A stretch of DNA of 64,000 nucleotides from Gloeobacter kilaueensis JS1 (GTDB taxonomy: Bacteria > Cyanobacteriota > Cyanobacteriia > Gloeobacterales > Gloeobacteraceae), in assembly GCF_000484535.1 (NCBI RefSeq), contig NC_022600.1:4270234-4334233 (forward strand), read 5' to 3'. The position numbers were made by a program, and so were the translations under genes. A model generated the notes under the pieces. That model saw only the letters and a program-made list of their open reading frames with translations, had not been told where the DNA came from and searched no databases. Below are positions 1-64,000 of this stretch, piece by piece; position 1 is the first letter of the stretch; each line of letters starts with the position of its first letter.

Positions 1-1002
1 CCTGCGCTTTCGTCTGCAGTACAGTTTATGAGCTTGAGCCAATTCGGCGAACAGGTACGCTTTCTCGTTGTTAACCGCTTTGACAGCGGCGAACCAGTAG
101 AATGTATAGAGAGTTCACGCTATTTGCGGGGCATTCGAGCACAAGAAGCCAGACGACTGGTGGTTGACGGTATACCTGGGGCCGCACTCAATTTGCTTAC
201 TGTCTCAGATTCTGAAGCTACCTTTCGACACCCTGAACTGGTAAAGTTAGTAAACTTTTTCAATCTGCGCAGTACAGGCACTGGCCGAGAGAAAGACTTC
301 GATCTTGATCAGGTAGCCCAGCGACTTTTCGAGGCTCTCGAACTCATCTCTATTTTCTTTCATCAGCGTAATTATTTAACTGGAATCACTCTACTGGCTG
401 CTGCTCACGAGCTTTTTTTAAAAGCAGCTGTTATCAGAGCGCTTACGACACGCTCAGAGATAGTTATTCGTGGCAACTCACTGTTGTTGAACCAGCTTAT
501 TGAATGGAATGAGTACGGTCTGCGGCTGAAGAAGAGCGAGTTACTTATACGCTTTGGCCTGCCTGACGATAAAGATGGCAAGAATTGGGGAGGTTTGAAA
601 GAAGGGATCGACAAATGCCTCAATTATCCTAAGCCTGCACTTAACAGGCGCTTTTTTGATGCTAATGCTAACTTGCTTCCGTGGCTGAAAGCACTTCGAG
701 CAGACTTTGTTAGTTGGCCATTGCTCAACTGGATCTGCGATGATAAGCGGTCTACTGAGCAGGATCTGCGCAACCAATTGATGCACAACTTACGGGGGAT
801 TGAAGAAGAAGATGTAGTCCGCTATTTACTGGCAGGCAAGCAAGCAGAGATTGGAGAAAGCCCCGCCTCCACCTACAGAGTAAAGATATTGGAACCATTT
901 CTAGCAGCACTAGAGCTTGTTGGCTCTGTCGATAAAGATGCAGTGCTTCTCGATCATCGGTTGAATGAGACAGCCAAACATCTTGTGCATTATTCACTCT
1001 AA
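1..1002 (+). CDS. Csm6-type CARF-HEPN ribonuclease, 5' end outside window
   Basis: The frame is open from base 1, and the first in-frame ATG (28) appears internal. The 333 visible residues start PALSSAV, which lines up with TPAMKSA directly after the SSGT loop of the CARF domain in the second Csm6 (6404-7675), so about 130 residues should lie upstream of the window. The C-terminal half has a HEPN motif RNQLMH (R-x4-H, bases 769-786). By family knowledge these are RNases switched on by cyclic oligoadenylate made by type III CRISPR effectors. The gene faces the decayed tail of the array, whose first remnant begins 48 bases after the stop. Family assignment is firm; the Csm6 versus Csx1 label is not. 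Confidence 0.72.
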   Translation, partial: PALSSAVQFMSLSQFGEQVRFLVVNRFDSGEPVECIESSRYLRGIRAQEARRLVVDGIPGAALNLLTVSDSEATFRHPELVKLVNFFNLRSTGTGREKDFDLDQVAQRLFEALELISIFFHQRNYLTGITLLAAAHELFLKAAVIRALTTRSEIVIRGNSLLLNQLIEWNEYGLRLKKSELLIRFGLPDDKDGKNWGGLKEGIDKCLNYPKPALNRRFFDANANLLPWLKALRADFVSWPLLNWICDDKRSTEQDLRNQLMHNLRGIEEEDVVRYLLAGKQAEIGESPASTYRVKILEPFLAALELVGSVDKDAVLLDHRLNETAKHLVHYSL

Positions 1003-1050
1003 CTAGAAAATGCAGAGCCGATAGTGTTTAACGGCAAGAATTGGAGCGCA

Positions 1051-1086
1051 CATTTCAACTCAATCTTCCATTAAGGGGTGTCGAGC
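1051..1086 (-). repeat. decayed terminal CRISPR repeat
   Basis: An ungapped 36-base comparison with the consensus repeat matches at 23 positions, including GTCGA near one end and AATC in the middle. It lies 84 bases before the first clear repeat. Decayed repeats mark the trailer end of an array, so this supports a leader at the opposite, cas-proximal end. Confidence 0.6.
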
Positions 1087-1170
1087 TTCTCAGGTCTGCA
1101 TGTGGTCTTTTATCGCTTAACACACGTCGAACGTGACAAGCTTCTGGCCTATTTTGAGACTTGCAAGTGG

Positions 1171-4100
1171 GCTTCCAATCTAATCGTTCGCTGAGGGACG
1201 TCGAACCTCCTGCACAGTGATCGGTATGTTGGATCTAGAGTGCCAGGTACTCACGTTTCCAATCTAATCGTCCGCTGAGGGACGTCGAACACGCCCGGTA
1301 ACACGCCCGGTAGCCCATCGGTAATCATTCAAAATCTCTACGTCACCACGTTTCCAATCTAATCGTCCGCTGAGAGACGTCGAACACTTCCTGGCCCTCG
1401 GAGACGCCCAGGCGCAGACCGGTTAACCCGTTTCCAATCTAATCGTCCGCTGAGGGACGTCGAACACCCGCCACTCTCACGTGGACTGCCCTCGGCTCCC
1501 GAAAGTTTTTATGTTTCCAATCTAATCGTCCGCTGAGGGACGTCGAACTCGCATTTACATTACTGCTTGCGTAGTGGGTGGCATCACCTTTGGTGTGTTT
1601 CCAATCTAATCGTCCGCTGAGGGACGTCGAACAGATTGTTCGCGCCGATATCGATCGTGCCAACAGCACGTTTCCAATCTAATCGTCCGCTGAGGGACGT
1701 CGAACTGGCTCTGCTTACGACCAGCGTGATGAAGACCAGAAAGCAGTTGTTTCCAATCTAATCGTCCGCTGAGGGACGTCGAACATCCGTGCCGATTTGT
1801 TATTGTTGTCCGTATTCGACGTTTCCAATCTAATCGTCCGCTGAGGGACGTCGAACAAGTTCGATTAAATGACTCAATAGTATACCGAATAGCTCCGGGT
1901 TTCCAATCTAATCGTCCGCTGAGGGACGTCGAACGATGGGGGCGGAGGGGCGTTTTGGTTCCCCGGCTTTTCCGTTTCCAATCTAATCGTCCGCTGAGGG
2001 ACGTCGAACTTCATGTCTTCTAACAGCACTGCGGGAGAAGGAGTCTAATTGTTTCCAATCTAATCGTCCGCTGAGGGACGTCGAACTTTCACTAGGTCTG
2101 GAGTTCAAATGGACATCGTCATCGTATTCCTCACGTTTCCAATCTAATCGTCCGCTGAGGGACGTCGAACAGAGTAGCGAGCAGGAAAACGCCTCAGATA
2201 CTTAGATGTTTCCAATCTAATCGTCCGCTGAGGGACGTCGAACCGGCGGCGTCATTTGGAAGAAGAGGGTGACTTAATGGACAAGTTTCCAATCTAATCG
2301 TCCGCTGAGGGACGTCGAACGAGCGCTATTACCAATGGCGGGTTAAAAACAATCTGCATGTTTCCAATCTAATCGTCCGCTGAGGGACGTCGAACACAGT
2401 GGCCTTACTGAGTGGAGGGGAAAGCTCCCGCCGATCGCGTTTCCAATCTAATCGTCCGCTGAGGGACGTCGAACCATTCGTTTATAAGTATTGGGTGATC
2501 TTCAACTAGTGGTTTCCAATCTAATCGTCCGCTGAGGGACGTCGAACATGAGTTGGTGGCGGCACGGAAACGGAAATAGTCAGATCCTCATCCCTGACTA
2601 GGTTTCCAATCTAATCGTCCGCTGAGGGACGTCGAACTCAAGTATCTTCATTACGACCGCATGGACCAGCTCACCAAGTTTCCAATCTAATCGTCCGCTG
2701 AGGGACGTCGAACAAATCATGGTCATCCGCATCATCACCCTCGCCGCACTTGCGGCTGCTGGTTGGGTTATCTTCATCGCCGCCTTCGGCGTTGACGGCC
2801 TCATGTTTCCAATCTAATCGTCCGCTGAGGGACGTCGAACAGGCTTATACCGTAACTGGGCTTTATGACGAAGTGCAGGTTTCCAATCTAATCGTCCGCT
2901 GAGGGACGTCGAACCCGCGCCGAAGCTAAGAGTCGCTACGAGCTCCAGCAGTCTCGTATGACAAACACCCCAGCTTCCAACCCCTCGGTCACGAGTGGCC
3001 GGTTTCCAATCTAATCGTCCGCTGAGGGACGTCGAACAGGCGTTGATATCGCCGAAGATCGTGGCAAAGCTCTTGCTGTTAAAGTTTCCAATCTAATCGT
3101 CCGCTGAGGGACGTCGAACCCGTCCTCCTGTCTTTGGTGGTCTACTTCACCACCTTTTGTCGGTTTCCAATCTAATCGTCCGCTGAGGGACGTCGAACAG
3201 GTCTGGTCGCGGTAAAGCAATAACGAAAGTAATTCGGAAGTTTCCAATCTAATCGTCCGCTGAGGGACGTCGAACACCCAGCTGGGCGGCGGCGGAGCGC
3301 AGGTATCGATGGTTTCCAATCTAATCGTCCGCTGAGGGACGTCGAACCTTACTAATGACCCAGCATAGTTCCGGTGGACAGGGCTCGTTTTGACTCGTTT
3401 CCAATCTAATCGTCCGCTCAGGGACGTCGAACGCGTACGTGATTGGGCTGATAGTCTAGTAGCGCGGTTGAGACAGCCGGTTTCCAATCTAATCGTCCGC
3501 TGAGGGACGTCGAACTTGTTGGCAAGCCCGTCAAGCCTTACACGCCGATGCAGGCGCTGCTTGACGTTTCCAATCTAATCGTCCGCTGAGGGACGTCGAA
3601 CCTGACAGCCACGACCCACCTGACTATACCTACAGCGCGGTGGTTTCCAATCTAATCGTCCGCTGAGGGACGTCGAACGCTGGGGTGCTAAGGGCACGTT
3701 CAAGACTGTTGACAACGACGCTGAGGTTTCCAATCTAATCGTCCGCTGAGGGACGTCGAACACCGCCTGCTTGCAGACAACGGCAACGTTCTCACTACCG
3801 GTTGACGCACCAATGGCCGACCAAAAGACTACCGACCTTGCAACGTTTCCAATCTAATCGTCCGCTGAGGGACGTCGAACCAGCAGCAGCTGATAGATAG
3901 CTGGCTTGCGGACTTGCGCAGTGTCTGGAACCACGGCCTAGCTCTGCTGCTGGAGCACGAGAGTTTCAGGTTTCCAATCTAATCGTCCGCTGAGGGACGT
4001 CGAACCTCAACCGCCGCCAGCTCGCCGTCCCCCATCTCCTCACGTTTCCAATCTAATCGTCCGCTGAGGGACGTCGAACTCTATGAAGTTGTCCACCAAT

Positions 4101-4698
4101 TCAACCAACTCAATACGAGTTTCCAATCTAATCGTCCGCTGAGGGACGTCGAACCGACAACACTGGCGTTACCGAGTCGATTTTGCCGTTCAAGTTTCCA
4201 ATCTAATCGTCCGCTGAGGGACGTCGAACCAACTTCGTGCACAACAGTGCGCGTCACGTAGCGGTTAACAAACCGCTCGAGTTTCCAATCTAATCGTCCG
4301 CTGAGGGACGTCGAACACGCTGAAATTGCATCAGTTTTGATGCCAATCGAATTGGTTTCCAATCTAATCGTCCGCTGAGGGACGTCGAACCAACTTGATT
4401 GATACGCCCCTCAGCAACGCTTGTACGGTGCAGTTTCCAATCTAATCGTCCGCTGAGGGACGTCGAACAAGCTTGAAGAACGACATCATCAGCTACTTTC
4501 AGAGCGGTTTCCAATCTAATCGTCCGCTGAGGGACGTCGAACTTTTGCACTTTGACAAGATCGTAAGCGGCTGATAAGTTATTAGTTTGTTTCCAATCTA
4601 ATCGTCCGCTGAGGGACGTCGAACGGTCCTATCCCAGAAGCTGGTCCCTATGTGCGCAAAGCGTTTCCAATCTAATCGTCCGCTGAGGGACGTCGAAC
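1171..4698 (-). CRISPR. CRISPR array, 43 repeats of 36 bp and 42 spacers, read on the minus strand
   Basis: Forty-three copies of a 36-base repeat were located (plus-strand form begins GTTTCCAATC and ends GGGACGTCGAAC). First copy 1171-1206 (two mismatches), last 4663-4698. Other variants are 1350-1385 and 3397-3432, with one mismatch each. Most spacers are 36-59 bases. Four are 83-91 bases: 2714-2804, 2915-3001, 3762-3844 and 3881-3969. On the minus strand the repeat ends TTGGAAAC, the usual kind of crRNA 5' handle. Decay at the low-coordinate end and cas2-cas1 at the high end agree that transcription runs from about 4700 down to 1171. ORFs predicted inside the array are repeat artefacts. 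Confidence 0.98.
3881..3969 (+). other. 89-base spacer that reads as a TnpB-like N-terminal segment
   Basis: On the plus strand frame 1 is open throughout. It gives a peptide beginning QQQLIDSWLADLRSV and continuing WNHGLALLLEHE. The pattern of a glutamine-rich start, R-x-V-aromatic-N-H and L-A resembles the N-terminal helix of IS200/IS605-type TnpB proteins. Because the crRNA comes from the minus strand, it would be antisense to such an mRNA, as type III RNA targeting requires. Confidence 0.45.
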
Positions 4699-4893
4699 TG
4701 TCTCCAGTGTACCCCTTGCTACAAGTGGACTTGAAGATGATTTTGCGACGACCAACATGTAGCCAGGGTGGAAGCAACACGCAATCTGGACAAGAAGAAG
4801 CTCAAATCCTTGCCAGGCTTGCATTCGACAACCTCTACAGTAAAATAGGCTCTCAAGCATTTTTCAGAAATTGTCGCAGCTGAATGTTAGTAC
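4699..4893 (-). promoter_or_regulatory. CRISPR leader region
   Basis: These 195 bases separate the cas2 stop from the first transcribed repeat. There is no convincing coding frame; short ORFs here run into repeats. Position, orientation and the perfect repeats next to it fit a leader holding the array promoter and the integration site. A weak TATTTT-like -10 can be read on the minus strand near 4838-4843, with no good -35. Confidence 0.5.
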
Positions 4894-5169
4894 TTACACA
4901 GCAAAATGATCCGGTTTCTCATAGAGGCCATCTCCACCCAAAATCACAATTTTCCTGGTCATATTGGCTGCGATAGGATAGTACCGAAGTGAGTCGTCTG
5001 GAAGTTTCAAAAGCTTCAGGAGACGGTTTCTCAGCTCCGAAAACTGAGACTCTTCCAGGTCGCACTCAAACACACTGTACTGCACACGCTTCCCGTATCC
5101 TTCGAGGAGCTTGGCGATCTTATTGCGACGTTTAGTGACAGGAATATCGTAAGCGACGACCCAGAGCAT
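4894..5169 (-). CDS. cas2: CRISPR-associated endoribonuclease/adaptation protein Cas2
   Basis: The 91-residue protein starts MLWVVAYDIP, the classic Cas2 beta-strand with the conserved Asp at residue 8, followed by a ferredoxin-like pattern (KRVQYSVFECDLEESQF). The length is normal for Cas2. The frame is open for another 23 codons upstream, but those overlap the end of cas1 and do not look like Cas2. The ATG at 5169 follows the cas1 stop by one base, so the two are translationally coupled. Cas2 dimerises with Cas1 to insert new spacers. It is the last cas gene before the leader. Confidence 0.95.
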   Translation of the reverse strand: MLWVVAYDIPVTKRRNKIAKLLEGYGKRVQYSVFECDLEESQFSELRNRLLKLLKLPDDSLRYYPIAANMTRKIVILGGDGLYEKPDHFAV

Positions 5170-5170
5170 T

Positions 5171-6166
5171 TCAGCGAATCCGGTAGACGTTGAACGGAAG
5201 CTCTGGATTCTGCAGAGCAGTTTTGTAGTTCTCGACACCTTGATCGATGAGCTTCCATCGAACGCCGTCGCGTCCGTTCGGCAGTTGAATGGTTTCTCCC
5301 ATTATTTGCTGAAACTGGGTGACAAACTTGCGGCGTCCGGAGTCTGCGAGGAAACAGGCTCCGTTTGCATATTCAAAGTCTTCAGAGGTGAACATGCGGC
5401 GATTGACCATCGTCAGTACTAAAGAATCGATGATAGGTGTGCGAAATGGCTCAATCAAATCTGAGATAAGAGCTAGATGATCGTCTCGTGGAACGTGAAG
5501 GTGGCCAAGATATGGATCGCAGCCGTGCAACTCCACGACCGCGCGAACATGGTTCCATAGCAGACTGTAGCCGAAGCTGAGAACCGCATTAGCAGGATTG
5601 GTAGGCGGGCGACGAATACGCTCGACTAGACGAAATTCACTGTCCTGTAACTGGCGGCCATAAGCTGGATAGAACTGGGCTGCTGCCGCTCCCTCATTGC
5701 CAAGCAAGGCCGCGATGTTACTTGTCTGCGGCACCCGTGATTCTAGATACCGCAGCACATCAACAGCAAACTCATTCTCGGCAATTGGGCGGCGGCGATT
5801 GAGCCGCTGTAACAGCACGCGCTGATTGTGGATTTTTGCTTCTACTAGAGATTGTGCCAGGCGCAGGCTTCGCTCAGATTCCTCCTGCACCCGTTGCTGG
5901 GCGCGACGCAGGTGCAAACGCCCCTGCTGCGGCGGGCTGAGGGTTCCGTAAAGCCAGCCCTGGCGAGAGAGCAACGCTAGCGGAATGCGCCGCCGCAGGC
6001 AGGTCCGCAGTACTTCGATACTCAAGTGGATGCGACCGAAGACAAATATTCGGTCGATGAGTGGCAGGGGTATCTGGCGAACAACTTCTCGTTTGCGGTG
6101 AATGGCCAGTTGCTCCCCATCTTTACCAACCCAGATACCTTGTTCAAGCAGATACAGGCTACTCAC
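5171..6166 (-). CDS. cas1: CRISPR-associated integrase Cas1
   Basis: The 331-residue protein has the Cas1 metal-binding signatures: Glu158 in LGNEGAAAAQFYPAY, His224 in GHLH and Asp236/Glu239 in SDLIEPFR. The N-terminal beta-sandwich begins SSLYLLEQG, which supports the GTG start at 6166. That start overlaps the end of the preceding membrane-protein gene by 8 bases. Cas1 with Cas2 performs spacer acquisition. No reverse transcriptase or Cas6 domain is fused to it, unlike some type III Cas1 proteins. No missing catalytic residue was seen. Confidence 0.96.
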   Translation of the reverse strand: MSSLYLLEQGIWVGKDGEQLAIHRKREVVRQIPLPLIDRIFVFGRIHLSIEVLRTCLRRRIPLALLSRQGWLYGTLSPPQQGRLHLRRAQQRVQEESERSLRLAQSLVEAKIHNQRVLLQRLNRRRPIAENEFAVDVLRYLESRVPQTSNIAALLGNEGAAAAQFYPAYGRQLQDSEFRLVERIRRPPTNPANAVLSFGYSLLWNHVRAVVELHGCDPYLGHLHVPRDDHLALISDLIEPFRTPIIDSLVLTMVNRRMFTSEDFEYANGACFLADSGRRKFVTQFQQIMGETIQLPNGRDGVRWKLIDQGVENYKTALQNPELPFNVYRIR

Positions 6167-6383
6167 GGGGCGCTCGTACTGCTAGACCGCCATCGCTAAA
6201 TAGCCAGCGAGCTACCTGATCAGCACATAAGCCGATAATCAAGCTGGATAAACCGACTGCTACGGTGCAGGTGAGCACTGCCGCAAGCCCGAGCGGTGCA
6301 ATAAGCAAGATGACGAGGGTGACAGCCGTGTTGACTGAGGCAACGGCGACGTTGCGGAAGAACAAGAGGCGAGCAGAGTTCAT
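6159..6383 (-). CDS. small two-segment membrane protein in cas operon, Csx18-like
   Basis: The 74-residue protein has two hydrophobic stretches (about residues 12-35 and 38-52; core VTLVILLIAPLGLAAVL) and short charged ends. It sits between csm6 and cas1, with its stop overlapping the cas1 start, so it is part of the cas transcript. Small membrane proteins named Csx18 occur near cas1 in cyanobacterial type III loci, and the sequence style fits, but I cannot confirm the family without a profile search. Function is unknown; a role at the membrane during interference or adaptation is only a guess. Confidence 0.6.
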   Translation of the reverse strand: MNSARLLFFRNVAVASVNTAVTLVILLIAPLGLAAVLTCTVAVGLSSLIIGLCADQVARWLFSDGGLAVRAPRE

Positions 6384-6403
6384 AGCTAGACAGTAGAAAG
6401 CAG

Positions 6404-7675
6404 CTACATCCTTAATATGCGCAGGATGTGAGAATTAAGCACCTCAAAGGGATGTTTACCTGAAATAATGCCGATCTCGAGTAAAATTTTTCCCATCGTC
6501 TGCGTCAGGTGCTCAGAACCGCGAATCTCAGATAGCCCTTCATAACCGTGGGCGACGATGCAGCGGTTACGCAGGTCGCCGTAACTGTTGATGACGCGCA
6601 GATGTAAGAGTAGTATATCTTGGTTGAAGTATTCTAAAATTGCCTCAAGGATCCGGCGGTTGAAATCGCTGTTGAGCTGCAACCTGCCCCCACCTGGCAG
6701 ACGGTAGCCATCCAGGTACTTGCGTAGCTTCCCGCCGTCTATCTGGTCAATTACCTGCCAGTGATTGCGGTTGAGAAGGGTAAGTCCACATCGTTCTTCA
6801 ACGACAAGCTGCATAACAGCCTCCTGAAAACGGAAGACCCGTCCGAGAAAATCGGAGTACTCACACGTAGCAAACCTGACGAGAGCGTTGAAGTAGAGTT
6901 CACGCAAAAGCACCGGGGGACGGCGCTGACGTAGAGGAGTGATCTCTCGCATTAACTCATTCCGCAGAGGCGAGTCTACGTCGGCGAGGGCAGCATGAGC
7001 ACGATTAAAATCGAAGGCAAGCCGGAAGCGACCGAAGCGCAGTAGCCCCGTCAACTGCGGGGTTTCCAAATGTGACTGCGCAAGGCTGTCAAGGGCACCA
7101 GCATAGTTGAAGTCAGCAATCTGACGGGCAAGCACCTTTGCGTCGAACTCGTCACGGAGGTAGGAAGTGTCGCTTTCAAAAACTCGTGCCTGAGCGACAC
7201 TCATCTGTGTTGGGTCACGAACTTGCCAGACACGGGCGTTTGGCACATATCCGGCTGCTTGTAGCAAATTCCACGCCGACTTCATTGCCGGTGTGCCTGA
7301 GGAGGCATTTAACTCGATGCGGTCCGCTGCACAAAGGGCCATGCTTGCCAGCTCTATCCCCCGCCGCGCCTCGGTTATAGCAGCCTGGATGTCAATTGGA
7401 TCGGTCGATAGTACCTCATTCACCGGCAGCGCCATGACAGTCGCTGCTTCTAAATACAAGTCCTGGACAAGCCACTCGCGGCATAATTCCATCCGCTCTA
7501 CCTGGTCGGCGGTGTACAACAGCACGACCCCCCCCACCGTCAATCCCTGGCCCTGTAGATAGCGAGTAAGTGTTACGAGAGAGCCTTCCTGGTTAGTTGG
7601 ATAACCCGGTCTTTCTGACGAAGGATCCTGTTTACCAACAAATGAAACGACGACACTGACCACCTCAGAGCCCAA
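6404..7675 (-). CDS. csm6: Csm6-type CARF-HEPN ribonuclease
   Basis: The 423-residue protein has an N-terminal CARF Rossmann domain (VVVSFVGKQDP near residue 10, ligand loop NASSGTPAMKSA at 123-134) and a C-terminal HEPN domain with RNRCIVAH (R369 to H376). CARF domains bind cyclic oligoadenylate made by Cas10, and HEPN then cuts RNA non-specifically. It is the first gene of a minus-strand run csm6, small membrane protein, cas1, cas2. The start is uncertain: TTG at 7675 gives the longest form, while GTG at 7663 begins just before the first beta strand. It is a paralogue of the gene at 1-1002. Confidence 0.82.
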   Translation of the reverse strand: MGSEVVSVVVSFVGKQDPSSERPGYPTNQEGSLVTLTRYLQGQGLTVGGVVLLYTADQVERMELCREWLVQDLYLEAATVMALPVNEVLSTDPIDIQAAITEARRGIELASMALCAADRIELNASSGTPAMKSAWNLLQAAGYVPNARVWQVRDPTQMSVAQARVFESDTSYLRDEFDAKVLARQIADFNYAGALDSLAQSHLETPQLTGLLRFGRFRLAFDFNRAHAALADVDSPLRNELMREITPLRQRRPPVLLRELYFNALVRFATCEYSDFLGRVFRFQEAVMQLVVEERCGLTLLNRNHWQVIDQIDGGKLRKYLDGYRLPGGGRLQLNSDFNRRILEAILEYFNQDILLLHLRVINSYGDLRNRCIVAHGYEGLSEIRGSEHLTQTMGKILLEIGIISGKHPFEVLNSHILRILRM

Positions 7676-7849
7676 AGTAGAAACCAGTATCAGCGTAGCT
7701 CTACCTCAAACAAACTGGCTCTGGCTCATCGGTGGATAACGGTTCTTGATAATAGATCGTTGCTCACTCTCTGCGGGTGTTGAAGTTGGAGTCAGCTCTG
7801 GTCTCAGTCCAAACCAGCGAAGCGTTGATTTTCTAGAATCCTTAAGTGG
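7676..7849 (-). promoter_or_regulatory. upstream region of csm6-cas operon
   Basis: This 174-base gap lies between csm6 and the toxin gene stop. A TATTAT sequence on the minus strand (7749-7754) could be a -10 element for the operon; no matching -35 is clear. No gene or repeat is visible. Confidence 0.25.
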
Positions 7850-8125
7850 CTATCGATCTTCGCGGGCGCGCCACACGCGCAAAATGAAGAGCGCATCGTC
7901 CTTTAGTTCGTAACGCATCTCGTAGTCCGCGACGATGAGCCGCCGCACGTTGCGGGGGGCAAATTCCGGCAAGGCAGTACCGAGTTGGGGGAACTGTTCG
8001 AGTCGCTTAGCTGCTGCAATGAGGCTTCTGACGACTCTGGCAGCAGCCTGTGGATTTGTCGGTCGCAAAAAGGCATGGAGACGGTTCAAGTCCACAAGAG
8101 ACTTGTCGGTCCACCTTACTTCCAT
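7850..8125 (-). CDS. ParE/RelE-family toxin
   Basis: The 91-residue protein has the ParE pattern: N-terminal WTDKSLVDLNRLHAFLRP, a helix rich in Ala/Arg, then EFAPRNVRRLIVADYEMRYEL and a final strand ALFILRVWRARE. ParE proteins poison gyrase and RelE proteins cleave mRNA; the sequence cannot decide which applies. The ATG overlaps the stop of the upstream antitoxin-like frame by 10 bases, the usual coupling. The upstream partner seems to have lost its DNA-binding start, so the toxin may now be under-controlled, silent or degenerate. The toxin frame itself is intact. Confidence 0.85.
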   Translation of the reverse strand: MEVRWTDKSLVDLNRLHAFLRPTNPQAAARVVRSLIAAAKRLEQFPQLGTALPEFAPRNVRRLIVADYEMRYELKDDALFILRVWRAREDR

Positions 8126-8295
8126 GCGGGCGGCGGCAGGGGGGCGTCAGTTTCAAGGCTCGCTGCCCAAATTTCAATAGAAGCTTGATCGACAGTGCGA
8201 CCAGCGTCCACATCCGCTAGACCCTCAAGGGTGAGGCGATAGCGGCGCTCTTCCTGTTCGATAAAATCCGCCAGCGCCTGCCTGACATTCCACCA
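8116..8295 (-). pseudogene. RHH-type antitoxin lacking its N-terminus
   Basis: The frame ending at 8116 encodes a CopG-like C-terminal half: VRQALADFIEQEERRYRL, then LADVDAGRTVDQASIEIWA and LPPP near the end. This is the tail found in antitoxins paired with ParE. The ribbon that should precede VRQAL is absent. Upstream of about 8295 the frame merely runs antisense through the Uma2 remnant, and no good start codon lies near the junction. It could be translated from the far start at 8568 as a chimera, but a broken gene is more likely. Confidence 0.6.
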
Positions 8296-8784
8296 GTGGT
8301 GCCGGACGGTTTCCTCAGCCTCGAGGTCGAGCGCGTCTTCGATGAAGATCTGCGCCTGAGCTATGTGCTCTGGGAGGAATTGAAAGTACCAACTCTCGTT
8401 CTCAAGGTGGTCTCCAAGACGCGCAACAAAGAGTACCGGCAAAAAAAAGCGCTCTACGCCGAATTGGGCGTGCCCTACTACGTCATCTATGCGCCCCGCC
8501 GCCGTCGCAAGGAACACCTTGAGATTTATCGCCTGGTCGAAGAGCCGTACGTGTTGTTGCCGGGGCAACCGGCGTGGATCGAGGAACTTGGTTTGGGCAT
8601 TGGCCGAGAGCGAGGCACCTACGAGGGCGTTACAAGAGAATGGTTATACTGGTACGATCGCGACGGCAAACGGTACGCCACGCCTGAAGAACGGTTGGCG
8701 CAGGCTGAAGAGCAAGTCGAACGAAATCGAGAGCGAATCAGAGCCTTGGAGCAGAAGCTGCGCGAATCGGGCATCGAGCCGTAG
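8296..8784 (+). pseudogene. Uma2-family (DUF820) endonuclease, N-terminally truncated
   Basis: The 162 residues begin VPDGFLSLEVE, which is the middle of the PD-(D/E)XK fold, and continue with YVLWEELKVPTLVLKVVSK (the E-x-K region), LGVPYYVIY and a C-terminal Arg/Glu-rich coiled coil. Complete family members have roughly 70-90 residues before this point. Those are missing, and the upstream bases are instead the antitoxin gene in antisense. A GTG at 8296 could start a short product. It is probably a remnant joined to the antitoxin by a deletion or insertion. Compare the complete relative at 9771-10493. Confidence 0.65.
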
Positions 8785-8850
8785 GAACCCTTGTTCGCTT
8801 TCGTATACGGAGCTGCTGCAGGAATTTGGTTGAAACAATCCTTTAATTGT

Positions 8851-9285
8851 TTACGGCAAATCTACGGGTGGATGCCACCCTGCCAGCTCCCACTGCTGAC
8901 GAACGGTGACGGCAATCAAGTTGTTCATCTGCAAAGCAATCACTGTGGCCCGACCGCAGACTGTGTATCCAATCACTCGCGTCCCATCCGGACTCCAGCG
9001 AAAATGCCGGGACCAACGCTGAGTACGAGGATTGAACAGTTTGGTCGATCGGCCTGTTATCGGATCGCGAGCACGGACCTGGGTACCTTTGTAGCTATTG
9101 CAAAGCCGACAACTCAGCCACAAATTCTCTTCTTCGTTCGTTCCACCATAAGCTAGAGGAATAATATGTTCTATTTCAAGACGACCCAGGACATATTTTT
9201 GAGGACTCAGGCAGTAACCACAACGGTCTTGAGCATGTTGGCGAACCCTTTCACGCAGTTCCTCCGAAATGTATCCAGAACTCAT
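8851..9285 (-). CDS. HNH endonuclease
   Basis: The 144-residue protein has an HNH core with zinc cysteines: CGYC near residue 22, IEHIIPLAYGG with the catalytic His pair, then NLWLSCRLCNSYKG. HNH enzymes nick or cut DNA with one metal ion. The start ATG overlaps the stop of the upstream gene as ATGA, so the two are coupled. The C-terminal 60 residues are not recognisable. This pair sits in a cluster of toxin, nuclease and CRISPR genes; a defence or selfish role is an inference. No intron or intein is visible around it. Confidence 0.85.
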   Translation of the reverse strand: MSSGYISEELRERVRQHAQDRCGYCLSPQKYVLGRLEIEHIIPLAYGGTNEEENLWLSCRLCNSYKGTQVRARDPITGRSTKLFNPRTQRWSRHFRWSPDGTRVIGYTVCGRATVIALQMNNLIAVTVRQQWELAGWHPPVDLP

Positions 9286-9677
9286 GGACTCAACGGTGGA
9301 AGCAATCTTCGTTGTACAGCTTCACGTAGAGCCTGGGCCTTACGAAGTAATTGAAACTGATAAATTTGCATCAGCCCAGCAAGTTCGAGACGCTCAAATT
9401 CACCGAGCATACCCGCCTGTTGCCGATTTAGCAATTCACTCAGATGCTGGTCCTGCTGTTCGGGCAATTGCAGTTCGCATAGAGCCAGTACCTGCTCATC
9501 GCTTAGTTTCTCGGCTGCGGTGAAATCGCCTGATTCCGGAGCAGGTGAGACTGGAGCGAGAGAAAGAGCTAGAGCTTCGCTCAAAACCTCTCTAACCTCC
9601 CGGCCAGATACCTGAGCTAGATCCTGGGCACGGCGGTAGATTTCATCCGGTACATCAAGAGTGATCCGCGTTGTCAT
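9282..9677 (-). CDS. RHH-like small protein coupled to HNH endonuclease
   Basis: The 131-residue protein begins TRITLDVPDEIYRRAQDLA, a ribbon-helix-helix-like strand and helix, and has EVLSEALAL as the second helix. The rest is acidic and helical and contains QLPEQQDQHLSELLNRQQAG. It is not a recognised antitoxin family, but its size, position and ATGA overlap with the HNH gene resemble an antidote or regulator placed before an effector. Function unknown. It is preceded by about 90 bases of non-coding DNA that could hold the promoter. Confidence 0.7.
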   Translation of the reverse strand: MTTRITLDVPDEIYRRAQDLAQVSGREVREVLSEALALSLAPVSPAPESGDFTAAEKLSDEQVLALCELQLPEQQDQHLSELLNRQQAGMLGEFERLELAGLMQIYQFQLLRKAQALREAVQRRLLPPLSP

Positions 9678-9770
9678 AGCTTGAGATTCAGAAGAAAGAT
9701 CGCCTCAGCAAACCCTAGCCCACAGGGCGACCAAGACCGTGCCAGGGATATGAGAAGGATTAGCCATGGC

Positions 9771-10493
9771 TTAGAGCGCATCCGGGTCAAGGCCCAGCTC
9801 CCGTAATCGTTGGGCCAGGCGCTCGGCGCGCTGTCGCTCTTGTACAACTTGTTGCTCAGCTTGCACGGCTCGCTGTTGCTCCTGTAAAACCTGTTGCTCA
9901 GCCTCCAGGGCGCGCTCCATCGGAGTCGGGATCACCGTCCCATCAGCGGTCAGCAGGCGCAGACGATCCTCAGGCACTCCAAAAAACAGCTCAAGCTGCC
10001 CACTCCAGAGCCGTCCTGATTCGCTCACCTCAAGCGGCTCGTACTGCCCCTCTACAAGATGAAAACCGCACAGTTCCTGGCTTTGCGGGTCGAACCAGAA
10101 GTACTCGGGCACCCGGAGCACATCCTGATAAATTTGTTTTTTCAAACCGCGATCGATCTCCGCCGTCGATTCTGAGAGAATCTCGACGATCACATTGGGC
10201 AGGCGGCCTCCCTCCTCCCAGACGGTCCAGCTGCGCCGCTCCCGCCGCTCGCAGCCCAGTACTACAAAAAAGTCCGGCCCCCGAAAGTCCTCGGACTTGC
10301 GCTGGGTGAGGCTGTAGTAAATTGTCAGGTTGCCCGAGCAATAAAAATTCTGACGGTCGCGCCAGTGGCTTTCGAGCGACTCGATAAGCACCTGCATCTG
10401 CTTACGATGCCAGTCGGATTCCATTGGAGGTTCGTCACTCCACAGGTCGGTGGGCGGCCAGATAACGTCCGCCGCTGGATTCGGCTGGTACAT
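9771..10493 (-). CDS. Uma2-family (DUF820) putative restriction endonuclease
   Basis: The 240-residue protein has the PD-(D/E)XK layout of cyanobacterial Uma2 proteins: GPDFFVVLG holding the acidic metal ligand, VIVEILSESTAEIDRGLK around the Glu-x-x region, then VPEYFWFDP and an acidic strand. A long Gln/Glu/Arg coiled coil (about residues 190-235, repeats of EQQVLQEQ type) ends the protein. The family is hugely expanded in cyanobacteria and its biological role is not settled. ATG at 10493. It is the intact counterpart of the remnant at 8296-8784. Confidence 0.88.
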   Translation of the reverse strand: MYQPNPAADVIWPPTDLWSDEPPMESDWHRKQMQVLIESLESHWRDRQNFYCSGNLTIYYSLTQRKSEDFRGPDFFVVLGCERRERRSWTVWEEGGRLPNVIVEILSESTAEIDRGLKKQIYQDVLRVPEYFWFDPQSQELCGFHLVEGQYEPLEVSESGRLWSGQLELFFGVPEDRLRLLTADGTVIPTPMERALEAEQQVLQEQQRAVQAEQQVVQERQRAERLAQRLRELGLDPDAL

Positions 10494-10531
10494 GGATAGG
10501 CCCCGCGTCGCGATGGAATTATCTTAGCGAG

Positions 10532-11590
10532 TCAGGCGATGATGCCGCCCCCCAGCACCCGATCGCCCCCGTACCAGACAGCGGCCTGGCCGGGACAGAT
10601 GGCAAACTGGGGGGCGTCCGTAAAGACGATGCGCACTCGATTTTCTGGTAACGGAATAATCGTCGCCTCTACCGGCTGGGCGCGGTAGCGCACCTGCACC
10701 ATAGCCTGGATGGGCGCAGTTGGTTCGGCGATCGAGACCCAGTTCACCTGCCGGGCGATGCATTCGTGGGTGAGGGCTTCCTCGCGCCCACCGACGACGA
10801 CCCGGTTGTTGGCGGCGTCGATGGCAACGACGTAAAGGGGCTGGGCAGCGGCGACACCGAGGCCCCGGCGCTGGCCGACGGTGTAGTGGTGCGCCCCGTC
10901 GTGCTCGCCCAGGATCTTGCCTGCAGTATCGACGATCTCGCCTCTGCGGGTATCGATGTGATTGTCCAGGAAGTTGCGCATCGAGCCCGCCGCTTCCACC
11001 AGACAGAGGTCCATGCTCTCGGGCTTGTGGGCGACGCTCAGGCCCAGTTCGGCGGCGATGGCTCGCGTCTGGTCCTTGGTCAACTCGCCCAGGGGAAAGA
11101 CGGCACTGGCAAGCTGTTCCTGGCTCAGGTCGTAGAGAAAGTAAGACTGGTCCTTGGCTCGATCGACGGCGCGGGCGAGCCAGTGGCGATCGGTTTCAGG
11201 ATCGAAACCGTTGCGGGCGTAGTGGCCGGTGGCGAGCCTATCGATGCCCAGCTTGTGGCGGGCATAGTCGAGCAGCAGGCCAAATTTCAGTTCTTTGTTG
11301 CAGCGCGAACAGGGCAGGGGGGTGACGCCCTGCTGGTAGCCTGTCACCAGAAAATCGACGATCGTCTCCTCGAACTGTTCGCGCACATCGACGATGTGGT
11401 GGGCAATGCCCAACTGCTCGCACACCCGCGCCGCGTCCTTCATCCCGTCGGAGCAGCAGGAACCCTTGCCGCGCATCAGCCAGAGGGTGATCCCCAGCAC
11501 GCGGTAGCCCTGCTGCCGCACGAGGGCAGCGGCGACGGAACTATCGACGCCTCCGGAAAGGGCAGCAGCCAGCTTGATCCCGGCGGTCAT
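10532..11590 (-). CDS. mnmA: tRNA-specific 2-thiouridylase MnmA
   Basis: The 352-residue protein has the PP-loop ATP site SGGVDSS (residues 12-18), the catalytic cysteines Cys97 (in [10 protein letters not shown]) and Cys196 (in ESMDLCLVE), the LATGHYAR and KDQSYFLY signatures and the C-terminal barrel. It thiolates U34 of Lys, Glu and Gln tRNAs. ATG at 11590 has AGGTGG upstream; a GTG six codons earlier is less likely. The radical SAM gene ends 51 bases upstream on the same strand, so co-transcription is possible. Confidence 0.96.
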
Positions 11591-11641
11591 GATCCACCTG
11601 CAAGACACCTTCTCCAGTATGTCCGATCCGGATCGGGGCTT

Positions 11642-14164
11642 TCAGGCTGCCAGATTGAGACCCAGCCGCTTCACCCGGCCCAGGGTAATTTCCAGACCGG
11701 TCTGCTGGGCCAGGAGTTGTGCGATGTCGTCGGGCCTGAGCACCGTTCCGTCGTTGCGGCAGGTGCCGGTGTAGCGAAGAGCGATGGCTTCTGACTCCGC
11801 GCTCACGAGCTCGAGGTCGAGGAGCCAGGGGCGGCAATCGACGGTGCGCGTCTGGCCGGATTTTTTGCTGGTGCGCAGCAGGGGCAGGGTTTCAGAAGCA
11901 AGCAGTTGGGAGATAGCGGCCTGCCAGTCCGTGGGAGCGGAAACCTGGAGGGTGAGTTGGTAGGAAGCGGCGGCGAGTTGGGCAGCGGCAGAAGGGCTCT
12001 TGAGGGGCACTTCCTCGACCGTCACCAGGGCGATGCCATCCGGTAGCTCAGGCCGAAGCTGAGCGCGGAACGCTTCGGGTGTCATCGCTGTCGCCAATTC
12101 AAAATCAACGATTTCACCCTCGCTTTCAAGCCCCAGGGCGAGGGCGGTCGCAATCGAGATGCGCGGCAGGGGATGGAAGCCGTTGGAGTAGGCGAGGGCA
12201 ATGCCCGCTCGCCTGCAGGCGCGCTCCCAGAAGCGCTGCAGATCCAGGTGCCCGATAAAGCGCACCTCTCCCAGTTTGGTAAAGACGGCCCGCAGTCTCG
12301 TGGCAGGTTGGACCGCCGGTCCCTGGGCCTCCACTCGCTCAGGGATGGGAGCCGCAGGGATGACCACATTCGCCCCAAAGTCCTCGCTGCAGACGCCGCA
12401 GTGGGAGCAGGAGTCAAAGGAGCAGTCAGGAACGATCGTTTCGGCGAGTGCCCGCCGGTAGTCCTCCACCAGCCACTGTCGATCGATACCGGTGTCGATA
12501 AAGTCCCAGGGCAGGGGCGAATCGATGGCTGGAGCAACAACATCCCAGCTGCAGCCAGATTCGGCCAGCACCTGCTCCCAGATCCCGAAGAACCTATCCG
12601 GGGCAAACCAGGGATCGTGGCGGGCCACCCCCAGATCCCAGGCGCGGCGAATGGCACGGTGCAGCGAGCGATCGGCGCGGGTGAGCACGTCCTCGAGGCC
12701 CGAAACGCGCAGGTCGGTGAAGTTGGCCTTGACACCCTTGAGACGGCGGAACGCCTGCTGCAAGAGCGCCTGCTTGTGAGCGAGTTCAGCGGCGGTGACC
12801 GTGTGCCACTGGAAGGGCGTAAACGGTTTGGGGGTGAAGTTGGAAATCGTGACGTGGATCTCGAAGCGGCGACGGTTTGGGGCGCGGCACTCGCGCTGCA
12901 GCCAGCCAATCGTCTCGGCGATGCCCAAAACGTCTTCGTCGGTCTCGGTGGGCAGGCCAATCATAAAGTAGAGCTTGACCATGTCCCAACCCTGATCGAA
13001 GGCGGTCTTCACCCCCCTCAGCAATTCTTCGTTGGTGAGCCCTTTGTTAATCACATCGCGCAGCCGCTGGGTACCGGCCTCCGGAGCGAAGGTGAGTCCC
13101 GGCTTGCGCGCCCCGCCGATAATCTGGGCAATCTGTTCGTCGAAGCGGTCCACCCGCTGGGACGGCAAAGAAAGGGAGATGAGGTCGTTACTCAGGGCAT
13201 TCTGCAGCTCGGCTCCCACCGCCGGCAGCGACAGATAATCGGAGCAACTGAGCGAGAGCAGCGAGAACTCGTTGTAGCCGGTGGCCTTCAAGCCTTCGAG
13301 CACCCCTTCTACCACCTGATCGGGGGCAACGTCGCGGGCCGGTCGGGTGAGCATCCCCGGCTGGCAGAAGCGGCAACCCCGCGTGCAGCCCCGGCGCACC
13401 TCGATGGCAAGCCGGTCGTGGACGGTGGCGATAAAGGGCACCAGACCCACAGAGTATTTGGGAATTGGAGCGGCCACCCGCCGCAGCACCCGTGCGGGCA
13501 CTTCAGCGACAGGAACGAGCCCCCCGGCGCTGGGGGCATAAAAGCGCGGCACGTACACACCCGGCACCTGAGCCAGATCCAGCAGCAGCGCCTCGCGAGT
13601 CAGGCCCTGGGCCTTGCCTTCTTCCACCACCAGGCCAATTTCGGCGAGTACCTCCTCGCCGTCGCCGATCACAAAAAAGTCAAAAAATTCGGCGTAAGGT
13701 TCGGGGTTGGAGCTGGCGGTCGGGCCACCGGCAAAGACGAGGGGATGGTGCTCATCCCGCTCGCGCCAGCTTAAAGGCAACCCGGCCAGATCGAGCATTT
13801 CGAGGACGTTGGTGACGCCCAGTTCGTAGGCGAGGGAGAAGCCGATGATGTCGAACTCCGCCAGCGCCCGGCGCGATTCGACCGCAAAAAGCGGTGTGCC
13901 CGTCGAGCGCAACCGTTCAGCAAAGTCGGACCCCGGCAGGTAAGCCCGGTCGCACAGCTGGCGCGGCTGGGTATTGAGGATGTTGTAGAGGATGATGTGG
14001 CCCAGGTTGGAAGCGCCGACTTCGTAAATTTCGGGATAAGAGAGCACCCAGCGCACCCGGCAGGCCGCCCAGTCTTTATGAAATGAACCGCGCTCGTTGC
14101 CCAGATAGCGGGCGGGCGTCTGGATGTCGGCAGTCAAAATCGTGTCGAGGGCGATGGGCGGCAT
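11642..14164 (-). CDS. B12-binding-type radical SAM protein fused to DUF2344 domain
   Basis: The 840-residue protein combines an N-terminal cobalamin-like Rossmann region, a radical SAM core with Cys260, Cys264 and Cys267 in RRGCTRGCRFCQ, a Cys-rich linker (CSFDSCSHCGVC) and a C-terminal DUF2344 domain (FTKLGEVRFIGHLDL, YSNGFHPLPRISIA). This is the architecture of the TIGR03960/TIGR03936 family, widespread in cyanobacteria and Firmicutes, probably an RNA- or protein-modifying enzyme with unknown substrate. ATG at 14164 begins MPPIALDTIL; a further 22 codons upstream (14230) are open but less conserved-looking. Confidence 0.92.
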   Translation of the reverse strand: MPPIALDTILTADIQTPARYLGNERGSFHKDWAACRVRWVLSYPEIYEVGASNLGHIILYNILNTQPRQLCDRAYLPGSDFAERLRSTGTPLFAVESRRALAEFDIIGFSLAYELGVTNVLEMLDLAGLPLSWRERDEHHPLVFAGGPTASSNPEPYAEFFDFFVIGDGEEVLAEIGLVVEEGKAQGLTREALLLDLAQVPGVYVPRFYAPSAGGLVPVAEVPARVLRRVAAPIPKYSVGLVPFIATVHDRLAIEVRRGCTRGCRFCQPGMLTRPARDVAPDQVVEGVLEGLKATGYNEFSLLSLSCSDYLSLPAVGAELQNALSNDLISLSLPSQRVDRFDEQIAQIIGGARKPGLTFAPEAGTQRLRDVINKGLTNEELLRGVKTAFDQGWDMVKLYFMIGLPTETDEDVLGIAETIGWLQRECRAPNRRRFEIHVTISNFTPKPFTPFQWHTVTAAELAHKQALLQQAFRRLKGVKANFTDLRVSGLEDVLTRADRSLHRAIRRAWDLGVARHDPWFAPDRFFGIWEQVLAESGCSWDVVAPAIDSPLPWDFIDTGIDRQWLVEDYRRALAETIVPDCSFDSCSHCGVCSEDFGANVVIPAAPIPERVEAQGPAVQPATRLRAVFTKLGEVRFIGHLDLQRFWERACRRAGIALAYSNGFHPLPRISIATALALGLESEGEIVDFELATAMTPEAFRAQLRPELPDGIALVTVEEVPLKSPSAAAQLAAASYQLTLQVSAPTDWQAAISQLLASETLPLLRTSKKSGQTRTVDCRPWLLDLELVSAESEAIALRYTGTCRNDGTVLRPDDIAQLLAQQTGLEITLGRVKRLGLNLAA

Positions 14165-14347
14165 GAAAATACGTCCAGCAGGACACCCAATATTGTAGGC
14201 CGCCGATAGTCGTCTTTGCGAACTAGACATACAGAAGTAGAAAGGCTATTGACGGCGGCTTTCCAGCGTGGAATACTGACCGTGCGAATGGGTGCGAACA
14301 GACGGCAGCGTTTTGCTGGGAATATTCTTTGATTCGGACAGTTGCTT

Positions 14348-15217
14348 ATGTATCACAGTCGTCTGATCGTCAAACCCGGCTCGACCATCGCCTTAAAAGA
14401 CTACGATCCGCGCTACACGGGCGATTACAAGAACAAGGACGAAGCGAAGGGCAAACTCGAGGGTGACGTTCAGCAGCTTGCCCAGTACCAGGATGTTCTT
14501 TATGCCCAGAACTCCTACGCAGTGCTCATCGTCTTTCAGGCGATGGACGCAGCGGGCAAAGACAGCACGATCAAGCACGTGATGTCGGGCGTCAACCCCC
14601 AGGGCTGCCAGGTCTACAGCTTCAAAGCGCCCTCGGCTGAGGAACTGGATCACGACTATCTCTGGCGCTCGGCGAAGGTGGTGCCGGAGCGGGGACGGAT
14701 CGGCATCTTCAACCGCTCCCACTACGAGGAGGTGCTGGTGGTGCGGGTGCATCCGGAACTACTGGACAGGCAACAGTTGCCGGCGTCCGCCAGAAAAGGA
14801 GACATCTGGAAGGAGCGCTTCGAGCAGATCAACAACTTCGAGAAGTACCTGAGCGCCAACGGCATCGTCATTCTCAAATTTTTCTTGAACGTCTCCAGGG
14901 ACGAGCAAAAAAAGCGCTTTCTTGAGCGGATCGACGAGCCTGAGAAAAACTGGAAATTTTCAGCGAGCGATGCGGCGGAGCGCGCCTACTGGAAAGATTA
15001 CATGCGCGCCTACGAAGCCGTTTTTAATGCCACCAGCACCGAATGGGCACCCTGGTACATCATCCCCGCCGACCGCAAGTGGTTTACCCGGCTGGCAGTC
15101 GCAGACATTATCTGCGAGCGCCTGAAGCAACTGCACCTGCAGTATCCCGTGCCGCTGGAGGCCCACAAAAAAGACCTCCTCAAGGCCAGGGAAGTCCTGG
15201 AGAGTGAAAAAGATTAG
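14348..15217 (+). CDS. ppk2: polyphosphate kinase 2 family protein
   Basis: The 289-residue protein has the PPK2 Walker A motif MDAAGKDSTIKH, lid-region arginines, Walker B-like RIGIFNRSHYEEVLV and the late PADRKWFTR motif. PPK2 enzymes move phosphate between polyphosphate and nucleoside di- or monophosphates. The length fits the single-domain short class. ATG at 14348 is preferred to an upstream TTG (14342). It stands alone on the plus strand, divergent from the radical SAM gene and 45 bases before pgm, so it may share a transcript with pgm and the phosphatase. Confidence 0.94.
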   Translation: MYHSRLIVKPGSTIALKDYDPRYTGDYKNKDEAKGKLEGDVQQLAQYQDVLYAQNSYAVLIVFQAMDAAGKDSTIKHVMSGVNPQGCQVYSFKAPSAEELDHDYLWRSAKVVPERGRIGIFNRSHYEEVLVVRVHPELLDRQQLPASARKGDIWKERFEQINNFEKYLSANGIVILKFFLNVSRDEQKKRFLERIDEPEKNWKFSASDAAERAYWKDYMRAYEAVFNATSTEWAPWYIIPADRKWFTRLAVADIICERLKQLHLQYPVPLEAHKKDLLKAREVLESEKD

Positions 15218-15232
15218 CAAAGACTATTTTAG

Positions 15233-16896
<1,664 letters not shown>

Positions 16897-16897
<1 letters not shown>

Positions 16898-17535
16898 TGA
16901 GCCTGCATCTGTATTTATTGCGGCACGGCGAGACGATCTACAGCCAGACGGGCAGCTACTGTGGCCGGATCGATCCGGAGCTGACCGAGGCAGGGACGCT
17001 GATGGCAGCGGACTTTGCGCGGGCCTACCGCGATCTGGACTGGCAGGCGGTCTACGTGAGCCCGATGCGGCGGACGATCGCCACCGCTGCCCCCCTGTGC
17101 GAGGCGGCGGGAATCGCCATGCAGTTGCACGAGGGTCTACTTGAAATCGACTACGGCGAGTGGGAGGGGCTCACCGCCGAAATTGTCCGCGAAAAGTATC
17201 CTGAAGACTACCTGCGCTGGCTCGCCGAACCGGCCTGGAATCCCCCCACTGGGGGTGAAACTTCCGTCGAGATCGCTGTCCGCTCCGCCGCTGTCGTAGC
17301 CGAAATCCAGCAGCGCCATCCAAAGGGCAATGTTCTGGTCGTCTCCCACAAGGCAACGATCCGGATCGTGCTCTGTAGCTTGCTGGGCATCGACCTGGGC
17401 CGCTACCGCGACCGCATCGATGTACCGGCTGCCTCTTTGAGCCTCGTCAAGTTCGACGTCCACGGCCCCCTCCTGCAGCGGCTGGGCGATCGGTCCTACA
17501 TGAGTGAAGCGCTACGGCTGCGGCCCGGCACCTGA
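16897..17535 (+). CDS. histidine phosphatase family protein
   Basis: The 212-residue protein opens with LLRHGET, the RHG motif with the phosphorylated His, followed by SPMRRTIATA, the acid region LEIDYGEWEG and a second His in VVSHKATIR. This is the phosphoglycerate-mutase-like superfamily; it could be a sugar-phosphate phosphatase or cofactor-independent from mutase activity. It is translationally coupled to pgm, so a phosphosugar substrate is a reasonable guess. Its end meets the minE end in a shared hairpin (17529-17547). Confidence 0.9.
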
Positions 17536-17547
17536 GAATTTCAGGTG
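17529..17547. terminator. hairpin spanning the two convergent stop codons
   Basis: CACCTGA (17529-17535) and TCAGGTG (17541-17547) form a perfect 7-bp stem with a GAATT loop. It contains the TGA of the phosphatase gene and the TGA of minE on opposite strands. There is no clear T-run, so it may be a bidirectional attenuator or 3'-end stabiliser rather than a full intrinsic terminator. Confidence 0.5.
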
Positions 17548-17816
17548 TGCTCAGGCCGGATGCGGCGGATGGGCACGTTGGCGATCAAGGCGGTGGAGCC
17601 GCGCTCGCGCTCGAGGCTCACGTCGAATTTTTCGCTCTCGTCCACCTCGAAGTAGCGCACGATCACATCGAGGATTTCCTGTCGCAGCCGCTCGATCGTC
17701 TGGGGAGCGATGTCGGTGCGATCGACGGCGAGGACCATCTTGAGGCGGTCCTTGGCGACGGAGCCGCTGGCGGGTTTGTTGCGGTTAAAGAAGCGGTCGA
17801 GCAGTTCGAGAACCAT
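17541..17816 (-). CDS. minE: cell division topological specificity factor MinE
   Basis: The 91-residue protein begins with the membrane-targeting helix VLELLDRFFNR, then the MinD-interacting segment AKDRLKMVLAVDR, and the dimer domain with EILDVIVRYFEVD. MinE makes MinCD oscillate so that the Z-ring forms at mid-cell. ATG at 17816 follows an AAGGAAGG-like site; a GTG one codon earlier is the alternative. It is the last gene of minC-minD-minE, 11 bases after minD. Confidence 0.95.
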   Translation of the reverse strand: MVLELLDRFFNRNKPASGSVAKDRLKMVLAVDRTDIAPQTIERLRQEILDVIVRYFEVDESEKFDVSLERERGSTALIANVPIRRIRPEHT

Positions 17817-17827
17817 CACACCTTCCT

Positions 17828-18634
17828 TCAGCGTCCGGTAAACAGTGCGCGCAGCCGGGCAATGAAGCCGTTGCTGGCCGGGGGTTTGAGATCCATCAAG
17901 GGCACATCCTCCCCTTCGAGGCGGCGGGCAATGTTGAGAAATGCCTGACCGGCGGGGGGCGGACTGGCCGTGAGCACGATCGGTTCCCCCTTGTTGGTGG
18001 TGACGATCACCTGCTCGTCCTCGGGCACGACGCCAAGCAGCTTTACAGCGAGAATCTCGAGCACATCGTCCACCGACATCATGTCGTTGGCCTGGACCAT
18101 CTGGCTGCGGTAGCGGTTGAGGACCAGCCGGGGCTGGCGCAGCCCACCCGCCTCCAATAGGCCAATCACCCGGTCAGCGTCGCGCACGGCGGACACTTCC
18201 GGAGTGGTGACCACGACTGCTTCCTGGGCACCGGCAATTGCGTTGCGGAAGCCCTGCTCGATCCCTGCCGGGCAATCGACCAGCACGTAGTCGAACGTCT
18301 CGGCCAAGCGGCCTGTAATTTCCTGCATCTGGTCGGGGGTGATCGCCGACTTGTCGCGGGTCTGGGCCGCCGGTAACAGCGCCAGGCTGGTCTGGCGCTT
18401 GTCGCGCACCAGCGCCTGTTCCATACGGCAATCGCCCGAGAGCACATCGAGGATCGTGTAGACCACGCGATTTTCTAAGCCCAGCAGCAGATCGAGGTTG
18501 CGCAGGCCAAAGTCCGCATCGACGAGCACCACCGACTTGCCACGGGCGGCGAGCGCCATGCCCAGGTTGGCGGAGGCGGTTGTTTTGCCGACACCGCCCT
18601 TGCCCGAAGTAATAACGATTATTTTGCCGCTCAT
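17828..18634 (-). CDS. minD: septum site-determining ATPase MinD
   Basis: The 268-residue protein has the deviant Walker A GKGGVGKTT (residues 11-19), the DADFGLRNLDLLLG switch, VDCPAGIE, and a C-terminal amphipathic membrane helix (NGFIARLRALF). MinD binds the membrane with ATP and recruits MinC and MinE. ATG at 18634 starts MSGKIIVITSG, one base after the minC stop, with GGAGG inside the end of minC. Seven further upstream codons are open but overlap minC. Confidence 0.97.
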   Translation of the reverse strand: MSGKIIVITSGKGGVGKTTASANLGMALAARGKSVVLVDADFGLRNLDLLLGLENRVVYTILDVLSGDCRMEQALVRDKRQTSLALLPAAQTRDKSAITPDQMQEITGRLAETFDYVLVDCPAGIEQGFRNAIAGAQEAVVVTTPEVSAVRDADRVIGLLEAGGLRQPRLVLNRYRSQMVQANDMMSVDDVLEILAVKLLGVVPEDEQVIVTTNKGEPIVLTASPPPAGQAFLNIARRLEGEDVPLMDLKPPASNGFIARLRALFTGR

Positions 18635-18635
18635 C

Positions 18636-19349
18636 TTAATTGCGCCTCCGGGCAAATTCGGTTGTCACTGCAATATGAATGGTGTTGTCCTGAATAAACG
18701 CCACCTCCGGCTGGGGTTGGGCCGGAACCTCGTCCGGCGCTCGCGCCACCCGTTCGGCGATGCGCAGCTGGGTGGGCCGCAGCCGCAGAGCGAAGATAAG
18801 AGCGCGGGTGTTGCCGCGTGCTCCAGCGTGGGCCATCCCCCGGAGCGTGCCCCATACCAGTATGTCGCCGTCCGCGATCAATTCTGCCCCCGGATTCACG
18901 TCGCCGACGACGACGATCGTGCCGGGATGGGCCAGACACATGCCCGAGCGCAGCGTCGTCTGAACATACAGAGGCTCGACCTGCACAACCTCGGGGGACT
19001 TTTCCCCTTCTTGAGGTGCTTTTTTCTCCGGCTGATCGACAGAAAAACCAGCGACCGCCGCCGCCACCGCCGTCTGCCTGCGCCCGGTTCTCACCCGCAT
19101 CAGGTGCAACTGCTGGCCGGCAAGCGCCTCGTCGAGGGCCGTCAACTGCTGACCGTCGAGTAGCCGGTCTCCTACCTCCAGCACAACGCTCGCCCCGCCC
19201 TGCCACAGACGTTCACCGGCGTTGAGCCGATGCTGCAGTTGCAGAACAATTTCATCCCACGGCAATTCGACCGGGAGAATCAGGCGCAATCCCTCAGGAG
19301 ACCCTTTGAAGGTAACCTGGGCAGGAAGGGAATTTGGCAGAGTCTGCAT
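18636..19349 (-). CDS. minC: septum site-determining protein MinC
   Basis: The 237-residue protein starts MQTLPNSLPAQVTFKG, with an N-terminal FtsZ-inhibiting domain (LVLEVGDRLLDGQQL nearby) and a C-terminal beta-helix (SGMCLAHPGTIVVVGDV, then NPGAELIADGDILVWG and GAARG-like GARGNTRALIFA). The linker is basic and Pro/Glu-rich. The frame is open upstream to 19667, but that part is antisense to rsmA and is not MinC. First gene of the min operon, divergent from rsmA across 114 bases. Confidence 0.93.
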   Translation of the reverse strand: MQTLPNSLPAQVTFKGSPEGLRLILPVELPWDEIVLQLQHRLNAGERLWQGGASVVLEVGDRLLDGQQLTALDEALAGQQLHLMRVRTGRRQTAVAAAVAGFSVDQPEKKAPQEGEKSPEVVQVEPLYVQTTLRSGMCLAHPGTIVVVGDVNPGAELIADGDILVWGTLRGMAHAGARGNTRALIFALRLRPTQLRIAERVARAPDEVPAQPQPEVAFIQDNTIHIAVTTEFARRRN

Positions 19350-19463
19350 GAACGGGCGGCTTCTGGCGGCGGAGGCAAAAAGGTTGCCGAATAGTGTAGC
19401 ACGGGATGTTACTGGTGCCGGTGACGCTACGGCTACCGAAAATCCACGATAGAAGGCTTTCTG

Positions 19464-20246
19464 ATGTACGCCCTGAAGCGCTTTGGACAGCACTGGCTGA
19501 GCGACGCAACAATTCTTGAACGGATCGCCGCCGCCGCCCACTTGGGTGCGGCAGACCGGGTGCTGGAGATTGGGCCGGGCCTTGGCAGCCTCACCGCCCA
19601 CCTGCTGGAGCACTCTTCTGTGATCGCCGTCGAAATCGACGAGCGGGCCGTCGCCCACCTGCGCCACAGGTTCGCCGCCGAGCCGCGCTTCACTTTGATC
19701 GAAGGTGACATCCTGGGCCTGCCGCTGCCGCCAGAGGCAACCGCCGTCGTCGCCAACATCCCCTACAACATCAGCGGGCCCATCCTTGCCAGGCTTACCG
19801 GCACCCCCAGCGCCCCAGTCCGTCAGTTCCGCACGATCGTGCTCTTAGTCCAGCTTGAACTGGCCGAGCGCATCACTGCCCGCTCCGGCAACCGCACCTA
19901 CGGCGCACTCTCCGTCCGCCTGCAGTACCTGGCCGAGTGCGAACTGCTCTTCGGTATTCCCCGCACCGCCTTCCGGCCCCCTCCCAAAGTCGATTCTGCC
20001 GTCATCCGCCTCACCCCGCGCCCCTTTGCCCTGCAAGCAACCGATCCCGCTTACCTGGAAGCACTCGTTACCCGCGCCTTTGCCACCCGCCGCAAGATGC
20101 TGCGCAACTGCCTCAAAGGCTGGGTAGAATCCACCCGGCTGCTTCTTGCCCTCGAAAGCTTACAGATCCGCCCCGACGCCCGCGCCGAAGATCTGAGCGT
20201 CGAGAACTTCGTGCGCCTGAGCAATCTGCTTGTCGCTTTGCCTTGA
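19464..20246 (+). CDS. rsmA: 16S rRNA adenine dimethyltransferase RsmA (KsgA)
   Basis: The 260-residue protein has KRFGQHWL at the start, the SAM-binding loop VLEIGPGLGSLT, the EIDERAVAHL acidic strand end and the NIPYNIS catalytic motif, followed by a helical C-terminal domain with the FRPPPKVDSAV signature. It dimethylates two adjacent adenines in helix 45 of 16S rRNA during late 30S assembly. ATG at 19464 has a GAAGG site upstream. It is divergent from minC. Confidence 0.97.
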   Translation: MYALKRFGQHWLSDATILERIAAAAHLGAADRVLEIGPGLGSLTAHLLEHSSVIAVEIDERAVAHLRHRFAAEPRFTLIEGDILGLPLPPEATAVVANIPYNISGPILARLTGTPSAPVRQFRTIVLLVQLELAERITARSGNRTYGALSVRLQYLAECELLFGIPRTAFRPPPKVDSAVIRLTPRPFALQATDPAYLEALVTRAFATRRKMLRNCLKGWVESTRLLLALESLQIRPDARAEDLSVENFVRLSNLLVALP

Positions 20247-20332
20247 ATGCATGTGGTAATGCTTTCCCAATGCTTTTGCCGACGGCTTTGTGCGATACAA
20301 TTCATGCGCACCAAGTAGCGATCGGATGAGCG

Positions 20333-22066
20333 ATGTCAAAATCTAAGAAGCAGGAACAAGTCTGGTCCTCTGCCCGGAGTGGCCTGTGCAGCAGCCTGGT
20401 CGGTCTATTGCTACTTATCAGCCCAGGCTTGGCCCAACCCATCTTCAACCCTTCCAGCGCAATGGACGCCTATCAGTATGTGCAGACTCGGCGCGATGAA
20501 GCGCTGAAACTTTTTGAGAAGCAGCCGGAGAAAGGGCTTGCCATCGAGATGGAGCTATTGCAGTTTTTATCTGATCCGAAAATCGTGACCCTGGGCCAGG
20601 GTTTTCCTTATCTTAGTTGGAAAAAGTCAGATTTATATTACGATATTGCCCTGGGCTATCTCGCTCTGGATCAAAAGGATAAGGCTCTTGCAGCTCTTCA
20701 ACGTATGCACGAAGAATTGCTTCTCAACAGCTCCTCAAAGCTACTGCTCGACAACAAAGACCTCGAAAACTTGCAGCATGAAAAGAGCTTTAAGCAGTTT
20801 ATACAGCAGATTCAAAATCGAGAAAATTTTTGGGACGGCCCGGCGCTGAAGACGCCCTTCAAAGACAACTTAAGCGAGGATGAAAAAGTTGCCGGTCTTT
20901 CTAAGCTCTGGTCAGAAATCAAGTATAACTTTGTCTACTTCGATCAGGTTCCTGCCCTGGATTGGGACGCCCTGTACCTGAGCTACCTGCCGAAGGTGCG
21001 CCAGACCAAAAATACGATCGAGTACTACCGGCTTTTGCAGCACCTGGTCGCTCAGTTGCACGACGGTCACACCAACGTTTATCCACCTGAGCAACTGAAT
21101 GATGCTTTCTATGCGCGCCCACCAATTCGTACCCGCCTCGTCGCAGGCAAAGTCTTGATCACACAGGTGTGGGGCGACCAGACAGAACTGCGGCCTGGCC
21201 TGGAAATCACCGGCGTCGATGGTTTATCTGTCAAGCAGTATGCCAGCACTTACGTTGCTCCCTATCAAAGTGCCTCTACTACCCAGGATCTGGAGGTGCG
21301 TACCTATGATTACCTTCTGCTGGCGGGGCCGCTCAACTTCCCTGTCAAATTGCAGCTTCTGGATGAAGCAGGAAAAACTTTTGCCGTGACTGTGCAGCGC
21401 CAAAAGATTAAAAGACCGCCGCAGCCTGCTCTGCAGTTCAAGAAGTTGGCTAACGATGTTGCCTATATTGCCCTCAACACGTTTGAAAACAAGAAGGTGG
21501 TCGAAGAGTTCATAGCTACCGCCGATCAGTGGCGGACCGCTCGTGCCATCATCTTTGACCTGCGGGAAAACGATGGCGGTGATAGTGCTCTCGGAGATGC
21601 GATCCTAAGCTATTTGACGGATAAGCCTTTCACTGGTCTGTTGTCGCGGACCCGCGAGTATCGACCGGTGGAACGCGCCCAAGGGGTTGTTCAGCACTGG
21701 TTCGACCAGCCAGACAATCCGGTAGAGCCGCAGCAAAAGCCTTACCTGGGTCCAGTTATCGTGCTGGTGAGTGCGCGCACTTTCTCGGCTGGTGAGGACT
21801 TTGTCGCCGATTTTCAGGCGATGCATAGAGGCAAGATCGTCGGCGAACCCACCGGCGGCAGCACCGGACAGCCTCTTATTTTTTCGCTGCCAGGCGGTGG
21901 CAGAGCCCGCGTGTGCACAAAGCGCGAAGCCTTTGCTGACGGTCAGACCTTCGTCGGCGCAGGCATTCAACCGGATATTTTTGTTCAACCAGGCGTCGAA
22001 GACATTCGTGCAAACCGCGATCCGGTACTGCAGGCAGCTCTGGAGGCTCTGCAGCTGCAGCCGTGA
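20333..22066 (+). CDS. secreted S41-family (tail-specific) peptidase
   Basis: The 577-residue protein has a basic start, a hydrophobic signal segment (about residues 18-35, ending LAQP) and a helical TPR-like stretch to about 160. The peptidase part has a PDZ-like region, IIFDLRENDGGDS and VSARTFSAGEDF with the likely nucleophile Ser485. A nearby Lys and the GEPTGGSTGQP loop fit C-terminal processing peptidases. It should act in the periplasm or on the cell surface. The N-terminal helical module is unusual compared with CtpA-type enzymes. Possible -10 TACAAT lies at 20296-20301. Confidence 0.88.
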   Translation: MSKSKKQEQVWSSARSGLCSSLVGLLLLISPGLAQPIFNPSSAMDAYQYVQTRRDEALKLFEKQPEKGLAIEMELLQFLSDPKIVTLGQGFPYLSWKKSDLYYDIALGYLALDQKDKALAALQRMHEELLLNSSSKLLLDNKDLENLQHEKSFKQFIQQIQNRENFWDGPALKTPFKDNLSEDEKVAGLSKLWSEIKYNFVYFDQVPALDWDALYLSYLPKVRQTKNTIEYYRLLQHLVAQLHDGHTNVYPPEQLNDAFYARPPIRTRLVAGKVLITQVWGDQTELRPGLEITGVDGLSVKQYASTYVAPYQSASTTQDLEVRTYDYLLLAGPLNFPVKLQLLDEAGKTFAVTVQRQKIKRPPQPALQFKKLANDVAYIALNTFENKKVVEEFIATADQWRTARAIIFDLRENDGGDSALGDAILSYLTDKPFTGLLSRTREYRPVERAQGVVQHWFDQPDNPVEPQQKPYLGPVIVLVSARTFSAGEDFVADFQAMHRGKIVGEPTGGSTGQPLIFSLPGGGRARVCTKREAFADGQTFVGAGIQPDIFVQPGVEDIRANRDPVLQAALEALQLQP

Positions 22067-22133
22067 TGCGCAGTCGAAGTGTTTGGCACTTGTTTATATC
22101 CAAAAATCTAGAATGTGTCAGCGAGGGTATGCC

Positions 22134-22724
22134 ATGACTTTACTGACTCTCCCTGTGGTTCTGGATATGAGTGGGGTGCAGCTGAGCGATGCGCAGTTCT
22201 ACCAGCTTTGCCTCAACAACCCCGACGTTCCTCTGGAGCGCGACGCCAGAGGAGCCTTGATTGTTATGGCACCCGTCGGTGGGAACAGTGGCAGCTACGA
22301 ACTGGAGCTTGGTGCCGACCTTACAAACTGGAACCGACGCACGCGGCTGGGCACAGTCTTCAGTTCTTCGACCCTGTTTCGGTTGCCAAACGGAGGCGAC
22401 CGCTCCCCCGATGCGGCCTGGATAGAGCAGTCGCGCTGGCTGGCCCTGAGTCTGGAAGACCGTCAGAAGTTTCCGCCAATCGCTCCGGATTTCGTCATGG
22501 AACTGCGCTCGCTGACGGATTCGCTGGAGTTACTGCGAGCGAAGATGCAGGAATACATGGATAGCGGCGTGCGACTGGGCTGGCTATTCAACCCCCAGGC
22601 ACAGCAGGTCGAAATTTATCGTCCGGGGATGCCGCCGGAGGTGCGCTCCCTGCCCACTGAGCTTTCTGGTGAATCGGTGCTGCCGGGCTTTTTGCTCGCG
22701 GTAGAACCTTTCGAGGAAGCATAG
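22134..22724 (+). CDS. Uma2-family (DUF820) putative endonuclease
   Basis: The 196-residue protein has LERDARGALIVMAPVGG, SSSTLFRLPNGGDRSPDAAWI with the metal-binding Asp, and APDFVMELRSLTDSLELL with the Glu; the usual E-x-K position reads E-L-R. The end is LPGFLLAVEPF. ATG at 22134 follows GAGGG; the frame is open much further upstream but there it overlaps the protease in antiphase. It is the compact Uma2 form without a coiled coil. Role unknown. Confidence 0.88.
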   Translation: MTLLTLPVVLDMSGVQLSDAQFYQLCLNNPDVPLERDARGALIVMAPVGGNSGSYELELGADLTNWNRRTRLGTVFSSSTLFRLPNGGDRSPDAAWIEQSRWLALSLEDRQKFPPIAPDFVMELRSLTDSLELLRAKMQEYMDSGVRLGWLFNPQAQQVEIYRPGMPPEVRSLPTELSGESVLPGFLLAVEPFEEA

Positions 22725-22736
22725 ATTTATATCAGG

Positions 22737-23618
22737 TTACTGGAGCGCGTCGGTGCGGTCGGCTGCTGGTGCGGCGGGTGGCACCTCAAGGGCAATGCGG
22801 CCCAGCACGCCCCGGCGAAAGTCGTTCAGAACGGCTTCGGCGGCGCGATCGAGGTTGGTATGGTAGCGAGTTTCGGCGACACCGGCGAGCCACGCCTCGG
22901 CGCTCATAGCCAGTGGATCGAGTCCGTAGCGCGCCTGGAGTTTTTCGGCGGCAAGGGGGGTGAGCAGTTCGACCGCACAGGTAGCGACCCGGCTGGTGGT
23001 GTAGGCGGCCTGGCCGATGTCGTCGCAGATGGCGAGGCGGGCGGCGGCCTGCTGGTCTTCGAGCCGGGGGGGCAAGATGCCGGGGCTGTCGAGCAGGTCG
23101 ATGACATTGGCGATCCGCACCCAGCGCAGGGCACGGGTGACGCCCGGTTTGGCGGCACTCTCGACTGCCCGCTTGCCCACCAGCCGATTGATGAGGGCCG
23201 ACTTGCCGACATTCGGAAAGCCCACCACCGCCGCCCGCACCGCCCTGGGCTTCATGCCCCGCTCGGCCCGCCGGGCATTGACACCGCCTGCTCCCTTTTG
23301 AGCGGCGTTTAATACTGCCCGCACCCCCTCGCCGTCCTGGGCATTGGTGGCAAAGGCGGTCTCGCCCTGGCTTGCGAACCATTTGAGCCAGCGCTGCAGG
23401 ATTGGTTGGGGAATCATGTCGGCGCGGTTGAGGATGACCAGCCGCTGGCGCGCTCCGACCAGATTCTGAATTTCGGCGTGGCGCGAGGAGTGGGGGATGC
23501 GGGCGTCGAGAACTTCGAGGACCAGATCGACGTTTTTGATCTGTTCTGTCAACTGACGGCGCGCTTTGGCGATGTGGCCTGGGTACCACTGGATGAGATT
23601 CGATTCAGCACTTTCCAT
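22737..23618 (-). CDS. rbgA: ribosome biogenesis GTPase RbgA (YlqF)
   Basis: The 293-residue protein is a circularly permuted GTPase: NRADMI (G4) comes first, then VVGFPNVGKSALINR (G1) and LLDSPGILPP (G3). The N-terminal WYPGHIAKARRQL is the YlqF signature. It matures the 50S subunit. ATG at 23618 is chosen because the extra upstream residues do not fit the family. It converges with the Uma2 gene, 12 bases apart, and is divergent from the Rpn-like gene. Confidence 0.94.
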   Translation of the reverse strand: MESAESNLIQWYPGHIAKARRQLTEQIKNVDLVLEVLDARIPHSSRHAEIQNLVGARQRLVILNRADMIPQPILQRWLKWFASQGETAFATNAQDGEGVRAVLNAAQKGAGGVNARRAERGMKPRAVRAAVVGFPNVGKSALINRLVGKRAVESAAKPGVTRALRWVRIANVIDLLDSPGILPPRLEDQQAAARLAICDDIGQAAYTTSRVATCAVELLTPLAAEKLQARYGLDPLAMSAEAWLAGVAETRYHTNLDRAAEAVLNDFRRGVLGRIALEVPPAAPAADRTDALQ

Positions 23619-23726
23619 TAAAAATCCGCCAGACAGCAAAAAGCATTCCTGAGCGTCCACGGCTGGTTCTGCTTGCCCGATCGGGAGAGCACAGGCGAGC
23701 TTGAGAGAACACTGCGAACCTTCTCG

Positions 23727-24683
23727 ATGACGCGACGCTTTTTCGATGCTAGCCTACGCGGTCTGGCGGCCCGCTACAGCCGCAACTTCCTGCAGTGGCT
23801 GTGCGGTCCGGATGCCGCTCTCACCGAAGTCCTCGATCCCGTCTTGATCACCCAGGAGAGGCGAGCCGATCTGCTGATTCGTTTTCTCGACGGCCAGGGG
23901 CAGAGTGCTTTGCTGCACGTCGAATTCCAGCGCTCACCGGATGCAGAACTTCCCCTGCGAATGCTGGAGTACGCGGTGTATATCCGGCAGCGGTACGGCC
24001 AGATGCCACAGCAGGTGCTGATTCTCATCGAGCAAAGTTCGAGTGCTGCCCGTGTTCCCGATTTCTTTCGCGAGGGCAGCTTGCAGTTGAGTTACCGTGT
24101 TATTCGTCTCTGGGAATGGGATGCAGGGCTCGTCCTTCAGGGTGGCCTGCCGGGACTGGTACCGCTCGCGCCGCTGATGAACATCGGCAGTCAGCCTCTG
24201 GGAGAACTGCTCGATGCGTGTGCCCGAATCGTCAACACAGAAGTAGAATCAAGGCAAGAACGGCAGAGTCTGCTGCTTGTGGCTGCTGCACTGAGTTCCC
24301 TCAGGCGAGGCAGCCGGCCTGTTATCGAAGACTTTTTGCGGAGAGTGGACATGTTCGATCTGATGGAAACGCCGTTGATGCAGGAATTGCTGGCCAAAGC
24401 CCAGCAACAGGCCGAACAGCGCGGCGAAGAGATAGGCATGGAACGGGGCATCGCACAGGGCATCGCACAGGGCATCGCACAGGGCATCGCACAGGGCATA
24501 ACGCAGGGCATCGCGCAGGGCGAGCGCCAGATTCTCCTGCGCCAGTTGTCTCGCAAATTCGGTACTCTGCCGGACGCGCTCGTACAGCGACTCGAAGGTG
24601 TGAGCGAATTGCAACAACTGGAGCGTCTGGCCGAAGCAGTGCTCGACGCAGAGAGCATCGAAGATTTTGAAAGCCAGTTTTGA
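23727..24683 (+). CDS. Rpn/DUF4351-type putative nuclease with GIAQ repeats
   Basis: The 318-residue protein begins MTRRFFDASLRGLAARY and has a PD-(D/E)XK-like core (ERRADLLIRFLDGQG, then LLHVEFQRSPD with E-x-Q). A hydrophilic helix carries six tandem GIAQ-type tetrapeptides from 12-bp DNA repeats (24447-24518). The C-terminal segment resembles DUF4351 (LLRQLSRKFGTLPDAL). Such Rpn-family proteins are linked to recombination and mobile elements, and their role here is unknown. ATG at 23727 is preferred; a TTG at 23673 would add 18 residues. Confidence 0.82.
   Translation: MTRRFFDASLRGLAARYSRNFLQWLCGPDAALTEVLDPVLITQERRADLLIRFLDGQGQSALLHVEFQRSPDAELPLRMLEYAVYIRQRYGQMPQQVLILIEQSSSAARVPDFFREGSLQLSYRVIRLWEWDAGLVLQGGLPGLVPLAPLMNIGSQPLGELLDACARIVNTEVESRQERQSLLLVAAALSSLRRGSRPVIEDFLRRVDMFDLMETPLMQELLAKAQQQAEQRGEEIGMERGIAQGIAQGIAQGIAQGITQGIAQGERQILLRQLSRKFGTLPDALVQRLEGVSELQQLERLAEAVLDAESIEDFESQF
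24447..24518 (+). repeat. 12-bp tandem repeat coding for GIAQ
   Basis: Four perfect copies of GGCATCGCACAG (24447-24494) are followed by two imperfect ones. The unit is a multiple of three, so copy number can change without breaking the frame. It is an in-frame microsatellite-like tract in the linker before the DUF4351-like end. Confidence 0.95.
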
Positions 24684-24698
24684 AGACACTACCAGGCG

Positions 24699-25523
24699 TC
24701 AGAGGATCTGCAGCACCTGGGAGCGCAGTTCGGGAGCAAAGTCCCCGAGCACGACGAAGTAAGGATTGAGCAGATTTTCTTTGTTGTACTGCAGAGGTAC
24801 ACCCTTGAGGTCGGTGACGCTGCCGCCCGCCTGGGTAACGACGGCGTGGGCTGCGCCAGTGTCCCACTCCATCGTCGGACCGTAGCGCGGGTAGAGGTCG
24901 GCGGATCCTTCGGCGACCAGGCACAACTTGAGGGAACTGCCGCTGGAGGTGGTCTCGACCGGTTTGATCTGCCCCAGGCGTTCAAGAAACCCCTCGGTCT
25001 CAGGACCAGCGTGGGAGCGGCTTGCAACAGCTTTGAAAGTATTAGCGTTTGCGGTACCGGCGCGAATGGGTACCTCCTCCCCATCGGCTTTGATCTTGAA
25101 CGCACCGATGCCCCGCGCTGCCCAGTAGGTGGTGCCCAGCACCGGCGAGTGGACGACGCCCGCTACCGGCTCGCCCGCCTCGACCAGGGCGATGTTGACG
25201 GTAAATTCACCGTTGCGCTTGATAAATTCTTTGGTGCCATCGAGCGGATCGACCAGCCAGAACTGGTTCCAGCTGCGCCGTTTTTCGTAGGGGAGCTGTT
25301 TGGCTTCTTCTGAAAGTATGGGCACCGGGGGCGTCAATTGCGCCAGACCGGCAGTGATGACCCGGTTAGAAGCGAGATCGGCGCGAGTAAGGGGCGATTC
25401 GTCCGCCTTGTACTCGACGCCCAGATCGGGGCTTTCGTAAACTTCGAGGATCGCTCGCCCGGCTCGGTGGGCCAGATCGACCACCTGCTCGACGAGGGAT
25501 TGGGTGACAGTCAGATCAGACAT
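24699..25523 (-). CDS. cysQ: 3'(2'),5'-bisphosphate nucleotidase CysQ
   Basis: The 274-residue protein belongs to the inositol-monophosphatase superfamily: KADESPLTRAD, ILSEEAK, the metal-binding WLVDPLDGTKEFIKR and the late EWDTGAAHAVV. DGTKEF is typical of CysQ, which removes PAP formed in sulfate assimilation. ATG at 25523 begins MSDLTVTQSL; the 25 upstream codons do not resemble the family. It is converging with the Rpn-like gene and shares strand with the flippase upstream (72-base gap). Confidence 0.92.
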   Translation of the reverse strand: MSDLTVTQSLVEQVVDLAHRAGRAILEVYESPDLGVEYKADESPLTRADLASNRVITAGLAQLTPPVPILSEEAKQLPYEKRRSWNQFWLVDPLDGTKEFIKRNGEFTVNIALVEAGEPVAGVVHSPVLGTTYWAARGIGAFKIKADGEEVPIRAGTANANTFKAVASRSHAGPETEGFLERLGQIKPVETTSSGSSLKLCLVAEGSADLYPRYGPTMEWDTGAAHAVVTQAGGSVTDLKGVPLQYNKENLLNPYFVVLGDFAPELRSQVLQIL

Positions 25524-25594
25524 GGAGTTTCCAGACAGTGTCACCAGATTCTCACACCGCGAGACACTGTGGTGTGAGAAATTTTGATGAGCGA

Positions 25595-27076
25595 TCAAGA
25601 TCCAGCCTCCTGAATCGGGCGGGTCCGGCGAAATTCTGCGCGCAGGGCGGCGAAGACCTGGCTGAGCAGATCGCGCCAGCCCAGCCAGAGCCCTCCAGCA
25701 TAAACGGCGCTCATGGCAAGGGCGACCAGCAGCACGAGGGGCAGATTCATAGTCGATAAAACTCGCAGCGCGCCGTAGCCCGTGGCGGCAGCGAGAAGAC
25801 CGGCGGTCGCAGCAGGCCAGGTGTGCTGGAAGACAGAGATCTTAAAGATGCGGCTGGCGCGGACGATCACGACAAGGCTGGCGACGTTGATACTGACACT
25901 TGCGATTACAAATCCCATCGCTCCCAGCTGCGGCACCAACAGCCAGCTTAAGGGCCAGAGCACAATAAGCCAGCTGCAGTTGAGCCAGAAATTGACCTCC
26001 GGCTGGGCAAGCGCCTGATGGGCCTGGATGACGGCAAGGAGCGGCGCGTAGACCAGGGCGATCGGCAACAAACCGTAGAGATAGGGCAGGGCCGGTAGCC
26101 ACTGGTTGCCAAACAGCGTGTGTACCAGGGGTTCGGCGAGGACGACGAGCAGAGCCGACAGCCACCAGACCACCAGCGCATTGAGCTGCATCGTGCGCAC
26201 CACCCAGAGCCGAAACTGCTCCGGCTGCTGGGCCATTCGGCTCATCAAAGGAAAAGTCAGCCGGTCGAGGCTGAGGGGCAATACCAGCGGCAGGTTGGCG
26301 ATCGTGAGCGCCCACTTGAGCAGGCCAATTGCCCTCGCATTGAGGAGCAGGCCCAGCAGCACCGGCAGCGTCGATTCTTTGAGTAGCGTCAGCACCAGCC
26401 CTGCCTGGTAACCCAGGCCCAGCCGCCAGCGCAACTCGCTCTTCCAGGGCCAGCGCCAGCCGATGGGCCAGCGCTGCAGCAGGTTCGCCACCCCAGCCCC
26501 GCAGGCAAAGCGGGCCACCATCCCCCAGCCGAGCGCCCAACTCCCCCCACCGGCAGCCGCACCGACGAGAGCAACGGCAATGAAGCTGAGCGTCTCGCTC
26601 ACCTCGACAAAGGCGAAGCGGTCCAGCAACAGTTCCCGCTGCAGCAAGATGGCCGGTATCCAGCGCAGGGGAACGAACAACAGTCCCCAGCCCACCAGCG
26701 TCAATACTCCCCGTGCCTGCGTCGGCCAGCCAAAGCCTGCGACGATAAGCGGATCGGCGCAGGTGAGGGCGAGGGCGACAACCAGACTCACCAGGCACTG
26801 CAGGCAAAAAAGTCCCTGCTGCTGCTCGGGGCGGATGGGGGCGGATTGCTGGATGAGTGTCGTTCCCAGTCCCAGATCCGATAGCGTGCCGTACCAGTCG
26901 CGCAGCACCGTGATCACCGCGTAGACGGCCAGGTCTTCCGGTTGCAAGAAGCGCAACAGCACCAGACCGCCAAGCAATGACAGTCCATGGATCAAAACCT
27001 GTCTGATCACAAGGGCAGTGCCGCCGCGCACCACGCGCCCGGCCAGCCCCTGCGCTTTTGCCGCGTCGGTGCCCAC
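25595..27076 (-). CDS. polysaccharide flippase (Wzx/MATE-like)
   Basis: The 493-residue integral membrane protein has about 12-14 hydrophobic helices. The first part has GLAGRVVRGGTALVIRQ and LSDLGLGTTLIQ, typical of oligosaccharide flippases of the MOP superfamily. It would move lipid-linked sugars across the plasma membrane. GTG start at 27076, three bases after the stop of the glycosyltransferase upstream, so the two form a cell-surface sugar operon. The substrate cannot be inferred. Confidence 0.88.
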   Translation of the reverse strand: MGTDAAKAQGLAGRVVRGGTALVIRQVLIHGLSLLGGLVLLRFLQPEDLAVYAVITVLRDWYGTLSDLGLGTTLIQQSAPIRPEQQQGLFCLQCLVSLVVALALTCADPLIVAGFGWPTQARGVLTLVGWGLLFVPLRWIPAILLQRELLLDRFAFVEVSETLSFIAVALVGAAAGGGSWALGWGMVARFACGAGVANLLQRWPIGWRWPWKSELRWRLGLGYQAGLVLTLLKESTLPVLLGLLLNARAIGLLKWALTIANLPLVLPLSLDRLTFPLMSRMAQQPEQFRLWVVRTMQLNALVVWWLSALLVVLAEPLVHTLFGNQWLPALPYLYGLLPIALVYAPLLAVIQAHQALAQPEVNFWLNCSWLIVLWPLSWLLVPQLGAMGFVIASVSINVASLVVIVRASRIFKISVFQHTWPAATAGLLAAATGYGALRVLSTMNLPLVLLVALAMSAVYAGGLWLGWRDLLSQVFAALRAEFRRTRPIQEAGS

Positions 27077-27079
27077 CGC

Positions 27080-28132
27080 TTAAAGATAGCGCGAGAGTAC
27101 CTGGCCTGTACTTTGGGCGGCAGCGGACCAGCTGAACTGACCGGCGCGCTCAAGGCCCAGTTCTTTAAGCCGTTCGCGCAATCCCGCCTCACCGAGAATC
27201 GCCCGCATCGCCGCTGCGATCTCGTGAATTGACAGCGGATCGACCAGCAGAGCCGCATCGCCTGCCACCTCCGGCAGCGAAGCGCAGTTGGAGGTGATCA
27301 CCGGTGTGCCGCAGGCCATCGCTTCGAGCACCGGCAGGCCGAAACCTTCCCACAAGGACGGCATCACCAGCGCCTGGGCGCGCTCGATGAGGGCGGGCAA
27401 CTGGGCAGCGGGCACGTAGTTCATGAACTGAACGCGAGCGGCAACGCCGAGTTCACCTGCGAGGGCAACGAGCCGCTCGACTCGACCGGTGCCCACAAGG
27501 CGCAGCTCGCCCGCCTCCGAGACCAGGGCAAAAGCGCGCAACAGCCGCTCCAGGTTCTTGTGCAGGTCAGCGCGGCCCAGGTAGAGAAAGTAATTGTCCG
27601 GCGGCAGCCCACGGGAAAAAAAGCGGCTACTGTCGTGGGCCGGGGGGATGACTGTTATTTTGTGGGCCGCCAGGCCAAAAAAAGCGCGGAGGTCGCGGGC
27701 GGTCGCCTCCGAGACGGCAAGTACCTGCTCGGCGCGCCGGAGCACCGCCGGGAGGTAATAGCGGTAGTACAGCTCCAGTTGGAGCGGGAAGCAACCCGGA
27801 AAATGCAGGGGGATGAGGTCGTGGACGGTGACCACCGAACGGCAACTGGCCTTGAGCGGCGCTTCCGGAATCGGGCAGAAGAGCAATTGTGCTTCCAGTT
27901 GTTTGTACAGTTTTGGTAGCTGCCACTGGTTCCAGACCAACCGCCGCCTCAGCCCCCGCCCGGCCTCATCCACCGACAGACGGGCGGGAACGGGCCAGTG
28001 GCGATGGGCACTCACTTTGCGGGCGGCAAGCACCGTCAGATCCGCCAACTCCAGGTGGGCGAGCAGATTCAGAGCATAATTTGCCAGGCCCGCTCCCTCG
28101 CGGGGAAGAAACGCCAGATTGTAAAGAAGCAA
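27080..28132 (-). CDS. family 4 glycosyltransferase
   Basis: The 350-residue GT-B enzyme has an N-terminal acceptor domain (NLAFLPREGAGLANYA), VVTVHDLIPLHFPG, and the donor half with YLGRADLHKNLERLL and PSLWEGFGLPVLEAMACGTP, in which the E-x7-E motif is visible. The start appears to be TTG at 28132, preceded by GGAGG at good spacing; no ATG exists nearby. It is coupled with the flippase downstream, suggesting assembly and export of a surface glycan. Confidence 0.9.
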   Translation of the reverse strand: MLLYNLAFLPREGAGLANYALNLLAHLELADLTVLAARKVSAHRHWPVPARLSVDEAGRGLRRRLVWNQWQLPKLYKQLEAQLLFCPIPEAPLKASCRSVVTVHDLIPLHFPGCFPLQLELYYRYYLPAVLRRAEQVLAVSEATARDLRAFFGLAAHKITVIPPAHDSSRFFSRGLPPDNYFLYLGRADLHKNLERLLRAFALVSEAGELRLVGTGRVERLVALAGELGVAARVQFMNYVPAAQLPALIERAQALVMPSLWEGFGLPVLEAMACGTPVITSNCASLPEVAGDAALLVDPLSIHEIAAAMRAILGEAGLRERLKELGLERAGQFSWSAAAQSTGQVLSRYL

Positions 28133-28205
28133 CGCCTCCGCCTCGACTAGTTGGGCGCGCCTTGCTGGAACGCATTTTACCGTTGCCCCGGCGCGCTCAA
28201 AAGCC

Positions 28206-29603
28206 TCAGCGCAGGAGATTCTTGTAAAGTTTGCCGTCCTTCATGATCGCGACAAAATTCTGGTCTGGATCCTCGATGAGGCGGATGTTTTCGAGGGGAT
28301 TGCCCCTGACCAGTACCAGATCGGCGAGGGCTCCTTCTTCGACGACGCCCAACTTGCCCGGATAGGGGTTGCGGGGGCCAGACAGGTCCAGCAGTTCGGC
28401 GTTGGTGCTCGTTGCCATCTTCAGCACCTGGGCCGGGGTGTACCAGCGCACCAGTTTCGCCAGCTTTGCCCCCTGGCGGCTGGCCCCTTTGGGGCTGTAC
28501 AGCGTGTCGGTGCCCCAGGCGGTCTTGAGATTGTATTTTTTGGCGAGCCGGTAGGCGACGTCGGTGCCCTGGGCCACCTGCAATTGTTTGGCGCGGTTGG
28601 CCGAGCCTTCCGGGTAAGGGTTGGCGTCCGCATCGTCAAGAAATGGCTGGATGCTGAGCCAGATGCCTTTTTGGGCCATCAGCTTCGCTGTCTCCTCATC
28701 CAGCAGCTGGCCGTGCTCGATGCACTTTACACCGGCACGGATCGCCGTCTGGATGGCCTTCGGGGTGTAGGCGTGAACCGTGACGTAAGTGTTCCAGTTG
28801 GCAGCGGCCTCGACGGCGGCGCGGAATTCTGCTTCGGTGTACTGGCTCACATCGAGGGGGTCGTAGACCGAGGCGACGCCGCCCCCCGCCGCCAGCTTGA
28901 TCTGCGAAGCCCCCCGCATCAGTTGCTCGCGGGTTCGGCGCAGCACCTCATCTGCGCCGTCGGCGATCGCCCCCACGCCATAGATTTCGGCCCGACTGAG
29001 GGGTGTAGTGGCGGTTCTGGGCAGCTCCGCCAGGGAGCGAAAGTCACCGTGCCCGCCGGTCTGCGAGATCATCGCTCCAGAAGGCCAGATGCGCGGTCCA
29101 ACGACATCCCCCCGGTCGATCGCTTTTTTTAACTCGAACACCGGTCCTGCCATGTCGCGGGTGCTGGTAAAGCCCCGCATCAGCATCGCCGTTGCATTGG
29201 CCTGCGCCTGCTGCGTCTGAGATTCAAAGGAGGTCTTGGGCGAGAGGAGAACCTCGATGGGGGTGGCCTCCAGGTAGATGTGCGAGTGGGCGTCGATCAA
29301 TCCAGGCATCAGCACCCGCCCCCCGCCAGCGATGCGCGCAATGTTACTGCCCGCCGCCACAGCAATCGGCGCGGTGGAGATCGTCTGAATTTTGTTGCCC
29401 ACGACCAGCACGTTGGCGGGTGGGGACAGGCGCTCAGAGGTGCCGTTGAATATCTTTACATTCTCAAACAGGACACCCGCCGGTTTTTGATCGAGACCTT
29501 CAGCAGCGGGCTGACTTTGAGCAAAGGCAGGATGCACCAGTCGTCCGATAAAAGCGAGCAACAAAGCTGCCAGGATCGTCCGGTGGCCGAATTGCGCATT
29601 CAT
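28206..29603 (-). CDS. secreted amidohydrolase family protein (prolidase-like)
   Basis: The 465-residue protein has a signal peptide (hydrophobic residues about 9-27, ending AFAQ) and an amidohydrolase barrel: GLIDAHSHIYLE metal site, QIKLAAGGG with the probable carboxylated Lys, VTVHAYTPKAI, CIEHGQLLD and AWGTDTLYSPKG with the final Asp. The layout is that of imidazolonepropionase- or Xaa-Pro-dipeptidase-like enzymes. Substrate is unknown. It is a stand-alone gene, divergent from ileS. Confidence 0.88.
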   Translation of the reverse strand: MNAQFGHRTILAALLLAFIGRLVHPAFAQSQPAAEGLDQKPAGVLFENVKIFNGTSERLSPPANVLVVGNKIQTISTAPIAVAAGSNIARIAGGGRVLMPGLIDAHSHIYLEATPIEVLLSPKTSFESQTQQAQANATAMLMRGFTSTRDMAGPVFELKKAIDRGDVVGPRIWPSGAMISQTGGHGDFRSLAELPRTATTPLSRAEIYGVGAIADGADEVLRRTREQLMRGASQIKLAAGGGVASVYDPLDVSQYTEAEFRAAVEAAANWNTYVTVHAYTPKAIQTAIRAGVKCIEHGQLLDEETAKLMAQKGIWLSIQPFLDDADANPYPEGSANRAKQLQVAQGTDVAYRLAKKYNLKTAWGTDTLYSPKGASRQGAKLAKLVRWYTPAQVLKMATSTNAELLDLSGPRNPYPGKLGVVEEGALADLVLVRGNPLENIRLIEDPDQNFVAIMKDGKLYKNLLR

Positions 29604-29737
29604 AAATTGATCGAAAAAAGGATGAATGTTGCTGCCTGGGCAGGTTCTGAAAGTATACCAGAATCCACTTCACCTATTTTTCTGGCTTGCCGGAGCGGGA
29701 GGTGACTGGCCCGATCGGAGGCGGCCTGCCCCTTAAG

Positions 29738-32737
29738 ATGGAAGAACTGGAAAAAGGATGGACCGTCGTGACCCAGACTACGGAGCCGGGCACTGCCCGC
29801 ACCGACTACAAAGATACTGTCCGCACCCCGAAGACCGATTTTCCGATGCGGGCCAACGCCGCCAGCCGCGAAGTCGAGATTCAGCGCTTCTGGGAGGAGC
29901 AGGATATCTATCGGCGGCTTGCCCAGAACAATCCGGGCGAGGTGTTCATCCTGCACGACGGGCCGCCCTACGCCAACGGCGATCTGCACATCGGCCACGC
30001 CCTCAACAAGATCCTCAAGGACATCATCAACCGCTACCAGATTCTGCAGGGGCGGCGGGTGCGCTACGTGCCCGGCTGGGACTGCCACGGCCTGCCCATC
30101 GAATTGAAGGTGCTCCAGAATCTCTCGCAGGCGGAGCGTTCGGCCCTCACGCCGCTGGAGCTGCGCGTTCGTGCCCGCGATTTTGCCCTGCGCACAGTCG
30201 ATACCCAGCGCGCCGGTTTCAAGCGCTACGGCGTCTGGGGCGACTGGGACGATCCGTACCTGACGCTGCAGCCGGAGTACGAGGCTGCCCAGATCGGCGT
30301 GTTCGGCAAGATGGCCCTCAAGGGCTATATCTATCGGGGCCTCAAGCCCGTCCACTGGAGCCCGAGTTCTCAAAGTGCCCTGGCAGAAGCCGAACTGGAG
30401 TACCCGACCAGAGACGACGGCAGCCCCGCCCACACCTCCCGCTCGGTCTACGTGCGCTTTGCTCTTAGATCGATCTCCCAGCACGAGACGGCGACGGTGC
30501 TGGCGGCGGCGCTGCTGCCGCGCCTGGAAGCATTTCACGACCGCGAGGAAGAACTGATCGATGCGCTGATGGGCCAGGGCGACGAGGTACCGGCTATCGG
30601 CGTTGCGATCTGGACGACGACGCCCTGGACGCTGCCGGGCAACCTGGCTATCTGCCTTAACGCCCACCTCGATTACGCCGTGGTCGAGAGCCCCGAGTAC
30701 GGCCTGCTCGTCGTCGCCAGCGATCTGGTGGACAGGCTGGCCACTACCCTGGGCACCAGCTTCGAGACGATCGTCACCTTCAAGGGCCAGGAACTCGAAA
30801 ACAGCCTCTTCGAGCACCCGCTCTACCACCGCACCAGCCCGATCGTCCTGGGCGATCACGTCACCACCGACACGGGCACCGGGGCCGTCCACACCGCCCC
30901 CGGCCACGGCAGCGAGGACTTCGAGGTGGCCCAGCACTACGGCCTGGGAGTGCTCTCACCGGTGGACGACTACGGTCGCTTTACCCGCGAGGCGGACAGT
31001 GATCGCAAAAATCCGCTCCCTGTTTTCGCCGGTAAGGCTGTGCTCGGGGGAGCCAATCTCGAGACTGACGGCAACCAGGCGGTGATCGACGCCGTGGGGG
31101 CCGCAGGCGCGCTGCTCAAAGAAGAAGCCTACGTCCACAAGTACCCCTACGACTGGCGCACCAAAAAGCCCACGATCTTTCGGGCGACGACCCAGTGGTT
31201 CGCCTCGGTCTCCGACTTTCGCCCCCAGGCGCTGGCGGCGGTGAGTCAGACGCAGTGGGTACCCGCCAGCGGCGAGAACCGGATCACGGCGATGGTGGCG
31301 GGCCGCAACGACTGGTGCATCTCCCGCCAGCGCGCCTGGGGGCTGCCCATTCCTGCTTTTTACTGCGAGAACTGCGGCAACGTGCTCCTGACCGCCGAAT
31401 CGATCGAGGCGGTGCAGCTGGCGGTGCGCACCTCGGGATCCGACATCTGGTGGCAAAAAGAAGCGAACGAGCTGTTGCCCGCCGATATCGCCTGTGTGCA
31501 TTGCGGCGGCACGACCTTCCGCAAAGAAAAGGACATCATGGATGTCTGGTTCGACTCCGGTTCCTCCTGGGCAGGCGTGCTGGGCCGCCGTCCCCAGTTG
31601 CACTATCCGGCGGATATCTACCTCGAAGGCTCCGACCAGCATCGCGGCTGGTTCCAGTCGAGTTTGCTCACCTGCGTCGCCACCGAGGGCTTTGCGCCCT
31701 ACAAGTCGGTGCTCACCCACGGCTTTACCCTCGACGAGCAGGGCCGCAAGATGTCCAAGTCCCTGGGCAACGTCGTCGATCCCAAGATCGTCATCGAGGG
31801 CGGTCCCAACTTAAAGCAGCAACCGGCCTACGGCGCGGACGTGCTCAGGCTCTGGGTCGCTTCGGTCGATTACACCAGCGACCAGCTAGTCGGAGCGAGC
31901 GTCCTGGCCCAGATCGCCGAGGTCTACCGCAAGATCCGCAACACAGCCCGCTACCTGCTGGGCAGCCTGAGCGACTTTGTGCCCGAGCGCGACGCGGTTG
32001 GCTTCGATTCGCTGCAAGAAGTCGATCACTACCTGCTGCACCGGCTGAGCGTCGTTGTCCTTGAAATTACCGAAGCCTTCGAGGCTTACCAGTTCTCACG
32101 CTTCTTTCAGGTGATCAACCAGTTCTGCACGGTGGATCTGTCGAATTTTTACTTCGACATCAGCAAGGACCGCCTCTACATCAGTGCCGAGAACGCCGTG
32201 CGCCGCCGCAGCTGCCAGACGGTGCTCTACCACGCCCTCGAAAGTATCAGCCGCCTGATCGCCCCGGCCATACCGCACCTGGCCGAAGATATCTGGCAGT
32301 ACCTGCCCTACCCCAAAAGCCACAGCTCGATCTTTGAGGCGGGCTGGCCCACAGGCGAGCCGCGCTGGTACCAGCCGCAGATCGCCGAATACTGGGAAAA
32401 GCTGGTGGCCCTGCGCAACAGCGTCAACGCGGCCCTTGAGACAAAGCGCAACGCCAAGGCGATCGGCTCGTCGCTGGAGGCAAAGGTAAAACTTTACGTC
32501 GCCGATGCGGCCTTTGCCGCCGAACTGGCCCGTCAGGCCGACCAGTTGCGGTATCTATTTATCGTCTCCCAGGTCGAATTGCTGGAGGAGCCGTCTGGGG
32601 ACGTCGCTGTGATCGTCGAAAAAGCGGACGGCAAAAAGTGCGCCCGCTGCTGGAACTATTCCGAGCACGTCGGCGAGGACCATACCCATCCCGAACTCTG
32701 CGAGCGCTGCACCGCTGCGCTGGCGGGAGCGTTCTAA
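29738..32737 (+). CDS. ileS: isoleucyl-tRNA synthetase
   Basis: The protein is about 1000 residues and class I. HIGH appears in PPYANGDLHIGHA (near residue 84), KMSKS in GRKMSKSLGN (near 671), the editing domain between carries TTPWTLPGN, and the C-terminal zinc finger has CARCWNYS and CERC. Start is ambiguous: ATG at 29738, or GTG at 29768 with AAGGATGG close upstream. The conserved part begins DYKDTVRTPKTDFPMRA. It is a stand-alone gene and no T-box leader is visible. Confidence 0.98.
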   Translation: MEELEKGWTVVTQTTEPGTARTDYKDTVRTPKTDFPMRANAASREVEIQRFWEEQDIYRRLAQNNPGEVFILHDGPPYANGDLHIGHALNKILKDIINRYQILQGRRVRYVPGWDCHGLPIELKVLQNLSQAERSALTPLELRVRARDFALRTVDTQRAGFKRYGVWGDWDDPYLTLQPEYEAAQIGVFGKMALKGYIYRGLKPVHWSPSSQSALAEAELEYPTRDDGSPAHTSRSVYVRFALRSISQHETATVLAAALLPRLEAFHDREEELIDALMGQGDEVPAIGVAIWTTTPWTLPGNLAICLNAHLDYAVVESPEYGLLVVASDLVDRLATTLGTSFETIVTFKGQELENSLFEHPLYHRTSPIVLGDHVTTDTGTGAVHTAPGHGSEDFEVAQHYGLGVLSPVDDYGRFTREADSDRKNPLPVFAGKAVLGGANLETDGNQAVIDAVGAAGALLKEEAYVHKYPYDWRTKKPTIFRATTQWFASVSDFRPQALAAVSQTQWVPASGENRITAMVAGRNDWCISRQRAWGLPIPAFYCENCGNVLLTAESIEAVQLAVRTSGSDIWWQKEANELLPADIACVHCGGTTFRKEKDIMDVWFDSGSSWAGVLGRRPQLHYPADIYLEGSDQHRGWFQSSLLTCVATEGFAPYKSVLTHGFTLDEQGRKMSKSLGNVVDPKIVIEGGPNLKQQPAYGADVLRLWVASVDYTSDQLVGASVLAQIAEVYRKIRNTARYLLGSLSDFVPERDAVGFDSLQEVDHYLLHRLSVVVLEITEAFEAYQFSRFFQVINQFCTVDLSNFYFDISKDRLYISAENAVRRRSCQTVLYHALESISRLIAPAIPHLAEDIWQYLPYPKSHSSIFEAGWPTGEPRWYQPQIAEYWEKLVALRNSVNAALETKRNAKAIGSSLEAKVKLYVADAAFAAELARQADQLRYLFIVSQVELLEEPSGDVAVIVEKADGKKCARCWNYSEHVGEDHTHPELCERCTAALAGAF

Positions 32738-32754
32738 TCGACACGACAGCAACC

Positions 32755-33402
32755 TCAGTGGTCCGCCTGCGCGGCCTCCTTGCTGCGGGCACGATGGGCA
32801 GCTGCTTTGGCACGGTTGCCGCAGCCGGCCATGCTGCACCACCGCCGGGCATGGCGTTTGGTCCGGTCGTAGAACCAGAGGCTGCAGCCAGTTCCCTCGC
32901 AGCGGCGCACCAGCGCAAAATTGCCCTGGCAGAGCAGATCGGCGATCGCCTCGGCCACCGCTTCGAGCAGCTGCTCCGGTTGCTGCCAGTGCTGGTGCCG
33001 GTGGAGAACGAGCCGATTTGCCGCTTCTGGTGGGGCTACTTCGGCGATGGCGATCTGGCGGTAGCTCTGCCCAACTGCCAGGAGCCGATTTACGGGCTCC
33101 AGTTCGCCCAGAACCGAGACAGCGAGAGAACGACCGGCGTGGCGCTCGACAAATCTGCGCAGCCACTCTCTAAGTTCACGCGCCTGCCTGGCAACCCCAT
33201 CGACAGAAGCCGCACCGAATTTTGCCCATAGAGCGGGCACACTTTCGCCATCGAGCAGACCAGCTGCCACCAGCCAGTCGATCAGTTCCAACCCGTCGCC
33301 TATCCACTCGTGGCGGATGCCGCCAGGAGTCGCGGTGCTGTTGAGAAAATCTATGGCCGGGTGATCGCCGATGAACAGGGGAGCAGGACGCTGTTGCTGC
33401 AT
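32755..33402 (-). CDS. CGNR zinc-finger / ABATE-domain regulator
   Basis: The 215-residue protein has the ABATE-type start (FIGDHPAIDFLNSTA) and a C-terminal CGNR zinc finger: CEGTGCSLWFYDRTK then RRWCSMAGCGNRAKA, with four cysteines. Members are putative stress-linked transcription regulators. It is divergent from the hydrolase fusion at 33553 across a region with overlapping promoters and a palindrome, so it may regulate that gene and itself (inference). Confidence 0.9.
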   Translation of the reverse strand: MQQQRPAPLFIGDHPAIDFLNSTATPGGIRHEWIGDGLELIDWLVAAGLLDGESVPALWAKFGAASVDGVARQARELREWLRRFVERHAGRSLAVSVLGELEPVNRLLAVGQSYRQIAIAEVAPPEAANRLVLHRHQHWQQPEQLLEAVAEAIADLLCQGNFALVRRCEGTGCSLWFYDRTKRHARRWCSMAGCGNRAKAAAHRARSKEAAQADH

Positions 33403-33431
33403 CCAGAGCCTCCGGGCAATTGCTCTCCCCT

Positions 33432-33482
33432 ATCATAACCTCTAAAACGACGCTTGACAGGTTACTACTTCTGAGTAACTAT
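33432..33482. promoter_or_regulatory. overlapping divergent promoters with palindromic operator
   Basis: Plus strand: TTGACA (33454-33459) is followed after 17 bases by a weak -10 (33477-33482). Minus strand: CTGTCA (33455-33460), 17 bases, then TATGAT (33432-33437) points at the CGNR gene. A perfect inverted repeat GTTACT-7-AGTAAC (33461-33479) lies between the plus -35 and -10. The layout fits one repressor controlling both directions. Confidence 0.55.
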
Positions 33483-33552
33483 CTAAATAGATTTTTACCG
33501 GTTATCAGGCGCAAGGCCAGCAGGGACCGGTCTACCATTTCAGGAGTTTGCA

Positions 33553-35028
33553 ATGACCGCTTACCGTTATGCCGATGTCGAGGGTCTGCGCGTCTTCTAC
33601 CGCGAGGCTGGGGATGCGGGTGCGCCGGCTGTATTGCTGCTGCACGGCTTTCCGACTTCTTCGCACATGTACAGAGATCTGATCGGCCCGCTTGCTGCTC
33701 GCTACCGTGTGGTTGCTCCTGATCTGCCGGGCTTTGGCTTCACCGATGCCCCAGATCGTTCGAGCTTCGCCTACAGCTTCGACAATCTGGCCAGGGTGAT
33801 CGATCGCTTCAGCGAGGTGGTCGGGCTCACCCGCTACGCGCTCTATATCTTCGATTACGGCGCGCCGGTGGGCCTGCGCCTGGCACTTGCGCATCCTGAG
33901 CGGATCACAGCCCTCATCTCCCAGAACGGCAACGCCTACGAAGAGGGTCTCAGTAGCGGCTGGAACCCGATCCAGCGCTACTGGCAGCAACCGAGCGAGG
34001 TAAACCGCAGGGCACTGAGAGACTTTCTCACGCCCGAGGCGACCCGCAGCCAGTACACCTACGGCGTCGCGGACCCTTCTTTGATCGCTCCTGAATCTTT
34101 TACGCTCGATTCGGTGCTGCTCGATCGGCCCGGCAACGTCGAGATCCAGCTCGACCTGTTCCTTGACTACCGCAACAACGTCGCGCTCTATCCCGAATTT
34201 CAGCGCTACTTCCGCGAGCATCGGCCTCCTACTCTGGCCGTCTGGGGTAAAAACGATCCGTTCTTCCTGCCCGCTGGTGCCGAAGCCTACCGGCGCGACA
34301 ACCCCGAGGCGGAGGTGCATTTTTTTGAGACGGGCCACTTCGCCCTCGAAACCCACCTCCACGAGATCGCAGGCCGGATCCACGATTTTCTAGACCGTGC
34401 CCTGGACGGATCAAGAGAGGACCACTTCGCCGAGTGGATAGCCCCCGGCATCTCGGAGGCAGCGACACAGTCCCTTGCCAGGCTGTGCGAACAGTTCGGT
34501 TTCGTGCCGAATCTGGCGCTGGCGCTCGCTGCTGAACCCGCAGCGCTGGACGGCTACGTTCAGGCGCTGCAGGCTTTTGGTCAGACTCATCTAAGCCCGC
34601 TTGAACAGCAGATCGTCATGATTGCGGCAAGTCGGGCCAACGCAGCGCTCTACTCAGTGGCTGTCCACGCTACGGTCGCCTCGCAGCTAGGGGCAACCGA
34701 GAGCACTGTCGTCGCTGCCCGCGACGGCAAACTGGTGGACGATGCTCGGCTCGCTGTTCTCCAGCACTTTGCGGAAGCGCTCATGCTCGGGCGTGGCCAG
34801 GTAAACGCCTCCCAGATCGAGCAGATGCGGCAGGCCGGCTACAACGCCGCTGCGCTCGTCGCCGTGGCCTTCGGTGTGGCCGTCAAATTCTTCGCCAACA
34901 GCGTCGTCCATCTGGCCCGTCCACCGATCGATGACGGCTTCAAGGCAGCACTTGTGGGCTGGTGCAATCAAGGACACCCTGGTCAATGGGGCGACAGCGA
35001 CCCTTGCGACGGCAGGCAACGCTTTTAA
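33553..35028 (+). CDS. alpha/beta hydrolase fused to a cysteine-less carboxymuconolactone-decarboxylase-like domain
   Basis: The 491-residue protein has two domains. Residues 1-280 are a dehalogenase/epoxide-hydrolase-like fold: HGFPTSSHMYRD oxyanion loop, probable Asp nucleophile in YIFDYGAP, acid in GKNDPFF and His in ETGHFALE. Residues about 300-460 resemble AhpD/CMD proteins (LSPLEQQIVMIAASRANA), but the usual N-x-C-x-x-C-x-x-x-H is N-A-A-L-Y-S-V-A-V-H, so both redox cysteines are gone. The last 30 residues have an unusual composition. ATG at 33553 follows AGGAG. Confidence 0.82.
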   Translation: MTAYRYADVEGLRVFYREAGDAGAPAVLLLHGFPTSSHMYRDLIGPLAARYRVVAPDLPGFGFTDAPDRSSFAYSFDNLARVIDRFSEVVGLTRYALYIFDYGAPVGLRLALAHPERITALISQNGNAYEEGLSSGWNPIQRYWQQPSEVNRRALRDFLTPEATRSQYTYGVADPSLIAPESFTLDSVLLDRPGNVEIQLDLFLDYRNNVALYPEFQRYFREHRPPTLAVWGKNDPFFLPAGAEAYRRDNPEAEVHFFETGHFALETHLHEIAGRIHDFLDRALDGSREDHFAEWIAPGISEAATQSLARLCEQFGFVPNLALALAAEPAALDGYVQALQAFGQTHLSPLEQQIVMIAASRANAALYSVAVHATVASQLGATESTVVAARDGKLVDDARLAVLQHFAEALMLGRGQVNASQIEQMRQAGYNAAALVAVAFGVAVKFFANSVVHLARPPIDDGFKAALVGWCNQGHPGQWGDSDPCDGRQRF

Positions 35029-35108
35029 CTCGGCCCTCGAAGCGGGCGACAATTGCACGGCGACATCGGTGGAACTGTGCAGGAATTTCAGCAAAACTTT
35101 GCCGACGG

Positions 35109-36296
35109 TCAGGGGGAGAGGTTGGACACACCCAGGAGTTTATAGTTATCAAGAATTGCTCGCACATAGCGCGGCAGCAGCTTGTTCAGCTTCTCCGGAT
35201 ACTGGGTCTTGAGAAAATACCAGTTGCGCGTCTGCTTGTTCTCGATCGCAAGGCGGGCAAATTCAAGACCGCGTGGCCCAAAGTGCTCGACCTGCCAGGT
35301 GAATAGCTGGGCTAAAAAGCTGGGCAGGGTGAGGGCGGGTTTGCCCAGGTAGCGCAGAATCTGCTTCATCGCCTCGGTGCGATTGCCCCGGTCGTTAAAG
35401 CGGCCAAATTCGAGATCCCCAGAGATGAGATCGAACATCTCCGCCCCGCGTCCGTTGCGGACGATGAGCCACTGCCAGCCAATGTCCGCTGCCATGTAGC
35501 CGACGCTCAGGTCCGCCAGGCCGTTGATCTGATCGAAGCAGGAGGTGCAGGCGCTCGGGAAGCAGCCGCGCAACTTGCTCATCGGCAACTCGAAGTAACT
35601 GAGCTTTTCGATCGAGCCATCCTCGTGCCAGAGCCAGATGCGAAAGTCGGCCATAAATTCGAGCTTCGTCACGCTCCGGGGTGAACGGCTGATCGCGGCA
35701 ATGAGCCGCTGCCAGTTGGCGTAGGTCATGTTGTCGGTGCAGACGAGGCCGACGACATACAGTTGCTCCAGACCCAGTTGGGCCTCGATTGCCCGAAGAG
35801 CGCTTATCTGGCAGCCGACACCCACCACCGCCAGCCGCCGGATGCCCTGCTTTTTGATCTCAGGCACCAGATCGAGTACGGGCACCAGATCCCAGCGCGA
35901 CCCACCACAGCGGCGCAATTCAGCCGGATCGCGCACCAGGACCGGGGTACCGGTGTTGTCGGGGTTGCGGCGGGCGGTGAGCACCGCCTCGACTTTGCCG
36001 CTGGTGAGCAGCCGTTCAAGAATCGCCGTCACAGCACCGCCGGTCTGAGCGTCGGGGCGGGCGGTGCGCAGTCGAGCGGCGTGCATCGAGCGAAAGACGC
36101 CAAAATAAAGCTCGTCGGTGTGCAGGTTGCGCTCGCGGCCATGCAGGGCAGCCTCGCACCCGCTCACCTGATCGGCGCTAAAGGGGCAGATCGCCTCTAC
36201 CTGCGCTTCGTAGCGGGGATGATTGCACAGGCCACAGTTGCTGCAGATCCGCTTTTGCAGAAGCGGGTAGGTCGGTCCAATCGGTGCTTGGGTCAT
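35109..36296 (-). CDS. bciB: ferredoxin-dependent divinyl chlorophyllide 8-vinyl reductase BciB
   Basis: The 395-residue protein belongs to the FrhB-like family: CSNCGLCNHPRY and CPFSADQ near the start hold Fe-S ligands, followed by QTGGAVTAILERLL, RCGGSRWD, GVGCQISALRA and a Cys group FPSACTSCFDQINGLADLS. In cyanobacteria this is the BciB (Slr1923-type) enzyme that reduces the 8-vinyl group in chlorophyll synthesis. The related 7-hydroxymethyl chlorophyll reductase is the alternative. A promoter is visible at 36346-36374. Confidence 0.9.
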   Translation of the reverse strand: MTQAPIGPTYPLLQKRICSNCGLCNHPRYEAQVEAICPFSADQVSGCEAALHGRERNLHTDELYFGVFRSMHAARLRTARPDAQTGGAVTAILERLLTSGKVEAVLTARRNPDNTGTPVLVRDPAELRRCGGSRWDLVPVLDLVPEIKKQGIRRLAVVGVGCQISALRAIEAQLGLEQLYVVGLVCTDNMTYANWQRLIAAISRSPRSVTKLEFMADFRIWLWHEDGSIEKLSYFELPMSKLRGCFPSACTSCFDQINGLADLSVGYMAADIGWQWLIVRNGRGAEMFDLISGDLEFGRFNDRGNRTEAMKQILRYLGKPALTLPSFLAQLFTWQVEHFGPRGLEFARLAIENKQTRNWYFLKTQYPEKLNKLLPRYVRAILDNYKLLGVSNLSP

Positions 36297-36598
36297 GGTG
36301 CTAGACAGCCTGGCAGAGAAATTCTTAAGAAAATCAGTAGCTTTTATAGTAGTGCGTTCCGGTCAGACAGGCAAAAGTTCGGGGGATCAGGCTGGCAGCC
36401 TTGACAACAGGCACTGTCACCGTTCCACAATAGACGACGGGCAACGGGACTAGAAACCCATTTGGATAGATCTCAATTACCGAAGCAGTAGTAACATTTT
36501 TGGTTACAAAGCTCCGCAAGAATGTGAAAGCTTAAGTGGTACTTCCCCCCTCAGCCTGATATCAAGACACGTACTCTATATTTGACCGGAGACTCAGG
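36297..36598. other. intergenic region between bciB and DUF1816 gene
   Basis: These 302 bases hold the bciB promoter (listed separately) and, next to the DUF1816 gene, a TATATT (36577-36582) and a GGAGACTCAGG ribosome-binding region. No tRNA, small ORF of note or repeat was seen. Confidence 0.6.
36346..36374 (-). promoter_or_regulatory. bciB: candidate bciB promoter
   Basis: On the minus strand TTGCCT (36369-36374) and TACTAT (36346-36351) are 17 bases apart, each matching the sigma-70 consensus at four of six positions. They lie about 50 bases before the bciB ATG at 36296. Confidence 0.45.
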
Positions 36599-36814
36599 AT
36601 GCACCGTACTCCTCTCAGTCAGACGACCGCAGCCTGGTGGCTGGAACTGGCCACCGACGAGCCTTATCTTTATCTTTTCGGGCCTTTTGAGACCGCCGCC
36701 GAGGCGGACGCTGCCACCGCCCGCCACCGGCAGGATCTGCTGGCAGAAGGCTGGCAGATCACCTCGACGCGGGTGACGTTGCAGGGACCATCGGGCGAAG
36801 TGCTGGTCGCCTGA
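36599..36814 (+). CDS. DUF1816 domain protein
   Basis: The 71-residue protein reads WWLELATDEP, YLYLFGPFETAAEAD and then a helix with HRQDLLAEGW. This is the short DUF1816 pattern, largely restricted to cyanobacteria. Function unknown. ATG at 36599 follows GGAGAC. Its stop codon directly abuts the stop of the convergent M20 hydrolase gene. Confidence 0.85.
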   Translation: MHRTPLSQTTAAWWLELATDEPYLYLFGPFETAAEADAATARHRQDLLAEGWQITSTRVTLQGPSGEVLVA

Positions 36815-38032
36815 CTAGCGGTTCCAGAAACTCGCTGCCGCCGCGCTCAGGACCATCACGCCATGAGCGATGGCATCGTCGCCGCCGTCAAAACTCGGAT
36901 GGTGCAGGGGGTAGCTCACCGGGCCACCGACTCCGAGTCGGAACATCGTGCCCGGCACCTGCTCGCAGAAAATAGCAAAGTCCTCCGCCCCCATTGAAGG
37001 TTCGCCGAGTTGCTGGAGGTGGTCTGCTCCTAGCAGGGCGCGCACGCAATCTTCCACCAGGCGGGTCAGGGCGGGATCGTTGATGACAGAAGGGGTGCCG
37101 TTGCCGTAGTGCAGGCGATAGTCGGCCCCGAAGGCCAGGCAGGTCTGGGCGACGATGCGTTCGATCCAGGCGGGCAGGGAGGCGCGGGTCTGGGGATCGA
37201 GGGAGCGGACGGTGCCTTTGAGGGCAACGTGATCGCAGATCACGTTCGGAGCCCGACCGCCCTGAATCTGACCGATGGTGAGCACGACCGGCTGCAGGGG
37301 GTTGTGCATCCGGCTGATCCCCTGCTGGAGGCTGGTCATCACGTTCGCGGCGATCCAGATGGCATCGACCGCCTCGTGGGGCCGGGCTCCGTGGCCCGCC
37401 CGGCCAAAAATCTCGATCGTGATCGTGTCGGAGGCAGCGGTAAACACCCCTGGCCGCACGCCGATCGTCCCTACCGGCAGGCTCGGAAAACAGTGCAGCG
37501 CAAAGATGGCTGCCACCGCCGGGTCTGTGAGCGCACCGTCGTCGAGCATCCAGCGCGCCCCCTGGGCGGTCTCCTCGGCAGGCTGGAAAAGAAACTTCAC
37601 CGGCCCCGGCAGGGCGTCGCGCAATGAGGCGAGTACCATCGCGGCTCCCAGACCAATCGTCGTGTGCAGGTCGTGGCCGCAGGCGTGCATGACTCCCCGC
37701 ACCCGCGAGCGATAGACCGCCTCAGACTGCTCGGCGATCGGCAATCCATCCATGTCGGCGCGAATGCCGACGACCCGCTCGTCGCTGCCGCTGCCCAGAA
37801 GACCCACCACCCCGGTGCGGCCCACGCCGGTCTGCACGGCAATATCGAGCTGCTCCAGGATCTGTGCGACAAATTCGGCAGTCTGGTACTCCTCGCCGCT
37901 CAATTCGGGGTGGGCGTGCAGGTGCTGCCTGAGGGCGACCAGTCGGGGCAAAAGGCGCTGCGTCTCGATGCTGATGGCCTGCAGGAGGGTTGGGTGCGGG
38001 GCAAAAAACGCTTCAGAAGACGACGGGGACAT
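36815..38032 (-). CDS. M20-family amidohydrolase
   Basis: The protein of about 405 residues has LRQHLHAHPELSGEE, VGIRADMDGLPI, GVMHACGHDLHTTIGLGA with two metal ligands, PAEETAQGARWML, and a dimerisation lid with GRAGHGARPHEAVDA. This is the hippurate/IAA-amino-acid hydrolase and N-acyl-amino-acid deacylase group. ATG at 38032 (MSPSSSEAFF) is taken; GTG at 38059 would add nine residues. It probably frees amino acids from acyl or aryl conjugates in the cytoplasm. Confidence 0.92.
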   Translation of the reverse strand: MSPSSSEAFFAPHPTLLQAISIETQRLLPRLVALRQHLHAHPELSGEEYQTAEFVAQILEQLDIAVQTGVGRTGVVGLLGSGSDERVVGIRADMDGLPIAEQSEAVYRSRVRGVMHACGHDLHTTIGLGAAMVLASLRDALPGPVKFLFQPAEETAQGARWMLDDGALTDPAVAAIFALHCFPSLPVGTIGVRPGVFTAASDTITIEIFGRAGHGARPHEAVDAIWIAANVMTSLQQGISRMHNPLQPVVLTIGQIQGGRAPNVICDHVALKGTVRSLDPQTRASLPAWIERIVAQTCLAFGADYRLHYGNGTPSVINDPALTRLVEDCVRALLGADHLQQLGEPSMGAEDFAIFCEQVPGTMFRLGVGGPVSYPLHHPSFDGGDDAIAHGVMVLSAAAASFWNR

Positions 38033-38249
38033 TCTGCTAGTCGCGCCCATCCAAAACACGGCCTTTCTGGCTTGCCGGCCCAGCGGTCGGGAACGCCAAG
38101 ATCTTTTAATAAACTTAACACTGTTTGCCCGTTTCCATCGCAGCAGGCGCGGCTGATATAATCCTCACAATTGTTTCTGGGAAGCTGCGTGGTGGCCAAT
38201 GGCTCCCCGTGATCTGGTGGAGGCTTTCGGAGGAACCGCGAGCAAATGC

Positions 38250-39473
38250 ATGCATAAGATCCTCTTAATCTCAGACGGGCACGGCGAAGATTGGGTCGCA
38301 GCCCAGATAGCCATTCACCTCCTGCGCCTTGGCCAGCAGCGCCACTACGAGCCGATCGAGCTGATTGCGCTGCCGATGGTGGGCGACGGCCATAGTTACG
38401 AGCGGGTTGGGGTACCGCTTGCTGCCGCCACCCGCATCCTGCCCTCCGGCGGCTTTACGTTTAAGACGCTGCGCGGGCTGTGGCTGGACCTGCGCTCCGG
38501 CCTGACCGGTTACGGCAACCATCTGCTGCGCTCGGTGAACAAACTGGCGGACTGGACCGATCTGGTGCTGGCGGTGGGCGACATTCTACCCCTGGGCCTG
38601 GCCTGGATGACCCGCAAGCCCTACATCTTCGTCGGCTGCACCAAGTCCGACTACTACACAGGCGGTGCCAGAAGCTGCTACTTTCCCTGGGAGCGGGCTT
38701 TGATGCAGCCGCCGCGCTGTTTGCACGCCTTTACCCGCGATCGGATCACCTGCTGCAACCTGAGGTTGCACCGGGTAGCGGCCAGCTACGGGGGCAACCC
38801 GATGATGGACGGCCTCGAAGAACAGCCCGGCGATGCCGCCATCAGGTCCGCTGGCCCCTTCGTCGGTCTGCTGCCAGGATCGCGCCCTGGCGAAGCGCAG
38901 CGCAATCTGGCCGATATGCTCCTGTGTCTGGAGGCGATGCAGCGGCAGCTGGCTGCACCAGTGCATTTTGAGGCGGCGATCTCCGCCGGGCTGGGCCTTG
39001 AGAGCTTCAGGCGACTGGCGCGCTCCTCCGGCTGGCAGGATCTGGGCGATGGCCGCCTGATGCGGGGTGGGGCAGTGGTCTTCCTGCGCACCGACAACTT
39101 CAACAATGTCCTCCATCGCGCCGATTTGCTCGTCGCGATGGCTGGGACAGCCACCGAGCAGGCCGTCGGCCTTGGCAAACCCGTGATCGCCTTTCCCGGT
39201 CAGGGGCCGCAGTTCACGCGCCGCTTCGCCCGGCTGCAACGGCAGTTACTCGGCGAGTCGGTGCAGATCGTCGAGGTGGCTCCCGCCCGCAGGCCCGAAG
39301 CGGTCGCCCGGCTCGCCCAGAGCCTGCTGCGGGATTCTGAGCGCCTGCTGCGCATCCGCAGCAATGGCCGCGAGCGCATGGGCAGCGCCGGTGGGGCCGC
39401 CCAGATCGCCGAATTTGTTCTCAACCAGCTCCCGCAGCGGCTGTACGGCGGTAGTCCCCGCTCCCGCAGCTGA
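38250..39473 (+). CDS. lipid-A-disaccharide-synthase-related glycosyltransferase
   Basis: The protein of about 407 residues begins MHKILLISDGHGEDWVA. It contains LVLAVGDILPLGLAWM, YIFVGCTKSDYYTGG, GLLPGSRPGEAQRNLADML (LpxB-like) and DLLVAMAGTATEQAVGLGKPVIAFPG. The pattern fits TIGR03492, a cyanobacterial relative of LpxB whose substrate is unknown. The upstream ATG at 38199 is possible, with GGAGG lying between the two starts. It is followed after one base by an MFS transporter on the same strand. Confidence 0.85.
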   Translation: MHKILLISDGHGEDWVAAQIAIHLLRLGQQRHYEPIELIALPMVGDGHSYERVGVPLAAATRILPSGGFTFKTLRGLWLDLRSGLTGYGNHLLRSVNKLADWTDLVLAVGDILPLGLAWMTRKPYIFVGCTKSDYYTGGARSCYFPWERALMQPPRCLHAFTRDRITCCNLRLHRVAASYGGNPMMDGLEEQPGDAAIRSAGPFVGLLPGSRPGEAQRNLADMLLCLEAMQRQLAAPVHFEAAISAGLGLESFRRLARSSGWQDLGDGRLMRGGAVVFLRTDNFNNVLHRADLLVAMAGTATEQAVGLGKPVIAFPGQGPQFTRRFARLQRQLLGESVQIVEVAPARRPEAVARLAQSLLRDSERLLRIRSNGRERMGSAGGAAQIAEFVLNQLPQRLYGGSPRSRS

Positions 39474-39474
39474 G

Positions 39475-40737
39475 ATGGCACTCCAAACCCAGATCCCCCA
39501 CGGGCCGATCGCCCTCTGGCAGTTCTTTAGCCGTCCTACCACCTGGAAGCTGTGCCTCGGGCGCTGGTGCTCCGACTGGGGCGATGCGGTTCATATCCTT
39601 GCCTTCAACTGGCTGGTCGTGCGCCTGAGCGGTTCGGCGGCGGCGGTCGGCCTGTGCCAGGCGCTCTGGCTCATGGGCCAGCTCGCCGGTTCCTGGCCCG
39701 GCGGCTGGCTGGTCGATCGCTTGAGTGCGCGCACGCTGTTGCTTTTAAGCTACGCCCTGCACGCCCTCACAATCGGCGGCTTCGCCGTGCTCGCCTTTCG
39801 CGGCGAGGCCAATATCTGGCTGCTCGCCGCTCTTTCGGTCTTTCTCGGCATGCTCGGTGCGCCGGGCGATCCGGCCAATCGCTCCTTGATGAAGCAGGCG
39901 GCGGCGAGCGACGACGAACTGGCCCGGCTCAATGGCCTGCTCAGCAGCGGTGGGGCGGTGGCCCAGTGCCTGGGGCCGCTCTTGGGCGGCTGGCTTCTCA
40001 CCAGCGCGCCGCTCGCCTGGGCATTCGTGCTCAACACTTTGAGCTTTGTCGCCGCCGGGCTGTTGCTGCTGGGGATTCGCTCCTCGTCGCCCGTTGCCCC
40101 AAAAGCCGCTGCCGCTGCTGCTGCCCCCGCCGGAGAGTCGCTGTTTGCTCAGATTCGGCCCCTGCTGCCGTCGCTTATCGCTGCGAGCGGATTTGTCTTT
40201 GGCCCGGCGGCGCTGCTGGTGCTCTTTTTGCCCTACTACGTGCAGCAGGTGCAGCACTGGCCCATCAGTGCCCTGGGGGTGCTGGAGGCGGCCCGCTGGC
40301 TCGGTTTGGGCATCGGGACGATCGGCGGATCGCTTGCTATCGGCAGGCTCGCCAGGCGCGTCGAACCGGCGATTGGGATTGCGATGGGAACCCTTGTCGT
40401 GCCCCTGGTCGGCTTTAATACCCACCACGCCGCAAACTGGTGGGTGCAGTCGCTCTGGCTCGTCGCCGTTGGGACCTCCGCCGGCGTCGCTTACGTCTGC
40501 CTCAATCAGCTCTTTTTAGAGCGCGTGCGCGGCGAGTGGATAGGCCGGGTCAACGGTGCCCTCGCCGTCTACGTCGGTGTCGGCCTGTTGCTCTTTGGTG
40601 CCCTCTGGTGGCAACTGATCGACCATCTCGGTTACTCTACTGCCTTCTCCTTCGCCATCGGCGGCTTTGCCCTCGCCCTCGCCGCCGCCCTCGCCGCTAA
40701 GTATTTCTCGCTAGACAACCGCCCACAGGAGTCCTAG
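39475..40737 (+). CDS. MFS transporter
   Basis: The 420-residue protein has about 12 membrane helices. It contains GRWCSDWGDAVHILAFNWL in helix 1 and GGWLVDRLSARTLLLLS, the MFS loop 2-3 motif, and resembles the enterobactin-exporter-like/DHA group. ATG at 39475 comes one base after the preceding stop; a longer frame upstream overlaps the glycosyltransferase and is not real. With its neighbours it forms a tightly packed run through ndhD. Substrate unknown, probably an efflux protein. Confidence 0.88.
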   Translation: MALQTQIPHGPIALWQFFSRPTTWKLCLGRWCSDWGDAVHILAFNWLVVRLSGSAAAVGLCQALWLMGQLAGSWPGGWLVDRLSARTLLLLSYALHALTIGGFAVLAFRGEANIWLLAALSVFLGMLGAPGDPANRSLMKQAAASDDELARLNGLLSSGGAVAQCLGPLLGGWLLTSAPLAWAFVLNTLSFVAAGLLLLGIRSSSPVAPKAAAAAAAPAGESLFAQIRPLLPSLIAASGFVFGPAALLVLFLPYYVQQVQHWPISALGVLEAARWLGLGIGTIGGSLAIGRLARRVEPAIGIAMGTLVVPLVGFNTHHAANWWVQSLWLVAVGTSAGVAYVCLNQLFLERVRGEWIGRVNGALAVYVGVGLLLFGALWWQLIDHLGYSTAFSFAIGGFALALAAALAAKYFSLDNRPQES

Positions 40738-40738
40738 A

Positions 40739-41671
40739 ATGAAGAAGTGTAAAGTATTGCAAGCAAGGGGTAAACACTTGTCGAGGCGCTGGCTGTTCAC
40801 ACTGGTCGTGGTGTGTACCCTGGCGATCGTCCCAGTGCCGGGGCAGGCGGCCAACGAGGTGCTGGAGGCGCGCATCCGGGCAACGGTTGAGAAGATCGAC
40901 GCTGCTTCCAACAAGCAGGATCTCGAAGCGCTGTTGGTCAACTACGCTCCCGGCTTTCGCAGTGCCGACGGCCTGACTTACGAGGCGACGCGCAAGGCGG
41001 TCGCCGCACTCTGGAGCAAGCTTTCCCAGCCGACCTATCAGACGAATGTAACGGCGGTGGTGCCCCAAAAAAATCAGGTGCGCGTCAACGCCACGACCTT
41101 TCTCAATGCCGGCTACAAGAGCGATCTGGGCGAGCCGGGCAAGCTTGAATCCCAGGTCGAGACATCGAGCCTCTACGAGGAGCAGCAGGGAGCTTTTAAG
41201 CTCGTCTCTCAGCGGGTGCTGGCGGAGCGCACAAAGCTCAGCATCGGCAGCAACCCGCCCCAGGTGAATCTCAACCTGCCCGAGGCTGTGCGGGTCGGTC
41301 GCCCCTTCAAGATTGAGGCGATCTTGCCCACCTCGCTGCAGAAGTCTCCAGCGCTGGGCGGCATTCGCCTCAGCCCGATCACTGCCCGATCGCCTGGGGC
41401 GGTGGAGGCACCTGCCCTTGAACCGTTGCGCACGGGCGGGCTGTTTAAGACCGGACAGGCACCGCAGCGGCCCACCGACCAGGCGATTACGCTTGCCATC
41501 GTCCGCCAGGGCGGCCTGCTTCTGGTCAACCAGCGCCTCAAAGTCACCGAGGGCGAACCGCCCAAGGCAGCAACCCAGCCGGAGCTGGCTAAGCCCGCCG
41601 ATGAGAAGCCGGCAGCCAAAAGTAGCGACCCGGCCCCAGACAACCAGACTTCCAAACCGAAAACGGAGTAA
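40739..41671 (+). CDS. secreted NTF2-like protein with Pro/Lys-rich tail
   Basis: The 310-residue protein has a basic start, a hydrophobic signal segment (residues 18-36, ending GQAA) and an NTF2-like segment (VEKIDAASNKQDLEALLVNY, with FRSADGLTYEATR). A beta-rich middle and a low-complexity tail rich in Pro, Ala and Lys follow. Probably exported. It overlaps nothing and starts one base after the MFS stop. Function unknown; an assembly or envelope role is speculation. Confidence 0.75.
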   Translation: MKKCKVLQARGKHLSRRWLFTLVVVCTLAIVPVPGQAANEVLEARIRATVEKIDAASNKQDLEALLVNYAPGFRSADGLTYEATRKAVAALWSKLSQPTYQTNVTAVVPQKNQVRVNATTFLNAGYKSDLGEPGKLESQVETSSLYEEQQGAFKLVSQRVLAERTKLSIGSNPPQVNLNLPEAVRVGRPFKIEAILPTSLQKSPALGGIRLSPITARSPGAVEAPALEPLRTGGLFKTGQAPQRPTDQAITLAIVRQGGLLLVNQRLKVTEGEPPKAATQPELAKPADEKPAAKSSDPAPDNQTSKPKTE

Positions 41672-41673
41672 CC

Positions 41674-43173
41674 ATGAGCGTGTCCTGGCTCAGCGCCATC
41701 TTTTTCCTGCCAGGGCTGGGAGCCCTGGGGCTGGCTGTGCTACCCGGTGAGATCGACCATCGCCTCGCCCGCCTCTGGGCGCTGGTAGTGGCTGGGCTCA
41801 CCTTCGCTTTGAGCATTCTGGTGGCGCTGCGCTTTGATTTTACGAGCGCTCAGCAGCAGTTCGTCGAGTCGGCAAGCTGGCTGCCGCAGTTGGGGATCAG
41901 CTACAGCCTCGGGGTAGACGGTCTCAGTCTGCCGCTGGTGCTCTTAAACGGCCTGCTGGTGGTGCTGTCGATCCTGACAAGCTGGCAGCTGAGCAAGCGC
42001 CCCCGCCTCTACTACGTGCTGGTGATGCTCCTGATGTGCGGGGTGAACGGAGCGTTCATGTCCCGCGACGCGATTCTTTTCTTTCTCTCCTACGAACTGG
42101 AACTGATCCCGCTGTACTTTCTCATCAGCATCTGGGGCGGCAAGCGCCGCGAGTACGCCGGGACCAAGTTTTTGCTCTACACCTTTCTTTCGGGGATTGC
42201 GCTTTTAGTCGCTTTCTTGAGCACCTACTATTTCTCCGGCACCGGCAGCTTCAGCCTCGACGTGCTCGCAAAGCCCCAGACGCCCTATCCCCTCGTCTTC
42301 CAGTTCATCGCCCTGGGTCTCATCACCTTCGGTTTCGGCATCAAGATGCCCCTGGTGCCCCTGCACACCTGGCTGCCCGACGCCCACGTCGAGGCACCGA
42401 CTGCCGTGTCGGTGCTTCTTGCCGGTATTCTGCTCAAGCTCGGCACCTACGGCATCGTCCGCTTTGGCCTGGGACTGTTTCCGGAGGCGGCGGTGCAGTT
42501 TGCCTGGCTTTTATCGGTACTGGCTGCCATCAACGTCATCTACGCTTCGCTCGCAGCGATGGCGCAGACCGACATGAAGAAGATGGTCGCCTACAGCTCG
42601 ATCGCCCACATGGGTTATGTCGTGTTGGGGATCGCCTCGCTCAACGTCATCGGCCTGGGCGGTGCGATGTTTCAGATGGTGAGCCACGGCATCATCTCAG
42701 GACTGCTCTTCATGCTCGTCGGCCTGGTCTACGACAAGGCCGGAACCCGCGAGTTGCCCAAGCTCGGCGGGCTTTTTGCCACCCTGCCGGTGGTGGGTGC
42801 ATTTTTAGTCGGCGCAGGCATGGCCAACGCCGGGATGCCCGGCATGAGCGGCTTTGTCGCCGAATTCCTCGTCTTCCGAGGCGGCATCGAGCGCTTCCCG
42901 GTGGCGACTGTGCTCTGCATCTTCGGCATCGTGCTGACCGCCGCCTACATCCTCGCGATGCTGGCCCGCGCCTTCTTTGGCAAGCTGCCCAAGACCCTTG
43001 AGGCGATGCCCCACGTCACCTTCTTCGACATGGTGCCCGCCACGGTGCTGCTCATCATCATGGTCGGCCTCGGGCTCTTCCCCAACATCATGACCACCAT
43101 CGTCCAACCGAGCGTCACTGCCCTGGTCGAGCAGGTGCAGACCGGCAGTGCCGTCGCCCAATTGCCCCGCTAG
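41674..43173 (+). CDS. ndhD: NAD(P)H-quinone oxidoreductase subunit NdhD (subunit 4)
   Basis: The 499-residue protein has about 14 membrane helices. Typical proton-antiporter-like motifs are SYELELIPLYFLISIWGG (with the conserved Glu), PLVPLHTWLPDAHVEAPTA and AYSSIAHMGYVVLG. This is the NdhD/NuoM subunit. In cyanobacteria it serves respiration, cyclic electron flow or, in D3/D4 forms, CO2 uptake; the variant cannot be told here because no ndhF or chp gene is next to it. It follows the NTF2-like gene after two bases, an odd partner. Confidence 0.95.
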   Translation: MSVSWLSAIFFLPGLGALGLAVLPGEIDHRLARLWALVVAGLTFALSILVALRFDFTSAQQQFVESASWLPQLGISYSLGVDGLSLPLVLLNGLLVVLSILTSWQLSKRPRLYYVLVMLLMCGVNGAFMSRDAILFFLSYELELIPLYFLISIWGGKRREYAGTKFLLYTFLSGIALLVAFLSTYYFSGTGSFSLDVLAKPQTPYPLVFQFIALGLITFGFGIKMPLVPLHTWLPDAHVEAPTAVSVLLAGILLKLGTYGIVRFGLGLFPEAAVQFAWLLSVLAAINVIYASLAAMAQTDMKKMVAYSSIAHMGYVVLGIASLNVIGLGGAMFQMVSHGIISGLLFMLVGLVYDKAGTRELPKLGGLFATLPVVGAFLVGAGMANAGMPGMSGFVAEFLVFRGGIERFPVATVLCIFGIVLTAAYILAMLARAFFGKLPKTLEAMPHVTFFDMVPATVLLIIMVGLGLFPNIMTTIVQPSVTALVEQVQTGSAVAQLPR

Positions 43174-43202
43174 ATCTTACAGGGGTGTGAGCGATGCATG
43201 CA

Positions 43203-44237
43203 TCAGGGCGATTGGCCGAGAGCGTTGCGCACCTCCTCGTCAATTGTCTTGGCATTGAACCAGTTTGGGTAGAGGGCCGTGGGGGCGGTGAGTTCGTCGA
43301 GGCTTTGCCGTTGCTCAGCACGCAGTTGGAGGTTGGCAGCAGCCAGGTTGTCGGCGAGTTGCTCGGGCTTACTGGCTCCCACCAGCACCGAGGCGATAGC
43401 AGGACGGGCGAGGAGCCAGGCGAGGGCCACCTGGGCTGGGGCAGCGTTGTAATCGGCGGCAATCGCCTTGAGAGCATCGACGACGGTGTAGCCGTGCTCG
43501 CGCTCGAAGGGAATAAAGTCGAAGCCTGTGAGCCGTCCGCCACCGCCCGTCGGATCGTCGCGGGTGTATTTGCCACTTAAAAACCCACCGGCCAGCGGGC
43601 TCCAGACCATGATCCCGATTCCTGCATCCTGGGCAAAGGGCACAATTTCGTGTTCGAGGTCGCGGCCAATGAGCGAGTAGTACATCTCAGCAGCGACAAA
43701 GCGCGCCCAGCCGTGCTTTTGCTGCAGACCAATCGCTTTAGCCGCCAGCCAGGCTGGCCAGTTGGAGTAGCCGACGTAGCGCACCTTGCCCTGGCGCACC
43801 AGACTGTCGAGTGCTTCGAGGGTCTCTTCGAGGGGCGTGAAGGGATCGAGCCGATGCACCAGGTAGACATCGATATAGTCGGTGCCCAGCCGCCTCAGGC
43901 TCCCCTCGGCGGAGGCGAGGATGTGCCGCCGCGACAGGCCCGAGCGGATGAGCGCTTCACCGGTGCGAAAGCCAACCTTCGTCGCGATCACCGCGTCAAA
44001 GCGGCGGGAGGCGAGGGCTTTGCCGAGCATCTGCTCGGACTGGCCACCGGCGTAGCCGTCGGCGGTATTGAAAAAGTTAACCCCGGCTTCGAGCGCCTGG
44101 GCCACCAGGGCGTCGGCGGCCTGCTGGTCGAGCTTGTAGATCGAGGCATTTGCTCCACTGCCTGCGCCGAAGGTCATCGCTCCAAAGGCCAGCTTCGAGA
44201 CGACAAGCCCGCTATTTCCCAACCGTGCGTACTGCAT
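43203..44237 (-). CDS. aldo/keto reductase
   Basis: The 344-residue TIM-barrel protein has the catalytic tetrad Asp60 and Tyr62 (FNTADGYAGG), Lys87 (VIATKVGF) and His128 (VYLVHRLDP). LGNSGLVVSKLAFGAM is the family start. NADPH-dependent; substrate unknown. It is in a minus-strand series with the SDR and AraC regulator genes upstream, and may share their control. A 12-bp palindrome GATGCATGCATC (43193-43204) overlaps its last codon region. Confidence 0.94.
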   Translation of the reverse strand: MQYARLGNSGLVVSKLAFGAMTFGAGSGANASIYKLDQQAADALVAQALEAGVNFFNTADGYAGGQSEQMLGKALASRRFDAVIATKVGFRTGEALIRSGLSRRHILASAEGSLRRLGTDYIDVYLVHRLDPFTPLEETLEALDSLVRQGKVRYVGYSNWPAWLAAKAIGLQQKHGWARFVAAEMYYSLIGRDLEHEIVPFAQDAGIGIMVWSPLAGGFLSGKYTRDDPTGGGGRLTGFDFIPFEREHGYTVVDALKAIAADYNAAPAQVALAWLLARPAIASVLVGASKPEQLADNLAAANLQLRAEQRQSLDELTAPTALYPNWFNAKTIDEEVRNALGQSP

Positions 44238-44267
44238 GATGTTCTCCTTTGAACTGGATGTGCGCCC

Positions 44268-45164
44268 TCAGTCCAACATGCCACCGGTGACATCGACGTT
44301 TGAGCCTGCGAAGCTCGTGGCATCGTCGGAGCTGAGAAACAAGACAGCGCGAGCGATCTCCTCGACGGTATTCGTGCGGTGAATCGGAATGCCCATCGCC
44401 CCCTGCTCGGGACGTATTCCCTGCCGCTCGCGGGCGTAGCGGAGCATGGCCGTATCGACGCCGCCGGGAGCGATCGAGCTGATGCGGATGTTTTTGGCGG
44501 CGAAAGCCAGGGCGGCTGTCTTGGTGAGCGAGAGGATCGCGTGCTTGCTCGCACCGTAGGGCGCAATGTTGAGGAAACCTCTATAGGACGAGACCGAAGC
44601 GGTATTGATAATCACGCCGCCCCCCTGCTTGAGCATGTAGGGGATCTCGTTTTTCATCGACAGAAAGACCCCTGTTGCGTTGGTGGTCAGTACGTTGTGC
44701 CAGTCGTCGAGGGCTGTCTCAAGAAACGGGTTGACCTCGCCTACCGTCCCGGCATTGTTGAAGGCAACATCCAGACGACCATAGCGGCTCACACAGTTAT
44801 CTACAAATGCCTTTATCTGGTCAGCCTCGCGCACGTCCGCCCGCTGGTAGGTCGCCTCACCGCCAAGGGCACGGACTGCACTCTCAACGTTGCGGCCCAG
44901 TTCCTGGCGGCGGCCACAAAAGTAAACCTTCGCACCCTCCAGGGCAAAGGCCCGCGCCGTCGCCTCGCCGATGCCGGAGGTGGCTCCGGTGACGAGCACC
45001 ACTTTGCCCGCGAAGCGCCCCTGGGGATCGGCTCTGCCTGTCTTTGGCTGGGGAGGGAACTGGGTGTTAGCAAGGGCAGCCACAGGGATGGCCCCGACGA
45101 GCCCGGCAGCGGTGGCAATCGTCTTGCGTCGGGTAAGAATCGTTCGCTCGTCTTTTTCTTCCAC
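44268..45164 (-). CDS. short-chain dehydrogenase/reductase with Tat-like signal
   Basis: The 298-residue protein uses a GTG start with AGGAGA in front. Residues 11-33 read TRRKTIATAAGLVGAIPVA, a twin-arginine signal pattern, which is rare for this family. The SDR core follows: VTGATSGIGEATA, NNAG, the Ser and YGASK catalytic residues, and PGGVDTAM. A longer frame to 45410 is antisense to the AraC gene and is rejected. If exported folded by Tat it could carry its nucleotide cofactor with it; lipid or cell-envelope substrates are possible. Confidence 0.88.
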   Translation of the reverse strand: MEEKDERTILTRRKTIATAAGLVGAIPVAALANTQFPPQPKTGRADPQGRFAGKVVLVTGATSGIGEATARAFALEGAKVYFCGRRQELGRNVESAVRALGGEATYQRADVREADQIKAFVDNCVSRYGRLDVAFNNAGTVGEVNPFLETALDDWHNVLTTNATGVFLSMKNEIPYMLKQGGGVIINTASVSSYRGFLNIAPYGASKHAILSLTKTAALAFAAKNIRISSIAPGGVDTAMLRYARERQGIRPEQGAMGIPIHRTNTVEEIARAVLFLSSDDATSFAGSNVDVTGGMLD

Positions 45165-45211
45165 GGGCAGCGTCTCCTGGTTCGACGCATCCGATCCTAG
45201 AAAATCTGCTC

Positions 45212-46063
45212 CTACGGATCTTGTACGTTTTTGATCGGCGGCGCGTAGCGGCCCGGCGTCACCGCCCACCAGCGCTTGAAGTGGCGGCTGAAGTGGCTTT
45301 GATCGGCAAATCCTGTCGCAAGGGCGACTTCGCTTGCGATCTCTCCCCGCGCCAGCATTCGCCGGGCACGCTCGATGCGGATCTGCAGGTGATAGCGGTG
45401 GGGTGGACAACCGAAGCTGCGCTCGAAGAGCCGGTGCAGGTGATAAGGGTTGAGCCCGGCAATTTGGGCCAGTTCCGCCATCGTGATGTTGCGACTGATG
45501 TTGTCTTCTAGATAGGCCCGCGCCCGCTGCACAGCCTGCGGGGCGTCCGGCGGAAATCGCACGCTCTGCCCTCTATCTGCGTAGCGCTCGATCCACAGGC
45601 ACATCAACTCGATCAGTGCTGCCTCCTGCACCAGCAGGGGCGCTGCCGGCGCTGTTGCCCGATGGAAGGCGACGAACAGATGGCGCAATTCGGCGTCGAG
45701 CACCACCGGTACTTTGAAAAAAGGTGCCCCTACATCCCGCCCGGCAATCTGGGCTCCGAGTTGTTGCAACAGGAGCACCGGTGCGCTGAGCATCCGGTAG
45801 AGCACAGGGTACGGACGGTCCTCCCGGTCTTGAGCGCTGTGCAACTCGCCTGGATGAATGACCGAGAGTGCGCCGACCGGAACGGCGTGGTACGCCCGGC
45901 GATAAAAGTATTCACCCGGAAAATTGAGGCTCAGGCAAAATTGATATTCCTCGTGGCTGTGGCGCAGGGTACCGTCAGCTCGACCTGGAGCATAGCGGTA
46001 CAGCTCCAGAACACAACCGAGAGCAGTCCACGCCTGGATGTTGTGATGCGATACCTCGACCAT
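45212..46063 (-). CDS. AraC-family transcriptional regulator
   Basis: The 283-residue protein has an N-terminal cupin-like sensor (HSHEEYQFCLSLNFPGE, VIHPGELHSAQ) and a C-terminal pair of helix-turn-helices (ITMAELAQIAGLNPYHLHRL, then SEVALATGFADQSHFSRHFK), the AraC signature. It lies upstream of the SDR and aldo/keto reductase genes in the same orientation, so it may control them. Confidence 0.94.
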   Translation of the reverse strand: MVEVSHHNIQAWTALGCVLELYRYAPGRADGTLRHSHEEYQFCLSLNFPGEYFYRRAYHAVPVGALSVIHPGELHSAQDREDRPYPVLYRMLSAPVLLLQQLGAQIAGRDVGAPFFKVPVVLDAELRHLFVAFHRATAPAAPLLVQEAALIELMCLWIERYADRGQSVRFPPDAPQAVQRARAYLEDNISRNITMAELAQIAGLNPYHLHRLFERSFGCPPHRYHLQIRIERARRMLARGEIASEVALATGFADQSHFSRHFKRWWAVTPGRYAPPIKNVQDP

Positions 46064-46205
46064 CGAATTTCTGCTCCCTTGTGCTGACTGACTGCGCCGG
46101 AAGGGCTTTTAACGAAGAACCTGCCCCAACCTGTAACACCTCGGTCAATCAGGTATCCCACGGCGGGCACGATGACGACGTTCCTCATCTGGATCGGCCC
46201 TGGGG

Positions 46206-46865
46206 TCAAAGGCGCTTTCGCAGGTAAAGGGAGAGCAGGCGCGGTGGGGCAGTCCTCGCTGCGCCCTCGTCGCGCCATTCGCCCAGGTGGGAGAGTAAGA
46301 AGCCCTGCCGGAGGCTGGCGTTCAGGTAGTCGGCAACGTCGTGCAGGTGCGCCGGAACGAACATCACCTCGCCGGTGCGGTGGTCAGTGAACTGGGCCTG
46401 GCCGCCCTGTAACTGGCGAAAAGGATGCAGTTCGCCGATAAAGAATGCGCCGCCGGGGCGGAGGATGCGCGCCGCTTCGCGGAAGATGGGATCTAGATTC
46501 TCGATGTGTTCGAGGACGAGGGTGCAGACAATCAGGTTGGCTGTGCCGTCCGGGCAGTCCCAGCCAAGCTGAACATCCTGCTCCTTGAACTGTACGTTGC
46601 TCGCCTGCAGGTTGGTTTTTGCCTGGGCGAGCATTCCGGCAGAAAAATCAAAAGCCAGCACACTGCGACACTGATAAGCCAGATACCGCGTGTTCAGGCC
46701 GGTACCACAACCAATTTCAAGGACGTCCCAGTCTGGCTGGAGGGCAAGTTGCGCTCGTAAAACCTGTGCTGCGAGATCGCGTGTCGGATTTTCGCCCGTC
46801 TCATAGGTGCCGGACCAGCGGTCGTAGGCAGACGCCACAGCACTGGGCGAGGACTGGCCACTCAT
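46206..46865 (-). CDS. class I SAM-dependent methyltransferase
   Basis: The 219-residue protein has the SAM loop VLEIGCGTGLNTRYLA, acidic residue in AFDFSAGM, QEQDVQ-like motif II and ILRPGGAFFIGELHP motif III. ATG at 46865 follows AGGAGAA. The substrate is unknown; the sequence resembles the UbiE/small-molecule type. It is divergent from the arsR-SRPBCC pair, sharing a 129-base region with a strong promoter and palindromes. Confidence 0.9.
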   Translation of the reverse strand: MSGQSSPSAVASAYDRWSGTYETGENPTRDLAAQVLRAQLALQPDWDVLEIGCGTGLNTRYLAYQCRSVLAFDFSAGMLAQAKTNLQASNVQFKEQDVQLGWDCPDGTANLIVCTLVLEHIENLDPIFREAARILRPGGAFFIGELHPFRQLQGGQAQFTDHRTGEVMFVPAHLHDVADYLNASLRQGFLLSHLGEWRDEGAARTAPPRLLSLYLRKRL

Positions 46866-46933
46866 GAAAGTTCTCCTCAAGGACAAAGCGAATGCGATGT
46901 CGCGTCTCCAGGATAAACAGACGACTGGAACGG

Positions 46934-46983
46934 TTGACAGGACACCTGTCCATAAGTTATTTTACCAATAGGTTAATTAACCT
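46934..46983 (+). promoter_or_regulatory. arsR promoter with two operator-like palindromes
   Basis: TTGACA (46934-46939) and TATTTT (46958-46963) are 18 bases apart. GGACACCTGTCC (46940-46951, 5-bp arms) lies between them. A perfect 14-bp palindrome AGGTTAATTAACCT (46970-46983) sits at the expected transcription start, 12 bases before the ATG. This fits autorepression by the ArsR-type protein. Confidence 0.6.
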
Positions 46984-46994
46984 TGTGGTTTTGT

Positions 46995-47348
46995 ATGATC
47001 ACGGACGATCGCCTGAGCGCTATTTTTGCAGCGCTTGCCGACCCAACCCGCCGCGCTATTCTGGCGCGACTGGCTCGCGGCGAGGCAGCTGTCAACGAAC
47101 TGGCAGAACCGTTTGCGATCAGCCTGCCTGCGATCACCAAGCACCTGAAGGTGCTCGAGCGCGCCGGTCTTATCACCCGTAGCCGCCAGGCGCAGTGGCG
47201 TCCCTGCCGCCTCGACGCCGCTGCTCTGCGCGACGCCACCGATTGGCTCGAACACTACCGGCAGTTCTGGGATCAAAGCCTCGATCGTCTCGACGAGTAC
47301 CTGCAAAACATTCAGACAGCAGAAAGCGACGACAGCCACTCCGTCTGA
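46995..47348 (+). CDS. ArsR-family winged-helix regulator
   Basis: The 117-residue protein has the ArsR helix-turn-helix: IFAALADPTRRAILARLA, then VNELAEPFAISLPAITKHLKVLERAGL. No metal-binding cysteines of the ArsR/SmtB type are present, as expected for the SRPBCC-linked subfamily. ATG at 46995 is preferred to a TTG at 46983, which lies inside the palindrome. It is followed by an SRPBCC gene, the usual partner. Confidence 0.93.
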   Translation: MITDDRLSAIFAALADPTRRAILARLARGEAAVNELAEPFAISLPAITKHLKVLERAGLITRSRQAQWRPCRLDAAALRDATDWLEHYRQFWDQSLDRLDEYLQNIQTAESDDSHSV

Positions 47349-47382
47349 AGGTCCCACGCACACATCCAACCAGGAGAACCCT

Positions 47383-47859
47383 ATGACTACCGCACACGAT
47401 CAAGAGCCCGTCATCGTCATCACCCGCACCTTCAACGCACCACGGGCACTGGTCTTCAAAGCCTGGACTGAACCTGAGCGCATGGCGATCTGGTGGGGAC
47501 CGCACGGCTTTACCAACGCCAACGTCGAAATGGATGTGCGGCCAGGGGGGATCTGGCGCATCGATATGTGCGCTCCAGACGGCACCGTGTACCCCTGCAA
47601 AGGTACCTATCTTGAGGTCGTCGAGCCGGAGCGGCTGGTCTACAAGAGCGAAGCGATCGAGAGCGATGTCTGGGGTGCTGAGGGGCAACCGCCCACCGCC
47701 GTACACACGGTCACCTTTGAAGAGCACGATGGCAGGACGACGCTCACGCTCCACCTGCGGCTGGATTCACTCGAAGAGCGCGACCGGATGCTCAAGATGC
47801 AATTTACAGAAGGCATGGGCCAGAGCCTGGAGCGCCTCGAAGCCCACCTGGCGGCCTGA
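47383..47859 (+). CDS. SRPBCC (AHSA1-like) protein
   Basis: The 158-residue protein starts with the strand VIVITRTFNAPRALVFKAWTE and continues with WWGPHGFTN, DVRPGGIWR and TVTFEEHDGRTTLTL. This is a START-like ligand-binding fold of the AHSA1 group. With the ArsR gene upstream (34-base gap) it makes a conserved two-gene unit of unknown physiological ligand. Good ribosome-binding site (AGGAGAA). Confidence 0.93.
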   Translation: MTTAHDQEPVIVITRTFNAPRALVFKAWTEPERMAIWWGPHGFTNANVEMDVRPGGIWRIDMCAPDGTVYPCKGTYLEVVEPERLVYKSEAIESDVWGAEGQPPTAVHTVTFEEHDGRTTLTLHLRLDSLEERDRMLKMQFTEGMGQSLERLEAHLAA

Positions 47860-47922
47860 AGCATCTGGCAGGAAGGACCGCAGCGGGCGTGCTACATTGA
47901 ATGTACTAACTAGAACAATCCA

Positions 47923-48753
47923 ATGGTTCTTCCTGCCGTCTTTGTCAGTCACGGTGCGCCGACGCTGGCGCTTGAAGCGGGCGCGGCCCACGCATTTTTG
48001 AGGCACCTGGGACAGAACCTGGAGCGGCCTCGGGCAATTCTCTGCGTCTCAGCCCACTGGGAGACAGCCGGTCCAACGGTGAGCACCGCTGTCTGGCCAC
48101 GCACGATCCACGATTTTGGCGGCTTCCCGGACGCCCTCTACCAACTGCGCTATCCGGCCCCCGGCGCGCCGGAACTGGCCCGGCAGGTGGTGGAGTTGCT
48201 AAGGGCCGCCGGTCTGGCTGCCCTAAGCGACCCAGAAAGGGGGCTGGATCACGGTGCCTGGGTACCGCTGCTGTTGATGTATCCGGACGCCGACATTCCA
48301 GTTGTGCAGTTGTCGATCCAGTCTCATATCGGTCCGGCGCAGCACCTGGCTGTGGGCAGGGCACTGGCTGCGCTGCGCGAGCAGGGGGTGCTCATTCTCG
48401 CCAGCGGCAGCGCTACCCACAACCTCGGCGCTTTTCGGACCTATCGGGGCGATGATGTCCCAGAGTGGGTAGTGCGCTTCGATCGCTGGCTTGCCCAGGC
48501 GCTGGCTGCCGGTGACACGGAGGCGCTGCTGGCATACCGGCAACTTGCTCCTGAGGCCGTTCGCAACCATCCGAGCGAAGAGCACCTGCTGCCGCTGTTT
48601 GTCGCCCTCGGAGCCGGTGGACCCAGACCTGTGATTCAGCAATTGCACGCGAGCTACACCTGCGGCATCTTGAGTATGGCCGCCTATGCCTTCGACTCAA
48701 AAGCCGAAGCGCCAGAATCGCTCCAATGGTCGGCTGAAGCAGTGTCCTTGTGA
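47923..48753 (+). CDS. DODA/LigB-type extradiol ring-cleavage dioxygenase
   Basis: The 276-residue protein has the class III extradiol dioxygenase metal ligands: VSHGAPTLAL, SAHWETAGPT, LDHGAWVPLL and ASGSATHNLG. This family includes YgiD and plant DOPA dioxygenase, and usually acts on catechol-like rings. The start ATG at 47923 is the first in frame. It is followed 25 bases later by a GST gene; both suggest aromatic or electrophile metabolism, together with the methyltransferase nearby. Confidence 0.92.
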   Translation: MVLPAVFVSHGAPTLALEAGAAHAFLRHLGQNLERPRAILCVSAHWETAGPTVSTAVWPRTIHDFGGFPDALYQLRYPAPGAPELARQVVELLRAAGLAALSDPERGLDHGAWVPLLLMYPDADIPVVQLSIQSHIGPAQHLAVGRALAALREQGVLILASGSATHNLGAFRTYRGDDVPEWVVRFDRWLAQALAAGDTEALLAYRQLAPEAVRNHPSEEHLLPLFVALGAGGPRPVIQQLHASYTCGILSMAAYAFDSKAEAPESLQWSAEAVSL

Positions 48754-48778
48754 GCAAGACATCTTTAGGAGAGGCCCC

Positions 48779-49489
48779 ATGATCGACCTGTACTACTGGC
48801 CGACGCCGAACGGCCACAAGATTGCGATCTTTTTGGAGGAAGCGGGGCTCGACTACCGGATTGTGCCGGTAAATATCGCGGTGGGCGACCAGTTCAAGCC
48901 CGATTTTTTGCGCATTGCCCCCAACAACCGGATGCCCGCGATCGTCGATCACCAGCCGGAGGACGGCGGTGAACCCGTCTCCGTCTTCGAGTCCGGCGCG
49001 ATTTTACTGTATCTGGCCGAGAAAACGGGCCAGTTCCTACCTGCCGACCGGCGCGGACGAGTGGCGGTGAGCCAGTGGCTTTTCTGGCAGATGGGCGGTC
49101 TGGGGCCGATGGCAGGCCAGAACCATCACTTCAGCCAGTACGCGCCTGAGAAGATCCCCTACGCCATCGATCGCTACGTCAGAGAAACCAACCGGCTTTA
49201 CGGTGTGCTCGACCGGCAACTGGCAGGACGCGACTTCATTGCAGGCACCTATTCGATCGCCGACATGGCCTGCTATCCGTGGATCGTGCCCCACGAGCGG
49301 CAAGGGCAGCGCCTCGAAGACTTTGCTCACCTCAAGCGCTGGTTCGATGTGATCGCCTCTCGCCCCGCCGTCCTCCGCGCCTACGAAAAGGGCCAGCCCT
49401 TCAGCGGGCAGCCGACGGTAAGCGAAGAGAGCCGCAGGATTCTCTTTGGTCAGACCGCCGCCAGCGTTCAGTCCTCCTCCGGCTCATAG
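48779..49489 (+). CDS. glutathione S-transferase (YghU/nu-class-like)
   Basis: The 236-residue protein has a thioredoxin-like N-terminus (YYWPTPNGHKIAIFLEEAGL, NNRMPAIVDH, ESGAILLYLAEKTG) and the helical C-terminal domain with YSIADMACYPWI. Asn-Gly-His-Lys near the start is typical of the nu/YfcG-type group. ATG at 48779 follows AGGAGAGG. Its 3' end overlaps the end of the convergent methyltransferase gene by 22 bases. Confidence 0.93.
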   Translation: MIDLYYWPTPNGHKIAIFLEEAGLDYRIVPVNIAVGDQFKPDFLRIAPNNRMPAIVDHQPEDGGEPVSVFESGAILLYLAEKTGQFLPADRRGRVAVSQWLFWQMGGLGPMAGQNHHFSQYAPEKIPYAIDRYVRETNRLYGVLDRQLAGRDFIAGTYSIADMACYPWIVPHERQGQRLEDFAHLKRWFDVIASRPAVLRAYEKGQPFSGQPTVSEESRRILFGQTAASVQSSSGS

Positions 49490-50211
49490 GCGGCAGGCTG
49501 AGCAGTGGGCAGCCGGCGGTTCGCCCAGTCCACCTGCCGGAGCACACCGCGCAGCAGCGCCACTTCCTGGGCGCTCAGGCCGGAACGATTAAAAAGACGG
49601 CGAAATTTTTCCAGTTTGCGCTCCGCCGTCTGCGCCTGCAGATAGCCGATCGCGAGCAGTGTGCGGCGCAGGTGGGCGTAGAACCCCTCCAGTTCGTCCA
49701 CATCCGGCATCGCCTCCGGCGGACGCACCGCCTGGTGGGTCGTCTGCCCACAGCCGAACCATTCGTAGGCGCAGATCGTCACCGCCTGGGCCAGGTTGAG
49801 CGAAGGATAAGCGGCACTGGTCGGTATGCGTACGAAGCGCTGACAGAAGGCCAGCTCCTCGTTGCTGAGCCCCCGGTCCTCCGGCCCGAACACACAGGCC
49901 GCCCGTGGCGCACCTGCCACCAGCCAGCGCGCTCCCTGGGCCGGACTTAAAAACGGATCGCTCACCGTCCGGCTTCTGGCGGTTGTTCCGGCGACGCGCT
50001 CACAACCTGCCAGCGCTTCAGCCAGGCTGGCCGTGACAACGGCGCGATCGAGAATATCGGTGGCGTGGACCGCCGTGCGGCGCGCCTCCGCATCGAAGGG
50101 CGAGCAGCGCGGTTGCACCAGCCACAGCTCATAGAGATCAAAATTTTTCATCGTCCGGGCCACCGCGCCAAGGTTGAGCGGCCCCTGGGTGCCGACAAGA
50201 ACAATACGGAT
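49468..50211 (-). CDS. SpoU-type RNA 2'-O-methyltransferase (TrmJ-like), start uncertain
   Basis: The SPOUT knot is visible: LNLGAVARTMKNF early, ACVFGPEDRGLSNEEL, and PSLNLAQAVTICAYEWF near residue 130 of the domain, followed by a helical C-terminal extension. The first canonical start is GTG 50163, which would cut off the first strand (IRIVLVGTQGPLN), clearly part of the fold. The frame is open back to the TAG at 50263-50265 but has no ATG, GTG or TTG there. GGGAG at 50219-50223 precedes ATC at 50211; CTG at 50238 is another option. It likely methylates tRNA position 32. Confidence 0.8.
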   Translation of the reverse strand: MRIVLVGTQGPLNLGAVARTMKNFDLYELWLVQPRCSPFDAEARRTAVHATDILDRAVVTASLAEALAGCERVAGTTARSRTVSDPFLSPAQGARWLVAGAPRAACVFGPEDRGLSNEELAFCQRFVRIPTSAAYPSLNLAQAVTICAYEWFGCGQTTHQAVRPPEAMPDVDELEGFYAHLRRTLLAIGYLQAQTAERKLEKFRRLFNRSGLSAQEVALLRGVLRQVDWANRRLPTAQPAAYEPEED

Positions 50212-50297
50212 AGCTTCACTCCCGAGAGATTCGACCAGGTTTAACGGGCCGGCTCCGCCAGTCTATGCGATGCCTTGACCTGCGAACCCACAGCCCC

Positions 50298-51935
50298 TCA
50301 CGGCAGCGAGGAGATGTTGATAGGCTGCGGAATGGTGCGGGTGATCCGCTGGCCGTTGCGCTCAAGAGCGACTTCGATCGTGCCGCCCGGAACGTTGATG
50401 TTTTTGCCGATCTGGACTCTGCCCTCGTAGAAGCCGGGAGAGATTTCTTTCATCTTGATCGGCCCTGTAACGCCCGCGATCTTGAAGGTGGCTTTGCCGC
50501 CGCTGTCCCCGGCACAGGAGACGGTGAGAATGTCGCCGGTATTGAGCACGCGGTTGACCGGGTCAAAACTCACCTGCTGGATGCGCAGGTTGCCGGCGGG
50601 CTGAACAGGCTCGAAGGGGCTGGGTGGATTGAAGAGGTCTCCACCCCGCCGCGTGGAGGCGATGGGCGGATTGCCGCTGCCAAAGCGGCCTGCGGAGCGG
50701 CTATTGCCGTAGCTGCCACCGATGGGAGGTGCAGCAGGAAAGCCGTTGTCGTCTGGAAAGTTGGGCGAGCTATTGTAGGAGCGGCTCGAACCGGTGCCGT
50801 AGTCGTCGTTAAAGCCCCCAGCCCGCCGCGAGTAGTCGCCTGGGGAATTGCTGGAGCGCCGGGGCGGCGGCTGGGAAGCGGCTGGATCGTCGTAGTCGTA
50901 GTTGTCGGGCTGGTTTGCTGGAGCCTGGGCGGCGCGCACCTCGCCCACTTCGAGTCTCGCGATGCGCTGGGCCTGGGCGGTGAGACCGCCGCGATCGAGG
51001 TGAACGACCACGGTCGGATTGACCACCGCATCTCGATCCGCCACCTTGTAGGTGCCGATGTACTGGCCGGGGGTCGTCTCCTTCATCGCAACATTGTTGG
51101 CCAGATCGCCCAGATCGAAGCTGCTTGTGGCACCGGGGGTGCCCTGGGCGGTGATCGTCACCGTCTGACCAGGAAGAACGCGGCTGGCCGGCTGCACGTC
51201 GATGGACGCAATCGCCGGTTTTTCAATCTTGAGCTGGGCCACCGGCGGCTCGACCGCCGCCAGTTTCTTTTGATAGACCAGCCCCTGGTGCAGCAGCACG
51301 GCCATTTCGCCCCGGGTAAGTACATCGTCGGTACTGAGGGTATCGGCAGCCGGGACGTTGATGATCAAGCCTGCCTGGGCGGCGGCGGCAATAAACTCGC
51401 GGCCCGCCTGGGGCACCGAGCCTGCGTCCTTGTAGAGTTTGAGCCAGCTATCGACGATCGGTTTACTAGGGGCGGTGAGCTTGAGAGCCCGATCGAAGAT
51501 GGCGAGCGCTTCGAGCCGGGTCAGATCGCCCTGGGGCTTGAAGACCCCTCCTGGAAAAGTGGCCATCACCCCGGCCTGCAGCAGTGCCTGGACGTTGAGA
51601 TAGTCTGGACCGCGCCTGGGCACGTCTTTGAGGGGCGCTTCTTTTTTGCCGGGTACAAACTTAAAGTCAAAGACGTTCATCAACCAGCGCGCCAGCTCCA
51701 GGCGGGTCATCGTCGCATCGAGGGGCTGGTTGAGAATTAATAGATCGCTCTTGCTCTGCACGGCCTCGGCGTAAGGCTTGGTCCAGCTCACATCGAGGGT
51801 GTCCCCCCCACCGGTCGGGGCTGCCTGGGGGGCAGCGGGGGGACTGGCAGGAGCAGGAACCTGGGATGCCGCCGGATATCCTGCTGCCCACAGCACCAGC
51901 CCTAACCCAAAAGAACACATCCAGACGCGCTTCAT
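50298..51935 (-). CDS. S-layer-homology (SLH) domain protein
   Basis: The 545-residue protein has a signal peptide (ends AASQ) and then SLH-type repeats (residues about 45-225: TRLELARWLMNVF, LTRLEALAIFDRAL, LTRGEMAVLLHQGL). A beta-rich domain with NVAMKETTPGQYIGTYKV follows, then a long Ser/Pro/Gly/Tyr/Asp linker (about 325-435) and a second copy of the beta domain (IKMKEISPGFYEGRVQI). The two related beta domains flank a disordered linker. It is likely anchored to the cell wall or outer envelope. Confidence 0.88.
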   Translation of the reverse strand: MKRVWMCSFGLGLVLWAAGYPAASQVPAPASPPAAPQAAPTGGGDTLDVSWTKPYAEAVQSKSDLLILNQPLDATMTRLELARWLMNVFDFKFVPGKKEAPLKDVPRRGPDYLNVQALLQAGVMATFPGGVFKPQGDLTRLEALAIFDRALKLTAPSKPIVDSWLKLYKDAGSVPQAGREFIAAAAQAGLIINVPAADTLSTDDVLTRGEMAVLLHQGLVYQKKLAAVEPPVAQLKIEKPAIASIDVQPASRVLPGQTVTITAQGTPGATSSFDLGDLANNVAMKETTPGQYIGTYKVADRDAVVNPTVVVHLDRGGLTAQAQRIARLEVGEVRAAQAPANQPDNYDYDDPAASQPPPRRSSNSPGDYSRRAGGFNDDYGTGSSRSYNSSPNFPDDNGFPAAPPIGGSYGNSRSAGRFGSGNPPIASTRRGGDLFNPPSPFEPVQPAGNLRIQQVSFDPVNRVLNTGDILTVSCAGDSGGKATFKIAGVTGPIKMKEISPGFYEGRVQIGKNINVPGGTIEVALERNGQRITRTIPQPINISSLP

Positions 51936-51966
51936 CGCTGCTACTGCGCACTACCTGATAGTTTAA

Positions 51967-51985
51967 CCAGACCGTTGCCGTCTGG
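51967..51985 (-). terminator. hairpin upstream of SLH gene
   Basis: CCAGAC and GTCTGG (6-bp arms, 7-base loop), followed on the minus strand by TTAAA. It could end the DUF2808 transcript before the SLH gene. Confidence 0.35.
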
Positions 51986-52002
51986 AAGTGTTCCCGCCAG
52001 AA

Positions 52003-52034
52003 GTACGAGGTGCCCGACAGGTTGCACCTCGTAC
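52003..52034 (-). terminator. strong hairpin after DUF2808 gene
   Basis: GTACGAGGTGC (52003-52013) and GCACCTCGTAC (52024-52034) form an 11-bp perfect stem with a 10-base loop, 16 bases past the DUF2808 stop. No T-run follows on the minus strand, so it may stabilise the mRNA end or act as a terminator with the second hairpin. Confidence 0.55.
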
Positions 52035-52050
52035 AGACGTGTTACCGGTT

Positions 52051-52629
52051 TTAGAGGTTGGTGCCGACGTTGTAGCGGGCAAAGCCGAGGAACTGCCCAC
52101 GGGGAGCATCGCCACTCGGGAAAGCGACCACATCGACGAGATAGGTGCCCTCGGTGGCCGGGTTGCGGCCATACCACTCGACATTGACCTGGCTGCCTGC
52201 CGGAATGGGCTTGTCGAAGGTGACGGCCAGTTGCGAGCCGTCCAGTTGAGCGGCACCGTTGATGACCTGACGGTCAAAGCGCACACCGTTGTTGCTGCCT
52301 ACCGTCACCGTTACGGGCATCGCCTCGCTCGGTGAACTCTCGGTGGCGATCACGTCGTTGCTCCCCGGCACCGGCGCAAAGGTGTTCGGATTGTTTGGGT
52401 TGGCCAGGCCCAGAACGATGCGGCCCAGACCGATGTCGCTGTCCTGGGGCACCTGGATGCGGACGTTGTAGTAGGCGCGGGCATCAAGGGTCCGATCCGA
52501 AAGGCTGTAGCCTATCAGGGTGGGAATGTGGTTGAAGGCCGTCTCGCCGTTGGCGAACTGGATGGCACCGACAGGAATGGCCGCCGCCAGAAGTGCAGCA
52601 GCAGTGGCAAAAGCGAACATGCGACGCAT
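52051..52629 (-). CDS. DUF2808 secreted protein
   Basis: The 192-residue protein has a signal peptide (ends VGAIQF) and a beta-sandwich with IPTLIGYSLSDRTLDARAYY, RIQVPQDSDIGLGRIVL and YLVDVVAFPSGD. DUF2808 proteins are found mainly in cyanobacteria, exported, with unknown function. GGAG precedes the ATG. The two hairpins downstream and the high-quality ribosome-binding site suggest strong expression. Confidence 0.87.
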   Translation of the reverse strand: MRRMFAFATAAALLAAAIPVGAIQFANGETAFNHIPTLIGYSLSDRTLDARAYYNVRIQVPQDSDIGLGRIVLGLANPNNPNTFAPVPGSNDVIATESSPSEAMPVTVTVGSNNGVRFDRQVINGAAQLDGSQLAVTFDKPIPAGSQVNVEWYGRNPATEGTYLVDVVAFPSGDAPRGQFLGFARYNVGTNL

Positions 52630-52929
52630 AATGAGGACTCCTTACCCTTGCAGTGAAAGCACCAGCGCCCCGCAATGCGCAATCAATCGTTCAGCGCAGA
52701 TGCCAGCTTTTCATTCCTTCATGGTGGTGTTCTAGAACACATTCGTGCGTCCCTCTTTCGGCGGATAGGTCCAGCAAAGTACCCGCGCCGGACCGTATAT
52801 TGGCCGAAATACGCTATTCGTCGGGCGTTTATCTGTCCGATGACAGAAGAATTGCTTGCTTCCGGCAGGGCATCCTGAATGTTAGTTAAGTTCCATAGAA
52901 CTAAAAAACGAAATCTTGGGAGACTACTT
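52630..52929. other. intergenic region between DUF2808 and the glycosyltransferase
   Basis: These 300 bases are more AT-rich than the flanks. They contain the inverted repeat AGTTC-CATA-GAACT (52889-52902) close to the glycosyltransferase start. No gene, tRNA or clear sigma-70 promoter was recognised. Confidence 0.5.
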
Positions 52930-54174
52930 ATGTACGGGCGGATTGCGCTTGTCTCTGTGAACGGTGATCCTTCAGCGGTCATCGGTGCGGAGGAAGCGGG
53001 GGGGCAAAACGTCTATGTTCGTGAGGTTGGCCGCCACCTGGCTTCCCTGGGATATGAAGTAGACATGTTCACCAGGCGAATCGATAAGACGCAGCCGGAG
53101 ATCGTCGAGGAAGCGCCCAACTGTCGCACCATTCGGCTCGCGGCTGGTCCTCTCGAATTTGTTCGGCGCGACGACCTGCATACTTACATTCCACACTTTA
53201 TCGAGAGCCTGACACCCTACGTCAAGCGGCGCGGTTATACGGCCATACACACTCACTACTGGCATTCGGGCATCGTCGGGCTGGCGATGGGCGACCGGTT
53301 CGGCGTGCCTGTGGTGCATACTTACCACTCCCTGGGTGCGATCAAGTACATGAACGTCGCCGAAGTACCGCCCTCCGCCCAGTTGCGCCTCTCAGGCGAG
53401 CGCCGGATTCTCGAACAGGCCGATCGGGTGGTTGCCACCAGCCCCCAAGAGGCGGAGCACATGCGCAGCTACGTCTCCCACAAGGGGCTCATCGATATCA
53501 TTCCCTGCGGCGTCGATGTCTCGCACTTCAGCCGCGTCGATCGCGCCCAGGCCCGCCAGGAATTGGGCTTTGACGAAAATGAAAAGGTCGTCCTCTACGT
53601 CGGTCGCTTCGACAAAAGAAAAGGGATCGAGACGCTGGTCCGGGCCGTTGCCCAGATGAGCGAGCCGGTGCGCCTGGTGATTGGCGGCGGCTACACTTCC
53701 GATCGCGGCGACGGCCAGGAGTTCGAGCGCATCCGCAGCATCGTCGATGAAGTTGGCATCGCCGATCGCACGCGCTTTGCCGGACGCATCGACCAGGCGG
53801 ATCTACCGGCCTACTACACGGCGGCGGATGTCTGCGTTGTACCCAGCCACTACGAGCCTTTTGGCCTGGTGGCGATCGAGGCGATGGCCTGCGGTACGCC
53901 GGTAGTGGCGAGCGCCGTCGGCGGTCTTTGCTACAGCGTCGTCGATGGCCAGACCGGCCTGCTGGTGCCGCCCCACGATGCGGATCGTTTTGCGGCTGCT
54001 ATTGGCCGGATAATCGCCAACCCGAACCTGCGCAGCGAACTGTCCAGGGCGAGTGTCCAGCGCATCCACAGCCACTTCACCTGGGCTGGGGTGAGCCGCC
54101 GCCTGGGCCGCCTCTTCGAGCATCTTGCCGCCCGCAAGCTCAAGGTGCGCGCCGCTTCCCAGTCGGTGGCCTAG
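52930..54174 (+). CDS. GT-B glycosyltransferase, probable sucrose-phosphate synthase (glucosyltransferase domain only)
   Basis: The 414-residue protein has EEAGGQNVYVREVGRHLASLG and VDMFTRR, features shared by sucrose-phosphate synthase and MshA-type enzymes. Further motifs are VVHTYHSLGAIK, LYVGRFDKRKGIETLV and PSHYEPFGLVAIEAMACGTPV with the E-x7-E donor site. The next gene, three bases on, is a sucrose-phosphatase-like HAD protein, which supports a sucrose role. SPS is often fused to its phosphatase-like domain; here it is separate. GGGAG precedes the ATG. Confidence 0.78.
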   Translation: MYGRIALVSVNGDPSAVIGAEEAGGQNVYVREVGRHLASLGYEVDMFTRRIDKTQPEIVEEAPNCRTIRLAAGPLEFVRRDDLHTYIPHFIESLTPYVKRRGYTAIHTHYWHSGIVGLAMGDRFGVPVVHTYHSLGAIKYMNVAEVPPSAQLRLSGERRILEQADRVVATSPQEAEHMRSYVSHKGLIDIIPCGVDVSHFSRVDRAQARQELGFDENEKVVLYVGRFDKRKGIETLVRAVAQMSEPVRLVIGGGYTSDRGDGQEFERIRSIVDEVGIADRTRFAGRIDQADLPAYYTAADVCVVPSHYEPFGLVAIEAMACGTPVVASAVGGLCYSVVDGQTGLLVPPHDADRFAAAIGRIIANPNLRSELSRASVQRIHSHFTWAGVSRRLGRLFEHLAARKLKVRAASQSVA

Positions 54175-54177
54175 ACG

Positions 54178-54933
54178 ATGGCCACGGGCAAGTGGCTCAT
54201 CGTCACCGACCTGGACGATACTCTGGTCGGTCCCTGTCCAGAAGATCGAGAAGCGCTAAGACAGCTCAACCGCCACCTGCAGCCGCCGGAGATTGTGTTG
54301 GTCTACGCCACTGGCCGCTCTCCCGCCTCGGCCCAGGCTCTGATTGCCGAGGCGGGGCTGCTGGCTCCGGCGGCCCTGATTAGCGGTGTCGGCACGGCCA
54401 TCTCCTACGAGCAGTCGCCCGAGCAAGCGGATCAAGATTGGTGGCAGCGGCTCAAGGTGAACTGGGACATGGCGCTCATCGATAAGATAGCCCTGGGCCA
54501 CGCCGACTCCCTCATCCCCCAACCCGCTGGCGAGCAAAACCCCTTCAAGCGCAGCTTCTTTCTTGCTCCTGAGCAGGCAAAGACCGTGATCTCTACACTG
54601 CGCGCTCAGCTTGCCGCTGCCGGCATCGAAGCGCAGATCGTCTACTCGAGCGACCGCGATCTCGACATTCTGCCCATCGGTGCGGGCAAAGGCCAGGCCG
54701 TGCGCCACCTGCAGGAGCGCTGGGGCTTTACCGCTTCGACCACTGTCGTCTGCGGCGACTCAGGAAACGATCAGGGACTGTTTGAAACCGGCAGCCTGGG
54801 AATTGCAGTAGGCAATGCCCGCGCTGAACTGGTGCGCTGGCTCGACATCAACGAACATCTGCCCATCTACCGCGCCAGACAACGCTGTGCAGCAGGGCTT
54901 TTAGAGGGATTGCAGCACTGGCAGGTACTTTAG
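54178..54933 (+). CDS. sucrose-phosphate phosphatase-like HAD protein
   Basis: The 251-residue HAD Cof/SPP-type protein has IVTDLDDTLVG (Asp nucleophile pair), YATGRSPASAQAL, FKRSFFL, LDILPIGAGKGQAVRHL with the conserved Lys, and CGDSGNDQGLFE. SPP dephosphorylates sucrose-6-phosphate. It is three bases after the glycosyltransferase stop, so the two act in series to give sucrose as a compatible solute. Confidence 0.88.
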   Translation: MATGKWLIVTDLDDTLVGPCPEDREALRQLNRHLQPPEIVLVYATGRSPASAQALIAEAGLLAPAALISGVGTAISYEQSPEQADQDWWQRLKVNWDMALIDKIALGHADSLIPQPAGEQNPFKRSFFLAPEQAKTVISTLRAQLAAAGIEAQIVYSSDRDLDILPIGAGKGQAVRHLQERWGFTASTTVVCGDSGNDQGLFETGSLGIAVGNARAELVRWLDINEHLPIYRARQRCAAGLLEGLQHWQVL

Positions 54934-54998
54934 CCTTGCAGCTCTTTTATTCGGGCAAACATTCAGTGCTAAAGTAGGAGCCAGGTTGTCTATTTGCC

Positions 54999-55388
54999 AT
55001 GCAGATTCGCGTCATTAATAAGCACTATGAACCTGTTGCTGGCGAATACATCGGCAGACCATCAGTCCTTGGTAACCCTTTCGTCCTCGGCCAGGACGGT
55101 AATCGCCAGGAAGTGATCGAAAAGTACAGGCGCTGGCTCTGGCAAAAGCTCAAACAAGGCGGCCCAGTCCTCGATGAGTTGTGCCGCTTGCAGCAGTTGG
55201 CCTATCAGCGTGAACTTGTCCTCGTCTGTTGGTGCAAGCGGCCTGACAGGGAAGTTGCCTGCCACGGTGATGTGCTCAAGCAGGCCATCGAATGGCTCGA
55301 TCGCCGCGAACGGGGAGTGAGCGAACCGGGTGTGCAGGCACAGTTACCCAATGCAGTTGCCCAACAGCTCTCCTTGCTGGAACTGTAA
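54999..55388 (+). CDS. DUF4326 protein
   Basis: The 129-residue protein has EYIGRPSVLGNPFVLG near the start and LVCWCKRPDREVACHGDVLKQ later, the two DUF4326 signatures. The paired cysteines and CHGD suggest a nucleotide- or metal-binding site. It is the first of three closely spaced plus-strand genes (then DUF488 and a dual-OB protein). The molecular function is unknown. Confidence 0.85.
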   Translation: MQIRVINKHYEPVAGEYIGRPSVLGNPFVLGQDGNRQEVIEKYRRWLWQKLKQGGPVLDELCRLQQLAYQRELVLVCWCKRPDREVACHGDVLKQAIEWLDRRERGVSEPGVQAQLPNAVAQQLSLLEL

Positions 55389-55392
55389 ATTC

Positions 55393-55833
55393 ATGTCCAC
55401 CGTCTATACAATTGGCTTCACAAAGCGATCGGCGGCGAGCTTTTTTAACACTCTCCGTTCAATTGGGATCAAGCGCCTGCTCGATGTTCGGCTCAGTAAC
55501 ACCTCACAATTAGCTGCCTTTGCTAAGAAGGACGATCTCGCTTTTTTTCTCGAGGCTATTTGCAAGGCAGAGTACAGGCACGAACCTTTGCTGGCTCCGA
55601 CTGCTCAGATGCTCACTGCCTACAGGAGCGGCAAATGTAACTGGGAGGACTATCAACGGCGATTTCTTGCGTTGATGCACCAGCGTCAGGTGGAGAAGCG
55701 AATAGATCCAACGGTTTTTGATCTGCCCACAGTTTTACTGTGTAGCGAGTTCACAGCGGAGCACTGCCATCGACGTCTGGCACTGGAGTATCTGCAGCAG
55801 TGCTGGGAATCTCTCTTGATTAAACATCTTTAG
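55393..55833 (+). CDS. DUF488 protein
   Basis: The 146-residue protein has VYTIGFTKRSAASFFNTL, LLDVRLSN and VLLCSEFTAEHCHRRLA. The LLCxE...CHR motif is the DUF488 hallmark. ATG at 55393 lies 4 bases after the DUF4326 stop. The C...CHR pattern parallels the C...CHGD of its neighbour. Function unknown; the order and spacing with the flanking genes suggest one complex or pathway. Confidence 0.85.
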   Translation: MSTVYTIGFTKRSAASFFNTLRSIGIKRLLDVRLSNTSQLAAFAKKDDLAFFLEAICKAEYRHEPLLAPTAQMLTAYRSGKCNWEDYQRRFLALMHQRQVEKRIDPTVFDLPTVLLCSEFTAEHCHRRLALEYLQQCWESLLIKHL

Positions 55834-55866
55834 GGTATGCTTTTGTCAACCCTTTGGAGTGTTTGA

Positions 55867-56559
55867 ATGCCTCGCTTTGAGATTCTCTGCCTGGCAAACT
55901 CGCGCAAATACCAGGCTCGCTGCATCGCAGGTCTGCGCTACGACCGCCAGGGTTGGCTACGACCGATCGGGACTGCAGAAAAAGGGGCGCTTACTGTCGA
56001 GGAGTGCAGTTATCCCGATGGAAGCGAGCCCAAAATTCTCGATCGCATCAGCGTCGAATTGATAGATGTCTGCCCCGAGTGGCACCAACCCGAAAACTGG
56101 ACCGCTGTAGCGGGTTCTTTTCGCTGTGTGAGTTCCCCCGATGGCAAAGTACGCCTTGATCGATTGCAGAGGCGTCTGGAGCCTGGACCAGAACTGCTGG
56201 GTAGCCAGACCAATCACATTGAGCAGGCGCATTTTTCTGCTGCAAATCCTGCACAGTCCTCCTTAGCATTGGTGTTACCTGAGCAAATCTTCTGGTACTG
56301 GAAATTGACAGGCAAAGGAAAACGTCAGGTGCGCGTGCGCTTTCGCCTGGCTCAGGCTCGATACGATCTGGCCGTGACAGATCCTGCCTGGGAGGAGCGG
56401 TGCTCAGTGATTGAAGAACCAGACACTCTCTACACCAACGAGGACATCGGGTACTGTCCAGATGCAAACAGCCGATTACTGTTCACGGTCAGCCTTGGGC
56501 AGCCGTACAACGGCCATTATTACAAACTGGTAGCGGCTGTCTTTGCGGTACCCGTATAA
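55867..56559 (+). CDS. dual OB-fold-type protein
   Basis: The 230-residue protein starts FEILCLANSRKYQARCIAGL and DRQGWLRPIGT, the pattern I associate with dual-OB (DuOB) domain proteins found next to DUF488/DUF4326 genes. The second half has FRLAQARYDLAVTDPAWE, then SRLLFTVSLGQPYNGHYYKLVAAV, the second barrel. OB folds bind nucleic acid or nucleotides. It ends the three-gene cassette and converges with the nuclease gene two bases away. Confidence 0.72.
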   Translation: MPRFEILCLANSRKYQARCIAGLRYDRQGWLRPIGTAEKGALTVEECSYPDGSEPKILDRISVELIDVCPEWHQPENWTAVAGSFRCVSSPDGKVRLDRLQRRLEPGPELLGSQTNHIEQAHFSAANPAQSSLALVLPEQIFWYWKLTGKGKRQVRVRFRLAQARYDLAVTDPAWEERCSVIEEPDTLYTNEDIGYCPDANSRLLFTVSLGQPYNGHYYKLVAAVFAVPV

Positions 56560-56561
56560 AT

Positions 56562-57398
56562 TCATCGGCTTCTATCCGATTGACCTTCAATCACCGCCTG
56601 CACATCTTCGGGCAGCGAGGAGAGCAACTCGTAGCCAGTTTCTTTTTCAATCTGGTCTACGCTGACTCGAAAGCGCCGCCAGCTACTTTGCTTGATGCCT
56701 GCCTGGTTTGGCATCAGCACAGCGATCACCCGCGTATTTTTGTTTATACCCGCCAGTCCCAATCCTGGCCGATCGAGCACGACGATTACCTTCCAGCTGC
56801 TCGCTGGAACGCTCACCCGTCCGCCGATCGTGCCCTGGGTACCGGCGACGCCGGCGACGATATATAGTTCTTTGCCTTCACTGGCCAGGGTACGCGAGTA
56901 GCTTTCCAGTTTTTCCCACGGTCCCCGGTTGAGGTCCGGTGCCTGGGGAATCATGTTCGTCATCAAAAACGTCGCAGAGTTGTCCTGGATGCTGCGGGTG
57001 CGATCGGCGGAGGGGCACTGGTGACCCCGGTCGTAGCCGCTGCCGGTGTAGTCGGACGGGGCAATGCGCCCGTAGCCGGGGGGCAGGCTCCTATCGGGGC
57101 GAAAGTCGTTCTGGCGGTCGCTCGTTCCCAGCCAGGAGCGGTTGAGCTGCCAGCTTACCCAGTTGGGAATGCCCTTCGTCGCGTTGTAGGAGAGGGCGTA
57201 CTGGGGTTTAAGCATCAGATAGTTGTTGACGTTTCGCACTTCAGCCGTCGCTCCGCTCGGGTTACCCAAAAGCAGATGAACGCTCGGAGGTGGAGGAGGA
57301 ACTGCTCGCTTACGTCCAAAAAGGAGCCAGAGGACAACAGCAACGAGCGCGACCAGGACGAATAGCAACAGTAGATTGCGGAAAGAGACGCGGGTCAA
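56562..57398 (-). CDS. membrane-anchored or secreted DNA/RNA non-specific endonuclease (NUC1 family)
   Basis: The protein of about 278 residues has a hydrophobic anchor (LLLLFVLVALVAVVLWLLF) and the NUC1 domain: catalytic SGYDRGHQCPSADR (DRGH), TNMIPQAPDLNRGPWEKLE with the metal-binding Asn, and IVAGVAGTQGTIG. Such enzymes degrade DNA and RNA outside the cytoplasm, for nutrition or defence. Start is unclear: TTG at 57398 (ahead of TRVSFRNLL) or TTG at 57449; no ATG is available. Confidence 0.85.
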   Translation of the reverse strand: MTRVSFRNLLLLFVLVALVAVVLWLLFGRKRAVPPPPPSVHLLLGNPSGATAEVRNVNNYLMLKPQYALSYNATKGIPNWVSWQLNRSWLGTSDRQNDFRPDRSLPPGYGRIAPSDYTGSGYDRGHQCPSADRTRSIQDNSATFLMTNMIPQAPDLNRGPWEKLESYSRTLASEGKELYIVAGVAGTQGTIGGRVSVPASSWKVIVVLDRPGLGLAGINKNTRVIAVLMPNQAGIKQSSWRRFRVSVDQIEKETGYELLSSLPEDVQAVIEGQSDRSR

Positions 57399-57651
57399 CG
57401 GCTGGATACACGAAACAGGCCCATCACAGTCTACTGAAAGCGAGCCCAACCGGCCTGGAGGCTGGTCAGCTTTCCAAGGGGGGAAGGACTGCTTGCAGGG
57501 CTCAAGATCTAAAAATGTGTTTACGTAACCATGCTAAGGGTAGGCTATCCAGCTCGTCCAGATTTGCCACTCGCGCAGAGGGAACACTGCTTGCCTTCAA
57601 GACAAACAGAGTATAAAAAGGTTGTAAGAAGTTTTACCGCGACAGGTTGGC

Positions 57652-57927
57652 ATGTCTAAGATAGTGAACACGGGTGTAAAGCTGGACGAGACACTGCATA
57701 ACCGTTTGAAGCAGCTGGGGGTGCTGAAAGCGCGCACGCCACACTGGTTGATGCGAACGGCGATCGAAGAGTATGTGGAACGGGAAGAAGCTTACGAGCG
57801 TGAAAAACAAGAGGATGTAGAACGCTGGCAACGTTACCAGACTCTCAACCATGCTATTCCCCATGAGCAAGTCAGCGCATGGCTAGGAAGTATCGGTACC
57901 GGTAATGAGCAGCCGTGCCCCAAATAG
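57652..57927 (+). CDS. RHH (CopG-like) antitoxin
   Basis: The 91-residue protein begins KIVNTGVKLDETLHNRLKQL and has RTPHWLMRTAIEEYVEREE, the ribbon and two helices of a CopG/ParD antitoxin, with an acidic C-terminal tail that would cover the toxin. It precedes and overlaps a ParE-type toxin frame. A TATAAA (57612-57617) lies 35 bases upstream as a candidate -10. Confidence 0.85.
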   Translation: MSKIVNTGVKLDETLHNRLKQLGVLKARTPHWLMRTAIEEYVEREEAYEREKQEDVERWQRYQTLNHAIPHEQVSAWLGSIGTGNEQPCPK

Positions 57928-58297
57928 CCCTGAACTGTCAAACCGGGGTGAAAGGTTGATTTTTCGTGGCCTGAAACGCCGTGCCTTCGTTAATAACTCT
58001 CAAAATGACAGATCAGGGATAGTCTGGTTGCCTGAGGCGGTCGAGGACACCGGACGCTTGATCAATTTTCTACAGGAGAAGAATCCGGAAGCAGCTGTAC
58101 GCGCTGCGCAGGCTCTGCAAAAAGGCACAAACACTCTCAGCACTTTTCCAGAGCTTGGCCACTCGATGAACGATGGCACAGAGCGAAGGGAGTTCTTCAT
58201 TCCGTTTGGCGCAGGAAGCTATGTCCTGCGTTACATCATTAGTGAGCAGACGCTCGTCATTGTCCGCGTCTGGCACAGTCGCGAAAACCGTAAATAA
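57905..58297 (+). CDS. ParE/RelE-type toxin with abnormal N-terminal extension
   Basis: The core begins IVWLPEAVEDTGRLINFLQ and continues with AVRAAQALQKG, HSMNDGTERREFFIPFGAGSY and IVRVWHSREN, a good ParE pattern. The only usable in-frame start is ATG 57905, which adds about 37 residues with a Ser/Arg-rich, non-family sequence and overlaps the antitoxin by 23 bases. An ATG at 58005 fits a normal ParE start but is one base out of frame and stops at once. A frameshift may have disabled or altered this toxin. Confidence 0.72.
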   Translation: MSSRAPNSPELSNRGERLIFRGLKRRAFVNNSQNDRSGIVWLPEAVEDTGRLINFLQEKNPEAAVRAAQALQKGTNTLSTFPELGHSMNDGTERREFFIPFGAGSYVLRYIISEQTLVIVRVWHSRENRK

Positions 58298-58317
58298 TCT
58301 GGTCTTCGCGCTATAAA

Positions 58318-59235
58318 TCAAATCGGTTGCAGACAGGCTTCGGTGACGGCGAGGACCGAGGCAGCGAGAGCGTCGAGGTCGTAGCCACCTTCGAGGCCGA
58401 AGAGCACCCGGCGGGTGTAGTTCAGGCACTGGCGGGCAAACTCGCCGTAGTCGCTCGCTTGTAGGCACATCTCAGCCAGCGGATCGGCGCTGTGGGCGTC
58501 GAAACCGGCGCTCACGATCAACAGTTGCGCCTCGAAGCGCTCCAGAAAGGGCCAGATCTGTTTTGTAAAGGCCCGCTGGTAGGTACTGCGATCAGAGCCG
58601 GCAGGAAGCGGTACGTTGAGCACGTTGCCGGAGCCGCCCGTTTCGCCCGTGTGGCCGGTGCCGGGATACTGGGGCGACTGGTGCAGCGAGACGTAGGCAA
58701 GGCGCGGTTCGGACCAGCACAGTTGCTGGGTGCCGTTGCCGTGGTGAACGTCCCAGTCGAGGACGGCGACCCGTTCGAGGTGGTGGACGCGCAGGGCGTA
58801 GTGGGCAGCGAGGGCGGCGTTGGAGAACAAGCAAAAACCCATCGCCCGGTCGCGCTCGGCGTGGTGGCCAGGCGGGCGGGCCAGAACCCAGGCCGGTTCG
58901 TTATTCGATAGAACTGCATCGACGCCATCGAGCCAGCCTCCGGCGGCAAGCAGAGCCACATCAAAACTGAGCGGGCTCACGATCGTGTCGGGGTCGAGGG
59001 CACCGCCGCCCTTTTTTGAAGCTGCCTCGACTGTCTTGATAAGGGAAGCGTCGTGGATCCAGCCCAGTTGCTCAGGGCTGGCGGCGCGGGGCTCGCGCCA
59101 GATCAGGCGCGACGAAAAAGGGGCCGCGCGCAGGTGCTCGACGACGGCAACGAGGCGCTCGGGCCGCTCCGGGTGCCAGGGGCCAGTGTCGTGTTCGAGG
59201 AAGCGCTCGGTATAGATGACGGGGAGAGTATTCAA
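58318..59235 (-). CDS. histone deacetylase-like (class II) hydrolase
   Basis: The 305-residue protein has HPERPERLVAVVEHL, ARPPGHHAERDRAMGFCLFSN (catalytic His pair), VLDWDVHHGNGTQ (zinc ligands Asp and His) and VSAGFDAHSADPLAEM. GLEGGYDLDAL is near the end. Bacterial members deacetylate polyamines or acetoin-linked proteins. A zinc enzyme of the cytoplasm; substrate unknown. No linked acetyltransferase is in view. Confidence 0.94.
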   Translation of the reverse strand: MNTLPVIYTERFLEHDTGPWHPERPERLVAVVEHLRAAPFSSRLIWREPRAASPEQLGWIHDASLIKTVEAASKKGGGALDPDTIVSPLSFDVALLAAGGWLDGVDAVLSNNEPAWVLARPPGHHAERDRAMGFCLFSNAALAAHYALRVHHLERVAVLDWDVHHGNGTQQLCWSEPRLAYVSLHQSPQYPGTGHTGETGGSGNVLNVPLPAGSDRSTYQRAFTKQIWPFLERFEAQLLIVSAGFDAHSADPLAEMCLQASDYGEFARQCLNYTRRVLFGLEGGYDLDALAASVLAVTEACLQPI

Positions 59236-59260
59236 GGCCAGCTCTCAGTTTGCCCCCATC

Positions 59261-60421
59261 CTACTGCCGCTCCAGTTCCAGTGTTCCTTCCGGCACGATG
59301 CCCAGGGGATTGGGCGGCGCAAAGCGCCAGTGCTGGCGGAAGTGATTGAGAAAATTCTGGCCCACCAGACCGTCGAGGCCCGTCTGATCCAGTAGCGGCG
59401 TCGCGAGCACGACCGCCTGCACGTTTGCCAGTGAAACCGGACCCAGGCTCAAACCCGGCAGGGTGACGAGCTGACCGCCCTGGCTGCCGCCAAAGCCCAG
59501 CAGATTGACTGTCCGCGATGGGGTGGTATCCAAAGCGAGCTGGCGGGCCAGATTTTTGGAGAGGAGGCTCACACCCGCCCCCGTATCGAGGGCAAAGCGA
59601 AAGGGACCGGCACCGGCGATCGTGACGGCGGCGGTGAGCAGCCCCGACTGGCCCGTAAGCGGGATCGCTCCTGCCGGAGGGGCACTCGGCCTGAGCAGCC
59701 GCAGTTCGGGTATGCGCGGGTCGATCACCATGTCGAAGGCGCTGATCGCGTTGAGGCCCAGGATTCCGGCTTTTTGACCGGGGATGTAAGCCAGGGGCAG
59801 ACTGACCGCCATCAACTGCTGCAGGCGGGCAGTGCCGACGCCGAGCACCGGCAGATAATAGGCCGATGCCTCCACCCGGCCTGAGCGGCGCGAATGGCCG
59901 ATCACCCCCTGGCTGAAGACTTCGCCGGGAATCGGGACAGGGGAACTGGGCAGGCGCAGTTGCCGGGCCAGAGCAGCCGAGATAATCGTGCTGTCCGCTC
60001 CGGTGTCGAGCAGAAAATCCTGTTTGCGACCGGCAATGGTCACCGCCACCGTGTAGACGCCGGTGGACTGGCTACGAAGCAACAATTTCCCGAGCGGTAC
60101 GGTCGCTTCGCCTTCGCCGCTGCGCACAGGAAGCCTGACGCCGCTGGTCTGCAGAACGGCCAGGGTGCGCTCGTTGGCGTCGATGCGGCGCGCTCCCCGC
60201 TCGTCGAGGACGACGACGTTAAAAAAACACTGCTGGGAGGCGGCGCTCAGCGCTTCGCTCTTAGCCCGCTGCAGGTTGGGCAATTTTTTGACCAGGCACT
60301 GCTGGATCTGGGCAAAAAGCGCTGCGCCCAGATCGCTCTGCGCCCGTACCGGCGAATGGACACCGGCTAACGCGAACAAGACAGCCAGCAAACGGGGACA
60401 ACGGGGGATTTTGTACCACAT
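59261..60421 (-). CDS. secreted aspartyl protease with two retropepsin domains
   Basis: The 386-residue protein has a signal peptide (ends VRAQ) and two retropepsin-like lobes, each with a catalytic triplet: FLLDTGADSTII and FALDTGAGVSLLS, separated by about 130 residues. Each is followed by GILGLNA- or GLVGQNF-type loops. One chain can therefore form an internal dimer like eukaryotic pepsin. A periplasmic role is likely; the substrate is unknown. Confidence 0.85.
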   Translation of the reverse strand: MWYKIPRCPRLLAVLFALAGVHSPVRAQSDLGAALFAQIQQCLVKKLPNLQRAKSEALSAASQQCFFNVVVLDERGARRIDANERTLAVLQTSGVRLPVRSGEGEATVPLGKLLLRSQSTGVYTVAVTIAGRKQDFLLDTGADSTIISAALARQLRLPSSPVPIPGEVFSQGVIGHSRRSGRVEASAYYLPVLGVGTARLQQLMAVSLPLAYIPGQKAGILGLNAISAFDMVIDPRIPELRLLRPSAPPAGAIPLTGQSGLLTAAVTIAGAGPFRFALDTGAGVSLLSKNLARQLALDTTPSRTVNLLGFGGSQGGQLVTLPGLSLGPVSLANVQAVVLATPLLDQTGLDGLVGQNFLNHFRQHWRFAPPNPLGIVPEGTLELERQ

Positions 60422-60445
60422 TGCCCCAGTTTACTGGAGCGGAGA

Positions 60446-61255
60446 TTATGGGGTAGGCGACGGGGCCGGGGTCGTCTCGGTCGGGGCGGGGGTGGTCGGC
60501 GTCACCGTCGTCGAACGGGTGAAGCCACCGTCGGGGTTCTTGGTGACCGTCGTATCGATGGTGCCAGAATTGCCCTTCGGGCCGGTCACGGAGCTGTCGC
60601 GGGTGAAGCCGCCTTCCGGATTGCGGGTGAGGGTCGAATCGACCGTCGTCGTCTTGCCGTTCGGGCCGGTGATCGTCTTGTCTTTAGTAAAACTGCCGTC
60701 GGTGTTTTTGGTCACCGAGGAGTCCACCGTCGTCGTCTTGCCGTTCGGGCCCGTAAAGGTAGTGTCTTTGGTGTAGCCTGTGCCCTTGGTGTAGTCGGTC
60801 GTCGTCGTCTTGGTGCCGACGTTCTGACCGGCGCTGTTGGTGATCGTCGAGGTGCTCGTGCGGTCGAAGCCGTTGCCGTTGGAGGTGGTATTGGCGCTGC
60901 GGTTGACATCGTAGGTGTTGCCGCCGGGGCCAGTCACCGTACCGGTGGTCGTCCGGTTCACGCCCTCGCCCGGCGTGTAGCTGCGCGTCGTCGTGCCGTT
61001 GACGTCAAAGGTGTTGCCGCGCGGACCGGTGGCACTGCCGTCGGTGGTGCGGGTGATGCCTTCACCGGGGGTGTAGCTGCGGGTCGTCGTGCCGTTGAAG
61101 TTGCTGATGCCGCGCTGGCCAAAACCACCGCGATTGAAGCCTGCGCCGCCACGAAAACCTCCGCCGAAGCCGCCTCTACGGAACTGGGCCAGTGAGGGGT
61201 AGGCGGAAGCGACGACAAATACAAGAGCGAGCCCGAGAGGGAAAGCTTTGCGCAT
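60446..61255 (-). CDS. secreted repetitive Thr/Gly-rich protein
   Basis: The 269-residue protein has a signal peptide (ends SLAQ), a Gly/Arg/Phe-rich segment (FRRGGFGGGFRGGAGF) and two types of internal repeats: two copies of an NGTTTRSYTPGEG-type unit and at least three of a TGPNGKTTTVDS-type unit of about 27 residues. The composition suggests a surface-exposed, extended protein, with no recognised enzyme domain. It ends in Thr/Pro-rich sequence. Confidence 0.8.
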   Translation of the reverse strand: MRKAFPLGLALVFVVASAYPSLAQFRRGGFGGGFRGGAGFNRGGFGQRGISNFNGTTTRSYTPGEGITRTTDGSATGPRGNTFDVNGTTTRSYTPGEGVNRTTTGTVTGPGGNTYDVNRSANTTSNGNGFDRTSTSTITNSAGQNVGTKTTTTDYTKGTGYTKDTTFTGPNGKTTTVDSSVTKNTDGSFTKDKTITGPNGKTTTVDSTLTRNPEGGFTRDSSVTGPKGNSGTIDTTVTKNPDGGFTRSTTVTPTTPAPTETTPAPSPTP

Positions 61256-61339
61256 AAATCCTCTGCCTCCTGTGCGATACGCCTTTTTGGACTGGTCCGA
61301 CCGGTTGCAGGTTCAGCTCTCCCCAAATTGGACGAAACC

Positions 61340-63073
61340 TCAGCTGCTTCTCGGCTCAAGATAGAGGCGCAGCAGGGCTTCGACGCGCCCGAGGGCTCCT
61401 TCGCCCAGCTTGGCCGCCTGCAGCGCCTGGTTAAAATCGTCCCCCAGCCGGGTGCGGAGCACGACGAGTAAACTTGCCGGCTGTCGCCAGTCGATTGAGC
61501 CCACCCGATCGAGGGTGAGCATCGCGATCGCCGCCTGGCCCACGGCGAGCAGGGGCCGATCGAGGTTGACGAGCGCCTCGGCCAGGGCGGCTCTGGCTGT
61601 TCCTTCCCACCAGAGATCCCCCAGGCCGCTCGCCAGCTGAAGGCTCTGCTCCAACAGCGGCAGCGCCTCCTCCGCCCGGTTCAAAAATAGCTGCAGCGCT
61701 CCGAGACCGGTGAGGGCGACCATCTCGGCGGGCCGCTCCTTTGCCTGGCGGCTCGCTTCCAGTCCCTGCTGCAGGTACGCTGCGGCCAGCTCGTAGCGCT
61801 CGGGGTCGAGCACCTCCTCGAACTGCAGCGCCAGACTGTAGGCGTTGCCGAGGTTGGCAAGGGCGTGGGCCTGGCCCGTCCGATCGCCCACCTGGCGGGC
61901 GTAGACCAGCGCCCGCTCGAACAGTTCGCTCGCCGCCGCAAACTCGCGCAACCGCAGCTGGGTGCTGCCCTGGTTAATTAAGTTGGCCACCCGCACGCGC
62001 GGGTCGCTCTCGCCCTCTAGAGCTTCGAGCGCCTCGCGGTGCAGCGCCAGCGAGCGCGGATAATCGCCCAGCAACCGGGCGGTGTAACCCAGCAAATTGA
62101 GCAGCTTCGCCTTTTCGATGGGCGTCGAGCCGAGGCGCAGCGGTTCGCCCATGTAGGTGAGGGCCGCCCGCAGGTACGGCCCGTCGAAGATGGCCAATAG
62201 CCCGCCGTAAAGGGGAAAGTACGGCTGGGAGGCAAAGGCGCGCAGGATCTGCAGGGCGTTTTGAAAGCTCGCCTCCGAGAGGGCGGACTGGCGGACCAGG
62301 GCCTGGGCAAAGTCGGCCCAAAAGATTGCAAAGGTGAGAAAGGTCGAAGCGAGGACGGCGACGCGGGAGGTGGCAGGCAGGTTCGGATAGCGCTGCTCGA
62401 AGGAGCGGACCAGATGGCGCTCGATGCGCCGCAGCAGAACCGTCAATTCAATCCAGCCCAGCGCGTCGAGCGATTCAGCCGCCAGAAAGTCCCTGGCGCT
62501 TTCGCCCCGGTCGAGGGCCTCTAGAAGCGTGCGGGCCGTACCAACAGGCAAAAGCGCCGCCCAACTGCCCCAGGGGCCAGTGCGGGTAAAACCGAGGGTG
62601 CTGTTGCCGGTGTAGAGCCAGTCGAGCAGATTTGCCTCGATCCGCAAGTAGACCGCCAGGCTCTGGCGCAGGCTCACGGCCAGCTCGACTGGCAGCCCTT
62701 CTCGCTTCTCAAGCAGGGCGGCGACTTTTTGCCACTCGTCGTCAGAAAGAGCGAGCCTGCCGTTCGGGTCCATGCCGTTCACCAGCAAAGCGGGCCACTC
62801 CTCCGTCCCGGCACTGGCCAGTTCGCGAATGAACTGCCTGAGCTGCAACTCGCGCTCGTTGGCCGACTGCAACTCCCGCCAGACACGGGCGATGAGCCTG
62901 AGCGTGCGCGCTGCACTCGATTCGCTCGGGGTCGTCGCCACAAGCCGCTCCAGAAAAATCTCGAACTCGGGAGCCATCTCGAAGAGGACCGGCTTGAGCA
63001 GATGGGCGATCGCCGCCGGCGAGCGGGCCGTGCGCGCCTGGGCAATGATGCGCTCAAAGTGTTCGTCTGACAT
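61340..63073 (-). CDS. TPR-repeat protein
   Basis: The 577-residue protein is almost entirely helical. The C-terminal half has clear tetratricopeptide-like repeats (LLNLLGYTARLLGDYPRSLALHREALEALE, in pieces: NQGSTQLRLREFAAASELFE, ANLGNAYSLALQFEE). The N-terminal 200 residues form an unknown helical domain. No signal peptide is seen. It probably acts as a protein-interaction scaffold. ATG at 63073. Confidence 0.82.
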   Translation of the reverse strand: MSDEHFERIIAQARTARSPAAIAHLLKPVLFEMAPEFEIFLERLVATTPSESSAARTLRLIARVWRELQSANERELQLRQFIRELASAGTEEWPALLVNGMDPNGRLALSDDEWQKVAALLEKREGLPVELAVSLRQSLAVYLRIEANLLDWLYTGNSTLGFTRTGPWGSWAALLPVGTARTLLEALDRGESARDFLAAESLDALGWIELTVLLRRIERHLVRSFEQRYPNLPATSRVAVLASTFLTFAIFWADFAQALVRQSALSEASFQNALQILRAFASQPYFPLYGGLLAIFDGPYLRAALTYMGEPLRLGSTPIEKAKLLNLLGYTARLLGDYPRSLALHREALEALEGESDPRVRVANLINQGSTQLRLREFAAASELFERALVYARQVGDRTGQAHALANLGNAYSLALQFEEVLDPERYELAAAYLQQGLEASRQAKERPAEMVALTGLGALQLFLNRAEEALPLLEQSLQLASGLGDLWWEGTARAALAEALVNLDRPLLAVGQAAIAMLTLDRVGSIDWRQPASLLVVLRTRLGDDFNQALQAAKLGEGALGRVEALLRLYLEPRSS

Positions 63074-63181
63074 CGGACTTCCTGCCGGGCATCGTTCATC
63101 CTATCGCCTGCAGGGGGCAGGTGACGGACGGGCCGCCCCTGGTACAATCAAGTGTAAATCTTTGTAAAGAAAGGGACCGGA

Positions 63182-64000
63182 ATGCTCGCCGACCTCAAGC
63201 CGACTTCGACCGTAGAAAGCTTCTGGCAGTGGCGCGCTCACCGCATCTGCTACTGGCAGGCGGGACCGGGGGATACTGACGAGGCTCCGGTGGTTCTGCT
63301 GCACGGCTTCGGGGGCTGCGTCGGGCACTGGCGCAAGAATATTGGCGAGCTGGCTACAGGGCGGCGGGTCTACGCCCTCGACTGGCTGGGCTTTGGCGCT
63401 TCTGACAAGCCGGATGTGCGCTACAGCATCGATCTGTGGCAGGAACAGTTGATCGATTTTTGCGAGCAGGTGGTGGGCACACCGGCGGTCCTGGTCGGCA
63501 ATTCGATCGGGGCGCTGGTGGCCCTCAGCACAACCGCCCATCGGCCCGAGCGCGTCGCGGCGACGGCCCTGCTCAACTGCGCCGGTGGGCTTACCCACCG
63601 CCCTGAAGAACTGCCGTTGCTGGTGCGGCCCATCATGGGAGCGATGCAGGTGGTGCTGCGCATTCCTGGCCTGGCGGAACGTTTCTTTGACTACGCCCGC
63701 TCAAAGCACAACATCCGCAACACGCTCCGCCAGGTCTACGGCAACGGCGAGGCGGTGAGCGACGAACTGGTGGAGATGCTCTACCGGCCCTCCACCGATC
63801 CCGGAGCGGCAAAGGTCTTTGTCTCGGTACTCACCGCCGAGGCCGGTCCCACCCCCGAGGAACTGCTGCCGCTGGTGCGCACGCCGCTCCTCATTCTCTG
63901 GGGCGAAAAAGACCCCTGGACGCCCATCGCCCGTGGCCGCACCTTCAGCGACTACGCTCCCCAGGCGCGCTTTGTCGCCCTGCCGGGGCTGGGCCACTGC
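63182..64000 (+). CDS. alpha/beta hydrolase, 3' end outside window
   Basis: The frame is open from ATG 63182 to the window end (273 codons). Motifs: VVLLHGFGGCVGHWRKN, the GNSIGALVAL nucleophile elbow, WGEKDPWTPI with the acid residue and GLGHC at the end, just before the catalytic-His region. It resembles the cyanobacterial pheophytinase/chlorophyllase-like group, but a general esterase is possible. It is divergent from the TPR gene. Confidence 0.88.
   Translation, partial: MLADLKPTSTVESFWQWRAHRICYWQAGPGDTDEAPVVLLHGFGGCVGHWRKNIGELATGRRVYALDWLGFGASDKPDVRYSIDLWQEQLIDFCEQVVGTPAVLVGNSIGALVALSTTAHRPERVAATALLNCAGGLTHRPEELPLLVRPIMGAMQVVLRIPGLAERFFDYARSKHNIRNTLRQVYGNGEAVSDELVEMLYRPSTDPGAAKVFVSVLTAEAGPTPEELLPLVRTPLLILWGEKDPWTPIARGRTFSDYAPQARFVALPGLGHC

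Follow-up and report, generated by a model that had tools for sequence, protein, structure and literature searches.

The place directly before cas1 is one that csx18 shares with cas4, as Cas4 is encoded before cas1 or fused to it. Cas4 is, however, a nuclease of another fold, and no similarity between it and Csx18 was seen. The reverse transcriptase (RT) of type III systems, fused to Cas1 or encoded beside it, is likewise a cas1 partner, but it is an enzyme and is linked to other Cas1 clades. In our sample, neither Cas4 nor RT was ever encoded within 1.5 kb of a csx18-linked cas1 gene. Three further proteins, Csx28, Cam1, and Csx23, resemble Csx18 in being CRISPR-linked membrane proteins (as predicted for Csx18), but they act in interference, Cam1 and Csx23 responding to Cas10 messengers. 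Csx28 forms a pore after Cas13b activation, according to the accessible part of the respective report (PMC12669027). Csx18 differs from all three in having no detected sensor domain and in being placed with cas1.

The closest described relatives of the protein studied here form the Csx18 family (NCBIfam NF040558, PADLOC PDLC01041 and PDLC01382), with which it shares a near-full profile match, a hydrophobic hairpin, and the place directly before cas1. A search of the open-access literature (PMC) found no paper on the function of Csx18, on its two Cas1-matched types, or on the exclusion of Cas4 and RT. To our knowledge, the site in the cell where Cas1-Cas2 meets invader DNA and the source of DNA for type III systems without Cas4 or RT are open questions, and a protein of membrane type that cyanobacteria keep beside cas1, apart from Cas4 and RT, makes a spatial answer directly testable. 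As judged from its sequence and gene neighborhoods, Csx18 is small and hydrophobic, its core hardly varies, and its gene adjoins cas1-cas2 in type III settings of cyanobacteria in which no Cas4 or RT is encoded near cas1.

The csx18 gene and its product

In the window (the whole 64,000-nucleotide stretch of DNA analyzed here), csx18 occupies positions 6159-6383 of the minus strand, with an ATG at 6383 and a stop ending at 6159, whereas the plus strand of this interval contains six stops in frame 1. The 74-residue hydrophobic protein reported in the earlier note, which gave no strand, is thereby established (MNSARLLFFRNVAVASVNTAVTLVILLIAPLGLAAVLTCTVAVGLSSLIIGLCADQVARWLFSDGGLAVRAPRE); it consists of a basic N-terminus, two hydrophobic helices separated by an APLG turn (residues 29-32), and a short C-terminal tail. 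The Csx18 model NF040558 matches it with 85.2 bits (E=2e-24, profile positions 3-63 of 64) against a curated cut-off of 50 bits, and the PADLOC models PDLC01041, labeled 'adaptation associated', and PDLC01382 match with 2.9e-25 and 2.5e-24. The HMM comparison advised earlier thus confirms the guess that the protein may be Csx18, and the alternative of a new family is rejected, since Csx18 models match above the cut-off. Given that the family is already named and that one PADLOC model is called 'adaptation associated', the gene itself is ordinary; the window copy is, by these matches, an ordinary member of a named cyanobacterial CRISPR family. A housekeeping membrane protein was also considered and rejected: the matches to DUF3270 (PF11674; 20.1 bits, E=7e-4, residues 6-53 only, with the Pfam gathering score of 25 bits not reached) and to IncD are sub-threshold, and the source genome (a single contig of 4,724,791 bases) contains one csx18 match. 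A clear match to a housekeeping membrane family without CRISPR linkage, the finding that had been named as decisive against the earlier proposal, was not seen. Three profile libraries revealed no CARF, SAVED, or other sensor domain in Csx18 at E up to 1, so that the signaling half of the earlier proposal (a membrane component of adaptation or signaling) lacks support, and Pfam gave no match to a PD-(D/E)XK (Cas4-type) nuclease domain in the window protein.

The hydrophobicity is nearly continuous over residues ~11-54, the 19-residue Kyte-Doolittle means being 2.0-2.6 for starts 11-28 and 1.7-2.2 for starts 29-37. The two hydrophobic stretches noted previously do hold, though their separation rests on the APLG turn and on the AlphaFold2 model, which predicts helices 3-27 and 33-63 with this turn between them (mean pLDDT 72.7, pTM 0.41). 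The confidence of this hairpin model is modest, and its comparison with PDB folds gave no match at E up to 10, a lone hairpin carrying little fold information. Multiple alignment of 44 Csx18 proteins, the window protein included, revealed five invariant residues (T22, L26, G32, V36, and T40) and nine kept in at least 90% of sequences (R10, N18, I28, A29, P30, L31, L33, D55, and L61). The window protein has the entire conserved core (R10, N18, T22, L26, IAPLGL at 28-33, V36, T40, D55, and L61). A basic N-terminal part (median net charge +3) characterizes the 113 distinct Csx18 proteins compared, whose tail is neutral and variable, with a median of 28 residues; the tail of the window protein, as called here, is shorter than in most relatives. 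By the positive-inside rule, the basic N-terminus and the two spans would place both ends in the cytosol, and Csx18 is accordingly predicted to be a two-helix membrane hairpin, in which R10 and D55 lie at the same membrane edge and may pair.

Over 23 pairs (21 for the tail), among them one duplicate (L136/L133 = L040/L046) and one pair made up of different tandem copies (L077/L079), the dN/dS ratio is ~0.13 in the Csx18 core, 0.38 in its tail, and 0.09 in cas1. Together, the profile match and the low ratio of the core mark csx18 at 6159-6383 as evidently a real gene. The pattern [IL][DEQR]R[RWFDEQ], chosen after the tails had been seen, occurs in the last 8 residues of 17 of the 55 Csx18 representatives, compared to a mean of 0.9 and a maximum of 5 in shuffled sequences. 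A docking peptide would be expected to have such a form, with a motif closing a mobile tail; the short tail of the window protein has no match to it.

Sharing 8 bases with csx18, the cas1 gene of the window (5171-6166, minus strand, 331 aa) starts with GTG and is followed by cas2 (4894-5172, minus strand, ~92 aa, or longer if translation begins at a GTG at 5238) and by an adjoining CRISPR array (1170-4780, ends approximate; 42-43 copies of a ~36-nt repeat within 1000-4900). A Csm6/Csx1-type CARF-HEPN effector gene (6404-7675, minus strand, 423 aa; PADLOC PDLC01806, E=5.5e-160), whose product scores below the cut-off of the NCBIfam csm6 model, precedes csx18 at a distance of 20 bp and in the same orientation, in agreement with the overlap and the place after csm6 described before. 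Positions 28-1002 of the plus strand contain the C-terminal portion of another CARF-HEPN (Csx1) gene; its full 516-aa ORF starts upstream of the window, directly preceded there by a gene identified by its cluster as cmr6. The Cmr4 and Cmr6 genes (both named by clusters) and a Cas10 match at G000:C1:4264924 are located upstream of the csx18 locus, so csx18 stands beside the cas1-cas2 pair of a type III locus. The source genome has two cas1 matches, one of which, at 2,065,346, follows the only Cas4 match (2,064,770-2,065,285), and the other, the window copy, follows csx18; a single genome thus displays both partner states.

Distribution of csx18 and its linkage to cas1

Csx18 was found in 48 of 386 genomes of the phylum (58 matches), and cas1 in 136. 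The co-occurrence of the two across cyanobacteria, recommended earlier as a check, proved strong, with cas1 present in all csx18 genomes (47 of 48) except G385 (Fisher p 4e-23; 47, 1, 89, 249). At a genome match threshold of 1e-8, Cas10 was detected in 92 of the 386 genomes and in 45 of the 48 with csx18, the exceptions being G058, G155, and G326. Counted by genome, csx18 thus accompanies Cas10 almost as often as it does cas1, which speaks against a reading based purely on Cas1. The pattern L[LI]IAPLGL[AFT][AT], searched over 84,980 species, hit 119 stretches, of which 100 were confirmed and 80 loci kept; all 80 are cyanobacterial by title, and, as the scan used one short pattern, the statement 'cyanobacteria only' is valid for those 80 loci. 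A phage origin was considered and rejected: there was no relative among 50,697 phage records, and none of the 8 stretches of IMG/VR viral contigs that matched a pattern was confirmed as Csx18. Three records in a plasmid search match Csx18.

In 52 of the 56 loci around the 58 matches (the window locus included), csx18 lies at most ~0.7 kb from cas1, with cas2 usually next, and 75 of the 80 species-scan loci have cas1 within 1.5 kb. These two sets overlap; after removal of duplicates, and with tandem copies counted apart, cas1 is located within 1.5 kb in 114 of 123 distinct csx18 places, on the same strand in 95 and divergently in 19, and csx18 precedes cas1 in the co-directional loci. By comparison, 33 of 40 Cas10 stretches chosen for the absence of csx18 have no cas1 within ~9 kb, and the seven that do are all III-B; cas1 is present in 35 of 37 csx18 loci with a recognized Cas10 (L085, whose Cas10-like neighbor was unrecognized, stands outside the Cas10 counts). 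This gene linkage gives good support to the association of csx18 with the adaptation module, and the earlier idea of a membrane component of adaptation gains from it.

The places without cas1 within 1.5 kb are of several kinds. In L146 and L183 the sequence ends near csx18; L057 and L078 stem from a single genome and lie on short contigs without cas1, their csx18 having no start codon where the relatives have ATG; in L082, from the genome G385, which has Cas10 and no cas1 match, csx18 is cut off before D55. Despite long flanking sequence, cas1 is missing from the vicinity of four csx18 genes: L085, in which the APLG turn is lost, and L161, L196, and L204, which keep the turn (L196 having an odd tail) and lie among type III genes with no cas1 within ~8 kb on each side or on the whole contig. 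Signs of decay are thus seen in copies without cas1 nearby, including the lost ATG (L057 and L078), the truncation (L082), and the lost turn (L085); one csx18 beside cas1 (L069) also has an internal stop. Tandem csx18 pairs were observed in two loci (L077:7893-8498 and L079:7769-8564), where the second copy has QMPRLG in place of LIAPLG, as if it were a specialized paralogue.

A divergent WYL-CARF gene is the nearest recognized upstream neighbor in 30 of 95 distinct clade A places (e.g., L036-L040). The csx18-cas1-cas2 unit may therefore be under signal control by a possible nucleotide-responsive regulator. On an annotated plasmid of Gloeothece verrucosa, within the region of 8 kb to each side, csx18-cas1-cas2 stands amid unrelated genes and no effector genes; its GAF-annotated neighbor had no BLAST match in the WYL-CARF set. 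The unit also occurs in G058 (locus L053), a genome with no Cas10 match at 1e-8. At seven distinct csx18 loci, no gene within 6 kb could be named as a type III effector; for five of these (L038, L055, L062, L080, and L054) the same contig carries a Cas10 match at a distance of ~9 to 22 kb, which leaves only L053 and L066 as candidates for standing apart.

Cas1 partners and the two Cas1 clades

Cas4 (15 sequences) and RT (7) were sought in every ORF of L032-L247 with profiles built from control loci, which could miss diverged members. For the 162 distinct cas1 genes with products of at least 250 aa, the partner within 1.5 kb is csx18 only in 109 cases, cas4 only in 25, RT only in 10, and none of these in 18; no cas1 gene has two of the three. 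These shares apply to the sample rather than to whole genomes, the controls being hand-picked (40 Cas1 stretches with 47 Cas1 genes, and 40 Cas10 stretches with 6 more). As the csx18 sets were gathered by csx18, the informative figure is the frequency of cas4 or RT within 1.5 kb, which is 0 of 109 for csx18-linked cas1 versus 35 of 53 for other sampled cas1 (Fisher 1.6e-22). Pfam revealed fusions of Cas1 with RT in L110 and L120 and with Cas4 in L111.

Seven of the 18 partnerless cas1 genes share a stretch with RT-Cas1 (L108 with two, L110, L117, L118, L119, and L124). Six of these second, RT-free genes form a long-branched clade of their own. An RT-Cas1 together with a separate Cas1 is described for Arthrospira in the accessible part of a published study (PMC5513706). 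At least four other partnerless cas1 genes (L106, L107, L121, and L216) score like clade A, and the shorter L221 leans the same way, whereas L114, L123, L127, L214, L226, and L230 are unlike it. The existence of clade A-like cas1 without any of the three partners implies that csx18 is dispensable at times.

The Cas1 tree (quick IQ-TREE) contains 98 rows, 51 csx18-linked and 47 hand-picked others; its label 'RT' stands for a length >500 aa and includes five Cas4-Cas1 fusions. Clade A comprises 43 rows, 40 of them csx18-linked (support 99), and the window Cas1 is its deepest, long branch. In clade B, all 11 rows are csx18-linked; it groups with Cas4-linked Cas1 (support 98), apart from clade A. 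The Csx18 tree (123 rows, 104 of them different, 64 columns) shows the same split, with support 99 and a single change, into 102 A and 21 B rows; according to a warning of the tool, long branches join the B group and the window row. Gene arrangement follows the clades as well: with duplicates included, all 21 B pairs are divergent and all 104 A pairs co-directional. The neighbors named by PADLOC clusters are Cas10b, Cmr, and WYL-CARF in the same-strand loci, and Cas10d, Csx10, Csm2, or Csx3 in many divergent ones. In clade B, csx18 diverges from cas1 and at several loci leads a Cas10d operon, so that it may act on behalf of the effector; at L131, a Csx18-Cas1 pair of clade B lies beside the III-B genes Cmr1 and Cas10b. 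Of the two PADLOC Csx18 models, the second gives the higher score for L131, L161, and L085, the three proteins of clade B type that were compared.

Pooled distances over 48 clade A loci gave correlations of 0.70 for Csx18-Cas1, 0.58 for Csx18-Cas2, and 0.28 for Csx18-Cas10, with partial correlations of 0.67 for Csx18-Cas1 given Cas10 (permutation p 0.001) and 0.09 for Csx18-Cas10 given Cas1 (p 0.08). Pooling of two Cas10 sizes made the Csx18-Cas10 correlation look lower than it is. With the size classes taken apart (n 19 and n 22, respectively), the correlation with Cas1 is 0.83 and 0.77 and that with Cas10 is 0.45 and 0.68, the partial correlations being 0.79 and 0.54 for Cas1 and 0.19 and 0.29 for Cas10. 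Csx18 distances follow Cas1 more than Cas10 in every comparison, yet Cas10 correlates too; neighboring genes that are inherited or move together would give the same values without any contact.

Possible roles of Csx18

From the above data we infer the topology of Csx18, its contact with Cas1-Cas2, tethering, and an effect on spacer capture. The reading that we tentatively prefer, with chances a little under even, is that of a membrane hairpin that assists Cas1-Cas2 when type III systems capture spacers, most probably as an anchor that keeps the integrase at the membrane. Both ends of the hairpin would face the cytosol, and Csx18 would act as an accessory of the spacer-capture complex, its exposed tail or cytosolic edge holding Cas1-Cas2. 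Incoming DNA would be encountered there, whatever is caught close to the membrane could become spacers, and Csx18 would act at the step served elsewhere by Cas4 or RT, the supply of DNA to the integrase. The tethering itself is conceivable, though we hold it with some reserve. More doubtful is the broader possibility that Csx18 represents a third kind of Cas1 accessory, embedded in the membrane and taken up by two Cas1 lineages, so that many cyanobacterial type III systems capture DNA at the membrane. In Thermus, where type III operates without RT, spacers derive from both DNA strands and an apparent early-region bias was put down to selection, as stated in the accessible part of that work (PMC7515739), which to that extent gives no support for capture at the point of entry. 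In Arthrospira, RT-lacking III-D arrays draw spacers from a pool distinct from that of RT-linked ones, according to the part available of PMC5513706.

Two other readings also tie Csx18 to Cas1, and both appear unlikely. Csx18 could be a brake that keeps Cas1 idle at the membrane until infection and so prevents self-acquisition or stray Cas1 activity. The gene linkage fits a brake just as it fits the preferred reading, as do the order of csx18 before cas1 in co-directional loci and the WYL-CARF gene upstream in 30 of 95 clade A places, by which signal control of the unit may apply; however, csx18 copies exist without cas1 nearby, and a brake alone does not explain the exclusion of Cas4 and RT. 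Alternatively, Csx18 could bridge the type III effector and the adaptation module, e.g., with both anchored at the membrane and active Cas10 feeding DNA to Cas1-Cas2. Such a bridge, which we likewise would not expect, is consistent with clade B csx18 lying back to back with cas1 and, in several loci, heading a Cas10d operon, with L161, L196, and L204 keeping csx18 and type III genes in the absence of cas1, with Cas10 in 45 of 48 csx18 genomes, and with the Csx18-Cas10 correlations within size classes (0.45 and 0.68). The stronger correlation with Cas1 in each comparison argues against it, as do the clade B pair of L131 adjoining III-B genes and the 33 of 40 csx18-free Cas10 loci that simply have no cas1.

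The same occurrence with Cas10 and the same Cas10d operons could point to a membrane-damaging type III effector, pore- or holin-like in the manner of Csx28, Cam1, and Csx23, that stands beside cas1 by chance, and the hydrophobic hairpin with its conserved polar residues (N18, T22, T40, S/T47, and D55) would suit such a function. We regard this as improbable: Csx18 has no detected sensor domain, csx18 is tied locus by locus to cas1 rather than to Cas10, csx18-cas1-cas2 is present in G058 with no Cas10 match, and some of the 56 loci have other CARF genes (CARF-HEPN of two kinds, 6 each, CARF-RelE 7, and CARF2-HEPN 4). That csx18 is a passenger without any role, carried along by linkage, is hardly credible given its near-invariant core, the core dN/dS of ~0.13, and its association with two separate Cas1 clades, even though it is absent beside some clade A-like cas1 genes (L106, L107, L121, and L216).

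Some of the neighborhoods contain additional nuclease and toxin genes. Beyond the cas operon, positions 7850-10493 of the window carry a ParE-type toxin gene, an HNH endonuclease gene, and two Uma2-family nuclease genes. In several III-B loci, a Uma2-family nuclease gene (PADLOC PDC-S03 cluster) is located between cas10 and cmr3 or beside cmr6 (L061, from the same plasmid record as L248: 4190-4744, L063, L076, L083, and L084).
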